In this document: piece after piece, positions 1-47,864 of the stretch
Numbering within the stretch: the stretch's first letter is position 1
Layout of the letters: each line of letters starts with the position of its first letter
NCBI GenBank assembly: GCA_012729815.1
Contig: JAAYCJ010000269.1
Span: 1 to 47,864 of the forward strand
Direction of reading: 5' to 3'
From: Phycisphaerae bacterium
Lineage (GTDB): Bacteria > Planctomycetota > Phycisphaerae > JAAYCJ01
DNA length: 47,864 nt
Notes under the pieces: model-generated
Databases searched by the model: none
What the model was told of the DNA's origin: nothing
Seen by the model: the letters and a program-made list of their open reading frames with translations, nothing else
Program-made: the position numbers and the translations under genes

Positions 1-1980
1 GGCCTCGCCGTCGAGGCCGGCCTTCCCTTCCGCCGCCAGCCATTCGGCGAACCGCTGATCGTAGAGGTCCCTGACATAAGGCCACTCGTCCCACCAGTAC
101 GTGAGGTTGTCTTCGTTATCGACGCAGATCGAAAACAGCGTCGGATCGTCCTTCCACGCCAGTTGCGTATACGGGTTGACGTGAGTCAGCAGACTGCGGG
201 TGTAGGCCTTCCAGTTGGCCATCGCCGAATCGAGGACGGGGATCAGCGCCTTAAGATCGTGATGAACGCTGGCAGGCGCTTCCGGGATGATGCCCTGCCC
301 AATCGCCCGATCGGAAAACAGGTCGATGCTGACGTAGATGCCCTGCTGTTTCAGGCAGTAGAGCAGGTAGTCGAGCTTGTCGAGCTCGACCGGATTCAGC
401 GTGCAAACCGCATCGCTGAAGCTGCCGATCCCGCAGTCGAAATGATGGAACCGGATCGTGTTGTACCCCATGCGGGCGGCATTCTGAGCCAGGCGCTCGC
501 AGGCCGCCCTGTCCTGGAAGTTGGCTGAGAAACACAGGTTTGCCCCACAGAACCGCACGGGCGTCTCGGGAGCGTCGGCGAAGGCGAAACGGCCGTCCGC
601 CGTGGCGATGACGCGGCCGAATTTGCCGGCCGGTGTGTGGTTCATGTGCGAAAAATCCATGATGCTGTCGGGCTGAACGGACAGATCGTAGACGTAGGGC
701 GTCCAGGTCTCGCCTTCGACGGTGTAGACCGGGTTGGGCACGAACAACCGCGGCACCGCCTCGCCGCCGGAGATTCCGGCGACCATCCAGACCGCGTTGC
801 CGGTCGTCTCGAGCGTCAGTTGGGCGATGGGTTTGTTCTCGACGGCGAACCGGGCCAGGTACAGCCCGATGTAGCACGAGCCGTTGGTGGCGGTCCAGAC
901 CACGTCGCCGTTCTCGGTGGGCAGCACGTTCCACCAGTTGCTCACGTCGCGGTCGAATTCCACAGCGATGGTCTGCCGGCTGCCGTCGGCGTAGTCCACC
1001 TGAACGTGACCGACCGTGGCGTATCCTTTCGGCGCCCAGGCGATCGCGTGCAGGAAATAGAGGTATGCGAACGTCTTGTTCGCGACGGGAATGGTTGCCG
1101 ATTTCAGGAAGTCTCCTCGCTCGGGTCCGGAGAAGATGAGGCACGACTTGCCGTCGTTGGCGGTTGGGTCGATGACATCGAACAAGACGCCGCCGAAACG
1201 TTTTGGCCCCACCGGCAGCATCCGGATGTCGTTGTTCGGACCCTGGTCAGTCCAGCCGCCCTTCCCGTCGGCCGGCTCCTCGTCGGCGAAACCCATATTC
1301 GCCTGGCGGCGGATGTCAATCGGCTCGGTATGGTACGGCTGAAGCTCGATGTCCAGATCGATGGCGCTTTGCGTGAGAACGCCGCTGGCCGGCGAGAACG
1401 ACAGGCGGATCGTGTACCATTGATAGAGTTCGCCGTACTTGCGCGGGTCCTGGATGATGATGCCATTGCCGTTTCGGATCACCAGTTGGCCGGATTCGGT
1501 GGGAATGGTCAGCGTCTGTGCCGAAGCGGCCTGGTAGAGGAACTCCTCGCCGTACGTCTGCGGCAGCGCGATCGTCTTGCCGTCGCATTCCACCGACTTG
1601 CCCTGGTAGAGCTTGACCGGCAGGGTCACCACGAACGCCAGTTGACTGGTCTGGACGCCCGAAACGCTCGCTACTTCGACGTGGTAGTGGAGTTTGTTCG
1701 GCCCGGCGGCGCTGATCGTCTGAGCGAAGTCGAACCCGGCGAACGAGCCGGTCAGCGACCAGCGGTCGGCGGCTGCGGCTGGTTCGCCCTTGGTCGTTAC
1801 CGCCCCCAGCACCTGGCGCGAGAGGGCCCAGTCCTTACCGTAGTGGTCCACGCCCATTTCGATCCCGGCGGCGGTATTCATCCAGCCGGTCGGTTCGATG
1901 GACACGCCCTCGATGAACTGCGGAACCTGGGCTGATACCGTTCCCGCCCACAGCAGACCGATCAGTGCGCATCTGAGCAT
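1..1980 (-). CDS. Secreted glycoside hydrolase, GH5/cellulase-like (3' end cut by window edge)
   Basis: An open frame of 660 codons runs from an ATG at 1980 to the left edge without a stop, so the C-terminus is missing. Residues 1-17 form a signal peptide (MLRCALIGLLWAGTVSA followed by Q), so the product is probably exported. The first two thirds are beta-rich and match nothing I can name. The last part carries a TIM-barrel glycosidase pattern: GYNTIRFHHFD, then a segment ending in VDNEDNL. The Asn-Glu pair (Glu623) sits where clan GH-A enzymes have their acid/base NE. The second catalytic Glu would lie beyond the edge. Planctomycete cellulase-superfamily proteins carry a similar KDDP...NE segment. 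The gene starts 10 bases after the stop of the GntR/LacI-type regulator, so the two are probably cotranscribed. Substrate unknown. Confidence 0.8.
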   Translation of the reverse strand, partial: MLRCALIGLLWAGTVSAQVPQFIEGVSIEPTGWMNTAAGIEMGVDHYGKDWALSRQVLGAVTTKGEPAAAADRWSLTGSFAGFDFAQTISAAGPNKLHYHVEVASVSGVQTSQLAFVVTLPVKLYQGKSVECDGKTIALPQTYGEEFLYQAASAQTLTIPTESGQLVIRNGNGIIIQDPRKYGELYQWYTIRLSFSPASGVLTQSAIDLDIELQPYHTEPIDIRRQANMGFADEEPADGKGGWTDQGPNNDIRMLPVGPKRFGGVLFDVIDPTANDGKSCLIFSGPERGDFLKSATIPVANKTFAYLYFLHAIAWAPKGYATVGHVQVDYADGSRQTIAVEFDRDVSNWWNVLPTENGDVVWTATNGSCYIGLYLARFAVENKPIAQLTLETTGNAVWMVAGISGGEAVPRLFVPNPVYTVEGETWTPYVYDLSVQPDSIMDFSHMNHTPAGKFGRVIATADGRFAFADAPETPVRFCGANLCFSANFQDRAACERLAQNAARMGYNTIRFHHFDCGIGSFSDAVCTLNPVELDKLDYLLYCLKQQGIYVSIDLFSDRAIGQGIIPEAPASVHHDLKALIPVLDSAMANWKAYTRSLLTHVNPYTQLAWKDDPTLFSICVDNEDNLTYWWDEWPYVRDLYDQRFAEWLAAEGKAGLDGEA

Positions 1981-1990
1981 GCAGCGACTC

Positions 1991-3139
1991 CTACAAGGGG
2001 GTTGCGACGGCCGGCGAGGCGGCCCGTATGATCTTCGAGGCGCGCAGCTTCGGCGGCGCTCCGCAGGATTCGCGGATGACCAGTTCGCAGGGCAGAAACT
2101 CCTGCCGCTCGCCGGTCAGCGTTCCGTTGATCTTTTTGAAGAGGATGGCCACGTCCATGGCCGCCTCGTCGGGCAGCGGCGTGCGGACGGTGGTCAGCGG
2201 CGGATTCAGTTCGGCGGCGAAGTACAGATCGTCAAAGCCGACGACCGCCAAATCGGCTGGGACGCTCAAGCCCATCGACTGGACCTCCTCGATGACGTTC
2301 CGGGCCACCGAATCGTGGATGCACACCACAGCCGATGGGGACGGCGACTGGGCCAGCAGCTCGCGGACCTCGCGGCGGCCCTGGTCTTCGACCGGGCCAA
2401 CTTCGATCTGGCGGATATAGCCATCGGGCATGTCGAGGTTCTGCCGCTTCATTTCCTCGCAGAACCCGGAGAACCGCTGATCGGCTGAGAACACCTCCGG
2501 CAGGCCGCGGATATAGGCGATCCGCCGATGGCCCAGCCCGGCCAGGTGCCGAACGATCTCACGGGTGGCGGCGAAACCGTTGCTCGATACGAAGCTGTAC
2601 CGGCAGAGGCTTTCGCCGGAAATGGGCGAGGCGATCAGGACAAAAGGTATACCCTTATCTTCGAGCGTCTGGACGACCTGGAGATTGAAGTCGGTGAAGC
2701 CGGGCAGTTGGATGGGCGAAAAGATGACCCCGCCGACCCGCTGTTCGATGATCCGCTGAAGATGGGCCTGGGTTTTTTCGCGGCTGCTCTCGTGATTGCA
2801 GACGATCAGCGAGTAGCCCTGCTCGTGGACCCGGGCTTCGATTTCGTGGACGACCTGGCCGAAATTGTCCCACCCGCCAGGCTGGCAGGCGACGATGGCT
2901 GCCAGTAACTTGTTGTCACTGCGCGGCTTAATGCTCTGAACAAACGTCCCGGCCCCCCGTCGGCGAGCCAGGATCCCCTCCTGGACGAGCAGGGCAATTC
3001 CCTCGCGGACGGTGGCCCGGCTCATGCCGTACTGCTGGACCATCTGACTTTCGGTGGGGAGCTGATCGCCCACGTCGATATCGCCCTTTTCGATCTGCTC
3101 CAGGATCAGCGACCGAAGCCGACATCGTTTATACGTCAT
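1991..3139 (-). CDS. GntR-type winged-helix regulator with LacI-like sugar-sensing domain
   Basis: Residues 5-70 are a GntR winged helix (QLPTESQMVQQYGMSRATVR, then GAGTFV in the wing). From about residue 75 the protein is a periplasmic-binding-protein-like LacI/GalR sensor (LLAAIVACQPGG, GVIFSP, AVVGFDDLYFAAELNPPLTTV). This is the architecture of Bacillus AraR: a GntR DNA-binding domain joined to a LacI effector domain. At 382 residues it is full length. It probably represses the downstream glycosidase, and perhaps the divergent UroD/aldolase pair, until a sugar binds. A dyad centred on GTATAC lies in its own promoter, which suggests autoregulation. The effector cannot be read from sequence. 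Confidence 0.93.
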   Translation of the reverse strand: MTYKRCRLRSLILEQIEKGDIDVGDQLPTESQMVQQYGMSRATVREGIALLVQEGILARRRGAGTFVQSIKPRSDNKLLAAIVACQPGGWDNFGQVVHEIEARVHEQGYSLIVCNHESSREKTQAHLQRIIEQRVGGVIFSPIQLPGFTDFNLQVVQTLEDKGIPFVLIASPISGESLCRYSFVSSNGFAATREIVRHLAGLGHRRIAYIRGLPEVFSADQRFSGFCEEMKRQNLDMPDGYIRQIEVGPVEDQGRREVRELLAQSPSPSAVVCIHDSVARNVIEEVQSMGLSVPADLAVVGFDDLYFAAELNPPLTTVRTPLPDEAAMDVAILFKKINGTLTGERQEFLPCELVIRESCGAPPKLRASKIIRAASPAVATPL

Positions 3140-3162
3140 ATCCCTTGTCCATAAATACCACT

Positions 3163-3191
3163 ATTACAACACTAAAGAGTATACCTTTTAA
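3163..3191 (-). promoter_or_regulatory. Promoter of the GntR/LacI-type regulator with overlapping dyad
   Basis: On the minus strand a -35-like TTAAAA (3186-3191) is followed by 17 bases and TGTAAT (3163-3168, 5 of 6 consensus). A partial dyad AAAGAGTATACCTTTT (3174-3189; symmetric in 12 of 16 positions, centre GTATAC) fills the spacer and touches the -35 box. That is a normal place for a repressor operator. Binding is inferred. Confidence 0.45.
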
Positions 3192-3317
3192 CTGAATTTC
3201 GGTCAATGGTTTTCTTAGCCGCTAGCGCCTGCGGCTTGCGTTTGGCGGGTTTGGGATATAGGCTGTCTTTTCACGGCAGGTCGGGCCTGTCGCGGAACCT
3301 AGTTCGAGGTCATGAGC

Positions 3318-4391
3318 ATGTGGACCGATCTGGAGTGTTTCCGGGCCACCGTCGAGCATCGGCGGCCGGGGCGGATTCTCTACTATGCCTGGTGCGTTCC
3401 CGACTTGCGCCGCCGGGTGGCCGAGGGGATCGGGACCGACGACATTGCCGGTCATTACGGGATGTTTAGTCCGGTGGGCATCGCCATCAGACGCCCTGAG
3501 GGCGCATCGCCGCCGGATTACTCGGCGTACTGGAGGGATGAAGACCTGCCCGAAGGCACGGCGATCAACGAGGTCGGGGTGGCGTTGAAGCCGAGCGGGT
3601 TCTACCATTTCGAGGGTTACGTCTCGCCGCTGCGGAACGCGACGAGTCTGGCTGCGATCGAGAACTACCCGCTGGAGGATCAGCGGGCGTGGACCGGCTC
3701 GCACATGGCCCATGAGGTGCGTCAGGCCCATGCCGACGGCAGGGTGGTCAATAGTTGGGTCGGGCACATGTACGAGACGGCGTGGCAGATCCGCGGCTAC
3801 GAGCCGTTCCTGATGGACATGGTGGAGCGGCCGTCGTGGGCGGAGTGTCTGCTGGATCGGCTGGCCGAGCAGAATATGATCCGGGCGGTCGCAGCCACGC
3901 GGGCGGGCGTCGACTGGCTCCACTGCGGCGACGACGTGGCCAACCAGAAGGCCCTGATGTTCTCACCCGACCTGTGGCGGTCGATGATGCTGTCGCGGTG
4001 GCGCAAGGTCTGGCAGACCTGCAAGGCGATTAATCCTCAGATCAAGGTCTGGTATCACAGCGACGGCAACGTTTCGGCGATCGTACCCGAACTGATCGAG
4101 GCGGGCGTCGATATTCTCAATCCGCTTCAGCCCGAGTGCGTGAACCTCGATGATCTGCACCGGCGGTTCGGCAGGCGGCTAACCTTCGACGGGACGATCG
4201 GCACGCAGACGACCATGCCGTTCGGATCGGCCGACGACGTGCGGACCCGCGTCCGCGAGGTGATCGACAAGTACGGCCGCGAAGGCGGGCTGATCGTCTC
4301 GCCGACTCACGTGCTGGAGCCTGAGGTGCCGCTGGACAATATCGACGCCTTTTTCCAGACGTGCCGCGAGTACGGCCGTCTCGACGCATAG
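3318..4391 (+). CDS. Uroporphyrinogen decarboxylase (URO-D)-fold protein
   Basis: This 357-residue protein has the URO-D/MtaA-like TIM-barrel pattern: RPGRILYYAWC near the N-terminus, HCGDDVANQKALMFSPDLWR in the middle, WYHSDGN, then GVDILNPLQPECVN and a C-terminal GGLIVSPTHVLEPEVP segment. Heme-pathway HemE is unlikely because the context is carbohydrate metabolism. Such paralogues are numerous in Planctomycetota, Verrucomicrobiota and Lentisphaerota, and many are thought to be corrinoid methyltransferases or to have unknown roles. The ATG at 3318 has GAGG eight bases upstream; an ATG at 3312 is also in frame but sits too close to that site. The aldolase follows after 26 bases, probably in one operon. 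Substrate unknown. Confidence 0.88.
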   Translation: MWTDLECFRATVEHRRPGRILYYAWCVPDLRRRVAEGIGTDDIAGHYGMFSPVGIAIRRPEGASPPDYSAYWRDEDLPEGTAINEVGVALKPSGFYHFEGYVSPLRNATSLAAIENYPLEDQRAWTGSHMAHEVRQAHADGRVVNSWVGHMYETAWQIRGYEPFLMDMVERPSWAECLLDRLAEQNMIRAVAATRAGVDWLHCGDDVANQKALMFSPDLWRSMMLSRWRKVWQTCKAINPQIKVWYHSDGNVSAIVPELIEAGVDILNPLQPECVNLDDLHRRFGRRLTFDGTIGTQTTMPFGSADDVRTRVREVIDKYGREGGLIVSPTHVLEPEVPLDNIDAFFQTCREYGRLDA

Positions 4392-4417
4392 CTTCACATA
4401 TTTCACGGAGAGTCACC

Positions 4418-5338
4418 ATGCACAACATTCCTCTGACCACGATCATGCGGGCCGCTTACGAGTTGCACATTCCGGTGCCCGCGTTCAACATTCCGCACCT
4501 GCCGATGGTTCAGCCGATCGTCGAGGCAATCCGCTCATGCGGCAGTTTCGCCCTGGTCGAGGTGGCGTTGCTCGAGACGACCAAGTTTCAGGCCAGGAGC
4601 TTCGCCGCGGTGGCGGAACTGTTCAACCAACACGCCGACCGCGGGTATGTGCGGCTGCACCAGGACCATGTGCCGGTGATCGACGAGGACCACCAGCGGG
4701 TCGATTGGGCGCGCTGCGTGCGCGAGGCGCTGGATCTGGGATTCGATTCGGTGATGGTGGACGGTTCGCGGTTGCCGTTCGAGGAAAACGTTGACGTGGC
4801 CCGGCAGGTGGCCCAGATGGCGCACGCGAAGGGGGCCGCATCGGAGGCGGAATTGGGCGCGGTGCTCGGCCACGAGAGCGGGCCGATCCCGCCGTATGAC
4901 GAGCTGTTCGAGTCCGGTCGCGGGTTCACGCGGGTGGATGAGGCGCAGCGGTTCGTCGAGGAGAGCCATATCGACTGGCTTTCGGTGGCGATCGGCAACA
5001 TTCACGGGGCGATCACCGGGGCGGCCAAGGATCAGAAGAAGGTCGAGGCGCGGCTGAACATCGAGCACCTGCGCCGGCTTTCGGAGGCGACGCGGATTCC
5101 GCTGGTGCTTCACGGCGGATCGGGCATCCGGCATGAGTCGGTGTTGCGGGCGATCGAGAACGGGATCACCAAGATCAACGTCGGCACCGCGCTTCGCCAG
5201 ACGTACGAGAAGACGCTCAAGGACACCCGCGACCCGTCAGCCGCCCAGCAGGCGGTGGCTGACGACGTCCGCGAAATGCTGATCAACTACTTCCGGATTG
5301 AAAACAGCGCCGCGAGACTGGCTGAGAGGATCGCCTAA
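4418..5338 (+). CDS. Class II fructose-bisphosphate/ketose-bisphosphate aldolase
   Basis: This is a zinc-dependent class II aldolase of 306 residues, the usual size. It has the N-terminal PVPAFNI motif, LHQDHVP (the Asp and His of the active site), SEAELG (a metal-site Glu), AIGNIHGA and LHGGSG (zinc-binding His), and KINVGTALR near the C-terminus (phosphate-binding loop). Family members cleave fructose-1,6-bisphosphate, tagatose-1,6-bisphosphate or related ketose phosphates; the exact substrate is not readable here. The ATG at 4418 is preceded by GGAGAG at 4407-4412. An earlier in-frame start lies inside the preceding gene and is less likely. Clustering with the UroD-like gene and the divergent regulator/glycosidase pair suggests sugar catabolism rather than core glycolysis. 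Confidence 0.93.
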   Translation: MHNIPLTTIMRAAYELHIPVPAFNIPHLPMVQPIVEAIRSCGSFALVEVALLETTKFQARSFAAVAELFNQHADRGYVRLHQDHVPVIDEDHQRVDWARCVREALDLGFDSVMVDGSRLPFEENVDVARQVAQMAHAKGAASEAELGAVLGHESGPIPPYDELFESGRGFTRVDEAQRFVEESHIDWLSVAIGNIHGAITGAAKDQKKVEARLNIEHLRRLSEATRIPLVLHGGSGIRHESVLRAIENGITKINVGTALRQTYEKTLKDTRDPSAAQQAVADDVREMLINYFRIENSAARLAERIA

Positions 5339-5455
5339 CCGGGCCGCTGCTTGGTCCGATTGCGTTCTTTGGCTGATGATTTGCCTTGACGTGCCGCGGT
5401 GTTTGTGTCAGATTGGCGTTGACGTTCGGCTGGATACGGGAAAGCGAGGTGTGAG

Positions 5456-6196
5456 GTGGGGAAGCATCGGCTTGATTTGGTGTCCGGCGCGATTGTCTTT
5501 TCAGTCTTCTGCATGCCGTTTCTGCCTGGCTGCGGAAATGCGCGGCACGATCCGGGGGTGACGGCCGATCCGCCGCCGGAGGTGCTCTCGCCCCCGGTTG
5601 CCGAGCCTGACGCGGAGGAGGACGCGTACCGGGAGTTTCTCGCGCGGCTGGGCGCTGAGCGGTTTCGGCAGGAGCATCCTGAGATCATCGAGCAGCTCGA
5701 TGGCGAGGAGCCCAACGGGCGGATCACCGCGTTGCACGTGATCGCCGCCGGCGGCGATGTGGACGCCATTCCGTTGATTGTGCCGCTGGTTTTCGAGGAC
5801 GGCGACCGGGTCGTTCGCATCACCGCCGCCTATGCGCTGCAGAAGATGGTGGTCGATCACGAGTTGAATCGCCGCGACCCGAACCATCTCGATCGCGTGG
5901 TGATCCTGTCTGCCGGACCCGACGACCTGGACCTTAAGCCGATGGCATGGCTCGTCCGCCGTCTGCTCGATGCGCCGGACGACGGCAACACCCGCGCCTA
6001 CGCGGCGACGATGGCCGGCCACCTCGGTCTCCAGCAGTTTCGCCCGCAGCTTCGCAGCCTGCTCGAAAGCCCCCATGCCTCCGTCGCCCGAATCGCTGCG
6101 GAGGCTCTGAAAATGCTCGACGCCGCACCACAAACCCAACCGACCCAGCCGCAGGTTCACCCGCCATCCGAACTCGACGGAACTCGCGAACGGTGA
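5456..6196 (+). CDS. HEAT-repeat lipoprotein
   Basis: The frame opens with GTG at 5456 after a purine-rich stretch (GAGGTGTGAG). Residues 8-27 form a lipoprotein signal peptide ending in the lipobox LPGC, so the mature protein is probably tethered to a membrane at that Cys. After an acidic, proline-rich linker, residues 80-230 contain HEAT-like helical repeats (ITALHVIAAGGDVDAIPLIV, VVRITAAYALQKMV, ARIAAEALKML), a scaffold for protein contacts. At 246 residues the partner and role are unknown. The next gene starts 22 bases downstream, so the two probably form one transcript. GTG is chosen because the next ATG would remove the signal peptide. Confidence 0.78.
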   Translation: MGKHRLDLVSGAIVFSVFCMPFLPGCGNARHDPGVTADPPPEVLSPPVAEPDAEEDAYREFLARLGAERFRQEHPEIIEQLDGEEPNGRITALHVIAAGGDVDAIPLIVPLVFEDGDRVVRITAAYALQKMVVDHELNRRDPNHLDRVVILSAGPDDLDLKPMAWLVRRLLDAPDDGNTRAYAATMAGHLGLQQFRPQLRSLLESPHASVARIAAEALKMLDAAPQTQPTQPQVHPPSELDGTRER

Positions 6197-6218
6197 GGCC
6201 GTTTTTGGAGGCACCGAA

Positions 6219-6758
6219 ATGAATGCATATCATATCACGGCTGTTGTGATCCTTGCGATTGTGGCGCTGCTTGCTGTGGTGGTTGTCAAGCGGAGAGCGA
6301 CAACGCCCGACTACAGCGATCCAAACGTGCTGCTGGCCGCATTGGCCGATGAGGCGGTCAGGATCGCCGCCGATCGCGGCGTCACTCTCGATTATTCCCC
6401 CGACTCCGTCGAGCAAGTCGAGTCGCTGCTGGCCGACCTGCACCAACGGCGAGTTGACGGCCGGCTGAGTGATGACGAACTTGGACTTCTCGCCCATCAA
6501 TTCGGCGCTTATATCGGCGAGGTCCTGCGCCGCACCTACGGCGGATACTGGGCCGAAGACCACGAGGTGGCGGGGCCGAAGACCTTCCCGATCCATTGGA
6601 GGAAGCAGGGCGAGTCGTTTCCCGTCGGCTGGTGCGGCAAGCGGATGCTGTACGGAGAAGAGGACAACGTCTGGCATAAGTTTCAAATGGCCACCTCCGA
6701 CGACTTTCTCAGCGGCGCGTACTGGCCGCAAGGCGATGCGAACCCTCCGTCCGATTAG
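6219..6758 (+). CDS. Membrane-anchored protein of unknown function
   Basis: A GGAGG at 6207-6211 sits seven bases before the ATG. Residues 5-24 are a single hydrophobic helix followed by KRR, so the C-terminal 150 residues should face the cytoplasm unless the anchor is cleaved. The soluble part has a conserved-looking core: an Asp/Ser-rich start (YSPDSVEQVESLLADLH), then QFGAYIGEVLRRTYGGYW and a Trp-rich C-terminus. The FGAYIGEVL..GGYW stretch resembles a recurring bacterial domain of unknown function found near immunity-like proteins, but I cannot assign it firmly. It is likely cotranscribed with the HEAT lipoprotein upstream. Confidence 0.72.
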   Translation: MNAYHITAVVILAIVALLAVVVVKRRATTPDYSDPNVLLAALADEAVRIAADRGVTLDYSPDSVEQVESLLADLHQRRVDGRLSDDELGLLAHQFGAYIGEVLRRTYGGYWAEDHEVAGPKTFPIHWRKQGESFPVGWCGKRMLYGEEDNVWHKFQMATSDDFLSGAYWPQGDANPPSD

Positions 6759-6852
6759 CTACTCGCCACGACAAACCACAAGTGACTCTGCTGTCGTGCG
6801 ACAGGACATGGTGTGAAGATGCCAGAATATCGGCACAGGCAGAGGCGGCCTC

Positions 6853-6881
6853 TTCACCGTCCGGTCTTGCGGCCGTATAAT
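6853..6881 (+). promoter_or_regulatory. Sigma-70 promoter of the radical SAM gene
   Basis: TTCACC at 6853-6858 (4 of 6), a spacer of exactly 17 bases, then a perfect TATAAT at 6876-6881. Transcription would begin near 6888, 31 bases before the chosen ATG at 6919. An ATG at 6880 overlaps the -10 box and so cannot be the start. A short perfect dyad CTGTCG-TG-CGACAG lies 49 bases upstream of the -35 box (6791-6804). Confidence 0.6.
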
Positions 6882-6918
6882 GGTTGGCGCACGCCGACGA
6901 GGTGATTGCGAGGTTTCC

Positions 6919-8388
6919 ATGCTGACGCTGGTTAATACCAACCGGATGCTTCCGCCGATCGCGCCGATTGCTTTGGATTACATCGCCGGGCACATTCGGC
7001 GCGAGGGGCTGGAGGTTGAGATTCTCGATTTGAACATGGCGGGCGATCCGCGGGCCGCCCTTTCGGACTATTTTGCCAAGGCGCAGCCGGAGCTGGTGGG
7101 TTTGTCGTTTCGCAACTCGGATGATTGCTTCTGGCCGAGCGCGCAGTGGTTCGCTCCGGGCCTGGCCGAGACGGTGCGGACCATTCGGACGCTGACCGAT
7201 GCGCCGGTGGTGTTGGGCGGCGTGGGTTTTTCCATCTTCGCTGAGCCGATCATGGCGATGAGCGGGGCCGATTTCGGCATTCACGGCGACGGCGAAGAGG
7301 CGCTGGTGGCATTGGTCCGCGAGTTGCGAAACGGGCGGCGGTTCGATCGGGTTCCCGGATTGATCTGGCGAGGTGCCAGGCAAGGGGAATCGCGGCTGGC
7401 GGATGGCGGCGCAGCGCAGCCGTCGTTTCACCGCAACCCGCCCGCTTGGCCGCGGGAACTGGTCCTGCCCACCAGCCGGAGCGAAGTTGACAACCGCTAC
7501 TACTACGAAAACGGCGGTCAGCTTGGGTTTGAGACGAAGCGCGGCTGCGATCGGAGCTGCGCGTACTGTGCCGATCCGCTGGCCAAGGGTCGGTTTGGCC
7601 GGCTGCGCCGGCCCGCGGAGGTCGCCGATGAGTTACAAACCCTTGCTGTCCAAGGGTTTGACGTATTGCACACGTGCGATTGCGAGTTCAATGTGCCCGG
7701 CGACCACGCGGCGGCGGTCTGCGACGAGTTGATCGGCCGCGGGTTGGGCGAGCGGGTTCGCTGGTACGCGTACCTGGCTGTGGTGCCGTTCGGTCCCGAT
7801 TTAGCGGCGAAGATGGCCAGGGCCGGGTGCGTGGGGATCAACTTTACCGTCGACTCGGTGAACGATGCGATGCTGGCCCGCTACCGTCAGCCGCACCGCC
7901 GCGAGGACATCATCCGCGCGGTGGCGCTGTGCCGCGAGCATGGCATCCGCTGCATGTTCGACCTGCTGCTGGGCGGGCCGGATGAGACGCCGGAGACCGC
8001 GGCTGAGACGATCGACCTGATCCAGCGGATCGGGCCGGACTGCGCCGGGGCGTCGCTGGGCGTGCGGCTGTATCCGGGCACGCCGATCGCCCAGCGGGTT
8101 CTGGCGGAGGCGGCGCCCGAGACCAACCCCGGCATCCGCCGCAAGTACGAGGGGCCCATCGACTTATTCCAGCCGACGTTCTACATCTCGCCGCAGTTGG
8201 GTCCGCAGCCCGCCCAATTGGTTCGCGACCTTATTGCCGGCGATCAACGGTTCTTCGAACCGGCCCTGGAGGCGAACGAGACGGGTCACGACCACAACTA
8301 CAACGACAACCGGGAACTGACCGACGCGATCCGCAACGGGGCCCGCGGGGCCTACTGGGACATTCTTCGGCAACTTCGCAGCGTTTGA
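6919..8388 (+). CDS. B12-binding-domain radical SAM protein
   Basis: This 489-residue protein has two domains. Residues 1-130 are a cobalamin-binding-type Rossmann fold (NRMLPPIAPIALDYIAGHI, PELVGLSFRNSD, APVVLGGVGFS, GDGEEAL). From about residue 195 it is a radical SAM barrel with the cluster motif CDRSCAYC (Cys210, Cys214, Cys217; CX3CX2C), then GINFTVDSVNDAMLARY and a C-terminal region typical of B12-radical SAM enzymes. The family includes methyltransferases, methylthiotransferases and ring-forming enzymes, so the reaction is not predictable. The ATG at 6919 has GCGAGG five bases upstream and agrees with the promoter. No partner biosynthetic genes flank it; the next gene is an ABC transporter with its own possible promoter. 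Confidence 0.88.
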   Translation: MLTLVNTNRMLPPIAPIALDYIAGHIRREGLEVEILDLNMAGDPRAALSDYFAKAQPELVGLSFRNSDDCFWPSAQWFAPGLAETVRTIRTLTDAPVVLGGVGFSIFAEPIMAMSGADFGIHGDGEEALVALVRELRNGRRFDRVPGLIWRGARQGESRLADGGAAQPSFHRNPPAWPRELVLPTSRSEVDNRYYYENGGQLGFETKRGCDRSCAYCADPLAKGRFGRLRRPAEVADELQTLAVQGFDVLHTCDCEFNVPGDHAAAVCDELIGRGLGERVRWYAYLAVVPFGPDLAAKMARAGCVGINFTVDSVNDAMLARYRQPHRREDIIRAVALCREHGIRCMFDLLLGGPDETPETAAETIDLIQRIGPDCAGASLGVRLYPGTPIAQRVLAEAAPETNPGIRRKYEGPIDLFQPTFYISPQLGPQPAQLVRDLIAGDQRFFEPALEANETGHDHNYNDNRELTDAIRNGARGAYWDILRQLRSV

Positions 8389-8444
8389 GCAGCGTTCGGC
8401 CCGCTGCGCCTATGATTAGCTGTATCCTCGCCCGGCTGCGGGAG

Positions 8445-8473
8445 TTGCGAACCGGCGGGGCGTCGGGTAAAGT
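8445..8473 (+). promoter_or_regulatory. Possible promoter of the ABC transporter pair
   Basis: TTGCGA (8445-8450) and TAAAGT (8468-8473) are separated by 17 bases; each matches consensus at 4 of 6 positions. The ATG of the ATPase is only 10 bases past the -10 box, so a transcript from here would be nearly leaderless. Read-through from the radical SAM gene is the alternative. Confidence 0.35.
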
Positions 8474-8483
8474 GGTGGGCGCC

Positions 8484-9386
8484 ATGGACGCCATCGTCAT
8501 CGACAACGTACAGAAGCGTTTTGGGACGGTCGAAGCCGTTCGCGGACTGTCCGCGCGGGTTCCAGCCGGCAGCATCTACGGGTTTCTGGGGCCCAACGGG
8601 GCGGGCAAGACGACGACGATCCGGATGATCATGAACATCATCTCGCCCGATGAGGGGCAGATCGAGATTCTGGGCCGGTCCAGCCTGCTTCGCCGCGGCA
8701 ACCGCATCGGCTACATGCCGGAAGAGCGCGGCTTGTATCGCAAGATGAAGGTGCGGTCGATGCTGGCGTATATCGGGGCGATCAAGGGCATGACGGGCCG
8801 CGAAGCCCGCGCCGCGACCGACCGCTGGCTGGGCGAGATCGGCCTTTCGGCGTGGGCCGGCCGCAAGGTGGAGGACCTCTCGCGCGGGATGCAGCAGAAG
8901 GTGCAATTTGCGGCGACGGTGATCAACGATCCGGACGTGCTGATCCTCGACGAACCGTTTTCGGGGCTGGACCCGGTCAACCTCGACCACGTCAAGGGCA
9001 TTATGCTGCGGCTCCACCAGTCGGGCAAGACGATCATTTTTTCGACGCACATGATGGAGCACGCCGAGCGGCTTTGCGATCAGATACTGCTGATCCACCG
9101 GGGTGAGAAGCTCATCGACGGGCCGACGCAGGAGGTTCGCGCCAGCCACCAGACCGACGCGGTGTCGCTGGAGCTTGAGAGCGACGACCGGTTCGTCGAT
9201 GCGCTGCCGATGGTGGCTGAGGTCATCCGCAACGGCCGGCGGATGGACGTGCTGCTTCGCGACGGGTCCGACAGCCAGGAGCTGCTGGCGGCGCTGGTGG
9301 GCAGGGTCCGCGTGCGGGCGTTCGAGCAGAAGATCCCCTCGCTTCACGAGATTTTCGTGCACATGGTGGGAGGGGCCGATGCGTAA
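8484..9386 (+). CDS. ABC transporter ATP-binding protein (ABC-2/NatA type)
   Basis: A 300-residue ATPase with Walker A GPNGAGKT (36-43), a signature loop LSRGMQQK starting at residue 132 and Walker B LILDEP (Asp156-Glu157), then FSGLDPVN (D-loop) and a switch His in IFSTHMMEH. The C-terminal 90 residues form the extra domain common in NatA/DrrA-type exporters. It ends ATGCGTAA, overlapping the permease start by eight bases, so the two are translationally coupled. Together they form an ABC-2 exporter; sodium efflux is known for NatAB, but drugs or other cargo are equally possible. The ATG at 8484 is chosen because homology begins there (MDAIVIDNVQKRFG). Confidence 0.93.
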   Translation: MDAIVIDNVQKRFGTVEAVRGLSARVPAGSIYGFLGPNGAGKTTTIRMIMNIISPDEGQIEILGRSSLLRRGNRIGYMPEERGLYRKMKVRSMLAYIGAIKGMTGREARAATDRWLGEIGLSAWAGRKVEDLSRGMQQKVQFAATVINDPDVLILDEPFSGLDPVNLDHVKGIMLRLHQSGKTIIFSTHMMEHAERLCDQILLIHRGEKLIDGPTQEVRASHQTDAVSLELESDDRFVDALPMVAEVIRNGRRMDVLLRDGSDSQELLAALVGRVRVRAFEQKIPSLHEIFVHMVGGADA

Positions 9387-10638
9387 GATCCTCAAGGTCG
9401 CCCAGCGGGAGTACATCGAGACGGTCAAGACCAAGACGTTTCTGCTCAGCGTGTTTCTCACGCCGCTGCTGGTCGGGATCATGCTGCTGTTCGTCGGGCG
9501 GTTCGACGGCGGCGTGGGCGGTCCTCAGCCGCCCAGGACGATCACCGTGCTCGACCTGTCGGAACAGGTGGCCGAGCCGCTGACCGCGGTGGCGGCGGAG
9601 TACAACGCGTCGCGGCCCGACCGTCAGATCCGGTTCGACGTTCTGGAGCCGCCCGAGAACCCGGACGTGCGGATCGAAGACCTCAAGCAGCAGGTCCGCC
9701 GCGGCGAGATCGACGCGCTGGTGGTGATCGATCACGACGTGCTGGACGACGGCGACGGGGCCCGGTACTACAGCTTCGCCCGCACGGTGGCCGACCTGGA
9801 GATGTACGAGAAGGTCTATCGCCTGATTAACGAGGCGGTGGTCACGCGGCGGTTCGAGGCGCAGGGCGTCAGTCCCGAGATCGTCAGCCGGCTCCAGCGC
9901 AGCATTCCGGTCGAGCAGATCGACCTGAGTTCGAAGGTCGAGGCGCAGCGCGACATGCCGGTGATGATCCTCGTGCCGTTCATTTTCGTTTTTCTGATGT
10001 TCACCGGCGTCTTCGGCGTGGGACAGGGCATGCTCACCAGCGTCATCGAGGAGAAGAGTTCGCGGGTGATGGAGCTGCTGCTCTCAGCCGTTACGCCGTT
10101 CCAGTTGATGTCGGGCAAGATTCTGGGCTTGGTCGGGGCGGGTATGACGTTGATGGCGATCTGGGGCGCGGGCGCGTATCTGGTGGGCGCGGCGATGGTC
10201 GTTTCGGACGTGGTCAGCGCGGCGATGATGCTCTATTTTCTGGTGTACTTTGTCCTGGGGTTCCTGGTCGTCTCGTCGTTGATGGCGGCGGTCGGGGCGG
10301 CGTGCAACACGCTCAAGGAGGCGCAGGGGCTGATGGCGCCGCTGACGGTGGGGCTGGTGGTGCCGATGGCGGCGTGGTTCTACATCGCCCAGCATCCCAA
10401 CGGGACGTTCGCGATCGCGCTTTCGTTTATTCCGCCGATCACGCCGATGGTCATGGTCATTCGCCTGGCCGCCGATCCGGAACTCGCGGCCGGGCAGATC
10501 GCCGCGACGATCGGGCTGCTGGTCGTCTCGGTTCCAGCGGTGATGTGGGCCTCGGCCAAGATCTTCCGCACCGGCATCCTGATGTACGGCAAACCGGCGT
10601 CGATCCGGGAACTGGCCCGGTGGATACGGTACCGCTGA
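9379..10638 (+). CDS. ABC-2 type transporter permease (NatB/YhaP-like)
   Basis: This 419-residue permease opens with a cytoplasmic segment (ILKVAQREYIETVKTKTF) typical of NatB/YhaP proteins. One membrane helix follows at about residues 20-38, then a soluble extracytoplasmic region of some 170 residues, then five or six C-terminal helices from about residue 195 onward. The segment EEKSSRVMELLLSAVTPFQLM between helices is the usual coupling region of ABC-2 permeases. It overlaps the ATPase by eight bases. Cargo unknown. Its end adjoins the remnant of an oppositely oriented flavoprotein gene. Confidence 0.92.
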   Translation: MRKILKVAQREYIETVKTKTFLLSVFLTPLLVGIMLLFVGRFDGGVGGPQPPRTITVLDLSEQVAEPLTAVAAEYNASRPDRQIRFDVLEPPENPDVRIEDLKQQVRRGEIDALVVIDHDVLDDGDGARYYSFARTVADLEMYEKVYRLINEAVVTRRFEAQGVSPEIVSRLQRSIPVEQIDLSSKVEAQRDMPVMILVPFIFVFLMFTGVFGVGQGMLTSVIEEKSSRVMELLLSAVTPFQLMSGKILGLVGAGMTLMAIWGAGAYLVGAAMVVSDVVSAAMMLYFLVYFVLGFLVVSSLMAAVGAACNTLKEAQGLMAPLTVGLVVPMAAWFYIAQHPNGTFAIALSFIPPITPMVMVIRLAADPELAAGQIAATIGLLVVSVPAVMWASAKIFRTGILMYGKPASIRELARWIRYR

Positions 10639-10654
10639 AGACGGAATTCTGAAC

Positions 10655-10804
10655 GCCGAAATGCGTCGGGGCGACCAGGACCGTTCTGACGCCGGTCCCG
10701 GCCGCGGCGATGGCCGCGACGAACCCGGAGACGCCCGCGCCGGCCACCGCCACATCGACCTCGTGGATTACCGGCACGTTTCGCTGCTCGCTGACGGTCT
10801 GCAT
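10655..10804 (-). pseudogene. Remnant of an FAD-dependent oxidoreductase (N-terminus only)
   Basis: On the minus strand an ATG at 10804, preceded by AGGCAGG, opens about 50 residues that read as the N-terminus of a planctomycete-type FAD-dependent oxidoreductase: RNVPVIHEVDVAVAGAGVSG, then VAAIAAAGTGVRTVLVAP. This contains the dinucleotide-binding GxGxxG. Resemblance stops near 10655, just before the end of the convergent ABC permease; the frame continues only as antisense of that gene. Full enzymes of this type are several hundred residues long, so this is a truncated relic. It lies 28 bases downstream of the YbdK-like gene and was probably the third gene of that operon. Confidence 0.65.
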
Positions 10805-10832
10805 TCTATCTGCCTGCCTTTCTTTCGTTCGA

Positions 10833-11960
10833 TCAGAAGTCCATCGTTCGTCTGGCCAGTTCCAGTTCCAGTTGGCGCAAATCGCGGCCGTTTTGTTCGT
10901 AGAACCGCACCTGTTGCCGCGACTCGGTCTCGGCGGTCAGCATGTGCCGGGCGAACGCCAGGTGATGGTCGGACTCCAGTTCCTTTGCCTTCGGCTCGAT
11001 CCGATCGAAGAGCCGCAAGAGCTGATCTCGCACGGTCAGGATCTCGCCGGTGTGCGGTTCGATGATCCTGGCGTCGAGGTCGTAGCGCGTCGCCTTCCAG
11101 CGGTTCTGGTCCAGGTAGTGCTCGACCAGCCGCTCCGGCTCGCGTCCGGCTTCAAAGTCGTCCTGGAGCGTCGCCATCGCCGCTTGGATCACCGCGGCCA
11201 GCGCCGCGGCGCGGCGCACGTCGGTCGGCAGATCAAAGCATCGGAACTCAATCGTACCCAACGGCGGCTGAATGCGCACCGCCCACCACAGATCCCCGGG
11301 CCTGGCCACGTCGCCCGTCTCGTGCAGTTTGCCGTAGTACGCCTCCAACTCGGCGAAGGAGTGGAAGTCGGGCGGCGTCATCGTCCGCGGCATGGCGTTC
11401 ATCAGCATCTGCCGCGTGGAGGCCAAGCCGGTCCGCCGGCCGTCGAGGAACGGCGAGTTGGCCGACAGGGCGAGCAGCGGATAGACCCAGCGGCACATCT
11501 GCCGCATCACGTACATCGCGCCGTCGGCACTGCGCATGCCGACGTGGACGTGCAGGCCGAAGGCGATCAGGCGGCGGGCGACGTCCACGTAGTGCTCAGC
11601 CAGCCAGCGGTAGTGTTCGGTCTGGACGATCGGCTGATTGGTCCAGTCGGCATACGGATGCGATCCGGCGGCGACGGCCAGGACTCCCACCTGCCGGCAC
11701 GCCTCGGCCAGATCGCGGCGGGACTGGATCACGTCGTCGAGCAACTGGTCGGCGGTGCGGCAGACCCGGCTTCGCATCTCGATCACGCTGAGGATCAGCT
11801 CGTAGCAGGCCGACTCGTTGGCCCAGCCTTCGAGCCGCTTCCAGACCTCTTCCATCCGCGGCGCGAGCTGTCCGGTCCGCGGATCGATCAGGTGGAACTC
11901 CTGCTCAACCCCCATCGTCGGATACGTGTTCGGTTTGAACGGCTTCATCCGGCTTGCCAT
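10833..11960 (-). CDS. YbdK-type carboxylate-amine ligase (glutamate-cysteine ligase GCS2 family)
   Basis: This 375-residue protein has the GCS2/YbdK pattern: MGVEQEFHLIDPRTGQL at the N-terminus (metal- and glutamate-binding acidic residues), then AAGSHPYADW, FGLHVHVGM, LLALSANSPFLDGRRTGLAS, MPRTMTPPDF and TIEFRCFDLPTDV. Enzymes of this fold join a carboxylate to an amine using ATP; E. coli YbdK has weak glutamate-cysteine ligase activity, and many relatives have other or unknown substrates. The ATG at 11960 is preceded by GGGGGA at good spacing; a TTG 15 bases earlier is a poorer start. It follows the M20 amidohydrolase by 45 bases, suggesting one transcript that makes and breaks amide bonds. 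Confidence 0.88.
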   Translation of the reverse strand: MASRMKPFKPNTYPTMGVEQEFHLIDPRTGQLAPRMEEVWKRLEGWANESACYELILSVIEMRSRVCRTADQLLDDVIQSRRDLAEACRQVGVLAVAAGSHPYADWTNQPIVQTEHYRWLAEHYVDVARRLIAFGLHVHVGMRSADGAMYVMRQMCRWVYPLLALSANSPFLDGRRTGLASTRQMLMNAMPRTMTPPDFHSFAELEAYYGKLHETGDVARPGDLWWAVRIQPPLGTIEFRCFDLPTDVRRAAALAAVIQAAMATLQDDFEAGREPERLVEHYLDQNRWKATRYDLDARIIEPHTGEILTVRDQLLRLFDRIEPKAKELESDHHLAFARHMLTAETESRQQVRFYEQNGRDLRQLELELARRTMDF

Positions 11961-12005
11961 GACATCCCCCGTCAAGTCTCCTGGAACTCAGTGGCTTCGC
12001 GAATG

Positions 12006-13178
12006 TCACTGCGTCGCGGGTCCGTCGTCGGCGCAGAGCATCGAGGCCATTCCCGCCAGCACCGCCATTCCCGCCTTGACCGCTCCGTCGGCGAAGTCGA
12101 ACCGGGCGTTGTGCAGTTCCGGGCTGTCGGCGCCCACGCCGATCCGGCACATCAAGCCGGGAACCTGCTGGAGGTAGAAGCCGAAATCCTCCGAGCCCAT
12201 ACTCGGCGTTTCAATCGCCACAAAACTCCGCGGCCCCAGCAGGTCACCCGCCACCCGGCGGAACAGGCTGTAAAGCCGTTTGTCGTTGCTGACCACCGGC
12301 GTGTGCTCCAAGAACTCCACTTTGGCCTTCAGGCCGACCGCGTGACAGGTGCCGTCGACCCGCTCGACCACCTCCCGCAACGTTTGGGCGCGAAGCCCGG
12401 TGTCGAGCGACCGGATCGTGCCCGAAAGAACTCCTGTATCCGATATAATGTTAGGCCGCTCGCCGACTTCGGCCTGACAGAGGCTGACGATCCGCTCGGG
12501 GGTGTTCATGTCCGACAGGGCCTCGATCACTCGCGCCACTCCCATCAGCGGGTTGCGAGCGAGTTCGGGCCGGGCCCCGTGCCCGCCCTGTCCGAGCACG
12601 GTGATCCGAAACACGTCGCACGCAGCCATCATCGCGCCGCACCGGGCTCCGACCGATCCGACGGCCAACCCCGGCCAGCCGTGGACGGCCAGGATGGCAT
12701 CCGGGCAGGCGTCGATCGCTCCCGCCTCGATCATCGCCGACGCCCCCATGCTGGCCTCCTCCGCCGGCTGAAAGATCAACCGCACCCGCCCGCAGAGTTG
12801 GTCCGAGAGTGAGGCGAGAACCCTCGCCGCTCCCAGTACGATCGCCATGTTGCCGTCGTGGCCGCAGCAGTGGGAATAGCCGGGATGCTGCGACCGGTAG
12901 TCAAAGTCGTTGGCCTCCTCGACCGGCAGGGCGTCCATGTCGGCCCGCAGGGCCACGCACGGCCCCTGCCGGCCGGTGGCCAGTTCGGCCACGATGCCCG
13001 TTCCCGCGATCTGCGTCTGGAGGCTCAGGTCCAGGCTGATCAGCTCCTCGGCGAGGATTTCGGCTGTCTTGTACTCCCCCAGTGCCGGTTCGGGAACCCG
13101 ATGCAGCCGGTGCCGCAGCACCACCGCACGCTCCCAGCACGTCTCGACCGCCTCAAGAAATTGATGCTTATTAAGCAT
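12006..13178 (-). CDS. M20 family amidohydrolase (N-acyl-amino-acid hydrolase-like)
   Basis: A 390-residue M20D-type metallopeptidase. Motifs in order: RHRLHRVPEPALGEYKTAE, ALRADMDALPV (metal-bridging Asp), CCGHDGNMA, QPAEEASMGA (the catalytic Glu pair), AVHGWPGLAVG, and in the lid domain GGHGARPELARNPL. A C-terminal SMGSEDFGFYL supplies the last metal ligand region. The family hydrolyses N-acetyl, hippuryl or similar N-acyl amino acids. Its ATG lies a few bases beyond a promoter with a 17-base spacer, so the leader is very short. The YbdK-like gene follows. Exact substrate unknown. Confidence 0.92.
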   Translation of the reverse strand: MLNKHQFLEAVETCWERAVVLRHRLHRVPEPALGEYKTAEILAEELISLDLSLQTQIAGTGIVAELATGRQGPCVALRADMDALPVEEANDFDYRSQHPGYSHCCGHDGNMAIVLGAARVLASLSDQLCGRVRLIFQPAEEASMGASAMIEAGAIDACPDAILAVHGWPGLAVGSVGARCGAMMAACDVFRITVLGQGGHGARPELARNPLMGVARVIEALSDMNTPERIVSLCQAEVGERPNIISDTGVLSGTIRSLDTGLRAQTLREVVERVDGTCHAVGLKAKVEFLEHTPVVSNDKRLYSLFRRVAGDLLGPRSFVAIETPSMGSEDFGFYLQQVPGLMCRIGVGADSPELHNARFDFADGAVKAGMAVLAGMASMLCADDGPATQ

Positions 13179-13186
13179 AATTCATA

Positions 13187-13215
13187 ATTATGTTATAGTG
13201 CCTGCGCTACGTCAT
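13187..13215 (-). promoter_or_regulatory. Promoter of the M20 amidohydrolase/YbdK operon
   Basis: Minus strand: ATGACG (13210-13215, 4 of 6), 17 bases, CATAAT (13187-13192, 5 of 6). The start codon at 13176-13178 is only eight bases past the -10 box, implying a nearly leaderless message. No Shine-Dalgarno is visible before that ATG, which agrees. Confidence 0.45.
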
Positions 13216-13276
13216 TCGTTCGTTATTTTACTGAAACCCCCCTTTTCCGGATACCGAAATCGGCGAATCCGGAGCT

Positions 13277-13768
13277 TCACGGCTGCTCATCAAGGCCGAA
13301 TTCGCGGATCCAGTCGTCGATGCTCTGATCGCCGGCGAGGCCGCGGCGTTTCTCCATGGGTTCCCGCGGCGGGCGCCGGCGGCTGAGTTTCCGGCTGACT
13401 TCGGTCCAGAATTCGTCGCTGGGCATCATTTTAGAGCCGCGTTTTTTGGCGGCCCGGCGGATCTGGCGGTCGGATGAGACGATCAGCAGCGTGCGCGGAG
13501 CGCTGTAGGTGGTGAGAAACTCGATGATCGCCGCATCAGCGGTGAGCTTGGGTCCGACGAATTGAAGTCCCAGTCGCCGGCACAGCGCGCCGGCCTCATG
13601 GAGCGTGGGCGGCGGCTTGCCATCGAAGACCAGCAGCACCTCGTGGCGCGTCTGGCGGGTCCAGGCGTCCAGCGTCGCGATCAGCGCGGCGACGGTCAGG
13701 CGCTCCGGGGCCTCGACCTGGCGCTTGGCGGCGTGGAACAGGTTGTAGGCGTCGATCAGAACCTTCAC
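13277..13768 (-). CDS. NYN/PIN-like domain protein (YacP family)
   Basis: A 163-residue protein starting VKVLIDAYNLFHAAKR, the first acidic strand of NYN domains, followed by VLLVFDGKPPP and ADAAIIEFL, then LLIVSSDRQIRRAAKKRG. The conserved Asp residues in these three strands match the metal site of NYN/PIN nucleases such as YacP/Rae1, which cleaves mRNA on the ribosome. The C-terminal 40 residues are basic and Pro-rich (SRKLSRRRPPREP), suitable for RNA contact. The start is a GTG at 13766-13768 with AGGAGG just upstream; the frame stays open further upstream but the residues there do not resemble the family. Confidence 0.8.
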   Translation of the reverse strand: MKVLIDAYNLFHAAKRQVEAPERLTVAALIATLDAWTRQTRHEVLLVFDGKPPPTLHEAGALCRRLGLQFVGPKLTADAAIIEFLTTYSAPRTLLIVSSDRQIRRAAKKRGSKMMPSDEFWTEVSRKLSRRRPPREPMEKRRGLAGDQSIDDWIREFGLDEQP

Positions 13769-13820
13769 GGGCCTCCTGGCATCGGCTGGAGAATTCTGTA
13801 ACCAGTTTTCGGCCAGACAC

Positions 13821-13848
13821 TTGCAATTATCGACCCCGGCCCTATAAT
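13821..13848 (+). promoter_or_regulatory. Probable promoter of tRNA-Tyr
   Basis: TTGCAA (13821-13826, 4 of 6), a 16-base spacer and a perfect TATAAT (13843-13848). The mature tRNA begins 75 bases after the -10 box. The leader holds an 8-bp hairpin, TTTCGGCC (13860-13867) with GGCCGAAA (13886-13893). Confidence 0.4.
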
Positions 13849-13922
13849 TGCAGTAGAATTTTCGGCCAAAGGCTCTTGTCAAACGGGCCGAAATCGCTAC
13901 CATAGGCGGGTAGCAGTGGACT

Positions 13923-14005
13923 GGGCGTGTGCCCGAGCGGCCAAAGGGGACGGGCTGTAAACCCGTTGGCGTGAGCCTTCGGTGGTTCGAATCCACCCGC
14001 GCCCA
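13923..14005 (+). tRNA. tRNA-Tyr (anticodon GTA)
   Basis: An 83-base class II tRNA. The acceptor stem GGGCGTG (13923-13929) pairs with CGCGCCC (13998-14004), with one G-U pair and discriminator A14005. The D-arm region reads GCCCGAGCGGCCAAAGGGG. The anticodon stem is ACGGG/CCCGT around loop CTGTAAA, with anticodon GTA at 13957-13959. The variable arm is long, as in bacterial tRNA-Tyr, and the T arm GGTGGTTCGAATCCACC is intact. CCA is not encoded; TTC follows the discriminator, so CCA must be added by nucleotidyltransferase. Confidence 0.97.
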
Positions 14006-14018
14006 TTCACATCCACAC

Positions 14019-14044
14019 GGCGGTCTCGTCCGAGGCCGCCTTCC
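14019..14044 (+). terminator. Hairpin terminator after tRNA-Tyr
   Basis: GGCGGTCTC (14019-14027) pairs with GAGGCCGCC (14032-14040) around loop GTCC: nine pairs, one of them a wobble. The T tract is poor (TTCC), so termination may be weak. It lies between tRNA-Tyr and the convergent methyltransferase and could serve either strand. Confidence 0.45.
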
Positions 14045-14071
14045 GTCCAAGGTCAAAACCAGCGGTCGGGA

Positions 14072-14911
14072 TCAGTTCGATTCCCGCTCGTCGGGGCCGG
14101 AGGCTTGGCGACGTCTGACTTCGTAGAGGAGCAGGGCGGCAGCGACCGCGACGTTGAGCGAGGACATACTGCCCCGCATCGGGATCGTGACGCGCTGGTC
14201 CGCGGCGTCGATGGCGGACTGGGGCAGGCCCTCGTGTTCGTTGCCCAAAATGAACAGCAGCGGGAGCGGAAGTTCGGCCTGCCAGATGGACCGTTCAGCC
14301 CTGGCTGAGGTGGCAACCGTCTGCACGTGGCGCCGGCGGGCCCACGTCCAGACCGCGTCCATGTCGGCGGCGTGAACCACGCGGACCGAGAAGAGCGCGC
14401 CTCGACCGGCCCGGATGGCTCGCGGATGGTAAGGGTCGGTGCTTTCCCCGACGAGGATGCAGCCGGACGCTCCGGCGGAGTCGATGGTCCGCAGAATGGT
14501 CCCCAGGTTGCCGGGATCGGAGATATCGCTGAGGCACACGAAGACGTCCGCCTCGCTGACCTCCAGCGAGTCCAGGTCGGTCCGGCCGCCGGTGACGATC
14601 GCGGCCAAGCCGTCGGGGTTGTTGAGTTCGCTGACGTGCTCGAACACCGGCTGGGTCAGGGCCACGCAGGAGACGCCGTCGGTCCGCAGTTGCCGGACGA
14701 GGGATCGGCCGGCCTCGTCGAGCAGCGTGTCGCAAAACAGGAGCGTTTCGATTCCTCGATGGCCCGCCATCGCGCGCGAGATGAAGACGGCGCCCTCGAT
14801 GACGAAGGCGTTCTGCTTGCGGCGCGCCCGGCTTTGCTCCTGAAGCCGCTTGACGCGGCGGATCAGCGGGTTGTGTCGGCTGTCGATTCGAGTCGGCGGC
14901 TGCGATGCCAT
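14072..14911 (-). CDS. SpoU/TrmH-family RNA 2'-O-methyltransferase
   Basis: A 279-residue SPOUT enzyme. Residues 1-100 resemble the RNA-binding substrate domain (SRHNPLIRRVKRLQ, AFVIEGAVFISRAM, ELNNPDGLAAIV). The knotted catalytic domain follows with the three SpoU motifs: SDPGNLGTILRT (motif 1, Asn and Arg), LFILGNEHEGLP (motif 2) and IPMRGSMSSLNVAVAAALLLYE (motif 3). Family members transfer methyl from SAM to a ribose 2'-OH in tRNA or 23S rRNA; the target base cannot be told. It follows the Gfo/Idh gene by 30 bases on the same strand and may be the last gene of that operon. Confidence 0.93.
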   Translation of the reverse strand: MASQPPTRIDSRHNPLIRRVKRLQEQSRARRKQNAFVIEGAVFISRAMAGHRGIETLLFCDTLLDEAGRSLVRQLRTDGVSCVALTQPVFEHVSELNNPDGLAAIVTGGRTDLDSLEVSEADVFVCLSDISDPGNLGTILRTIDSAGASGCILVGESTDPYHPRAIRAGRGALFSVRVVHAADMDAVWTWARRRHVQTVATSARAERSIWQAELPLPLLFILGNEHEGLPQSAIDAADQRVTIPMRGSMSSLNVAVAAALLLYEVRRRQASGPDERESN

Positions 14912-14941
14912 GTCCAGTTCTTCCTGTTTGTCAGCTCTGTA

Positions 14942-16012
14942 TCAGCGGTAGGTCGGCACGTTGATCTTGATTCCGCCGCGGCGGCCGGATTCGGCGGCGC
15001 AGATGCCGGGGACGGTCATTTCCAGGCCTCGGACCACGTCGAGGTACGGCGGCTCGTTGTTGATGATAGCCTGGATGAAATCGCCGATCATGTAGTATTC
15101 GCTGGTGCCGTGCCCGCCGGCGCTTGCTTCGGGCGGAGCGTCGGCGTGGGTCAGGCTGCACGGGATCGTCTGCGTCTTGCCTTCGGCTTCGGTGTAGAGC
15201 ATCAGCTCCTCGTACCAGCGGTAGCGGTTGGTTTCGATGGCTCCGACGGTTCCGTAGACGCCGAGGAAGTGGAACTCCGGCTGTTTGGCGATGCTCGAGG
15301 CCCGCAGTTCGCGGATGACCCGCCCGCCGGAGGTTTGGAAGGTGGCCGCGGCGGCGCGGACTTCGCCGGGATATCGCTGGGCGGGGGCTGCGCCGATGCT
15401 GCAGACGGCTGAGGCGATCGGCTCGTCGATCATCAGCAGCAGCGGTCCCAGTTCGTGGGTGCAGTAGCGGATGTCCTCGAACTCGCCCCGCCAACTGGGC
15501 GCGTCGTGCGTCCCGCCGCCGAGGCCGTCGTCGCGGTCGAAGACGATGTGCCGGCAGTCGTGGATGTATTCGCCCTCGGCGAAGGCGATCCGGCCGATGC
15601 GACCCTCGCGAACCAGCCGGTGCATTTCCTGGACGATCGGGAAGTAGTTGACGTTCTCAGCCGCCATGTAAATCCGGCCGCTGCGGCGGACGGTTTCGAG
15701 CAGGTCGTCGGCCTCCTCCAGGCTCATCACCACAGGAATCTCGCAGAGCACGTGCTTGCCCGCCGCCATCGCCTTTCGCGTGCACGCAAGGTGCGTGGAC
15801 GGCGGCGTGACGATGACGACCGCGTCCAGGTCGGCCGCGCAGAATGCGTCGTAGTCGTCGAAGGCTTTGCACCCGACTTCGCGGGCGACCTGTTCGGCCC
15901 GCTCGCGGTTCAGATCGCAGACGGCCACGAGTTCGCAATCGCGGCGGACGTTGATCAGCGTGGCAAATCCTCTGCCGCGACGCAGTCCCGCAGCGCCGAA
16001 ACGAATAGCCAT
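14942..16012 (-). CDS. Gfo/Idh/MocA-family oxidoreductase
   Basis: A 356-residue protein with an N-terminal NAD(P) Rossmann fold (FGAAGLRRGRGF glycine loop, VAVCDLN, DAVVIVTPPSTH) and a C-terminal Gfo/Idh alpha/beta domain from about residue 125. The family oxidises or reduces sugars, inositols and their acids. The usual catalytic motif EKP reads Glu91-Ile92-Pro93 here, so the conserved lysine that assists hydride transfer is absent; activity may differ or be lost. The ATG at 16012 follows GGAGAAAAGG. It lies downstream of the binding protein and permease and may process the imported compound. Confidence 0.92.
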   Translation of the reverse strand: MAIRFGAAGLRRGRGFATLINVRRDCELVAVCDLNRERAEQVAREVGCKAFDDYDAFCAADLDAVVIVTPPSTHLACTRKAMAAGKHVLCEIPVVMSLEEADDLLETVRRSGRIYMAAENVNYFPIVQEMHRLVREGRIGRIAFAEGEYIHDCRHIVFDRDDGLGGGTHDAPSWRGEFEDIRYCTHELGPLLLMIDEPIASAVCSIGAAPAQRYPGEVRAAAATFQTSGGRVIRELRASSIAKQPEFHFLGVYGTVGAIETNRYRWYEELMLYTEAEGKTQTIPCSLTHADAPPEASAGGHGTSEYYMIGDFIQAIINNEPPYLDVVRGLEMTVPGICAAESGRRGGIKINVPTYR

Positions 16013-16132
16013 GCCTTTTCTCCTCCAGACCCTTCCCAAACTGGATCACAGGCAGAAACCCAATCGGCGCGTCAAGGTATCGCCAACTGTGGGATGTGTC
16101 AACCAAGGAGATTCCGAGTTCCCCTCGAGCGC

Positions 16133-17113
16133 CTAGCGCAGCTCGACCCGCGGATCGACCAGGGCGTAGCAGATGTCGGTGACGATCAGGCCGAACACGT
16201 AGAGCAGGGCGCCGATGAAGGTCATCGCGCTGATGACGGGGTAGTCGCGTGAGTGGATCGCCTCGATGGTCAGGTAGCCCAGTCCGGGAATGCCGAAGAA
16301 CCGTTCGAGCAGCAGCGAGCCGAGGAACAGGAACGGGATGGCCAGGACCACCCGCGTGATCACCGGGATCATCGCGTTCTTGAGCACGTGCTTGAAGAGC
16401 ACCCGGTGGGCCGAAGCCCCCTTGGCCCGGGCGGTCCGCACGTAGTCGGCGTGGACCTCGTCGAGGATCACCGTCCGGTAGAACCGCACCTCGGCGCCGA
16501 GGCCACTGACCACGCCGATCAGCACGGGCAGGATCAGGTATTCGATCTTGGCCCAGCCCTCCTCGTAGCCGAAGACCGGAAACCGGTCCAGCCTGTAGGC
16601 GAAGAACCACTGGGCGAACAGGATGTACGAAAGGTACGGCATGCTCATGGCCAGCACGCACAGGACCACCAGCCCGCGGTCCGCCAGCGTCCCGCGCACG
16701 TAGGCCACCATCAGCGAGACGGCCAGGGCAGTCGGCAGCCCCAACAGCAGGATCGGCACGGTCAGGCTCAGGCTGGGGATCGCGCCTTCCCTGATGATCT
16801 CGGTGATGTCCCGTCGGCTGCGGTAGGACTTGCCGAAATCGAACGTTACGGAGTCCCATATGTGGTGGAAGAACTGCGAGTCGACCAGGCCGGCAAGCCC
16901 GCGATCCTCGAAGGCGTGCAGGTTCACCAGCAGCGGCTTGTCGAAGCCGTACTCCCGCCGGACCTGTTCGAGCGTCTCAGCGGAGGCGCCCTTGCCCGCC
17001 ATCTCGATCGCCGGATCGCCTCCGACCAGGTGAAACAGGATGAACAGAATCACCATCACCCCGAAGACGATCGGGATCACGTTCAGCAGCCGACGAATGA
17101 TGTACGCCTTCAC
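16133..17113 (-). CDS. Dipeptide/oligopeptide ABC transporter permease (DppB/OppB type)
   Basis: A 326-residue permease with six predicted membrane helices. It opens with YIIRRLLNVIPIVFGVMVILF, the hallmark N-terminus of DppB/OppB, followed by a periplasmic segment with EYGFDKPLLVNL. The EAA loop reads DYVRTARAKGASAHRVLFKHVLKNA, the contact site for the ATPase, and the protein ends YALVDPRVELR as most DppB proteins do. ATGA overlaps with the upstream binding-protein gene (17110-17113), indicating coupling. No DppC-type partner and no DppD/DppF ATPases are present in this window. Confidence 0.94.
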   Translation of the reverse strand: MKAYIIRRLLNVIPIVFGVMVILFILFHLVGGDPAIEMAGKGASAETLEQVRREYGFDKPLLVNLHAFEDRGLAGLVDSQFFHHIWDSVTFDFGKSYRSRRDITEIIREGAIPSLSLTVPILLLGLPTALAVSLMVAYVRGTLADRGLVVLCVLAMSMPYLSYILFAQWFFAYRLDRFPVFGYEEGWAKIEYLILPVLIGVVSGLGAEVRFYRTVILDEVHADYVRTARAKGASAHRVLFKHVLKNAMIPVITRVVLAIPFLFLGSLLLERFFGIPGLGYLTIEAIHSRDYPVISAMTFIGALLYVFGLIVTDICYALVDPRVELR

Positions 17114-18900
17114 CGGCCCACCAGCTCCTTGCGCAGCTCAAGATCGAGGTCCGAGTACTTCGCCGCGCCCCATCCGAACGCGTGCGGCTTGTAGTTCCGC
17201 ACGTACTTGTAGTAAGGCACGAAGGCCACGCGATGGGCGCTGAAGATGCACGGCACGTCGTCAACCACGATCCGCTCCAGTTTCCGGGCCAGTTCGACTC
17301 GCTCCGGACCAGGGTCCATGGTGTCGAACCGGCTGTACAATTCGTCGAATTCGGGGTTCCGATAGTTGAAGTTGTTGGGGCCCGGCGAGACGTTGGCCCC
17401 GTAGAAGAGGAACAGGAAGTTCTGGGCGTCGGGGAAATCGGCGACCCAGCCCATCGAGAAGATCTGGACCGACTTGTGGTGCACCTTGTCCTGGAACGTC
17501 GGCCAGTCCATGTAGTCGAGCACCACGTTAAGGCCGATCTTCTCCATCGACCGCTGGAAGTACCCGCCGTACTGCCGCACCGTGGTGTCGGTGCCGGGCA
17601 GCGAGAGCGTGACGGTGATCGGCCCGCCGTGGATCGCCTCGGCCTCCTTCATCTGCTCGCGGGCCCGGTCCAGATTGAACTCCGTCCACGGGTTCTCCAT
17701 GGCCGGATCGTATTCCTTGAACATGCGCGGGAAGATGCCCTTGGCCGGGTAGCCTCGGCCGTTGTTGAAGACGTCGATGTACTCCTGGCGGTTCCACGCG
17801 CAGCTCATCGCCCGGCGCAGCGGCCGGTTCTTGCCCACCACCGGGTCTTCCATGTTGAACCCGAACCAGTAGTTGTCCGGCTGCTCCTGGACGACCAGTT
17901 CGATTCCCTTCCGAGCCAGTTCGGGGCTGAGCTTGCGTTCCGGCGTGATCGCCTGGTTGAAGAAGTCCTTGGGAATGCCCGCCGAGTCGATCTTGCCCTT
18001 CATGAACGAGAGCCACAGCGGCTGATCCTCTTCGATAATCGTGTAGACCAGCGCGTCGACCAGCGGCAGCGGTTTGCCCGCGTCCTCGAGCAGGCCCGCT
18101 TCATCGTCGCCCGGCTCGCCCTCGGTGGGATAGAATTCCTCGCGGTAGTTGGGGTTGCGGACCAGGACGATCTTGGAGCCCCGCTTCCAGCTCTTGAGGG
18201 TGAACGCCCCCGTTCCGACGGTGACGTTCTGGATCTGGTCGCCGTAGAACTCGACGGCTTCGCGGGCCATCGGGGCCGACGGCAGGTGGGCGAGGGTGTA
18301 GAGAAAATACGGACACGGACGCTTGAGGGTGATCCGCAGCGTATGGTCGTCGACGGCCTTGAGGCCTTCGACCGGCTGCGAGTAGTCCACCTGGTCGGCC
18401 GACGCGACGGTCTGGGTGTACTGGCGGAACTCGTCGAGGCCGACGATCTTGTCCTCGAGGAACGGCCAGTTGCGGCTGAGGTATTTAACGTTGGCAATCC
18501 GCTTCCAGGCGTAGACGAAGTCGTGGGCGGTCAGGAGCCGGCCCTTGCCGCCGGGAAAGCACGGGTCGTCGACGAACCGCACGTCCGGACGGAGCCTGAT
18601 CGTGTAGGTCAGCCGGTCCTCGCTGATTTCCGGCATCGCCGCGGCCAGGCCCGGCTCCAGCTCGTACGGCCGTTTCAGGTAGCTGTACTGATAGAGGCAC
18701 TCGTAGCACTGGCTGCCGACCGCCGAACTGGTGGTATCGCCGATGTCGCCCGGGTCCAGCCCGCGCACCTTCGCGCCCAGCGCCAGGTACCGGACCTTCT
18801 TGCCCGGCCCGTCAATATCGTCCGACCTGCCACGTCCGCAGCCGCCCAACATCAATGCGGCAGAAACGGCGACGCCGAATATCCCGATCCACTGCTTCAT
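17110..18900 (-). CDS. ABC transporter substrate-binding lipoprotein, family 5 (DppA/OppA type)
   Basis: A 596-residue lipoprotein: signal peptide 1-20 with lipobox LGGC (Cys21). The mature part has the SBP family 5 pattern: SSAVGSQCYECLYQYSYL early, then ISEDRLTYTIRLRPDVRFVD and TAHDFVYAWKRI, and MGWVADFPDAQNFLFLFYG toward the C-terminus. Family members bind peptides, nickel or oligosaccharides outside the membrane. Stop and start abut the reductase gene upstream (18900/18901) and overlap the permease downstream, so the three are one transcript. Ligand cannot be read; the neighbouring sugar-type oxidoreductases make an oligosaccharide as plausible as a peptide. Confidence 0.94.
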   Translation of the reverse strand: MKQWIGIFGVAVSAALMLGGCGRGRSDDIDGPGKKVRYLALGAKVRGLDPGDIGDTTSSAVGSQCYECLYQYSYLKRPYELEPGLAAAMPEISEDRLTYTIRLRPDVRFVDDPCFPGGKGRLLTAHDFVYAWKRIANVKYLSRNWPFLEDKIVGLDEFRQYTQTVASADQVDYSQPVEGLKAVDDHTLRITLKRPCPYFLYTLAHLPSAPMAREAVEFYGDQIQNVTVGTGAFTLKSWKRGSKIVLVRNPNYREEFYPTEGEPGDDEAGLLEDAGKPLPLVDALVYTIIEEDQPLWLSFMKGKIDSAGIPKDFFNQAITPERKLSPELARKGIELVVQEQPDNYWFGFNMEDPVVGKNRPLRRAMSCAWNRQEYIDVFNNGRGYPAKGIFPRMFKEYDPAMENPWTEFNLDRAREQMKEAEAIHGGPITVTLSLPGTDTTVRQYGGYFQRSMEKIGLNVVLDYMDWPTFQDKVHHKSVQIFSMGWVADFPDAQNFLFLFYGANVSPGPNNFNYRNPEFDELYSRFDTMDPGPERVELARKLERIVVDDVPCIFSAHRVAFVPYYKYVRNYKPHAFGWGAAKYSDLDLELRKELVGR

Positions 18901-19866
18901 CTATATCACCCTTATCGCAAACTGTGGACACACCTCGGCGCAATACCCGCACAGGATGCACCGTTTTGGGTCGACTTCAGCCCGCTGCCCGCCCATCGTC
19001 ATCGCGCCCTGATCGCACCGTTCGGCGCACGCCCCGCACCGTTTGCACATGAAGTTCACGAAGACCCGGCGGTCGCGGTGGGCGGCCTCATCGAGGGCCT
19101 GCCGGCTGATCTCCAGTTGTCCGTCGGAGAAGATGGCGGCGTTGAGTTCCACCTCCTGCACCGTCTTGACTCCGACGCACACGCTGTCGACGAACTCCAG
19201 ACCTCGCACGAAGTTGAGGGCCTCGACCGCTTCCTTGCGCAGCAGGCCGCCGGCCAGCGGCTTCATCGCGTAGATTCCGACGCCCGCCCGGTGCACTTCG
19301 GCCAGCACCTCGGATTGGCGGCTCAGCGACCCGTCGGCGATGCCCAGGCCGCGGCGATTGATCACCGGCATCAGCACGTCGATCCGGTCCGCGTTGGCCA
19401 GGGCCGCTTCGCAGCCGGCGATGGTGTGGGTCGAAAAACCCACCGCCCGGATCCGCCCGTCCCGCTTCAGTTCCAGCAGCCGATCCAGGACCGGCCGCCG
19501 GGCCTCGAAGGCGTCGGCGCTTTCGACCTGGTGCATCAGCATGATCTCGACGGTCTGCCGGCCCAGCCCGGTGAAGGTCTCGGCAAGCTGGGGCTCGGCC
19601 TCCTCGATCGTCGCAGCGGAGATCTTGGTGGCGATCGTCACGTCGGCGAGGCGCTGACCCAAGCCCAGCCGGACGTGCTCGTCCGTCCGGTACCGATGGG
19701 CCGTATCGAAGAAGTCGATTCCCATCGCCAGGGCCTTCTGGAACACCGGCTCGGTTGACTCCGGCGGGATGCCCGCCTGAAGATAGCTCATGGTCAGCGT
19801 CCCGAGGCACAGCTCGCTGACCTCGAGGCCGGTTCGACCCAGCGTGTTGCGCTTCAGTACGTTCAT
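18901..19866 (-). CDS. Aldo/keto reductase with C-terminal 2x[4Fe-4S] ferredoxin domain
   Basis: This 321-residue protein begins NTLGRTGLEVSELCLGT, the AKR start, with tetrad candidates in FFDTAHRYR (Asp, Tyr), ATKIS (Lys) and MLMHQV (His). Residues 270-321 add a bacterial ferredoxin domain: CKRCGACAERC and CILCGYCAEVC each give four cysteines for a [4Fe-4S] cluster. This architecture is a known AKR subgroup and suggests electron exchange beyond NADPH. The ATG at 19866 has GAGGAG just upstream; an in-frame ATG nine codons earlier lacks a site. It is the first gene of the operon with the binding protein and permease. Confidence 0.92.
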   Translation of the reverse strand: MNVLKRNTLGRTGLEVSELCLGTLTMSYLQAGIPPESTEPVFQKALAMGIDFFDTAHRYRTDEHVRLGLGQRLADVTIATKISAATIEEAEPQLAETFTGLGRQTVEIMLMHQVESADAFEARRPVLDRLLELKRDGRIRAVGFSTHTIAGCEAALANADRIDVLMPVINRRGLGIADGSLSRQSEVLAEVHRAGVGIYAMKPLAGGLLRKEAVEALNFVRGLEFVDSVCVGVKTVQEVELNAAIFSDGQLEISRQALDEAAHRDRRVFVNFMCKRCGACAERCDQGAMTMGGQRAEVDPKRCILCGYCAEVCPQFAIRVI

Positions 19867-19926
19867 GGCTCCTCGAAATCGATGCGGACCCAACTCCCGC
19901 TTTCAGTTCCCGCGTTCGCAAGGGCA

Positions 19927-19955
19927 ATTATAGGCAACGGACCGCCGATCAACAA
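19927..19955 (-). promoter_or_regulatory. Promoter of the AKR-transporter operon
   Basis: Minus strand: TTGTTG (19950-19955), 17 bases, perfect TATAAT (19927-19932). Transcription would start near 19920, about 54 bases before the ATG. A 7-bp inverted repeat CCGGCCG/CGGCCGG (19956-19981) sits immediately upstream and may be an upstream regulator site or part of the preceding gene's termination. Confidence 0.5.
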
Positions 19956-19999
19956 CCGGCCGGACTCCTGACGTCGGCCGGATAACCGCCAGCGGCAAG

Positions 20000-20040
20000 A
20001 CAAACGGGACTTGCGGTGCCGGCCGCAAGTCCCGTAGGTT
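20000..20040 (-). terminator. Terminator of the RCC1/InlB-repeat lipoprotein gene
   Basis: A perfect 13-bp inverted repeat, ACGGGACTTGCGG (20004-20016) and CCGCAAGTCCCGT (20023-20035), with a six-base loop. Read on the minus strand it is followed by TTTGTCTTG. It lies 31 bases past the stop of the large lipoprotein gene. Confidence 0.75.
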
Positions 20041-20066
20041 TCCTCAAGCGCCGACCAACCGGACGG

Positions 20067-20350
20067 TCACCACAGGAAGAAGTCGAGGTCGCTCCACCGG
20101 TTGCCGTTGAAGTTCCACTCGTTGGCCTCGTGTTCGGCGTCCGTCGCCCAGTAGGCCCAGTCCCGGAGGCTCTTGATGTCGCGCGACCAGTTCCCGAGTT
20201 GGCCGTAGTTGCCATTGCCCCAGACCAACAGGCGGCGCGAGACATGAACGGCCAGGCTGTGCTCGTAGCCGGCGGCAATGCTCAGCACCCCGGCCAGCGC
20301 ATTGTCACTTTCGGGATCATAGACGCCGAACGGAGTGACCGCAACCGGCA
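20067..20350 (-). other. C-terminal seventh RCC1 blade and tail of the giant lipoprotein
   Basis: The last 90 residues contain one more RCC1-type blade (AAGYEHSLAV, then LLVWGNGNYGQLG), followed by a Trp/Asn-rich end (EWNFNGNRWSDLDFFLW). Seven blades make a closed RCC1 propeller, so this blade probably completes the fold begun about 620 residues earlier. Confidence 0.5.
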
Positions 20351-23300
20351 GATCCCGCGACCCGCCGCCGCCCGACAGGGACGCCGGCGAGAGCCACCGG
20401 CCCTGTCTGAGCCCGAGGATCTGCGATCCGCCGTTTCCGCCGAGCGTGATGGTGGCGGTCCGGCTGTCGGACAGGAGATCCGTGGCGGCGGCCTGCACGA
20501 CGACCGTGGCGCCGTTGGTCCCGCTCGCCGTACCGATGCTGATCCAGGGACTGGCCGACGAGGCGGTCCAGTTCAGATCCTCGCCACCGTTGTTCCAGAT
20601 GTAGAGATTCCGCGACGTGGTCACCGGCGCCCCGACGATCTCCTGGGTGACAAGCTTGGACAGCTTGGATTCGTACGATTCGATCTGCCATTCGGCATAG
20701 ACTCTGGGATCGTCGGTGGGAGCGGCCTGCAGGAGCGCGATCTCCTGGGGCGAGTTCGCGGCGTCCGCCGCGCTGATCGACAGCGTCGCATCGGAGCGGG
20801 CGATGATCTCGCCCGGATTCTCCGGATCGTTGGGCTGGTCGTTCGCGGCAAATCCCAACGTGATGATTCCGGGCGTCGAGCCTTCCGCGCCCGAGGTGAT
20901 CTGCACCCATTTGTCCTCTTCGGCGGTGCCGCCCGGCCAGACGATTTCCGCCGTGTACGCCAGGTGATGACTTCCCAACTCGTACACCCGCAGAGAGCGG
21001 CTTGCCGCTTCATCCGGCAGGTAGAACGTGCTGACATTCGGCGCCACCGCGATCAACGCGTCAAACTCCGAAGGCCCGGTGTACGTGTGAACGAAGCCGA
21101 GCTGACCCTTACTCCCGGCCCCCCAGCTCCAGAGCTGGTACTCTTCCGCGGCGCCGCTGCCGACGGACTCCAGGGCCAGCGAGTGGAAACTGCCCGCCGC
21201 CACCTGCACGATGAACCGACTGGCGAAATCGCCCGTCTGGGGGTCCACTAAAGCATCCGGATCGTTCGGATCGTACTTGTAGTGCTGCGTCACCGGCACC
21301 GGAATTGAGCTCAGGGCAATGCCGGGGGGCTCATGCTCAGGGCCGAACACGCCCAACTGGCCCTGCTCATTGTTGCCACACGCCCAGACCGTGCCGTCCG
21401 CCAGGGCGGCCACCGTGTGGGTGTTGCCGCCGTCGACCGACACGACCGCCTGTCCGCCGGTGTTGACCAGCCGCGGCAACTTGCTGCCCGGCAGAAACTC
21501 GGGACTGGTGAAGCCCAGGCCCAACTGACCCTTCGAGTTCCCGCCCCACGTGTACAGGGCGCCCTCGATGATGGCCATGCTGTGGTACCAGCCGCCGGTG
21601 ATGTACGTCACCACGCCCAGCGATCCGAGGTTGGTCAGACCGCCCGGATCGCGGACCCAGACGGCTCCGTAGTGCTGGACGGTCCCGCCGTCGCCAAGCT
21701 GGCCCCGGTCGTTGCGGCCCCAACTCCAGACCCGTCCCGCCGTATCGACGGCGAACGAGTGCCAAGCGCCGGCGCCGACGATCACGACGTTCGTCAGCGG
21801 CTGACCGGTGTCCTCGCGGATCACCTGGACCGGCGATGGACGCGTGGTAAACGTCCCGTCGCCGCACTGACCGTAGTCGTTCAGGCCCCAGCACCAGACG
21901 TTCCCGTCGGCATCGACCGCCACGTTGTGGAACCCACCGGCCGCCGCGGCGAGCACGCCGGTCAGGAATCCCACTCCGCCTTCGCCCTTGACCTGCGTCA
22001 TCTCGGGGAACATCTGGCTGGAGTGGTTGCTTCCGAACAGCGGAATGCCCTCGAGGTGGCCCTGGCCGATCTGGCCCCACTGGTTGTCGCCGCAGGCCCA
22101 GACCGTGCGGTCCTCGCGGACCTCGATCGTGTGGTACCACCCGGCGTCCGCCGGCGGGATATGCACCGGCGCGACGACCAGGGTATTCGGATCGTTCGGG
22201 TCGCCGTAACCGTCGTCCGGCAGGCCTCCGCCGTCCCCGATCTTGACGAACTGCACGGAGTGCCCGTCGCGGCGCTGGTTCACCGGATCGTAGACCCGGC
22301 TCCGCACCGTCGTCGTTTTGGTTATCTCGATCGGCTCCGGCGGCTCGAGGTAGAACGTATCGCCCTGGTCCGGCTCGTAGCCGTTGGTCGTGTAGTAGTA
22401 CTCGTAGTAGGGCAGGCCGCCGTAGAATTCGGATATGCCCACCTTAACCATGAGGCTGTCGCGGAAGATCAGGGCGTCCGTGGTGGACTCGACCGAATTG
22501 GTGACGCTGGTGATGGCATCGCCCGTGATCTGGATGAAGTGGGCGGTCAGATCCTTGCGGCCGTCGATCGTCAGGTAGTAGCTGCCTTCCGGGTCCGCTT
22601 CCTCGTGGCCCGGCACCGTCTCGCCCGCCGGCCAGTCGGCTGTGGGAGTCGGAATCCTATTCTGCCGGTACCAGTCATACCAGTGGTCGAAGACCCACAG
22701 TCCGCCTCCACCGGTCGGCGTAATCTGCAGCACGGTGTTCAACGGGAACTCGATCTCCAGCTCGTCGTCCGGGTTGTCCAGCACGTACGGGCTGTTCGGG
22801 TCGTCCGGGGTGGTCACGTTGACGATGGTCACCGTGCCCTGGCCTTCCATGCTCATCCGCAGCGATGGAGGCTCGATGAACACGGCGGTGATCGCCTTGT
22901 CCTCGGTCATCGTGACCGTTTCGGGGTTCGTCTCGCTACCATCGATGTCTTCGTCGTCGTCGCTTTCCCAGTGGCTGAATTGCCGCCCGTAGGCGGGCAC
23001 CGCGGTCACCGTCACGGTCGTTCCGGAGGCGTAGGTGCCGCCGGTGGGATCCAGGTCCACGTCGCCATCCCCAACCACGCTGGTGGTCAGGGTGTAGGTG
23101 CCCAGGAACACCGCGGTCACCGTCTTGTCCTCGTCCATGACCAGGTCCTGCGGGTTGTCCGTCCCGGTCAGGTCGCCCTCCCAGTGGTCGAACACCCAGC
23201 CGCTGGCCGGCGTCGCGGTCATCTCCAGCGTCTCATCCCAGTCGTAGAACCCGCTCGGCGGGGCGACCGTTCCCTGCCCTTCGATGATCACCGTCAACTG

Positions 23301-24785
23301 CGGACGCTCGGTGAAGACCGCCGTCACTTCCCGGTCCGCATCCATGTAGAGCGTCTCGGGATTCGTGATGCCGGTCAGGTCGCCCTCCCAGTGGCTGAAC
23401 TGCCAGCCTTCATCCGGCACCGCGGTCAGCTCCACCTCGGCCCCTTCGTCGAACTGGGTGCCCGAGGGGTTGGTCTCCACGCTGCCCTGACCCACCACCG
23501 TGATCGTCAGCGTCATCTGCTCGACGAACACCGCGGTCACCAGCTTGTCCGCGTCGATCGTCAGCGTCTCGGGATTGTCGGTGCCCGAAAGGTCGTCTTC
23601 CCAATGGTCAAACCGCCAGCCGACCGCGCCGGCTGCGCTGAGCGACAGCTCCGTTCCGTCGGCGTAGGTTCCGCCGTTGGGATCGACCGTGCCCTGGCCC
23701 ACGTACATCACGGTCAGCGAGAACAGCTCCTTGAAGACCGCGCGGACCGTCTTGCCCGTGTCAATGACGATGGTGGCCGGATTCGTCGTCCCCGACAGGT
23801 CGCCTTCCCAATGGTCGAAGACCCATCCGCTGGCCGCCGTCGCGGTCAGCGTCACCTCATCGTCCTCGTCATACGGCCCGCTCGACGGATCGACCGTGCC
23901 CTCGCCGGTCACCTCGACCGTCAGCGTGTACTGCCGCACGAATACGGCCGTGACCGATTTGTCGTCATCCATCGTCAGCGCGGTGGTCGCCGACGTGCCC
24001 GTCGCGTCATCTTCCCAATGGTCGAACCGCCAGCCGCTGGCTGGCGTCGCCGTCAGCGTCACCTGGGCGTTGAGGTTGTAGTAGCCGCCGGTGGGATCCA
24101 CCGTGCCCTCGCCCAGCACCGTAACCAGGAGTCGCGGCTTGGCGCGGAACACCGCCGTCACCGACTTGTTCTCATCGATCAGAACGGTGACCTCAGCGTT
24201 GGTGTTCCCGTCCACCGGGTCGCCTTCCCAGTGGCTGAACGTCCAGTTCTGGGCCGCCACCGCGGTTAACGTCACCTCGGTGTTCAATGGATAGCTGGTG
24301 CCGGCTGGGTCGCGAACCACCATGCCCTGGCCTTCCACGTTCACCGTCAGCGTCCGCTCGGCCGGCGGCAGTTCCTGGAAGATCGCGGTCACTTCCTTGT
24401 TCGCGTTCATCACCAGGTTTTCCGGGTTGTTGCTCCCGTAGACCGCTCCGGACCACCCCACGAACATCCACCCCTCGCCCGGCGTTGCCAGCAGGCGCAC
24501 CTGCTCATTGACCTGATAACCGTCGGAGTCGGGAGTCCGAGTTACCGAGCCCACGCCCGTGGTCGCCACCGTCAGCTTGTAACCCTCGGGCGGCGGGGTC
24601 GGAGTGGGAGTCACGTTCGGGTCGATCGTGTTGGGGTCGAACGGCCCTCCGCAGCCGGGAAGGGAAACCAGCATCGCCAGCCCGAGCAAACTCCCCACCA
24701 GAAAGGCTACAGTAAGAACAATCCCCAAGTGGTTGGCGGCATGCGTGTTGGTCAACGCCTCGGCGCAAGACCTTCCTCTTACCAT
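20067..24785 (-). CDS. Giant surface lipoprotein: nine InlB B-type repeats plus RCC1-like propeller
   Basis: A 1572-residue protein with a lipoprotein signal ending LPGC near residue 45, then a Thr/Pro linker. Residues 67-747 hold nine divergent InlB B-repeat units of about 70-95 residues, each with L-V-G-x-G-V, a GW.F.HWEGD core and an end like KTVTAVF. A chitobiase C-terminal-like segment follows (TTNGYEPDQGD). RCC1-like blades with HS/HT..V..DG..W.WG.N..GQLG begin near 878; six are consecutive, a seventh lies at 1498-1540. Between blades six and seven sits an insert of some 250 residues containing a BACON-like unit (NNGGEDLNWTASSASPWISI). Such proteins are exposed adhesion or binding scaffolds. 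A promoter (24828-24857) and a terminator flank it. Confidence 0.92.
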   Translation of the reverse strand: MVRGRSCAEALTNTHAANHLGIVLTVAFLVGSLLGLAMLVSLPGCGGPFDPNTIDPNVTPTPTPPPEGYKLTVATTGVGSVTRTPDSDGYQVNEQVRLLATPGEGWMFVGWSGAVYGSNNPENLVMNANKEVTAIFQELPPAERTLTVNVEGQGMVVRDPAGTSYPLNTEVTLTAVAAQNWTFSHWEGDPVDGNTNAEVTVLIDENKSVTAVFRAKPRLLVTVLGEGTVDPTGGYYNLNAQVTLTATPASGWRFDHWEDDATGTSATTALTMDDDKSVTAVFVRQYTLTVEVTGEGTVDPSSGPYDEDDEVTLTATAASGWVFDHWEGDLSGTTNPATIVIDTGKTVRAVFKELFSLTVMYVGQGTVDPNGGTYADGTELSLSAAGAVGWRFDHWEDDLSGTDNPETLTIDADKLVTAVFVEQMTLTITVVGQGSVETNPSGTQFDEGAEVELTAVPDEGWQFSHWEGDLTGITNPETLYMDADREVTAVFTERPQLTVIIEGQGTVAPPSGFYDWDETLEMTATPASGWVFDHWEGDLTGTDNPQDLVMDEDKTVTAVFLGTYTLTTSVVGDGDVDLDPTGGTYASGTTVTVTAVPAYGRQFSHWESDDDEDIDGSETNPETVTMTEDKAITAVFIEPPSLRMSMEGQGTVTIVNVTTPDDPNSPYVLDNPDDELEIEFPLNTVLQITPTGGGGLWVFDHWYDWYRQNRIPTPTADWPAGETVPGHEEADPEGSYYLTIDGRKDLTAHFIQITGDAITSVTNSVESTTDALIFRDSLMVKVGISEFYGGLPYYEYYYTTNGYEPDQGDTFYLEPPEPIEITKTTTVRSRVYDPVNQRRDGHSVQFVKIGDGGGLPDDGYGDPNDPNTLVVAPVHIPPADAGWYHTIEVREDRTVWACGDNQWGQIGQGHLEGIPLFGSNHSSQMFPEMTQVKGEGGVGFLTGVLAAAAGGFHNVAVDADGNVWCWGLNDYGQCGDGTFTTRPSPVQVIREDTGQPLTNVVIVGAGAWHSFAVDTAGRVWSWGRNDRGQLGDGGTVQHYGAVWVRDPGGLTNLGSLGVVTYITGGWYHSMAIIEGALYTWGGNSKGQLGLGFTSPEFLPGSKLPRLVNTGGQAVVSVDGGNTHTVAALADGTVWACGNNEQGQLGVFGPEHEPPGIALSSIPVPVTQHYKYDPNDPDALVDPQTGDFASRFIVQVAAGSFHSLALESVGSGAAEEYQLWSWGAGSKGQLGFVHTYTGPSEFDALIAVAPNVSTFYLPDEAASRSLRVYELGSHHLAYTAEIVWPGGTAEEDKWVQITSGAEGSTPGIITLGFAANDQPNDPENPGEIIARSDATLSISAADAANSPQEIALLQAAPTDDPRVYAEWQIESYESKLSKLVTQEIVGAPVTTSRNLYIWNNGGEDLNWTASSASPWISIGTASGTNGATVVVQAAATDLLSDSRTATITLGGNGGSQILGLRQGRWLSPASLSGGGGSRDLPVAVTPFGVYDPESDNALAGVLSIAAGYEHSLAVHVSRRLLVWGNGNYGQLGNWSRDIKSLRDWAYWATDAEHEANEWNFNGNRWSDLDFFLW
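22530..24590 (-). repeat. Nine tandem InlB B-type repeat units (protein-coding)
   Basis: Nine successive units of roughly 200-290 bases encode the repeats. Recurrent protein words are FDHWEGDL, FSHWEGD, TNPETL, DKTVTAVF and GQGTVDP. Units 3-7 are the most alike and near constant at 66-70 residues; units 8 and 9 carry inserts (DDDEDIDGSE; a 40-residue acidic/Trp region). The pattern indicates expansion by duplication followed by drift. Confidence 0.85.
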
Positions 24786-24827
24786 AGCCTGCTTCTCCTA
24801 TCTTCGCTGGGCCTATCTATCCTTTTC

Positions 24828-24857
24828 ATTATACTGGCATCAGCAATGGCACGTCAA
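24828..24857 (-). promoter_or_regulatory. Proximal promoter of the giant lipoprotein gene
   Basis: Minus strand: TTGACG (24852-24857, 5 of 6), 18 bases, perfect TATAAT (24828-24833). The start site would be near 24821, with AGGAG ahead of the ATG at 24785. Confidence 0.65.
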
Positions 24858-24891
24858 CGAGACCGCCACTGCCGAACCGCGTGTCCGGCAT

Positions 24892-24928
24892 GGTTCCAGA
24901 TCGCGATTCTGTCGCTGCAACTGGAACC
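24892..24928 (-). other. Stable hairpin in the lipoprotein leader region
   Basis: GGTTCCAG and CTGGAACC form an 8-bp outer stem (24892-24899 with 24921-24928). Inside it GCGA and TCGC (24903-24906, 24912-24915) can add a 4-bp inner stem with a CAGAA-type loop. No T tract follows on either strand, so it is not a terminator. It lies upstream of the proximal -35 box, so only a transcript from the distal promoter would contain it. Confidence 0.45.
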
Positions 24929-25110
24929 CGGGCGAACTCAACGCTCAAAACCGGTCCTGTCCGCATCTGAGGGTCGTCAGGTGAAGGCGTTTTCGCTGGG
25001 TGCTCATCGGGTATCCGGAGTCAACCTGCACACTATGGGGCGTTTGTGGCGGCGATGCTCGTCGCTCTCTCTCCGCCGGGGCCTGTCGCTAACAGCTTTG
25101 GCTGAAATAC

Positions 25111-25139
25111 ATTATATCATGCTCCGGCCCGGTCGCCAA
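25111..25139 (-). promoter_or_regulatory. Distal promoter upstream of the giant lipoprotein gene
   Basis: Minus strand: TTGGCG (25134-25139, 4 of 6), exactly 17 bases, perfect TATAAT (25111-25116). It fires away from the dipeptidase stop toward the lipoprotein gene; no open frame follows until 24785. Confidence 0.5.
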
Positions 25140-25162
25140 GGGGTAAAAACCCGTCCCCCCGC

Positions 25163-26536
25163 TCATCGAAGCACCCCGCCTCGCCCCAGTTCCTCAAGCA
25201 ACAGGGCCACCGCGTGGATTCCTCGGCGGAAGTCGTCAATGTGGAAGTATTCGTTGGGCCCGTGGGCCCCACAATCCGGCCGGGTAAAGCCCAGCAGCAG
25301 GATCCGTTCGGTCAGTTTCCGGGCGAAAAACGGCATGATCGGGAGCGTCCCGCCTTCTCGGACCATGGCTGGTTCGATCCCGAACGCCCCGAGTACCGCC
25401 TTGAACGTGGCGGCCACCGCTGGGCCGGTCCGCGGACCCAGGTACGGCTCAGCGAGTCCCAGCGTCTGAACCGTCGTCCTGACCCGCCGGTCCGCCAGGT
25501 CCAGGATGCGGCGGTCCAGCAGCGCGGATATCTCCTGCGGGGTCTGGTCGGGCACGATCCGCACCGACAGTTTGGCTGAGGCCTTCGACGGCAGCACCGT
25601 CTTGGGCCCTTCACCCGTATACCCCCCCACCAGGCCGTTGATCGTCAGGCTCGGGCGGCACCAGAGACGCTCGACCGGCAGGAACTCCGGCTCCCCGGCC
25701 AGACCCTCGACCTCCAGCCGCCGACACAGGTCCTCCTCCCCGAAATCCAGCGAGAGGAACTGCTCGTGCTCTTCCGAGGCGATCGGCCGGACCCTATCGT
25801 ACAGCCCCGGCACGTCGATCCTGCCGTCCGGCCCGATCAGTCGGCCCAGGACGCTCACCAGGGCCGCCCCCGGATCGGGCACCAGCCCGCCGAACGTACC
25901 TGAATGTAAGTCCTGATTAGGACCGGTCACATCGATCTGCTTGTAGACGATTCCCCTCGTCCCGTAGGTGATGGCGGGCCGGCCCGGGGCAAATCCCCCG
26001 GCGTCCGTGCTGATCAGAAGGTCGCAGGCCAGATGATCGCGTCGGCCCTCGACAAACTTGAAGATCGCCTCGCCTGTCGACTCCTCTTCACCTTCAAAGA
26101 TCACCTTGAGGTTTACGGGCAACGCCCCCTGTTCCCTTAGAAGTTGGACTGCTGAAAGATAAAGAATAATCGGTGCTTTGTCGTCCGCTGTGCCTCGGCC
26201 GACGATCCGGCCGTCCACCATCGTCGGTTCGAACGGTTCGGTGGCCCAGCCGTCCTCACGGTGGGCCGGCTGAACATCATAGTGTCCGTAGAAAAGCACC
26301 GTCGGCTTGTCGGGGTCCTGCTCCGTCTGGGCGTAGATCAGCGGCAGCCCCAGCCCATCGTGGATCTCCGCATGTCCCAGCAACTCGTGCAGGTAGTCGG
26401 CGAGCCACCTGGCCGCCGCGGCGACTTCTCCGTGCAGGGCCCGGTCGGCGCTGACCGACCGGAACCGCAAGAATTCAAGAAGTCTCGCTTGGAATTCTTC
26501 AAACCGCTGATTTACCTGTTGGGCAAAATCGGTCAT
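25163..26536 (-). CDS. M20 family dipeptidase
   Basis: A 457-residue M20 metallopeptidase of the carnosinase/DapE-like dipeptidase group. Metal and catalytic motifs in order: FYGHYDVQP (His, and Asp two residues on), RGTADDKAP (bridging Asp), FEGEEESTG (catalytic Glu pair), STDAGGFAPGRPAITYGTRG, and DCGAHGPNEYF near the C-terminus (last His). The dimerisation domain lies at about 190-360 (NQDLHSGTFGG). The ATG at 26536 is preceded by GGAGG eight bases upstream; the frame extends upstream into the ceramidase-like gene but does not resemble the family there. The 35-base gap to that gene suggests cotranscription. Confidence 0.93.
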   Translation of the reverse strand: MTDFAQQVNQRFEEFQARLLEFLRFRSVSADRALHGEVAAAARWLADYLHELLGHAEIHDGLGLPLIYAQTEQDPDKPTVLFYGHYDVQPAHREDGWATEPFEPTMVDGRIVGRGTADDKAPIILYLSAVQLLREQGALPVNLKVIFEGEEESTGEAIFKFVEGRRDHLACDLLISTDAGGFAPGRPAITYGTRGIVYKQIDVTGPNQDLHSGTFGGLVPDPGAALVSVLGRLIGPDGRIDVPGLYDRVRPIASEEHEQFLSLDFGEEDLCRRLEVEGLAGEPEFLPVERLWCRPSLTINGLVGGYTGEGPKTVLPSKASAKLSVRIVPDQTPQEISALLDRRILDLADRRVRTTVQTLGLAEPYLGPRTGPAVAATFKAVLGAFGIEPAMVREGGTLPIMPFFARKLTERILLLGFTRPDCGAHGPNEYFHIDDFRRGIHAVALLLEELGRGGVLR

Positions 26537-26571
26537 CGCTCGTTCCTCCACGCTACAGGTGTTTCTGCATG

Positions 26572-28080
26572 TTACGAGAGTCCCCACAGTTCCCGGATCA
26601 TCGCCACCGTCCGGTCCGCCAGTTCGGCTCCGCCTTCGGGACCGACTGGGCTGCTGGCTGGGACGGCGCCGTAGCCCTTGCCCGCGACCGCCCGTTCGGT
26701 GGGTACGTACGTGCCGGAGCCGGTCAGTTGGACCAGGAAAGTCTGGATGGCGGGGCTGCGGGCTTTGATCCGCAGGCCGTAGTCCAGATAGTATTCGAAG
26801 GGATTGGTCGCGATCGCCACGTCGCCCAGCCGCAGCACGTGCGCCTCGATCGGCACCCGCGGCTGGTCCCGCTCCGTGTTGAACCGTTCCACCACCCGCT
26901 GGTTCCATCGCATCTGTCGATAGGCCTTGGTGATCGGCACGTACCATCGCGGTTCATTTCGTTTTTTCGGATGGGCATCCAGGTCGGCCAGCAACGACTC
27001 GTACTGTCGGCGGCAGTTTTCGGCCGCCGCCGTCGCCTCGTTGGCCTCGTCCTGGGTGACCATCCGTCGCGGCAGTTCGACGGTGACGAGGCGGTGCACG
27101 ACGAGCGGATTGTCCGCCATCTCCTTTTCCGCGCACGGCAGGGCGGCGGCCACCGCATCGGCGATCCGCGCGGCGATGTCCTGCCGCTGCGTCCGGCCCA
27201 ACAACCGCCACATCCGTTCCTGGGCCGGCCAACCGATCAGGATCATGCTCTTGGCGGTCACCTGGTCGCCGGCGGCGCTGCATTGCGGCAGAACGTGCAG
27301 ATCGGCGCCCAGCCGCCCGCGCAGTTCCCGCCGCGTCTCGTGCCAGTAGTCCGCGCTGATCTGGAAGTCCATCTCGCCGACCTGGGCCGGGCAGGCCACG
27401 TTGACCACCACGCCGGTCAGACGGCCGGCGCGATCCTGCGTGTACAACACGTTGACGCTCGGGTCCGTCGCGCCCTCGATGTGGGTAAAGTCCGGATCGT
27501 TCGGATCGCCGTACATCCGGGCCTCACCGCCCCGATAGCACATCCGCCGGTTGTAGCCGATCACCGCCTGACCCAAGCCAAAGCCGATCCGGCCCGGCTC
27601 GCGACTTTGCCACGCCCGGATCACCGCGGTGGCGATACGTTCGGCGGCCATCGCGGCGTACTGCGCCGGCGGCATCACGGGCAGATCGAGTCCCGTCCAG
27701 CCGGCAACCGTACCGCCACCGGCTTGCAGCACGTCATCGTGCACCCGCGGTTCGGGACCGGTGTGCGTGTGCGTGGCGTTCAGGAACACCGCCATCGGGT
27801 CCAGGTCCGGCAGGACGCTCCGCAGGCGGCTGCGCACGTCGTCGCGAAGCGCATCCGGGATCGACACGAAATCGCAACCAACCAGCACCGCCTGGGCCGG
27901 CGGCCCATCGGGCCGGCGCGACTCGATCGCCAGAGCGGTCGCGGTGACCGGATCGGCCACCGCCTCCGAAACCCGCGCGTGAAACTGTCCCGACACCAGC
28001 ACCGGCTGATCCGGCGTCAGGTCCGCCTCCGCCCAGCCGATCCGCAAACCTTCAACCGATCCAGATCCACCATCGTGCAT
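26572..28080 (-). CDS. Neutral/alkaline ceramidase-like hydrolase
   Basis: This 502-residue protein begins LRIGWAEADLTPDQPVLVSG, close to the N-terminal strand of neutral ceramidases (GxGxxDITP). It carries VFLNATHTHTGPE, matching the zinc-binding THTHSGP motif, and a later NVACPAQVGE segment. Ceramidases cleave N-acyl-sphingosine, but bacterial members of this domain family are very diverse and most have unknown amide or ester substrates. It lacks the usual secretion signal. The start is uncertain: ATG 28080 is used, while an ATG at 28104 is in frame; neither has a strong Shine-Dalgarno. It sits between a sensor kinase and a dipeptidase on the same strand. Confidence 0.82.
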   Translation of the reverse strand: MHDGGSGSVEGLRIGWAEADLTPDQPVLVSGQFHARVSEAVADPVTATALAIESRRPDGPPAQAVLVGCDFVSIPDALRDDVRSRLRSVLPDLDPMAVFLNATHTHTGPEPRVHDDVLQAGGGTVAGWTGLDLPVMPPAQYAAMAAERIATAVIRAWQSREPGRIGFGLGQAVIGYNRRMCYRGGEARMYGDPNDPDFTHIEGATDPSVNVLYTQDRAGRLTGVVVNVACPAQVGEMDFQISADYWHETRRELRGRLGADLHVLPQCSAAGDQVTAKSMILIGWPAQERMWRLLGRTQRQDIAARIADAVAAALPCAEKEMADNPLVVHRLVTVELPRRMVTQDEANEATAAAENCRRQYESLLADLDAHPKKRNEPRWYVPITKAYRQMRWNQRVVERFNTERDQPRVPIEAHVLRLGDVAIATNPFEYYLDYGLRIKARSPAIQTFLVQLTGSGTYVPTERAVAGKGYGAVPASSPVGPEGGAELADRTVAMIRELWGLS

Positions 28081-28200
28081 CGCACCTGCATCCTTACCAC
28101 ACATTCACGTACCAGGACCAGAATCATCACGTACGGAGTCACTATACCAGATCGTTTCACCCAAAACGATTGGCAATCGACGAACGATCCATCGGGGGAT

Positions 28201-30600
28201 CTAGTCGTCCCCCGGCGTGTCATCGCCAAGCGGTTCAGGGGCCAGGGTGAAATAGAACGTCGCTCCGCGATCGAGTTCGCCTTCCGCCCAAATCCGTCCG
28301 CCGTGCCGCTGAACGATCCGTTCGACGGTGACCAGTCCAATCCCCACGCCAGAGAATTCCTGCTGGCCGTGCAGGCGCGAAAACGGCTTGAACAGCTTGT
28401 CCGCGTAGGCCATGTCGAACCCGGCGCCGTTGTCCCTGACGAAATAGACGGTCGGTCTCGCCCCGCGCAGCGCGCCGAACTCGATCCGGGCCGGCTCGCG
28501 CCCCGCGGTGAACTTCCAAGCGTTGCCCAGCAGGTTCTCGAGCACCGTCCGCAGGAGGGACCGGTCGCCCTCAGCGGTCACGTTCGGCTCGATGACCAAC
28601 TCCGCGCGGCGATCCGGCGCCTGGCTGGCCAGGTCTTCGATGATTTGCTCGGCGATCGCTGAGAGGTCCACCTCCCGCCGCTGCATCTCCGCCCGGCTGA
28701 GCTGGAAGAGGGCGAGCATGGCGTCGATGATTTCGGCCATTCGCAGTCCGGCGTTGACCGAGCGTTGGAGGAAGTCGCGGCCGCGATCGTCGAGGCGTTC
28801 GGTGTAGTCCTTCAGCAGGATCTGGCTGAAGCCGGTGATGGACCGCAGCGGGGCCCGCAGGTCGTGGGCGACCGAATAGGAGAAGGAGGCCAGTTCCTGG
28901 TTCAGGGCCTGGAGCTGGGCGGTCCGCTCCTCGACCAGTTCCTCGAGATGCTCGCGATGGCGGCGGAGTTCGGCCTCCGCGCGCTTCAGGTGCGAGATGT
29001 CGTGAACGGCGGTGATGCGGACGGCGCCGCCGGAAGCCGGGGCATCCAGGCCTCTCACCTCGGCCACTCCCACGTGGCCGTCCTTATGGATCGTCCGGAC
29101 CTCGTAGGGCAGGCCGGGTTTCTCCGTGAGGCTGGCCACCACCCACGGCCAGTCCTCCGGATGGATGAACCGGCGGATCTCCATCCCGCGCAGTTCGTCC
29201 ATGGAGTAGCCGAGGATGTTCGACAGGTGCTCGTTGGCGTCGATGATCACTCCGTCCCGGGACACCACGATCCCCTCGAACGACGCTTGGGAAAACCGCC
29301 GAAACCGTTCCTCACTTTCGCGAAGCTCGCGCTCGGCGTCCTGTCGCTGGCTGATGTCGCGGATGATGCTCAGCAGGATCCGCTGGTGGCCGAACGTCTG
29401 GCCCTGCGAACCGACCTCGACGGGGAACTCGGAGCCGTCCTTGCGCCGGTGGACCGTTTCGAACAGCAGCCCGTCGTGGTCGGCGGTCTGCATCTGTGTT
29501 TCGATCGGAGGCGACGTCGCCTGCGTCCGCAGATCGAAGATCGTTCGTAGAAACAGCTCTTCGCGGTCGTAGCCGTAGGCCTCGACCGCGGCGGTGTTGG
29601 CGTCGATGATCCGGCCGTCATCCGGGTTGACCAGGAGAATGATATCGCGGGAATTCTCGAACAGCGCCCGGTACCGCGCCGCGTCGGCGGCCCGCTTGCG
29701 CTCGAACAGGCTGGCGCCCAGCGCCAACCCCATCACCATCACCACCGCCAGGAACGTTTGAAGGAGCAACAGCGATTCGTTGAGCGACCAGCCGCGGAAC
29801 GGCCCTCGCCCCTCGTAGGTGCCCCAGACCGCCAGCAGTGTGGTCAACAGCATCGCCAGCACCACTCCGCCCTGGTCCAACCGGAACGCCGCCCACAGGA
29901 TCAGCGGGATGACGAGAAACCCGATCGGGTAGCGTGATTCCAGAACGAGAAAGGGCGCGCCGAAGATCAGATCGCCCACGAGCAGGATCAGCAGCAGGAC
30001 CAGCGCCAACTCCGCTGGACGCTCGAAGAGCAACCGCTGGTGCGACGGACGCCACAGGACGACTATCGGCGCGACGATGATGACGCCGACCAGATCGCCC
30101 AACCACCACGTCCACCACGTGTACAGGTACTGTGCCGGCACGACAGAACCGGCCAGCATGGTGCTGGTAACCCCGACGGTAGGGCTGACCAGCACGCTGA
30201 CCATGGCGGCGACCACGAAGGCGAAAACGTCGCCGATACGGTCGAATGGATTGGCCGTCCCGGTCAGACGCCGGATCAGAAACGCCCCGAAAACCGCCTG
30301 CAGGGTGGCCCCGACCGCGATCGTGCCGCCGGCGAGTAAAGCCACTGATAGTTCAGCACCCCCGCCGCACAGGGCCTGAGCGTGGGCGGCAAAAGCCCCC
30401 AGCCATATCCCCGGAGCGACGACGTAGCCGCACAACAAAATGGCCGCCAAGGCGATTCCCGAAGGCAGCCACACCGGCGAGACGTTGCCGGGAGGAATGG
30501 CGGCAAGATATCCCACGCTGGCCGCCGCGTAGAATGCAACCGCGACCAGCAGCATTTCCAGTATTCCCCTGGGCCAACTCGACCCGCGAACCGGCGACAT
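28201..30600 (-). CDS. MASE1-PAS-PAS sensor histidine kinase
   Basis: A 799-residue sensor. Residues 10-300 are a MASE1-type membrane sensor of about eight helices (PPGNVSPVWLPSGIALAAIL, LVSPTVGVTSTML). Two PAS domains follow (ALFENSRDIILLVNPDDGRI from about 315, and RFSQASFEGIVVSRDGVI from about 435). A linker leads to HisKA with the H-box YSVAHDLRAPLRSITGFS (phosphoacceptor His) and a HATPase domain with NLLGNAWKFT (N box), VRDNGAGFD (G1) and GVGIGLVTVERIV (G2). The ATG at 30600 has AAGGGA eight bases upstream, better than the ATG at 30609. No response regulator is nearby, so its partner is elsewhere. Confidence 0.94.
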   Translation of the reverse strand: MSPVRGSSWPRGILEMLLVAVAFYAAASVGYLAAIPPGNVSPVWLPSGIALAAILLCGYVVAPGIWLGAFAAHAQALCGGGAELSVALLAGGTIAVGATLQAVFGAFLIRRLTGTANPFDRIGDVFAFVVAAMVSVLVSPTVGVTSTMLAGSVVPAQYLYTWWTWWLGDLVGVIIVAPIVVLWRPSHQRLLFERPAELALVLLLILLVGDLIFGAPFLVLESRYPIGFLVIPLILWAAFRLDQGGVVLAMLLTTLLAVWGTYEGRGPFRGWSLNESLLLLQTFLAVVMVMGLALGASLFERKRAADAARYRALFENSRDIILLVNPDDGRIIDANTAAVEAYGYDREELFLRTIFDLRTQATSPPIETQMQTADHDGLLFETVHRRKDGSEFPVEVGSQGQTFGHQRILLSIIRDISQRQDAERELRESEERFRRFSQASFEGIVVSRDGVIIDANEHLSNILGYSMDELRGMEIRRFIHPEDWPWVVASLTEKPGLPYEVRTIHKDGHVGVAEVRGLDAPASGGAVRITAVHDISHLKRAEAELRRHREHLEELVEERTAQLQALNQELASFSYSVAHDLRAPLRSITGFSQILLKDYTERLDDRGRDFLQRSVNAGLRMAEIIDAMLALFQLSRAEMQRREVDLSAIAEQIIEDLASQAPDRRAELVIEPNVTAEGDRSLLRTVLENLLGNAWKFTAGREPARIEFGALRGARPTVYFVRDNGAGFDMAYADKLFKPFSRLHGQQEFSGVGIGLVTVERIVQRHGGRIWAEGELDRGATFYFTLAPEPLGDDTPGDD

Positions 30601-30771
30601 GAGATGCATCCCTTAAGAACTGCAAGTCGGCCCGTTGGTTCGGCAACCGGATTGATTGTCGGATCGTTCCCTGAAATCGCAGGATGGATGCTGATCGGCT
30701 TGATAGAGAAACTTCCCACCCCTGTCATCGCCGTCCGTCGGCATGGGCCGCCCCCGAACGTCCTTTAAAAT

Positions 30772-30800
30772 ATCTTATAGGCTAAGTGTGACGATGTCAA
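30772..30800 (-). promoter_or_regulatory. Promoter of the histidine kinase gene
   Basis: Minus strand: a perfect TTGACA at 30795-30800, then 17 bases to TAAGAT (30772-30777, 4 of 6). TATAAG (30774-30779) matches better but leaves only a 15-base spacer. Confidence 0.5.
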
Positions 30801-30887
30801 ATTCGGGACCGCCTGTTGCGATCCGGCCTGTCCTGCCGATGGATGCGGTCGTAGGTCAGTTGCTGTGCAGACGCCGAATCAAAAGGA

Positions 30888-30916
30888 TTGATCGATCAGC
30901 CGGCCCGATTTATAAT
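30888..30916 (+). promoter_or_regulatory. Promoter of the DUF4097-like lipoprotein gene
   Basis: TTGATC (30888-30893, 4 of 6), exactly 17 bases, perfect TATAAT (30911-30916). The leader to the ATG at 31024 is about 100 bases. Confidence 0.55.
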
Positions 30917-31023
30917 GCGGAGCAGTCTGGCCCAGGCGGTTGGCCGGGCAGCCCCGGCCCTCAATCGATTATCACCGATAGCGATTTCCAACCAGGCCGA
31001 AAGTGCGTTGTGGAGACCCAAAG

Positions 31024-31902
31024 ATGCGGACCAAGCGGATGAGCGCGAAACGGTGGATGGCGACGGTCGCGGTGCTGACCGCGGCGCTGGTCGGATGCGA
31101 CCTGACCTTTGTGGTTGACGTGGAGCTGTGGCTGGGCAAAGCCAGCGAGTCGATCTCGGAAACCTACGCCTTTGACGGCGTCGAGACCGTCCGGGTCGGC
31201 ACCGCCAACGGCGAGATCCGCGTGACCGTCGACCCGAACGCCACCGAGGTGCTGGTCGCCGGCACCAAGACCGCCCGCGGCGAGGACGACGCCGCCGCCC
31301 AGACGCGGCTGGACGACATCGAGATCCGGATTGCGACCAGCGGCGAAGGCAACACCGTACTGGAAATCGAAGCTCTGCTCGAAGAAGTCTCCGGCCAGAT
31401 CCGCGACGAGGTCGATTTTGCGATCACCCTGCCCGCGGGCGCCGACCTGGAACTGGAGACGGACAACGGAGCCATCACCGTCATTGATAATGAGGGCCAG
31501 GTCGCCGCTGTCACCTCCAACGGCAAGATCACCGTCACCGACAACACGGGTGCGATCGACGTAACCTCGTCCAACGGCGAGCTGGTGTTGACGGGGATCG
31601 TCGGAGCGGTCAAGGGTGTGACCTCCAACGGCAAGATCACGGTCGAAGCGGCCATCGCCGGAACCGAGGCCGTCGACGTCCAGACCTCCAACGGGGCGAT
31701 CGACATTGAAGTGCCCGCGGCCACGACCAAGGCCGATCTGGACCTGAGCACCAAGCTCGGCCGCGTGGTCACCGAACTGCAGGACTTTACCATCACCAAC
31801 CTGGAGACCGCCACGCGGTCCGTCACCGCCACGCTCAACGGCGGCGGCGGCCTGATCAAGGCGCGAAGCTCCAACGGCTGGATCACCTTCAGCGGAATGT
31901 AG
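31024..31902 (+). CDS. DUF4097-like beta-helical lipoprotein
   Basis: A 292-residue protein with a lipoprotein-type signal (ATVAVLTAALVGC, acyl-Cys near residue 25). The rest is a series of short beta-strand repeats built on S/T/D-N-G followed by two hydrophobic residues: TANGEIRV, DNGAITV, TSNGKITV (twice), SSNGELVL, TSNGAIDIE and SSNGWITF. This is the single-stranded beta-helix of the DUF4097/DUF4098 adhesin-like family, often found in envelope-stress loci. Function is not established. GGAG eight bases before ATG 31024 supports this start. It ends 23 bases from the convergent dinB stop and has its own promoter. Confidence 0.82.
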   Translation: MRTKRMSAKRWMATVAVLTAALVGCDLTFVVDVELWLGKASESISETYAFDGVETVRVGTANGEIRVTVDPNATEVLVAGTKTARGEDDAAAQTRLDDIEIRIATSGEGNTVLEIEALLEEVSGQIRDEVDFAITLPAGADLELETDNGAITVIDNEGQVAAVTSNGKITVTDNTGAIDVTSSNGELVLTGIVGAVKGVTSNGKITVEAAIAGTEAVDVQTSNGAIDIEVPAATTKADLDLSTKLGRVVTELQDFTITNLETATRSVTATLNGGGGLIKARSSNGWITFSGM

Positions 31903-31925
31903 ACAGATCGAGAAGCGAGCTATTC

Positions 31926-33140
31926 TCAATCACCGACGGACGAGGGGGAGCATTTCGCCTCGTCCGTTTCTTTGCCGAAACCGATGGCCTTTTCGCCGTA
32001 GCGGCTGCGGATGCGGTCGAAGGCCTGGTAGACGTTCTGGTATTTGTCGTGGCGGTCCGGCGTCCACAGTTCCATCTGCCGGATCGGCTGGCGGGCCAAA
32101 CGGCTTACTCCCACGCACACGAGGCGGATGGATCGGCGACGGTCGTAGAGGCGGTCGAAGAGGCGGCACACCGCTGGGTAGATCTCGTGGTCCAGGTTGG
32201 TCAGATTCGCCAGCGGACCCTGATGCCCGACCGTGGTGAAATCGCCGTAGCGGATCTGCAGGGTCACCAGCCGTCCCCAAAATCCCAAAGCCCGAAGCTG
32301 GCGGCCGACGTCCTCCACCAACTCCCGCATCACCCGTTTGACCAGTGCGATATCGTATGTGTCCCGCTGGAGTGTGGTGCCGCGCGAAACGCTTTTGGGG
32401 TCTTCCGGTTCCTCGATGCGATCCGATCCCAAACCATGGGCCAGGTAGTAGAAGTCCTCGCCGACCGCTCCGAAAATTCCCTTGAGCAGGTTGACCGGAA
32501 GGGCCTGCATATCGCCCACCGTCCGCACGTCCAGCGCGGCCAGGCACGCCAGCGACTTTTTTCCGATCCCCGGCAGCGTCTCGACCGGCAGCGGAGTCAA
32601 AAAACGCTTCTCGAATCCTTCGAGCACCATGGCGATCCCGTTGGGCTTGGCGTAGCTTGAGGCGATCTTGGCGATCAGCTTGTTCGACCCGATCCCGATC
32701 GAGCAGTTGAGCCCGATCCGCCTGCGAATCGTCAGCTTCAGCCCCTGGGCCGCTTGCACCGGCCAAAAACGACTCGACGGCGGGCCGTCGTAGCGCCGGT
32801 CCGTGCCCGTCATGTCGATGTACCCCTCGTCGATGCTCGCCGGCTCGACCAACGGCGAAAACTTCCGGCACACCGAGAAGACCCGCTCCGAGAAATCGGC
32901 GTAGACGCCCGCCCGTCCGGTCACGAACAACCCGTGCGGGCAGAGCCGACGGGCCTGGGTTACGGGCATGCCCGCCTTCACGCCGAACGGCCGCGCCTCG
33001 TACGAAGCCGCCGCCACCACCGTCCGGTGCTCGCCCGGCCCCTTGACGACCACCGCCTTGCCCCGAAGTCCGGGATTCAAGAGCTGCTCGACCGATGCGA
33101 AAAACGCATCCAGATCGATGTGAAAAATCACCCGAGCCAC
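31926..33140 (-). CDS. dinB: DNA polymerase IV (Y-family translesion polymerase)
   Basis: A 404-residue Y-family polymerase. The palm starts FHIDLDAFFASVEQ (first catalytic Asp), followed by YEARPFGVKAGMP in the fingers and SIDEGYIDMTG (second catalytic Asp-Glu). The thumb has a helix-hairpin-helix LPGIGKKSLACLAALDVRTVGD, and the little finger lies at about 240-350. No clear beta-clamp motif is visible at the C-terminus. It copies damaged DNA at the cost of fidelity. The start is GTG at 33138-33140 with GGAGG nine bases before it. The promoter 110 bases upstream carries a dyad in its spacer consistent with SOS control. Confidence 0.95.
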   Translation of the reverse strand: MARVIFHIDLDAFFASVEQLLNPGLRGKAVVVKGPGEHRTVVAAASYEARPFGVKAGMPVTQARRLCPHGLFVTGRAGVYADFSERVFSVCRKFSPLVEPASIDEGYIDMTGTDRRYDGPPSSRFWPVQAAQGLKLTIRRRIGLNCSIGIGSNKLIAKIASSYAKPNGIAMVLEGFEKRFLTPLPVETLPGIGKKSLACLAALDVRTVGDMQALPVNLLKGIFGAVGEDFYYLAHGLGSDRIEEPEDPKSVSRGTTLQRDTYDIALVKRVMRELVEDVGRQLRALGFWGRLVTLQIRYGDFTTVGHQGPLANLTNLDHEIYPAVCRLFDRLYDRRRSIRLVCVGVSRLARQPIRQMELWTPDRHDKYQNVYQAFDRIRSRYGEKAIGFGKETDEAKCSPSSVGD

Positions 33141-33252
33141 AGACGTTGGCCTCCAATCGGTCCCACTCCGCGCGCACCTGCGGCGTCACACCCAACTCCG
33201 GCATCCAAGCCGACAGGACCAAGCCTCCGATCCCTCTTTTCCATCCAATGTC

Positions 33253-33281
33253 ATCCTAACAACTGTTAGGCATATCGTCAA
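33253..33281 (-). promoter_or_regulatory. dinB promoter with SOS-like dyad operator
   Basis: Minus strand: TTGACG (33276-33281, 5 of 6), exactly 17 bases, TAGGAT (33253-33258, 4 of 6). The inverted repeat CCTAAC-AACT-GTTAGG (33255-33270) overlaps the spacer and the -10 box. Its AAC-N4-GTT core has the same layout as the Gram-positive LexA box. The message leader would be about 105 bases. Confidence 0.6.
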
Positions 33282-33314
33282 GGCCCCGCCCACCGCGTTA
33301 GGAGTTTCACCAAC

Positions 33315-33344
33315 AAAAAAAGGGGACACTTGAAATGCCCCCTT
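33315..33344 (-). terminator. Intrinsic terminator of the beta-glucosidase gene
   Basis: Minus strand: GGGGGCA (33336-33342) pairs with TGTCCCC (33322-33328), one wobble, loop of seven, followed by seven T (33315-33321). Thirty bases past the GH1 stop. A separate perfect repeat GTCCGG-TT-CCGGAC (33359-33372) overlaps the stop codon. Confidence 0.8.
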
Positions 33345-33371
33345 GATCTTGCCGGAATGTCCGGTTCCGGA

Positions 33372-34793
33372 CTAGACAAAGCCGCCGTCGCGGGTGGCGG
33401 CGCTGTACCAGAGGGCGGATTTCTTGGCCACCCGGTCGAGGGATTGCGGGACGAGGCGGACGATGCCGAGTTTCTTGGCGTAGCCTTCGGCCCATTCGAA
33501 GTTGTCGTAGAGCGTCCAGAGGAAATAGCCTCGCACGTCGAAGCCGCTGGCGATGGCCCGGTTCAGTTGGATCAGGTGGTCTCGCAGGTACCCGATCCGC
33601 AGGTCGTCGGCGACGAACTGTTTGTCATCCGGTTTGTCGGCTTCGGCGTAGCCGTTTTCGGTGATGTAGATGGGGATCGACCCGTAGTAGCGGTTGATGT
33701 CCTCGATGGTCTCGTAGAGTCCTTCGGGAACGACCGGCCATCCCATCTCGCTTTTGGGCAGGTGGTGCAGATCGAGTTTGCCGGTGCCGATTACCGGGTC
33801 GTTTCCGCGCGGCGTGATGTAGTCGATCCAGTAGTAGTTGAGGCCCAGGAAGTCGATCTTGCGGCTGATGAGCTCCGAGTCGTCGACTTCGAATTTGGGG
33901 GCCCATCCCTTCTGCTCGATGATTCGCATGATGTCCGGCGGATACTCGCCCTTGAAGATCGGTTCGAGGTACCAGTAGGTGTAGAGCTGGTTGTAGATGC
34001 GAGCCGCCTCGACCGCCTCCGGCGAGTCGTCGGCCGGATGATTCTTCCAGACGTTGAGGGTGGTGCCGATCTGGGCGTCCGGCATCAGCTCGCGGGCCAG
34101 GCCCACCGCCATGCCGTGGGCGACGTTGAGGTGATGAGTGACCTGGAACGCATCGGCCATGTTCTTCTGGCCCGGTGCGTGGACGCCGCACCCGTAGCCA
34201 AGGAACGCCGTGCAGAACGGCTCGTTGAACGTGATCCACGATTCGACCCGGTCGCCCAGGCGGTCGAAGACGGTTTGGGCGTACTCGGCATACGCCTGGC
34301 AGGTTTGGCGGTTGACCCAGCCGCCCTGGTCCTGCAACGCCTGCGGCAGGTCCCAGTGGTAGAGGGTGATAAAGGGCGTGATTCGGGCCTGGAGCAGTTC
34401 ATCGATGAGCCGGTCGTAGAAATCCAGACCGGCGGCATTCACACGTCCTCGCCCTTCGGGCAGGATTCGCGGCCATGAGAGGCTCAGGCGATACGCCGAA
34501 AGGTGCAACGCCTTCATCAACTCGATGTCTTCCTTCCAGCGGTGGTAGTGGTCGGCGGCCACGTCGCCGGTCTCGCCCGTTTTGATGCGGCCCGGCGTGT
34601 GCGAGAAGCGGTCCCAGATGCTCTCGCCCTTGCCGTCCTCGTTCCACGCCCCTTCGATCTGGGCCGCCGCCGCCGCCACCCCCCAGAGGAAATCGTCGCT
34701 GAAGCGGTATCGCAGCGGCATGCCCGCCGGCGCCTTGTCCGGGCGCAGCTCGGCATGCGGAAACGTCACATCCCAGTTCAATCCCTTGGTCAT
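33372..34793 (-). CDS. Family 1 glycoside hydrolase (beta-glucosidase)
   Basis: A 473-residue GH1 enzyme. It begins FSDDFLWGVAAAAAQIEGAW, the family's N-terminal signature, has ITFNEPFC (acid/base Glu) and IPIYITENGY (nucleophile Glu), and ends with GYFLWTLYDNFEWAEGY, the aglycone/glycone site with substrate-contacting Trp and Glu residues. Usual size for the family, no signal peptide, so probably cytoplasmic and acting on imported beta-disaccharides. Several in-frame ATGs cluster at 34790-34805; ATG 34793 is chosen, close behind GGAGG, because upstream residues are not family-like. It may be cotranscribed with the small membrane protein before it. Confidence 0.96.
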   Translation of the reverse strand: MTKGLNWDVTFPHAELRPDKAPAGMPLRYRFSDDFLWGVAAAAAQIEGAWNEDGKGESIWDRFSHTPGRIKTGETGDVAADHYHRWKEDIELMKALHLSAYRLSLSWPRILPEGRGRVNAAGLDFYDRLIDELLQARITPFITLYHWDLPQALQDQGGWVNRQTCQAYAEYAQTVFDRLGDRVESWITFNEPFCTAFLGYGCGVHAPGQKNMADAFQVTHHLNVAHGMAVGLARELMPDAQIGTTLNVWKNHPADDSPEAVEAARIYNQLYTYWYLEPIFKGEYPPDIMRIIEQKGWAPKFEVDDSELISRKIDFLGLNYYWIDYITPRGNDPVIGTGKLDLHHLPKSEMGWPVVPEGLYETIEDINRYYGSIPIYITENGYAEADKPDDKQFVADDLRIGYLRDHLIQLNRAIASGFDVRGYFLWTLYDNFEWAEGYAKKLGIVRLVPQSLDRVAKKSALWYSAATRDGGFV

Positions 34794-34909
34794 CATCGCC
34801 TCCATCGAAAAAGCGGCCTTTTCGGCCGCACCGGCCCTAACCTCCCGCGATCGGGCGTCTATGATGCTACGCCCGCTTCGACCGCCCGTCAAGCCATCAG
34901 ACGCCGCTT

Positions 34910-35344
34910 TTACGCCCCGCGATCCGTCTTCCAGTTCGGCAGGGCTTTGGTCCGCCAGATATGCACGATCCGGTCCCGCTCAGCCGCGATGGCCTCATTG
35001 GCTGCGGGAAGCTGACGCACCTGCAATTCGATCTGTTTGATCATCATGCTGACCATGAACAGCGCCCCGTTTAAAGCGAGGTAGAGCAGAACGTGGATGC
35101 AGTTGAAGTAACCCTTGAATACGCCGTACATGAACAGGATAAAGGGCGTGCCCAGTACCACGATCTGGATCAGGGCGGCGTACATCTGCCGTCCGGCCAT
35201 TCGGCGGTATTCATCCAAATCTTCTTGCGACCGCAACTGCGGCACTCGGCTCAGGAATTGCTTCAGTTCCGATCCGACATAGAACGTCATCCCGATCCCC
35301 ACCGCCATCAGCCCCACGATAGCCGCCAAAAGAACCTGCGCCAT
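34910..35344 (-). CDS. Small integral membrane protein of unknown function
   Basis: A 144-residue protein with three predicted membrane helices: residues 3-22 (VLLAAIVGLMAVGIGMTFYV), about 58-80 (ALIQIVVLGTPFILFMYGVF) and about 82-104. A charged loop rich in Arg/Glu (RSQEDLDEYRRMAGRQ) joins the first two, and the C-terminal 35 residues are soluble. I recognise no family. GAGGAG precedes the ATG at 35344. It lies 116 bases upstream of the GH1 gene on the same strand; a link in function is not evident. Confidence 0.68.
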   Translation of the reverse strand: MAQVLLAAIVGLMAVGIGMTFYVGSELKQFLSRVPQLRSQEDLDEYRRMAGRQMYAALIQIVVLGTPFILFMYGVFKGYFNCIHVLLYLALNGALFMVSMMIKQIELQVRQLPAANEAIAAERDRIVHIWRTKALPNWKTDRGA

Positions 35345-35549
35345 GACCGCTCCTCTCATAGATTCAAACCCCCACACCCCTGCCGTCGACCATCCTACCG
35401 CCGCACGGTATCGCCCTCAAGAGTGTCCTGAACGAGTTCCTGATCGCTATCGTATCACAGGAAGACGGTTGAGGGCTCCAGAATGCCAGAGCAGAACGTG
35501 CTTAGTGCTTTCGCTGAAAATCACCTTCGCCGGAGGCTGTATCATTATT

Positions 35550-35555
35550 TATAAT
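35550..35555 (+). promoter_or_regulatory. -10 box upstream of the nucleotidyltransferase-kinase gene
   Basis: A perfect TATAAT in an AT-rich patch, 41 bases before the ATG at 35597. The -35 is poor (TTCGCC, 35526-35531, 18-base spacer), so an activator may be needed. Nothing else is seen in the 250-base gap 35345-35596. Confidence 0.4.
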
Positions 35556-35596
35556 TACATTTCCGAGTAGCACTCATCCTGGGAGACCGGTTGGAC

Positions 35597-38329
35597 ATGG
35601 GTAAGACGAAGAATCTTCTGAGTGAGACGGCGGTGGCGATCTTGTGCGGAGGGCGGGGGACGCGGATGCGGTCGGCGGACCGCCACAAGGTCTGTTTTCC
35701 GATCGACGGCGTGCCGGCGATCGTGCGGACGCTGCGGATGTTCCACCGGCTTGGCGTGCGGCGGATGGTCCTGGTGGTCGGCGCGATGGCGGAGAACGTG
35801 ATCGCCACGGTCAGCCGGGAGTTTCCGCACGTGTTGTACGTCTACCAAGGCGAGCAGCTTGGGACGGGGCACGCGGCGCAGATCGCAGCTGAGGCCCTGC
35901 GCAACCTGGATCACCGCGGGCCGATTTTGATTACCGCGGGCGACAAGGTCATCCAGCCGCACGTGATTCACGAGCTGGCGGAGGAGTATCTTCGTTCGCG
36001 GTCCGACATGGCGTTCGTCACCTCGGCCAAGCGGCAGGGCGGCCAGGTCAGCACGGCTGGGCGGATCATGACCAACGGCGTCGGCCGCATTCTCGGCAAT
36101 GTGGAGCTTCGCGACATTCAGCGGGGCCGGGTGGTCGAGGCGTTGCTCAAACAGGCGGGCCGCCGGCCGTCGGCCCAGTTCAGCTATCAGCAGATCATCC
36201 GGGCCGGCCGCCAACACATCGCCGACGAGGGCAAGCTGGCCAAGGCCCTCGGTCCGGCGGGCCAGGCGATCAAGGAGGCGGGTTCGGTCACCGGGCGGAA
36301 GCTCATTGAGTTGTTCGGCCCGCACGGCGGAAGCCTTTCGCTGGGCGGCAAGCGGCTGGCCGCCGACCAGATCGAGCGTCAGAGCAAGACCGTGAACCTT
36401 TCGGTCTACTTGGGCGGGAGCGAATTCTGGTATCGCTTCCTGCCCGTTCTGAGCAACGAGAACGCCCAGCGGGAGTACTATCTGACGGACGCGATCCAAC
36501 TGGTGGCGGAGGCGTCGGACCGCACGTGGAAGCTCTCGCAGCACAAGCTGTCCGACCCGTCGGACGTGATGGCGTTCAATTCGCCGGACGAGCTGCTGAT
36601 CGTCGAGGACACGCTTCGGCGCATGGCGATGTCCGAGAAGGACGAGGCACCGGGCGTTTTGTCGGCGGCGGTGGCGAAGCTGCCCGCTGGGTCGTACCGT
36701 CCGGCGGGCAAGTGGCTCGAGCTTTTTGAGAGCTGGCCTGCGGGTTTGAATCGCCGCTTCGCGGAGATCTACGGTCCCGACGCCGGTCTGATTCACGACC
36801 GTCGCAAGCTTTTTGTTCGGGCGATCAAGCTGTTTATCTGCCGCTTCGGAGTCGAGCGTAAGGCGATCGTCGTGCGGGCGCCGGGCCGGATCAACCTGTT
36901 GGGCCGGCACGTGGACCACCGCGGCGGCGCGGTCAACGTCATGGCGATCGACCGCGACGTGGTGTTCGTCACCGCTCCTCGCGAGGATGACACCGTCACC
37001 CTCTGCAACGACAAACCGCAACAGTTCCCCGACCGCGAGTTTTCGCTTCGCGAGCTTCTGGGGGACATCGAGTGGCAGGACTGGCTCAGCTACGTCAACA
37101 GCGACCACGTCCGCTCGATTCTTTCGCGGACGCAGGGCGACTGGAGCAATTACGTGAAGGCGTCGATGGTCCGGCTCCAGCAGCAGTTCACGACGATTCG
37201 GATCGCCGGGTTTGACGCCGCGGTGGCGGGCGACATTCCGATGGCGGCGGGTTTGTCGAGCAGTTCGGCGATGGTGGTGGCCTCGGCTGAGGCCGCGGTC
37301 GCCTTCAACGGTTTGAACGTCAATCCGACCGAGCTGGTGGATTTGTGCGGCGAGGGCGAGTGGTTCGTCGGTTCGCGCGGCGGAGCCGCCGACCACACCG
37401 CGATCAGCATGGGGCGGCGCGGCCAGCTCGCCCACGTGCGGTTCCTGCCCTTCCAGATCGAGAAGATCTACGACTTTCCGTCCGACTGCCGCGTGATCAT
37501 CGCCCACAGCGGGATCGACGCCAAGAAGAGCGCGACGGCGAAGGACAAGTTCAATCAGAAGGTGGCCAGTTACGAGTTGAGCTTGATGCTTCTGAAGGAC
37601 CGCGTTCCGCAGCTCGACCATCTGCTGGCGCACGTTCGCGACATCAATCCTCGGCGGCTTCACTGCCCGATCAGCCAGATCTACCGCCACCTGCTGACCG
37701 TGCCCGAGTACATGCCGGCCAAGACGATCCGCGAGACGCTCTCGGAGCGTCACCAGCCGCGACTGGAGCGGGTCTTCGGGTCGCACCGCAACCCGGAGTG
37801 CTACGACCTGCGCGGCGTCCTGCTTTACGGGATCGCCGAGTGCGAGCGCAGCCTGCTGGCTCCGGAACTGCTCGAGCAGGGACGGACGGCGGAGTTCGGC
37901 CGGCTGATGCGGGTCAGCCACGACGGCGACCGCGTGGCGTCTCACAGGAAGTCGTCCAACGGCCGATGGCGGACCAGCCGCTTTCGCTACGACTGCGGCG
38001 ATCCGGCTTTGGCCCGTCTCTGCGAGGACCTGGCCAGCGAGAACCCTCAGCGGGTTTTGGCCGCCCAGCTCTACATGCAGGGCGGGGCCTACGAGTGTTC
38101 GACGCCGCAGATCGACAAGATGATCGACGCGGTCCGACCGATCGATGGGGTCCACGGGGCCCAGCTCGGGGGAGCGGGACTCGGCGGATGCATCATGATC
38201 CTGGCGCGCCCCGACGCGGTCGCTGGGGTCGTCGAGACCCTCAAACGCGAATACTACAGCCAGATGAAATCCGACCCCTTCATCCACGTCTGCCAGCCGG
38301 TGGCGGGATCGGGTCTGATTGCGGTATAA
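35597..38329 (+). CDS. Bifunctional sugar-1-phosphate nucleotidyltransferase / GHMP (galactokinase-like) kinase
   Basis: A 910-residue fusion. Residues 10-250 are a GlmU-like nucleotidyltransferase: AILCGGRGTRM (glycine-rich NTP loop), KVCFPIDGVP (conserved Lys) and YVYQGEQLGTGHAA (base-binding motif). From about residue 415 it is a GHMP kinase of the galactokinase type: VRAPGRINLLGRHVDHRGG, PMAAGLSSSSAMVVASAEA (ATP loop), FVGSRGGAADH (catalytic Asp) and LGGAGLGGC near the C-terminus. The sugar signature reads GRHVDH where GalK has GEHTDY, so the sugar may not be galactose. A kinase making sugar-1-phosphate next to a nucleotidyltransferase gives a complete salvage route to an NDP-sugar, as in Bacteroides FKP. 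ATG 35597 follows GGGAGA by ten bases. Confidence 0.9.
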   Translation: MGKTKNLLSETAVAILCGGRGTRMRSADRHKVCFPIDGVPAIVRTLRMFHRLGVRRMVLVVGAMAENVIATVSREFPHVLYVYQGEQLGTGHAAQIAAEALRNLDHRGPILITAGDKVIQPHVIHELAEEYLRSRSDMAFVTSAKRQGGQVSTAGRIMTNGVGRILGNVELRDIQRGRVVEALLKQAGRRPSAQFSYQQIIRAGRQHIADEGKLAKALGPAGQAIKEAGSVTGRKLIELFGPHGGSLSLGGKRLAADQIERQSKTVNLSVYLGGSEFWYRFLPVLSNENAQREYYLTDAIQLVAEASDRTWKLSQHKLSDPSDVMAFNSPDELLIVEDTLRRMAMSEKDEAPGVLSAAVAKLPAGSYRPAGKWLELFESWPAGLNRRFAEIYGPDAGLIHDRRKLFVRAIKLFICRFGVERKAIVVRAPGRINLLGRHVDHRGGAVNVMAIDRDVVFVTAPREDDTVTLCNDKPQQFPDREFSLRELLGDIEWQDWLSYVNSDHVRSILSRTQGDWSNYVKASMVRLQQQFTTIRIAGFDAAVAGDIPMAAGLSSSSAMVVASAEAAVAFNGLNVNPTELVDLCGEGEWFVGSRGGAADHTAISMGRRGQLAHVRFLPFQIEKIYDFPSDCRVIIAHSGIDAKKSATAKDKFNQKVASYELSLMLLKDRVPQLDHLLAHVRDINPRRLHCPISQIYRHLLTVPEYMPAKTIRETLSERHQPRLERVFGSHRNPECYDLRGVLLYGIAECERSLLAPELLEQGRTAEFGRLMRVSHDGDRVASHRKSSNGRWRTSRFRYDCGDPALARLCEDLASENPQRVLAAQLYMQGGAYECSTPQIDKMIDAVRPIDGVHGAQLGGAGLGGCIMILARPDAVAGVVETLKREYYSQMKSDPFIHVCQPVAGSGLIAV

Positions 38330-38390
38330 TTGGTCAGGAAATCGGACCAGCGTCTGATGGCTGCCCCGTGCGGCCGACAGGATGGCGACA

Positions 38391-38975
38391 ATGACGAATC
38401 AGGAACTGCAACTGAGCGACGAGCAGAAGCGGACGCTCCTGGCTCTGGCCCGGCGCGTGGTGAATGCCGAGGTCGCCGGAACCGACCCGGCGCCCGCCGA
38501 ACCTCCCGGCGACCCGGTCCTAAATCTGCCGTGCGGATGCTTTGTGACGCTGCACGTGGCTGGGCAGTTGCGCGGCTGCATCGGCACCTTCCAGGCCAAC
38601 GCGCCGCTGCACCGGACGGTCGCCGAGATGGCCCAGGCCGCCCTGGCCGATCCGCGGTTCACGCACCAGCGGCTGCGGACCGTCGAGTTGGATGAGCTGG
38701 ACATCGAGATCTCGGTGCTCTCGCCCCTGGAGAAGACGGATGATCCGATGTCTCTGGAGTTGGGTAAACACGGCATCTACATCCGCCGCGGCTATCGCAC
38801 CGGATGCTTCCTGCCCCAGGTCGCCACCGAAACCGGCTGGGACCGCGAGCAGTATCTGTCCTACTGCTGCTCGCACAAGGCCGGTCTGGCCGCTGGGGCC
38901 TGGAAGGACCGCGACACGGAAGTCTACCTGTTCACCGCCGAGGTGTTCTCCGAGGGCCAACTCGGAAAGGAATAG
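38391..38975 (+). CDS. AMMECR1 domain protein (AmmeMemoRadiSam system protein A)
   Basis: A 194-residue protein built on the AMMECR1 domain: NLPCGCFVTLHVAGQLRGCIGTF contains the hallmark LRGCIG (near residue 60), followed by ALADPRFTHQRLRTVELDELDIEISVLSPLE, the typical FxPL/SxLSP segment, then GYRTGCFLPQV. In many bacteria it is encoded with Memo and a radical SAM protein; neither is adjacent here. Its biochemical role is not settled. Two in-frame ATGs, 38382 and 38391, are possible; the second is better spaced from AGGA. A TATAAT overlaps the stop of the preceding gene (38325-38330) but has no good -35. Confidence 0.92.
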   Translation: MTNQELQLSDEQKRTLLALARRVVNAEVAGTDPAPAEPPGDPVLNLPCGCFVTLHVAGQLRGCIGTFQANAPLHRTVAEMAQAALADPRFTHQRLRTVELDELDIEISVLSPLEKTDDPMSLELGKHGIYIRRGYRTGCFLPQVATETGWDREQYLSYCCSHKAGLAAGAWKDRDTEVYLFTAEVFSEGQLGKE

Positions 38976-39000
38976 CCCGGCCGGACCGACGGAAAACCCC

Positions 39001-39537
39001 ATGATACAAGACAACAGCAGCGAAACCGCCAAAGCTCCCGAGACCCTTCCGACCACCCTCCGACAGCGGCGGACCAACCTGTATCGCGGCGTACTGGCGG
39101 TCATGGTGGTCTCCGCGGTCATGCTCTTCTTTGTAGTCTGGTACAAATCGTGGCCGCAGAAGCTCGATTGCCGCCGCGCCGCTGTGCGTCTGGCGATCGC
39201 CCTCGAGCAGTACGGGGTCAGGGAGAATCGCCTCCCGTCGCTGCTGGACGTTCTGGACCTGCGTTCCGGGCGATACAGGTCCGACCACTACGAGTACCCG
39301 CTGGCCGGTTTCGGCGGCAGCCCCATGCTTCCCGAAGGGAGCATTGTCGCGTACTGCGCCCAGTCTCACACGGGCCTGCTCCATGATCCGGGCCGCCACG
39401 TCCTGGTCTTTCACCAGCGCCGGATCGTCGTCCTCTGGCTTGATGAGGCGCGCTTCCAGCAGGCCCTGGGCGACGCCGTGTCGCTCGGCCCCTTCATTTC
39501 CGTCCCGCGTCTGAAGCCCGAAGACCTGCCCGACTAG
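39001..39537 (+). CDS. Membrane-anchored protein of unknown function
   Basis: A 178-residue protein with a polar N-terminus of about 30 residues, one membrane helix (VLAVMVVSAVMLFFVVWY) and a soluble domain outside. The soluble part (KLDCRRAAVRLAIALEQYG, then PEGSIVAYCAQSHTGLLHDP, ending VPRLKPEDLPD) recalls the C-terminal part of planctomycete pseudopilin-like proteins, with a dozen residues about helix alignment that would fit a prepilin stalk, but no prepilin peptidase motif is present. It starts 25 bases after the AMMECR1 stop, so cotranscription is likely. No function assigned. Confidence 0.7.
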   Translation: MIQDNSSETAKAPETLPTTLRQRRTNLYRGVLAVMVVSAVMLFFVVWYKSWPQKLDCRRAAVRLAIALEQYGVRENRLPSLLDVLDLRSGRYRSDHYEYPLAGFGGSPMLPEGSIVAYCAQSHTGLLHDPGRHVLVFHQRRIVVLWLDEARFQQALGDAVSLGPFISVPRLKPEDLPD

Positions 39538-39562
39538 CGCCACGCGCGGACGGGAAAGGTCG

Positions 39563-39591
39563 TTGTCGCCGCCCCAGGCCGGATTTATAAT
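39563..39591 (+). promoter_or_regulatory. Promoter of the xylulokinase-type gene
   Basis: TTGTCG (39563-39568, 4 of 6), exactly 17 bases, perfect TATAAT (39586-39591). Leader to the ATG at 39657 is about 58 bases. Confidence 0.55.
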
Positions 39592-39656
39592 ACCCGCATA
39601 CTCCGCGATCCAAGATCGTGGGAAGGTTCCGCAATTGTGGGCACAGGAGCTTTCTG

Positions 39657-41219
39657 ATGGAGACGTACTATCTGGGCATCGACGTCGGCACTTCCGGACT
39701 CAAGACGATCCTGATGGCCCGCGACGGCGCGGTTGCCGCCAGCGACACGCAGGAATACCCGATCGCCTCGCCGAGACCCGGCTGGTCTGAGCAGAACCCG
39801 CAGGACTGGTGGAAAGCCGCCGTGGCCGGCATCGCCGCCGTCCTGACGCAGAGCGGCATCTCCGGCGACCGGATCGGCGGGATCGGGCTTTCGGGCCAGA
39901 TGCACGGGTCGGTCTTCCTGCCCGCCGACGGCATCGAGCCGCTGCGACCGGCCATCCTGTGGAACGATCAGCGGACGGCTGACCAGTGCGCCTACATCGA
40001 GAAGAAGGCCGGCGGCCGCAAGAAGCTGATCGCCATGGTCGCCAACCCCGCCCTCACCGGTTTTACCGCGCCGAAGATTATCTGGCTTCGCGACCATGAG
40101 CCCAAGACTTACCGCAAGGTCGCTCACGTCCTTCTGCCGAAGGACTTCATCCGCCTCTGCCTGACCGGTGTCTACGCCACCGAAGTCTCCGACGCCTCCG
40201 GCACGCTCCTGCTGGACGTGAGCAAGCGCAAATGGCACGAGAAACTCATGAGGAAGCTCGACCTGAACGCAGGCTGGTTCCCGCCGTGCCACGAGTCGGT
40301 CGAGGTCACCGGCCGGCTCAGCGCGGTGGCGGCCAAGGCCACCGGCCTGGCTGAGGGAATTCCCGTCGTCGGCGGGGCCGGCGACCAGGCGGCCGGAGCG
40401 GTCGGCAACGGCATCGTCGACCGCGGCATCGTCTCAGCCACCCTCGGAACCTCCGGCGTCGTTTTCGCCTATGCGAGCAAACCCGCCTATGACCCCCTCG
40501 GACGAGTCCACACCATGTGCCATGCCGTACCCGGCGCCTGGTGCGTTTTCGGCTGCATGCTCGCCGCCGGCGGTTCGCTCCAGTGGTTCCGCAACCAGCT
40601 CGGTCAGCAGGAGGTCCGCCAGGCCGCGGAAGCCGGCGTCGATCCATACACGCTCCTGATCGACCAGGCCCGCCAGGCTCCGGCCGGGTGCGAAGGCCTC
40701 TTCTTCCTGCCCTACCTGACCGGCGAGCGCACGCCGCACGCCGACCCGTACGCCCGCGGCTGCTTCATCGGCCTGACCGCCCGCACCGACCGGGCCGCGG
40801 TCATCCGTTCCGTCCTGGAGGGCGTGACGTTCGGCATGAAGGACCAGGTCACGATCATGCGCGAAATGGGAATCCCCGTCAAACAGGTCCGTGCCTCCGG
40901 CGGAGGCGCCCGAAGCGAGTTCTGGCGGCAGCTCCAAGCCGACATGTATGACGCCCCGGTGGTCACCCTCAACGTCACCGAAGGGGCCGCCCTCGGCGTG
41001 GCCATCCTCGCCGCCGTCGGGACCGGGGCCTACAAGTCGGTGCCCGCCGCGTGCAAGGCCATCGTCAAGAGCGTCGATACTTCAAAACCGCGACGGGACC
41101 TGGTAAGATTGTATAATGACCATCATGCCATGTTCGGCCGGCTCTACGGATGCCTGAGGCCCGCCTTCCCCGATATGGCAAAGCTGGCCTGGACCGGTTT
41201 GAAAAGGAGCCCATCATGA
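39657..41219 (+). CDS. xylB: Xylulokinase-type FGGY carbohydrate kinase
   Basis: A 520-residue FGGY kinase. The N-terminal phosphate-1 loop is YYLGIDVGTSGLKT, followed by GIGLSGQMHGSVFL (the xylulokinase QMHG motif) and PAILWNDQRTADQC with the catalytic-base Asp. The C-terminal lobe has GAGDQAAGAVGNGIV, FLPYLTGERTPHADP and ASGGGARSEFWRQLQADM. Xylulokinase converts D-xylulose to xylulose-5-phosphate; other ketoses are possible but QMHG favours xylulose. AGGAG lies seven bases before ATG 39657. The stop overlaps the next start by ATGA. A TATAAT at 41112-41117 near the end, without a clear -35, could add transcription of the next gene. Confidence 0.92.
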   Translation: METYYLGIDVGTSGLKTILMARDGAVAASDTQEYPIASPRPGWSEQNPQDWWKAAVAGIAAVLTQSGISGDRIGGIGLSGQMHGSVFLPADGIEPLRPAILWNDQRTADQCAYIEKKAGGRKKLIAMVANPALTGFTAPKIIWLRDHEPKTYRKVAHVLLPKDFIRLCLTGVYATEVSDASGTLLLDVSKRKWHEKLMRKLDLNAGWFPPCHESVEVTGRLSAVAAKATGLAEGIPVVGGAGDQAAGAVGNGIVDRGIVSATLGTSGVVFAYASKPAYDPLGRVHTMCHAVPGAWCVFGCMLAAGGSLQWFRNQLGQQEVRQAAEAGVDPYTLLIDQARQAPAGCEGLFFLPYLTGERTPHADPYARGCFIGLTARTDRAAVIRSVLEGVTFGMKDQVTIMREMGIPVKQVRASGGGARSEFWRQLQADMYDAPVVTLNVTEGAALGVAILAAVGTGAYKSVPAACKAIVKSVDTSKPRRDLVRLYNDHHAMFGRLYGCLRPAFPDMAKLAWTGLKRSPS

Positions 41220-42412
41220 AAGCCTTCAAGCTCATCACCGTCTCACTGGCTGTGCTGACCGTGCTTCCCGTTGCCGCCGACGCGGCCAAGCCCAAGTACA
41301 TGCGGGGCAAGCCCATGACCGTCGTCCAGGACCAGTCCGGGGCGTACCTCCGCGGTTGGGCCCAGATCCAGGGCGACCAGGTCGAACTGATCGACATCGA
41401 AGGCGAACAGCACACCTTCAGCCGCAAGAACGTCAACGTCTTCAAGGTGGCTGAGCTCGAAGCTGAATTCCGAAAGGCGATGCGCGACGTCAAGACCGAG
41501 GAGGACGACAAGACCTCCGAATACGTCAAGCTCTTTCCGGACGCCAAGAACAAACAGCTCTATGAAGAGGTCCTGAAGCTGGCTGAGAAGCTGGCGGCCC
41601 GAAGCCCCGACAATCCCTCCCGCGAGGCCATCGCCGCCCGGGCGTGGGCCCAGGAGAGGATTCAACAGATGAACCGCACCCTCCGCGGCGACGGCGCCGA
41701 GGAGGGCTTCCAACTCAGCGAGGGGGATATCCAGAAGATCCGATTCGCCCTGATCCCGATCGAGGGGCGGATCGAGCGCCTGCGCGCCAATTTCCGCAAT
41801 GAGGTCCGCGAGCGCTTCCTCGAGGAGATGGTCCAGCAGGGGGTGTTTTCCGATCAGGACCGCCGCCAGTTCCTCCGCTCGACGCCGGCCGAGCAGCTCC
41901 AGGTGATCAAGGCTCGCACGGGCGACAAGTACCAGGGCGATATCGAGATCGTCAACGACCCGCCGCTGATCATGGGCTTCCGCAGCATCGTGGTGCCGAT
42001 CCTCACTCGCACCTGCGCCACGCCCGCCTGCCACGGCGGCGAAGGGCCGTCGGCGTTCAAACTCGTGACGCCGATGCGCGAGACCGATCAGATCTACGAG
42101 AATTTCATCGTTCTCGAGACCTACCCAGCCAAGGCGGGACGGCTGCTGGACCACACGAATCCCAAACGTTCGCTGCTGGCCACCTATACGCTGCCGCCCG
42201 CGGAGGTCGGGCCCGAGCTGGCCCATCCGCCGACCGCCACGCCCGTTCCGGCCTTCTTCAAGAGCGCCGAGGACCCGCGTTACGAGGCCCTGATGGCGTG
42301 GCTCCAGCTCCTGCCGCTGACCATGCCGGACTACGGCATCGCATTGCCGCAGTGGCCGGTGCCTCCGCCGTCCGCGACGACCGCGCCGGCCGGCGCGACC
42401 ACCAGGAACTAG
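41216..42412 (+). CDS. Exported protein with CX4CH (cytochrome c-like) motif
   Basis: A 398-residue protein with a Sec signal peptide (residues 1-23, ending AADA). An SH3-like strand region follows (GKPMTVVQDQSGAYLRGWAQ), then a charged, largely helical region at about 70-230. Near residue 255 comes IVVPILTRTCATPACHGGEG. Cys267 and Cys272-His273 form CX4CH instead of the normal CX2CH; planctomycete cytochrome-like proteins (PSCyt1 type) often have such spacing after a PIL..C start. Heme attachment is inferred, not certain. The C-terminus is Pro/Ala-rich. It overlaps the sugar kinase by four bases and so is translationally coupled, though a functional link is unclear. Confidence 0.75.
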   Translation: MKAFKLITVSLAVLTVLPVAADAAKPKYMRGKPMTVVQDQSGAYLRGWAQIQGDQVELIDIEGEQHTFSRKNVNVFKVAELEAEFRKAMRDVKTEEDDKTSEYVKLFPDAKNKQLYEEVLKLAEKLAARSPDNPSREAIAARAWAQERIQQMNRTLRGDGAEEGFQLSEGDIQKIRFALIPIEGRIERLRANFRNEVRERFLEEMVQQGVFSDQDRRQFLRSTPAEQLQVIKARTGDKYQGDIEIVNDPPLIMGFRSIVVPILTRTCATPACHGGEGPSAFKLVTPMRETDQIYENFIVLETYPAKAGRLLDHTNPKRSLLATYTLPPAEVGPELAHPPTATPVPAFFKSAEDPRYEALMAWLQLLPLTMPDYGIALPQWPVPPPSATTAPAGATTRN

Positions 42413-42424
42413 GCGGACGGACGG

Positions 42425-43462
42425 ATGCAACAGCGGCTCTACCGCATTCTGGACGCGAACCTGAACCGGGCCCGCGAGGCGTTGCGGGTCATTGAGGAGT
42501 TCTTCCGGTTCGTCCGCGACGACCGCGAGGTTTCCATCCGCGTGAAGCAACTTCGTCACGCCCTCAACGAAATCGCCGATCGGGTGGGCCGTGAGAAACT
42601 GCTGGCCGCCCGCGACTCGCTGGCCGACGTCGGCCGCGACATTCCCAGCCCGAGTCTCGACGGGCGCACCGGGCCGCGCCCGGTGGCCGCCGCCTCGTTC
42701 AAGCGCCTCCAGGAGGCGCTTCGCGCCATCGAGGAATACGCCGCGCCGATCGATCCGCAGATTTCCGCCATCGCTGCGCGCTTGCGTTTTGAGGCCTACG
42801 ACCTGGAAAAGCAGATCATGACCGCCGCCGCCGCCGCGAGGTTCGGAGCCGTCCGGCTCTATCTGCTGATCGGATCGGACCTCTGCCCGCCGCCGCGGAT
42901 GATCGCGCTGGTTCCGGAACTGCTGGCGGCGGGCGTCGATTGCCTCCAGCTTCGCGAAAAGCACCTTTCGGATCGTCAGACTTACGACCTGTCCCAACGC
43001 CTCGCCGAACACTGCCACGCCGCGGGCGAACTGTTCATTGTCAACGACCGGGCCGATCTGGCCGCCGCCGTCGGCGCCGACGGCCTGCACCTGGGCCAGG
43101 ACGATCTGCCGCTGAAGACCGCCCGAACGCTTTGCCCGAACGCGATTATCGGACTGAGCACGCACAACCTCGACCAGGTCGCCGCCGCGATCGACCAGCG
43201 GCCGGACTACATCGCCGTCGGGCCCGCCTTCGCCACCGCCACCAAACCCCACGAACCAGTCGCCGGGCTCGCGTTCATTCGTCAAGCCGTCGAACGTCTC
43301 GACGCCGCGGGCATCGACCATGTCGCCATCGGCGGGATCACCCTCGAGAACCTCGATCAGCTTCGGGCCGCCGGCGTCCGACGCATCGCCGTGGCCGCCG
43401 CCGTCCTCAAGTCGCCCGATCCCGTCGACGCCGCCCGCCGGCTGGCCGCCGCCCTCGGTTGA
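42425..43462 (+). CDS. thiE: Thiamine-phosphate synthase with N-terminal extension
   Basis: A 345-residue protein. Residues 1-130 form the helical ThiD2-type domain seen before ThiE in cyanobacteria and planctomycetes (YRILDANLNRAREALRVIEEFFRF). Residues 140-345 are the ThiE TIM barrel: LLAAGVDCLQLREKHLSD (pyrophosphate-binding region), FIVNDRADLAAAVGADGLHLGQDDLP, GLSTHN, YIAVGPAFATATKP and HVAIGGI. ThiE joins HMP-pyrophosphate and THZ-phosphate to thiamine phosphate. ATG 42425 begins 12 bases after the preceding stop with only a weak ribosome site, suggesting it relies on coupling. It ends nine bases from the convergent DUF502 stop. Confidence 0.94.
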   Translation: MQQRLYRILDANLNRAREALRVIEEFFRFVRDDREVSIRVKQLRHALNEIADRVGREKLLAARDSLADVGRDIPSPSLDGRTGPRPVAAASFKRLQEALRAIEEYAAPIDPQISAIAARLRFEAYDLEKQIMTAAAAARFGAVRLYLLIGSDLCPPPRMIALVPELLAAGVDCLQLREKHLSDRQTYDLSQRLAEHCHAAGELFIVNDRADLAAAVGADGLHLGQDDLPLKTARTLCPNAIIGLSTHNLDQVAAAIDQRPDYIAVGPAFATATKPHEPVAGLAFIRQAVERLDAAGIDHVAIGGITLENLDQLRAAGVRRIAVAAAVLKSPDPVDAARRLAAALG

Positions 43463-43471
43463 CCGTCCGCC

Positions 43472-44101
43472 TCAGCGGCGCTCCCGCTCCGCCGGCAGTA
43501 CCGGATTCGTCGGCTCCTTCTTGCTCGACATCGCCGCGGTCAAGGTGAACCGCATTGCATCCTCGATCGTCATGTCCACCTCGCGCACCGCCGACCGCGG
43601 CACCATCACGGTATACCCTCCCATCTGGTAGCTCATGGGCAGATACACCGCGATCGTGTCCTCGCCGCCCACCCCCGCCGGCACGTCCGAGAAGTCCTCC
43701 CGCGTGACCATCCCGACCAGGCTCGCCCGGCCGTTCTCGAAATCCACCATCACCACCCGGTTGAACTCCTTCTTCTTCGACGAATCGAAGAACGTCATCA
43801 GGTCCCGCACCGACCCGTACAGCGACTTGACCAGCGGGATCCGCTGAAACGTCCGCTCGCCCACCCGGAACATCCGCTGGACGATCCACGCCTGCAGCAG
43901 CAGCCCCACCAGCAGGATCAGCACCACCCCCGCCACCAGCCCCATCCCCCGCACGTAGAACCTCTCTCCCAGAGCCTGGAGCAGGAACCCTCCTAACAAA
44001 GACTCCGCCTTGACCGCCAGCCAGTACAGCACCGCCACCGTCACCGCCAGCGGCACCACCGCCACCAACCCGCGAATGAAGATACGGCTGAGCTTTTTCA
44101 T
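43472..44101 (-). CDS. DUF502 family membrane protein
   Basis: A 209-residue protein with two membrane helices (about 8-30 and 53-75) and a C-terminal soluble domain. RIFIRGLVAVVPLAVTVAVL at the start, RIPLVKSLYGSVRDL after the second helix, and YLPMSYQMGGYTVMVPRSAV near the end are the DUF502 hallmarks. The family is widespread in bacteria and also found in plant COV1 proteins; its molecular function is unknown. AAAGGA lies eight bases before the ATG at 44101. It is transcribed divergently from aspartokinase. Confidence 0.92.
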   Translation of the reverse strand: MKKLSRIFIRGLVAVVPLAVTVAVLYWLAVKAESLLGGFLLQALGERFYVRGMGLVAGVVLILLVGLLLQAWIVQRMFRVGERTFQRIPLVKSLYGSVRDLMTFFDSSKKKEFNRVVMVDFENGRASLVGMVTREDFSDVPAGVGGEDTIAVYLPMSYQMGGYTVMVPRSAVREVDMTIEDAMRFTLTAAMSSKKEPTNPVLPAERERR

Positions 44102-44320
44102 GACCCGGTCCTTTCCCGATTCGCCCGGCCCCGTCTGTCACCCTCAGCCGGGCCCCACGTGTAATCTTCCTCCGCCCAAGGCCCCGTTTCAATCGCAAAT
44201 CCGGACACCCCGCCATGGCAGCCCGCGCCGCCGCCTTCCCGCCACCTGATCCGCCTAAGTTTTCCTTGACGGATTTGCCGAAAAAACATATAGTAAATCC
44301 ATACGCGTTCGGAGAAGTCC
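44102..44320. other. Divergent intergenic region between DUF502 and the aspartokinase leader
   Basis: With the leader that follows, 408 bases separate the two protein genes. The part up to about 44265 shows no gene and only a weak minus-strand promoter candidate for the DUF502 gene. The rest holds the aspartokinase promoter and the start of its leader RNA. Confidence 0.4.
44266..44294 (+). promoter_or_regulatory. Promoter of the aspartokinase gene
   Basis: TTGACG (44266-44271, 5 of 6), exactly 17 bases, TATAGT (44289-44294, 5 of 6). The start site would be near 44301, giving a leader of about 210 bases before the aspartokinase ATG. Confidence 0.75.
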
Positions 44321-44425
44321 ATGCGGAGCCGGAACAAACAGACGGGCAAATCGACCACGTCGGGCATGAAAACGACGACGGATCGGGCCTGGTCTGCGAC
44401 CGGCTCGGCTCTGCGGCCTTCCTAG
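44321..44425 (+). CDS. Putative attenuator leader peptide, Thr/Lys-rich
   Basis: A 34-codon frame begins with ATG at 44321, six bases after GGAG (44311-44314), and only about 20 bases from the inferred transcription start. It ends at TAG 44423-44425. Seven of 34 residues are Thr (positions 8, 12, 13, 18, 19, 20, 27) and three are Lys; codons 17-20 read Lys-Thr-Thr-Thr. Aspartokinase leads to Thr, Lys and Met, so a ribosome pausing at these codons could sense Thr or Lys supply, like the E. coli thr leader. An internal Met (codon 16) is a second possible start. The frame contains the 5' arm of the antiterminator. Translation is inferred from the strong start signals. Confidence 0.6.
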   Translation: MRSRNKQTGKSTTSGMKTTTDRAWSATGSALRPS

Positions 44426-44457
44426 ACCGCGAACGAACCGAAAAGCAGATCAGGCCC
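44385..44457 (+). promoter_or_regulatory. Antiterminator helix in the aspartokinase leader
   Basis: GGGCCTGGTCTGC (44385-44397) pairs with GCAGATCAGGCCC (44445-44457): 13 consecutive pairs, only one a G-U wobble. The 3' arm overlaps the 5' arm of the terminator (44453-44460), so the two cannot coexist. A shorter competing stem pairs 44390-44396 with 44423-44429, across the leader stop codon. Confidence 0.7.
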
Positions 44458-44485
44458 AGGTGCGACATTCGCCCTGGGCTTTTTT
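44453..44485 (+). terminator. Intrinsic terminator (attenuator) ahead of aspartokinase
   Basis: GCCCAGG (44454-44460) pairs with CCTGGGC (44473-44479); inside, GCG (44462-44464) pairs with CGC (44470-44472), loop ACATT. Six T follow directly (44480-44485). It lies 25 bases before the aspartokinase ATG and would end transcription early unless the antiterminator forms. Confidence 0.85.
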
Positions 44486-44509
44486 CTTGGGTATATCGAG
44501 GAGAACGAC

Positions 44510-45898
44510 ATGAACGTGCAGTCCCGGGCAAACGGTTTGAAGGTCTCGAAGTTCGGCGGCACCTCTCTGGCCACCGCTGAGATGATCCGGAAGGTCTGCG
44601 ACATCGTCGTCGCCGATCCCCAGCGGCGGCTGATCGTCGTCTCGGCCCCGGGCAAACGCACGAAGACCGACGTCAAGGTCACCGACCTGCTGATCGCCTG
44701 CGCCCAGGGCCAACTGACCGCCGGATCGGCTGAGAAGGAATTCAACGACCTGGTCGCCCGCTATCGCGAGATCGTCGAGGGTCTGCGGATGGACGACGCG
44801 GTCGTCGGCGAGATCGCCGCCGACCTGCGGCAGCGGATCGCCGCCGACGTCTCCTCGCCCGAGAAGTTTACCGACCAGCTCAAAGCCGCCGGCGAAGACC
44901 ACGCCGCCCGTCTGGTCGCGGCCTACCTCCGCTCCCGCGGGACCGACGCCCACTACGTCAGCCCCAAAGACGCCGGGCTCCTGCTCTCCGACGAGTACGG
45001 CAACGCCCAGGTTCTCCCGCAATCCTACGAGAACCTCCGCAAGGCCCTCGTCGGCGCGCCGGGCATCACGATCTTCCCGGGCTTTTTCGGCTATTCGCCC
45101 GCCGGCGATCTGGTCACCTTCCCGCGCGGCGGGTCCGATATCACCGGGGCGATCCTGGCCGCGGCGGTCAACGCCGACCTTTACGAAAACTTCACCGACG
45201 TCGACTCGGTGTTCTCCGCAAGTCCCGTCGTCGTCGATAATCCCAGAGCCATCACCAAGGTCTCGTACCGCGAGATGCGCGAACTGTCGTACGCCGGTTT
45301 CGGCGTCTTCCACGCCGAGGCCCTCGCGCCGGTGGTAAAGGCGGGCATTCCCGTCTGCATCAAGAACACCAACAACCCCTCCGCTCCCGGCACCATGATC
45401 GTCCCTCAGCGCGACAACGGCAACGGCCCCGCCGTCGGCATCGCCGCCGACCGCGGCTTCTGCTCCATCTTCGTCAGCAAGTACCTGATGAACCGCGAGG
45501 TCGGCTTCGGCCGAAAGCTCCTCCAGATCCTCGAAGAGGAGCGACTCTCCTATGAGCACACCCCTTCGGGCATCGACAACATCTCTGTGATCCTCGGCGA
45601 GAAGCAGTTCACCGCTGAGAAGGAGGCCCGCGTCGTTGCCCGCATCCGCGGCGAGCTCGGAGCCGACGAGGTGTCCGTCGAACGCGGCCTGGCCCTGATT
45701 ATGGTAGTCGGCGAGGGCATGCGGCGCCGCGTCGGCGTGGCCGACCGCGCCACCGCCGCCTTCGCCCGCGCCAAGGTCAACATCGAGATGATCAACCAGG
45801 GCTCCTCCGAGGTCTCCATGATGTTCGGCGTCAAAGCCGACGAAGCCGACAACGCCGTCCGCGCCCTCTATCAGGAGTTCTTCGAGAATCACCGTTAG
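44510..45898 (+). CDS. lysC: Aspartate kinase
   Basis: A 462-residue aspartokinase. KFGGTS at residues 14-19 is the family signature (catalytic Lys and ATP site). FPRGGSDITGAILAAAV and DLYENFTDVDSVFSASP form the Asp/ATP site, and KVSYREMRELSYAGFGVFHAEALAPV completes the kinase domain. From about 315 there are two ACT domains (ISVILGEKQF; VEMINQGSSEVSMMFGV-type end reading IEMINQGSSEVSMMFGV), the allosteric sites for Lys or Thr. It phosphorylates aspartate, the first step to Lys, Thr and Met. A GGAG six bases before ATG 44510 supports the start. Control by a leader attenuator is likely. The APH-fold gene follows after 20 bases. Confidence 0.96.
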   Translation: MNVQSRANGLKVSKFGGTSLATAEMIRKVCDIVVADPQRRLIVVSAPGKRTKTDVKVTDLLIACAQGQLTAGSAEKEFNDLVARYREIVEGLRMDDAVVGEIAADLRQRIAADVSSPEKFTDQLKAAGEDHAARLVAAYLRSRGTDAHYVSPKDAGLLLSDEYGNAQVLPQSYENLRKALVGAPGITIFPGFFGYSPAGDLVTFPRGGSDITGAILAAAVNADLYENFTDVDSVFSASPVVVDNPRAITKVSYREMRELSYAGFGVFHAEALAPVVKAGIPVCIKNTNNPSAPGTMIVPQRDNGNGPAVGIAADRGFCSIFVSKYLMNREVGFGRKLLQILEEERLSYEHTPSGIDNISVILGEKQFTAEKEARVVARIRGELGADEVSVERGLALIMVVGEGMRRRVGVADRATAAFARAKVNIEMINQGSSEVSMMFGVKADEADNAVRALYQEFFENHR

Positions 45899-45918
45899 CC
45901 GACGTTGCGGGAGGCCGC

Positions 45919-46962
45919 GTGGCCGCGGAAACGACGAAAGCCGAACTGAACGCCGAACAGGCACGCAGACTGCTCGCGCCGATCGGAGCGGTCGCGATCG
46001 AATCCATCGAACGCCTCGAATCGATCAACACCGTCTTCCGCATCGCCACCGCCGGTCACGGCGTCTACTACGCCAAGTTCCACACCGCCCGCTGGTACGC
46101 CGATCAGCCGGACACGTTCTTCGTCGTCAATCGCGAGTGCGCCGTGCCCGCCCTGCTGCGGAAGTTCGGCCTCGCCCTGCCGTACCCAAGCTGGGGTGAG
46201 TACACCCGCGGCATCGTGCCGCGATCCGTCTTCCTCTGCGGCGATCTGGGCGGTACGGCTGCGCCCGACGCCATCCTCGCCCATCCCGACCAGGCCGACG
46301 ACATCCTCCGGGCCCTCGGCCGATACCTTCGCCGCCTCCACTCCATCGAATTCTCGCTGCCCGGCCTGATCGAACCTGCCCACGCCGAATTCGCCCAGCC
46401 GGGCCAACCCGTTCCGCCCGTTTACGCCTGGCCGTTTCTCGCCGATCCCGCCGCAGCCGACCAAGCCGACGCCCTGCAGAAGGTCCCGGAAGCCCAGACC
46501 GCCGGCGCCCTCACCGCCGAAACCGCCGCAAGTCTGAAACGCCTGCTGGCCGACATGGCCCAGATCGTCCGACCCTTCTACCACCCGCCGCACTTTGCCG
46601 TCGGCAACTGCCATGTCCACCATTTCCACGTCGAGCGCACCGCCGCCGGCTGGAGCGTTCGCGGTTTCTACGACTTCGAAGGCGCCCGCGCCGGCAATCC
46701 GCTGATGGACTTGGTCGGTATCGAGGACACCCTCGCTCCGCGTCTGCGATCCTTCGCCTGGCGCAAGCCCTTTTACGAAGGCTACGGCGGCTGGCCGCCG
46801 CTGCAGGCGTTCAAGATGCAACTGATCGCCGACGCCCTCCTGTCCTACCGCACCCGTCCACCCGGCCGCCGCATCCCCGACCACCTCTGGTTCGACACCC
46901 AGTGGCCCAGACTCATCGCCGCCCAATCCTGGTCCGACCTGACCTGGTACCCAACCGAGTGA
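45919..46962 (+). CDS. APH-fold phosphotransferase-like protein with altered catalytic loop
   Basis: A 347-residue protein of the aminoglycoside phosphotransferase/choline-kinase fold. The N-lobe has YYAKFHTARWY with a candidate ATP-binding Lys. LGRYLRRLHSI precedes the catalytic region. Where the family has H-G-D-L-H-x-x-N, this protein reads G-N-C-H-V-H-H-F-H (about residues 228-236): the base Asp is Asn and the metal-binding Asn is His. The following FYDFEGARAGNPLMDLV keeps the DxD/DFE-like metal Asp. It may be an inactive or altered kinase. Start is GTG 45919 after GGGAGG. The 20-base gap suggests cotranscription with aspartokinase; substrate unknown. Confidence 0.75.
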   Translation: MAAETTKAELNAEQARRLLAPIGAVAIESIERLESINTVFRIATAGHGVYYAKFHTARWYADQPDTFFVVNRECAVPALLRKFGLALPYPSWGEYTRGIVPRSVFLCGDLGGTAAPDAILAHPDQADDILRALGRYLRRLHSIEFSLPGLIEPAHAEFAQPGQPVPPVYAWPFLADPAAADQADALQKVPEAQTAGALTAETAASLKRLLADMAQIVRPFYHPPHFAVGNCHVHHFHVERTAAGWSVRGFYDFEGARAGNPLMDLVGIEDTLAPRLRSFAWRKPFYEGYGGWPPLQAFKMQLIADALLSYRTRPPGRRIPDHLWFDTQWPRLIAAQSWSDLTWYPTE

Positions 46963-47039
46963 CCAGCCTCAACCACGGGCATCGCTCATCCATTCCGTGG
47001 CAACAAGTGCTCAGAAATGTCCACTTCCTGCAACGAGAA

Positions 47040-47864
47040 TCAGCCAGCCACATACGGCGGCTCGTACAGCTTGCGGATATCGTCGATGCTGTGCCGGATC
47101 ATGGCCAGACGCTCCAAGCCGATGCCGAAGGCCACACCGTTCACCCGCCCGGGGTCGAATCCAACCGCCCTCAACGTCTGCGGTTGAAGCAGTCCGCAGC
47201 CGGCGATGTCACGCCACGTTCCCGCCACCTTCACGAACACCTCATATCCTTCCTGCACGAACCCGCCGAACGTGCACTCGGTCCAACGCAGTTCCGTCGG
47301 CCCGACCGACGCCGCCACCACCCGTTCCAGGGTTTCCTTGAGCTGCCGCACATTCACACCCGCTTCGATCCGGATACCGTCGACCTGGTGGTGCATCTTC
47401 AAATGCGTGGCGTCCTCAGGATCCGGGCGGAAGACCCGTCCCGCCGCCATCAATCGGACCGGAGCCTGACGGCTGCGGACCGCCGCCAGCGTCGTCACCG
47501 TCATTTGCGTTCGAAGCGCCGTCTGATCGTCCAGATGGTACGTCCGGTCCAGGTCCTCGCGCACCACCGCCAGTTCGGACCGATCGACTACCTCCGATCC
47601 TTCGATCACCTCATAATCCGGTAGCGCACGGCGGATCAGGTCCCACGCCTCGCGCACCGGATGGCCCGGAATCTCCAGCGGCCGAGGGCGAGCGAGCAAC
47701 TGCTCGATCACCCGTTTGGAGAACCGTTCGTCCGGCGCGTTGTCTTTGATCGTCTTTTCCACCATCGTCATCATCCTTTCCTTCAGTTGCACCCTTGCCG
47801 CGTGAAGACGGTTGTTCACTGTGGTCACCGGCACTTCCAGAAAATCCGCGATCTCCTTCTGCGA
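47040..47864 (-). CDS. Sigma-70 region 4 fused to phenylalanyl-tRNA synthetase alpha-like core (5' end beyond window)
   Basis: The frame is open from the right edge to a stop at 47040-47042, giving 274 residues. The first 40 (KEIADFLEVPVTTVNNRLHA, then ARVQLKERMMTMV) are the helix-turn-helix and tail of sigma-70 region 4. After a linker comes a class II synthetase core of PheS type: RPLEIPGHPVREAWDLIRRAL, LRTQMTVTTL, LMAAGRVFRPDPEDATHLKM then HHQVDG (motif 2), DIAGCGLLQPQTL and FGIGLERLAMIRHSIDDIR (motif 3). The usual NFDALN..HPAR segment and the N-terminal coiled coil are absent. PheS normally needs PheT; none is visible. An internal ATG cluster behind AAGGAAAGG (about 47770-47780) could also start the synthetase part alone. 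Confidence 0.8.
   Translation of the reverse strand, partial: SQKEIADFLEVPVTTVNNRLHAARVQLKERMMTMVEKTIKDNAPDERFSKRVIEQLLARPRPLEIPGHPVREAWDLIRRALPDYEVIEGSEVVDRSELAVVREDLDRTYHLDDQTALRTQMTVTTLAAVRSRQAPVRLMAAGRVFRPDPEDATHLKMHHQVDGIRIEAGVNVRQLKETLERVVAASVGPTELRWTECTFGGFVQEGYEVFVKVAGTWRDIAGCGLLQPQTLRAVGFDPGRVNGVAFGIGLERLAMIRHSIDDIRKLYEPPYVAG

Follow-up and report, generated by a model that had tools for sequence, protein, structure and literature searches.

BirA, a biotin ligase that is at the same time a repressor, combines an active ligase with a winged-helix domain and controls transcription through its adenylate ligand. Two proteins derived from HisRS, the kinase GCN2 and the enzyme subunit HisZ, represent a different arrangement, as neither of them is known to bind promoters. 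The locus described here lies at the end of a stretch of 47,864 bases, referred to below as the window, and encodes part of a sigma factor fused in frame to a core derived from PheS. It resembles BirA in that a DNA-binding helix-turn-helix is joined to a class II synthetase fold, and GCN2 and HisZ in the apparent recruitment of a synthetase-derived domain as a regulator. However, the parts here are a sigma factor and a PheS-type core rather than a repressor or a HisRS derivative, no Pfam match to BPL_LplA was present, and the resemblance to BirA is one of design only. SrmL (NF051887), a PheS-related mystery ligase, is likewise a PheS paralogue outside translation, but the window protein scores below the cut-off of its model, and we know of no description of SrmL fused to a sigma factor.

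Among ECF sigma factors, at least 26 groups carry C- or N-terminal extensions (PMC8999054), and ECFs with WD40 repeats have been reported from Planctomycetes (PMC8567305). Like these extended ECFs, the fused proteins have a C-terminal domain behind sigma regions 2 and 4, and such a domain is expected to control the sigma part. While ECF groups 41, 42, 56, 57 and 238 possess a SnoaL, TPR, WD40 or Cys-rich C-terminal domain, the domain found here is tRNA-synt_2d and, unlike the tails of the extended ECFs, this PheS-derived core is swapped for unrelated domains within one clade, even at one locus. No anti-sigma domain was recognised in the fused proteins. A synthetase tail is not mentioned in the review (PMC8999054), and neither such a tail nor an exchange of this kind was found in the full-text literature searched, whose coverage excludes the main ECF reclassification paper; the preliminary description of this DNA, which knew of no system with such an architecture, agrees with this outcome. 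An ECF family with a putatively self-promoting sigma module and exchangeable tails is apparently undescribed so far, and the gene in the window looks like a regulator or a regulatory cassette and not like a tRNA charging enzyme.

A sigma factor/PheS fusion gene at the contig end

The window corresponds to the entire contig G000:C269 of a 5.47-Mb source genome assembled into 367 contigs. On its minus strand, an open frame of 274 codons without internal stop runs from position 47864 to a stop at 47040, with the following parts:

47040..47864, minus strand: 3' part of the ECF sigma/PheS-like fusion gene, 274 codons plus stop (full-length homologue frames: 422-457 codons)
47775..47864, minus strand: C-terminal half of sigma-70 region 4 with helix-turn-helix SQKEIADFLEVPVTTVNNRLHAARVQLKER (Pfam; sigma-core model)
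47775..47783, minus strand: Shine-Dalgarno-like conserved codons K-E-R, AAGGAAAGG, at the sigma/tail junction (codon conservation)
47763..47765, minus strand: probable internal start ATG (Met34), 9 nt past the Shine-Dalgarno-like block (ATG in 16/16 aligned clade members)
47667..47762, minus strand: linker VEKTIKDNAPDERFSKRVIEQLLARPRPLEI; NAPDERF is common to an APH-tailed sister gene of the same genome
47058..47663, minus strand: reduced PheS-like class II synthetase core (tRNA-synt_2d; AF2/Foldseek)
47427..47429, minus strand: motif 2 arginine (GRVFRP), present here and in 8/9 fused copies overall
47244..47270, minus strand: FGGFVQEGY where the Phe-pocket FPFTEPS would be (alignment with PheS)
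47109..47111, minus strand: motif 3 arginine (GLERLAM), present here; Asn in G035 and G655

Residues 1-27 of this frame resemble the C-terminal half of Sigma70_r4_2 (23.6 bits, E 4e-5; Pfam), a score slightly below the cut-off of 25.7 because the contig stops there, and the ECF-clade model A4 is matched over positions 145-187 of 187. The contig end at 47864 cuts the sigma gene inside region 4, and the 5' part of the gene (region 2, start codon and promoter) lies beyond it. An overlap search detected no contig of the assembly that overlaps the window end, and a sigma-core profile search detected no orphan sigma region 2 of the clade elsewhere in this assembly. Residues 68-269 match tRNA-synt_2d (PF01409) with 146.7 bits against a cut-off of 19.8. 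A match of the window protein to FAD_binding_4 (14.1 bits; cut-off 26.4) was put down to chance, and models of anti-phage defence proteins gave weak matches only, over the helix-turn-helix part.

The same fusion is present in eight other genomes (G007, G035, G085, G190, G218, G605, G655 and G670), in most of them as a complete gene, with identities to the window protein of 51% (G007, a 437-codon frame), 43% (G035) and 31% (G085). Seven of the eight homologues have the sigma part in frame; the G218 copy is cut at its own contig end, at the linker. Recognition of the sigma part is weak in G085, with 92 bits in the sigma-core model, and in G670, with 64. A Pfam architecture scan, which among the fused homologues covered G007, G035, G085 and G190, matched Sigma70_r2 and Sigma70_r4_2 above cut-off, with no region 3, in G007, G035 and G190; in G085 region 2 alone was matched. 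TIGR02937 was above cut-off in three homologues. The homologues scanned in this way have an ECF-type architecture of sigma regions 2 and 4 only, joined to tRNA-synt_2d. A rightward search for region 2, as had been proposed, was answered by these four complete homologues, although no contig extends the window itself.

Although the fusion exists in relatives, it is rare and patchy: a domain profile found it in 6 of the 397 genomes of the class that were sampled, an alignment-based scan yielded four loci, and a search of 84,980 genomes for exact peptides of the window protein alone gave no match. In related genomes no standalone gene for the reduced PheS-like domain was found, the next matches below the fused copies being ordinary PheS, and plasmid records contained housekeeping-like PheS only.

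We considered whether the gene is an artefact of faulty annotation or assembly, or a pseudogene in decay. The contig stops inside the gene, the homologues stem from metagenome-assembled genomes or bins, one clade member (L117) looks frameshifted, and the third-position GC of the G035 copy is 0.36 compared with 0.55-0.71 for most of its neighbours. Against this stand the recurrence of the same fusion, free of internal stops, in nine genomes from several families and a confident PheRS alpha fold predicted for the window protein. The independent full-length homologues largely refute an artefact, which we regard as very improbable; an assembly frameshift joining two genes, the specific concern raised at the outset, is ruled out by the recurrence in eight other genomes, and the union of sigma region 4 and a PheS-like core in one frame is real.

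The tail has lost the hallmarks of PheRS

The AF2 model of the window protein, built from five sequences, reached a pLDDT of 82 and a pTM of 0.74, and in Foldseek it matched PheRS alpha with an E-value of 1e-20 and TM scores of 0.74-0.77 (target-normalised, trimmed chains). The model of the complete G007 homologue (pLDDT 65 overall) was poor in its sigma part, while its tail again matched PheRS alpha. By fold and by motifs 2 and 3, the domain in the window is a class II synthetase core of the F type. In the PheS equivalog model TIGR00468, however, the window protein scores 142.6 bits and the homologues 78-111, against a cut-off of 237.45.

All three losses noted initially are correct: the N-terminal tRNA-binding coiled coil of PheS is missing, with the sigma domain in its place; the NF(D/V)ALN...HPAR segment is missing; and FGGFVQEGY replaces FPFTEPS. 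HPAR is absent from 9/9 fused copies and invariant in 51/51 canonical PheS proteins from relatives. The second Phe of the Phe pocket is retained in one of the nine fused copies, the motif 2 arginine in eight and the motif 3 arginine in seven, compared with 51/51 canonical PheS for each. Positions for adenine stacking and the His positions vary among fused copies, while the tabulated active-site residues are almost all invariant across the 51 canonical proteins. The genome has a separate PheS (contig C43) and PheT (C21), from which the PheS-derived domain is distinct. Since PheS and PheT are encoded separately, HPAR and FPFTEPS are gone from all nine copies, and the motif 3 arginine is lost in two, the tail is not PheRS and is predicted no longer to charge tRNA-Phe. 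Because the Phe pocket is not kept, phenylalanine is an unlikely ligand common to the fused copies; the phenylalanine sensing initially envisaged is hard to reconcile with the lost HPAR, the altered FPF pocket and pocket positions that differ among members.

These residues also bear on whether the tail might be an active ligase or modification enzyme of the PoxA/EpmA or SrmL type that the sigma part takes to DNA or RNA polymerase. Both catalytic arginines are present in 7/9 fused copies, the window included, and there is a weaker similarity to SrmL (115 bits); the SrmL cut-off is 300 bits, though, the amino-acid pocket residues vary among members, and the fusion is retained in G035, which lacks both arginines, and in G655, which lacks that of motif 3. 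We judge such an enzymatic role to be improbable.

One ECF clade with many tails

Three further genes of the window's genome score above 300 bits against the sigma-core profile A4, the next ECF reaching 73 bits. Compared with the G007 homologue, their sigma cores have identities of about 55-60%, and Pfam assigns their tails to APH, GspF-like and sialidase (BNR) domains:

L034:1141-2868: clade sister with APH tail
L035:4656-5957: clade sister with GspF-like tail
L036:4323-6149: clade sister with sialidase-like tail

Overall, the tails are APH, GspF-like, sialidase-like or Rho RNA-binding domains in sister genes whose sigma cores are 55-77% identical, and GNAT-like, TPR, HEAT, ATP-synthase-like, ankyrin-like or second-sigma domains in more distant clade genes of the class and phylum (the GNAT-like tail, without a Pfam match, and the ankyrin-like tail were assigned by eye). 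The PheS-like tails form a single clade (support 100/100), whereas the sigma cores of the PheS-tailed genes are not monophyletic: a constraint on five of them was rejected with an AU p of 2.6e-5 (4e-3 without G007). Judged from these trees and domain matches, a single ECF clade carries many exchangeable tails, the PheS-like domain among them.

Individual members of the clade deserve mention. In L120:625-2151 the ECF sigma is in frame with a complete second sigma factor possessing regions 2, 3 and 4 (FliA-like by eye), and L119:418-2073 joins an ECF sigma to part of the ATP synthase alpha/beta nucleotide-binding domain. On contig C390 of G140 two members (L117 and L121) lie on the same strand, about 3 kb apart at most, and L117 is apparently frameshifted directly after region 4. 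In the window, a gene at 45919-46962 (plus strand), convergent to the fusion, looks by eye like one for an aminoglycoside-phosphotransferase-type kinase; an APH tail is present on a sister sigma gene of this genome.

The most telling example of tail exchange comes from G007 and G025, two species of one genus. At one and the same locus they are collinear, with identities of 85% in the upstream flank and 83% in the sigma part. Their tails are unrelated:

L037:5727-6466: PheS-like tail, 0.74 kb (G007)
L040:5009-5734: Rho RNA-binding tail at the same locus, 0.73 kb (G025)

Ungapped identity is 20/20 up to the codons for MIAMV and 9/20 immediately beyond them, and similarity returns at 78% directly past the stop codons. 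Comparison of the two sequences shows in-situ replacement of the tail between these congeners. A third congener, G016, was checked for the ancestral tail, but its contig stops shortly upstream of the gene.

A promoter-like element upstream of the clade genes

The 5' regions of 14 of 17 clade genes contain an element consisting of A(A/T)CC, 15 nt, GGCTC and then TTTAttGTGGAaGG. The best 44-bp motif had an EM log-likelihood of 234, compared with 106-120 in shuffled sequences. Since the distances between the element and the sigma core cover all three frames, the element is not protein coding. It was the best site in 14/14 upstream regions, also when close relatives were left out, for sites initially chosen by the same motif search; the left-out PWM score for G007 was low (3.4-9.8 bits). 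AAC at -35 is a stated hallmark of ECF promoters (PMC8103513), and the element, by its sequence, resembles an autoregulatory ECF promoter.

A search of the own genome with the pattern GGSWCTNWWNNRTRGA returned four sites, two of them 5' of the APH- and BNR-tailed sigma genes; the remaining two, inside other coding regions, were judged to be chance matches. With a looser pattern, 27 sites were found in eight genomes versus 55 for the reversed control, and scores above 14 bits occurred only at sigma genes. When 1.5 Mb of G007 were scanned with the PWM, matches were no more frequent than in shuffled sequence, but the left-out scores show that the PWM is unreliable for G007's own site. No targets beyond sigma genes were found in the genomes examined with patterns whose sensitivity for the known elements is only about one half. 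A conserved element 3' of the genes was sought as well, and the signal was weak (55 vs. 41-45 in shuffles).

A probable conserved internal start at the sigma/tail junction

At the junction, the K-E-R-M codons read AAG/AAA GAA AGG ATG. AGG is used for 14/14 Arg codons (5.4 expected) and GAA in 11/11 cases (6.8 expected), with own-gene usage as the baseline and kinship ignored, and these two columns are the most constrained of 75 in codon conservation. Members that deviate in amino acid mostly retain a Shine-Dalgarno sequence: the GspF-tailed gene of the own genome has GGGAGG, G605 has GGAGG, and G655 has a weaker one. An ATG lies 9 nt past the Shine-Dalgarno-like block in 16/16 aligned clade members. 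Elsewhere in the own genome, ECF genes comparable at this position have CGN or different residues and no such Shine-Dalgarno/ATG arrangement. An alternative reading of the junction codons is a recombination handle; translation is favoured because the deviating members preserve the Shine-Dalgarno sequence. A start at Met34, probable from this codon pattern, would yield a free PheS-like protein of 241 amino acids. The possibility raised earlier, that the synthetase part is normally translated alone from an internal ATG cluster, meets with a mixed answer: nucleotide-level evidence points to a conserved start there, which may release the tail, and the tail may exist both fused and free.

A proposed self-activating sigma module with an exchangeable tail

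Our best reading, to which we assign about an even chance of being right, is that of a self-activating ECF sigma module whose exchangeable tail is a sensor or effector derived from PheS. It builds on what the sequences show: a conserved fusion that has lost determinants of PheRS, tails that are exchanged, and two conserved DNA signals. Beyond this we infer that the module regulates its own gene, that translation yields fused and free tail, and that the tail gates sigma. The sigma part, with its regions 2 and 4, probably transcribes the gene that encodes it from the recurrent upstream element, while the PheS-derived tail would most likely sense a small ligand or a protein or RNA partner and thereby gate the sigma part. 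The tail would be carried on an exchangeable cassette with its boundary at the end of region 4, where the internal start probably also yields the free PheS-like domain. Some findings count against this reading: no target genes other than sigma genes were found, which would be odd for a sensor-regulator and is also in keeping with an effector role, and both catalytic arginines persist in seven of the nine copies, which leaves some probability for an enzymatic role.

A further reading is a self-activating cassette of promoter, ECF sigma and internal RBS that would transcribe mainly itself, with exchangeable C-terminal domains made fused and free and with in-situ swaps of tails from one species to another. 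The PheS-like tail would be one of its payloads and might act as a decoy or sensor of the parent housekeeping machine. This reading is tentative and rather doubtful. The main rival to a gated sensor takes the sigma part to be a self-expression device only, with the free tail as the product, acting as effector or decoy of the housekeeping protein that it resembles (PheS, GspF, ATP synthase, Rho or a sigma factor). It is favoured by full copies of the element at sigma genes only in the patterns tested, by the conserved Shine-Dalgarno/ATG inside the gene at the junction, by a constant 5' module followed by variable tails, several of them like subunits of multi-subunit machines, and by the congeners G146 and G164, which have the element and the gene in common but not the flanks. 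However, no one decoy theme accommodates HEAT, TPR, ankyrin, APH and GNAT tails, the search for a regulon is incomplete, and complete copies retain the full-length frame, which would be needless if the free tail alone mattered. We consider this rival unlikely.

If the gated sigma module is the true arrangement, sigma factors would act as modular carriers of sensors or effectors, and bacteria would have a parallel to BirA and GCN2. The natural set of chimeras, with one sigma core and different tails even at the same locus, would then offer a test of the control that a fused domain exerts over sigma.

Possible signs of mobility

In the congeners G146 and G164, the upstream element and a sigma-GNAT-like gene are common (L168:1149-2309 vs. 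L169:6497-7657), while the flanks differ; from this comparison, the unit of element and gene looks as if it had moved. In several instances (window position 47864 and the ends of L088, L167 and L040) a contig breaks at one of these sigma genes or no more than a few hundred bases from it; the breaks may stem from a mixture of tails in the populations sampled or be coincidental.
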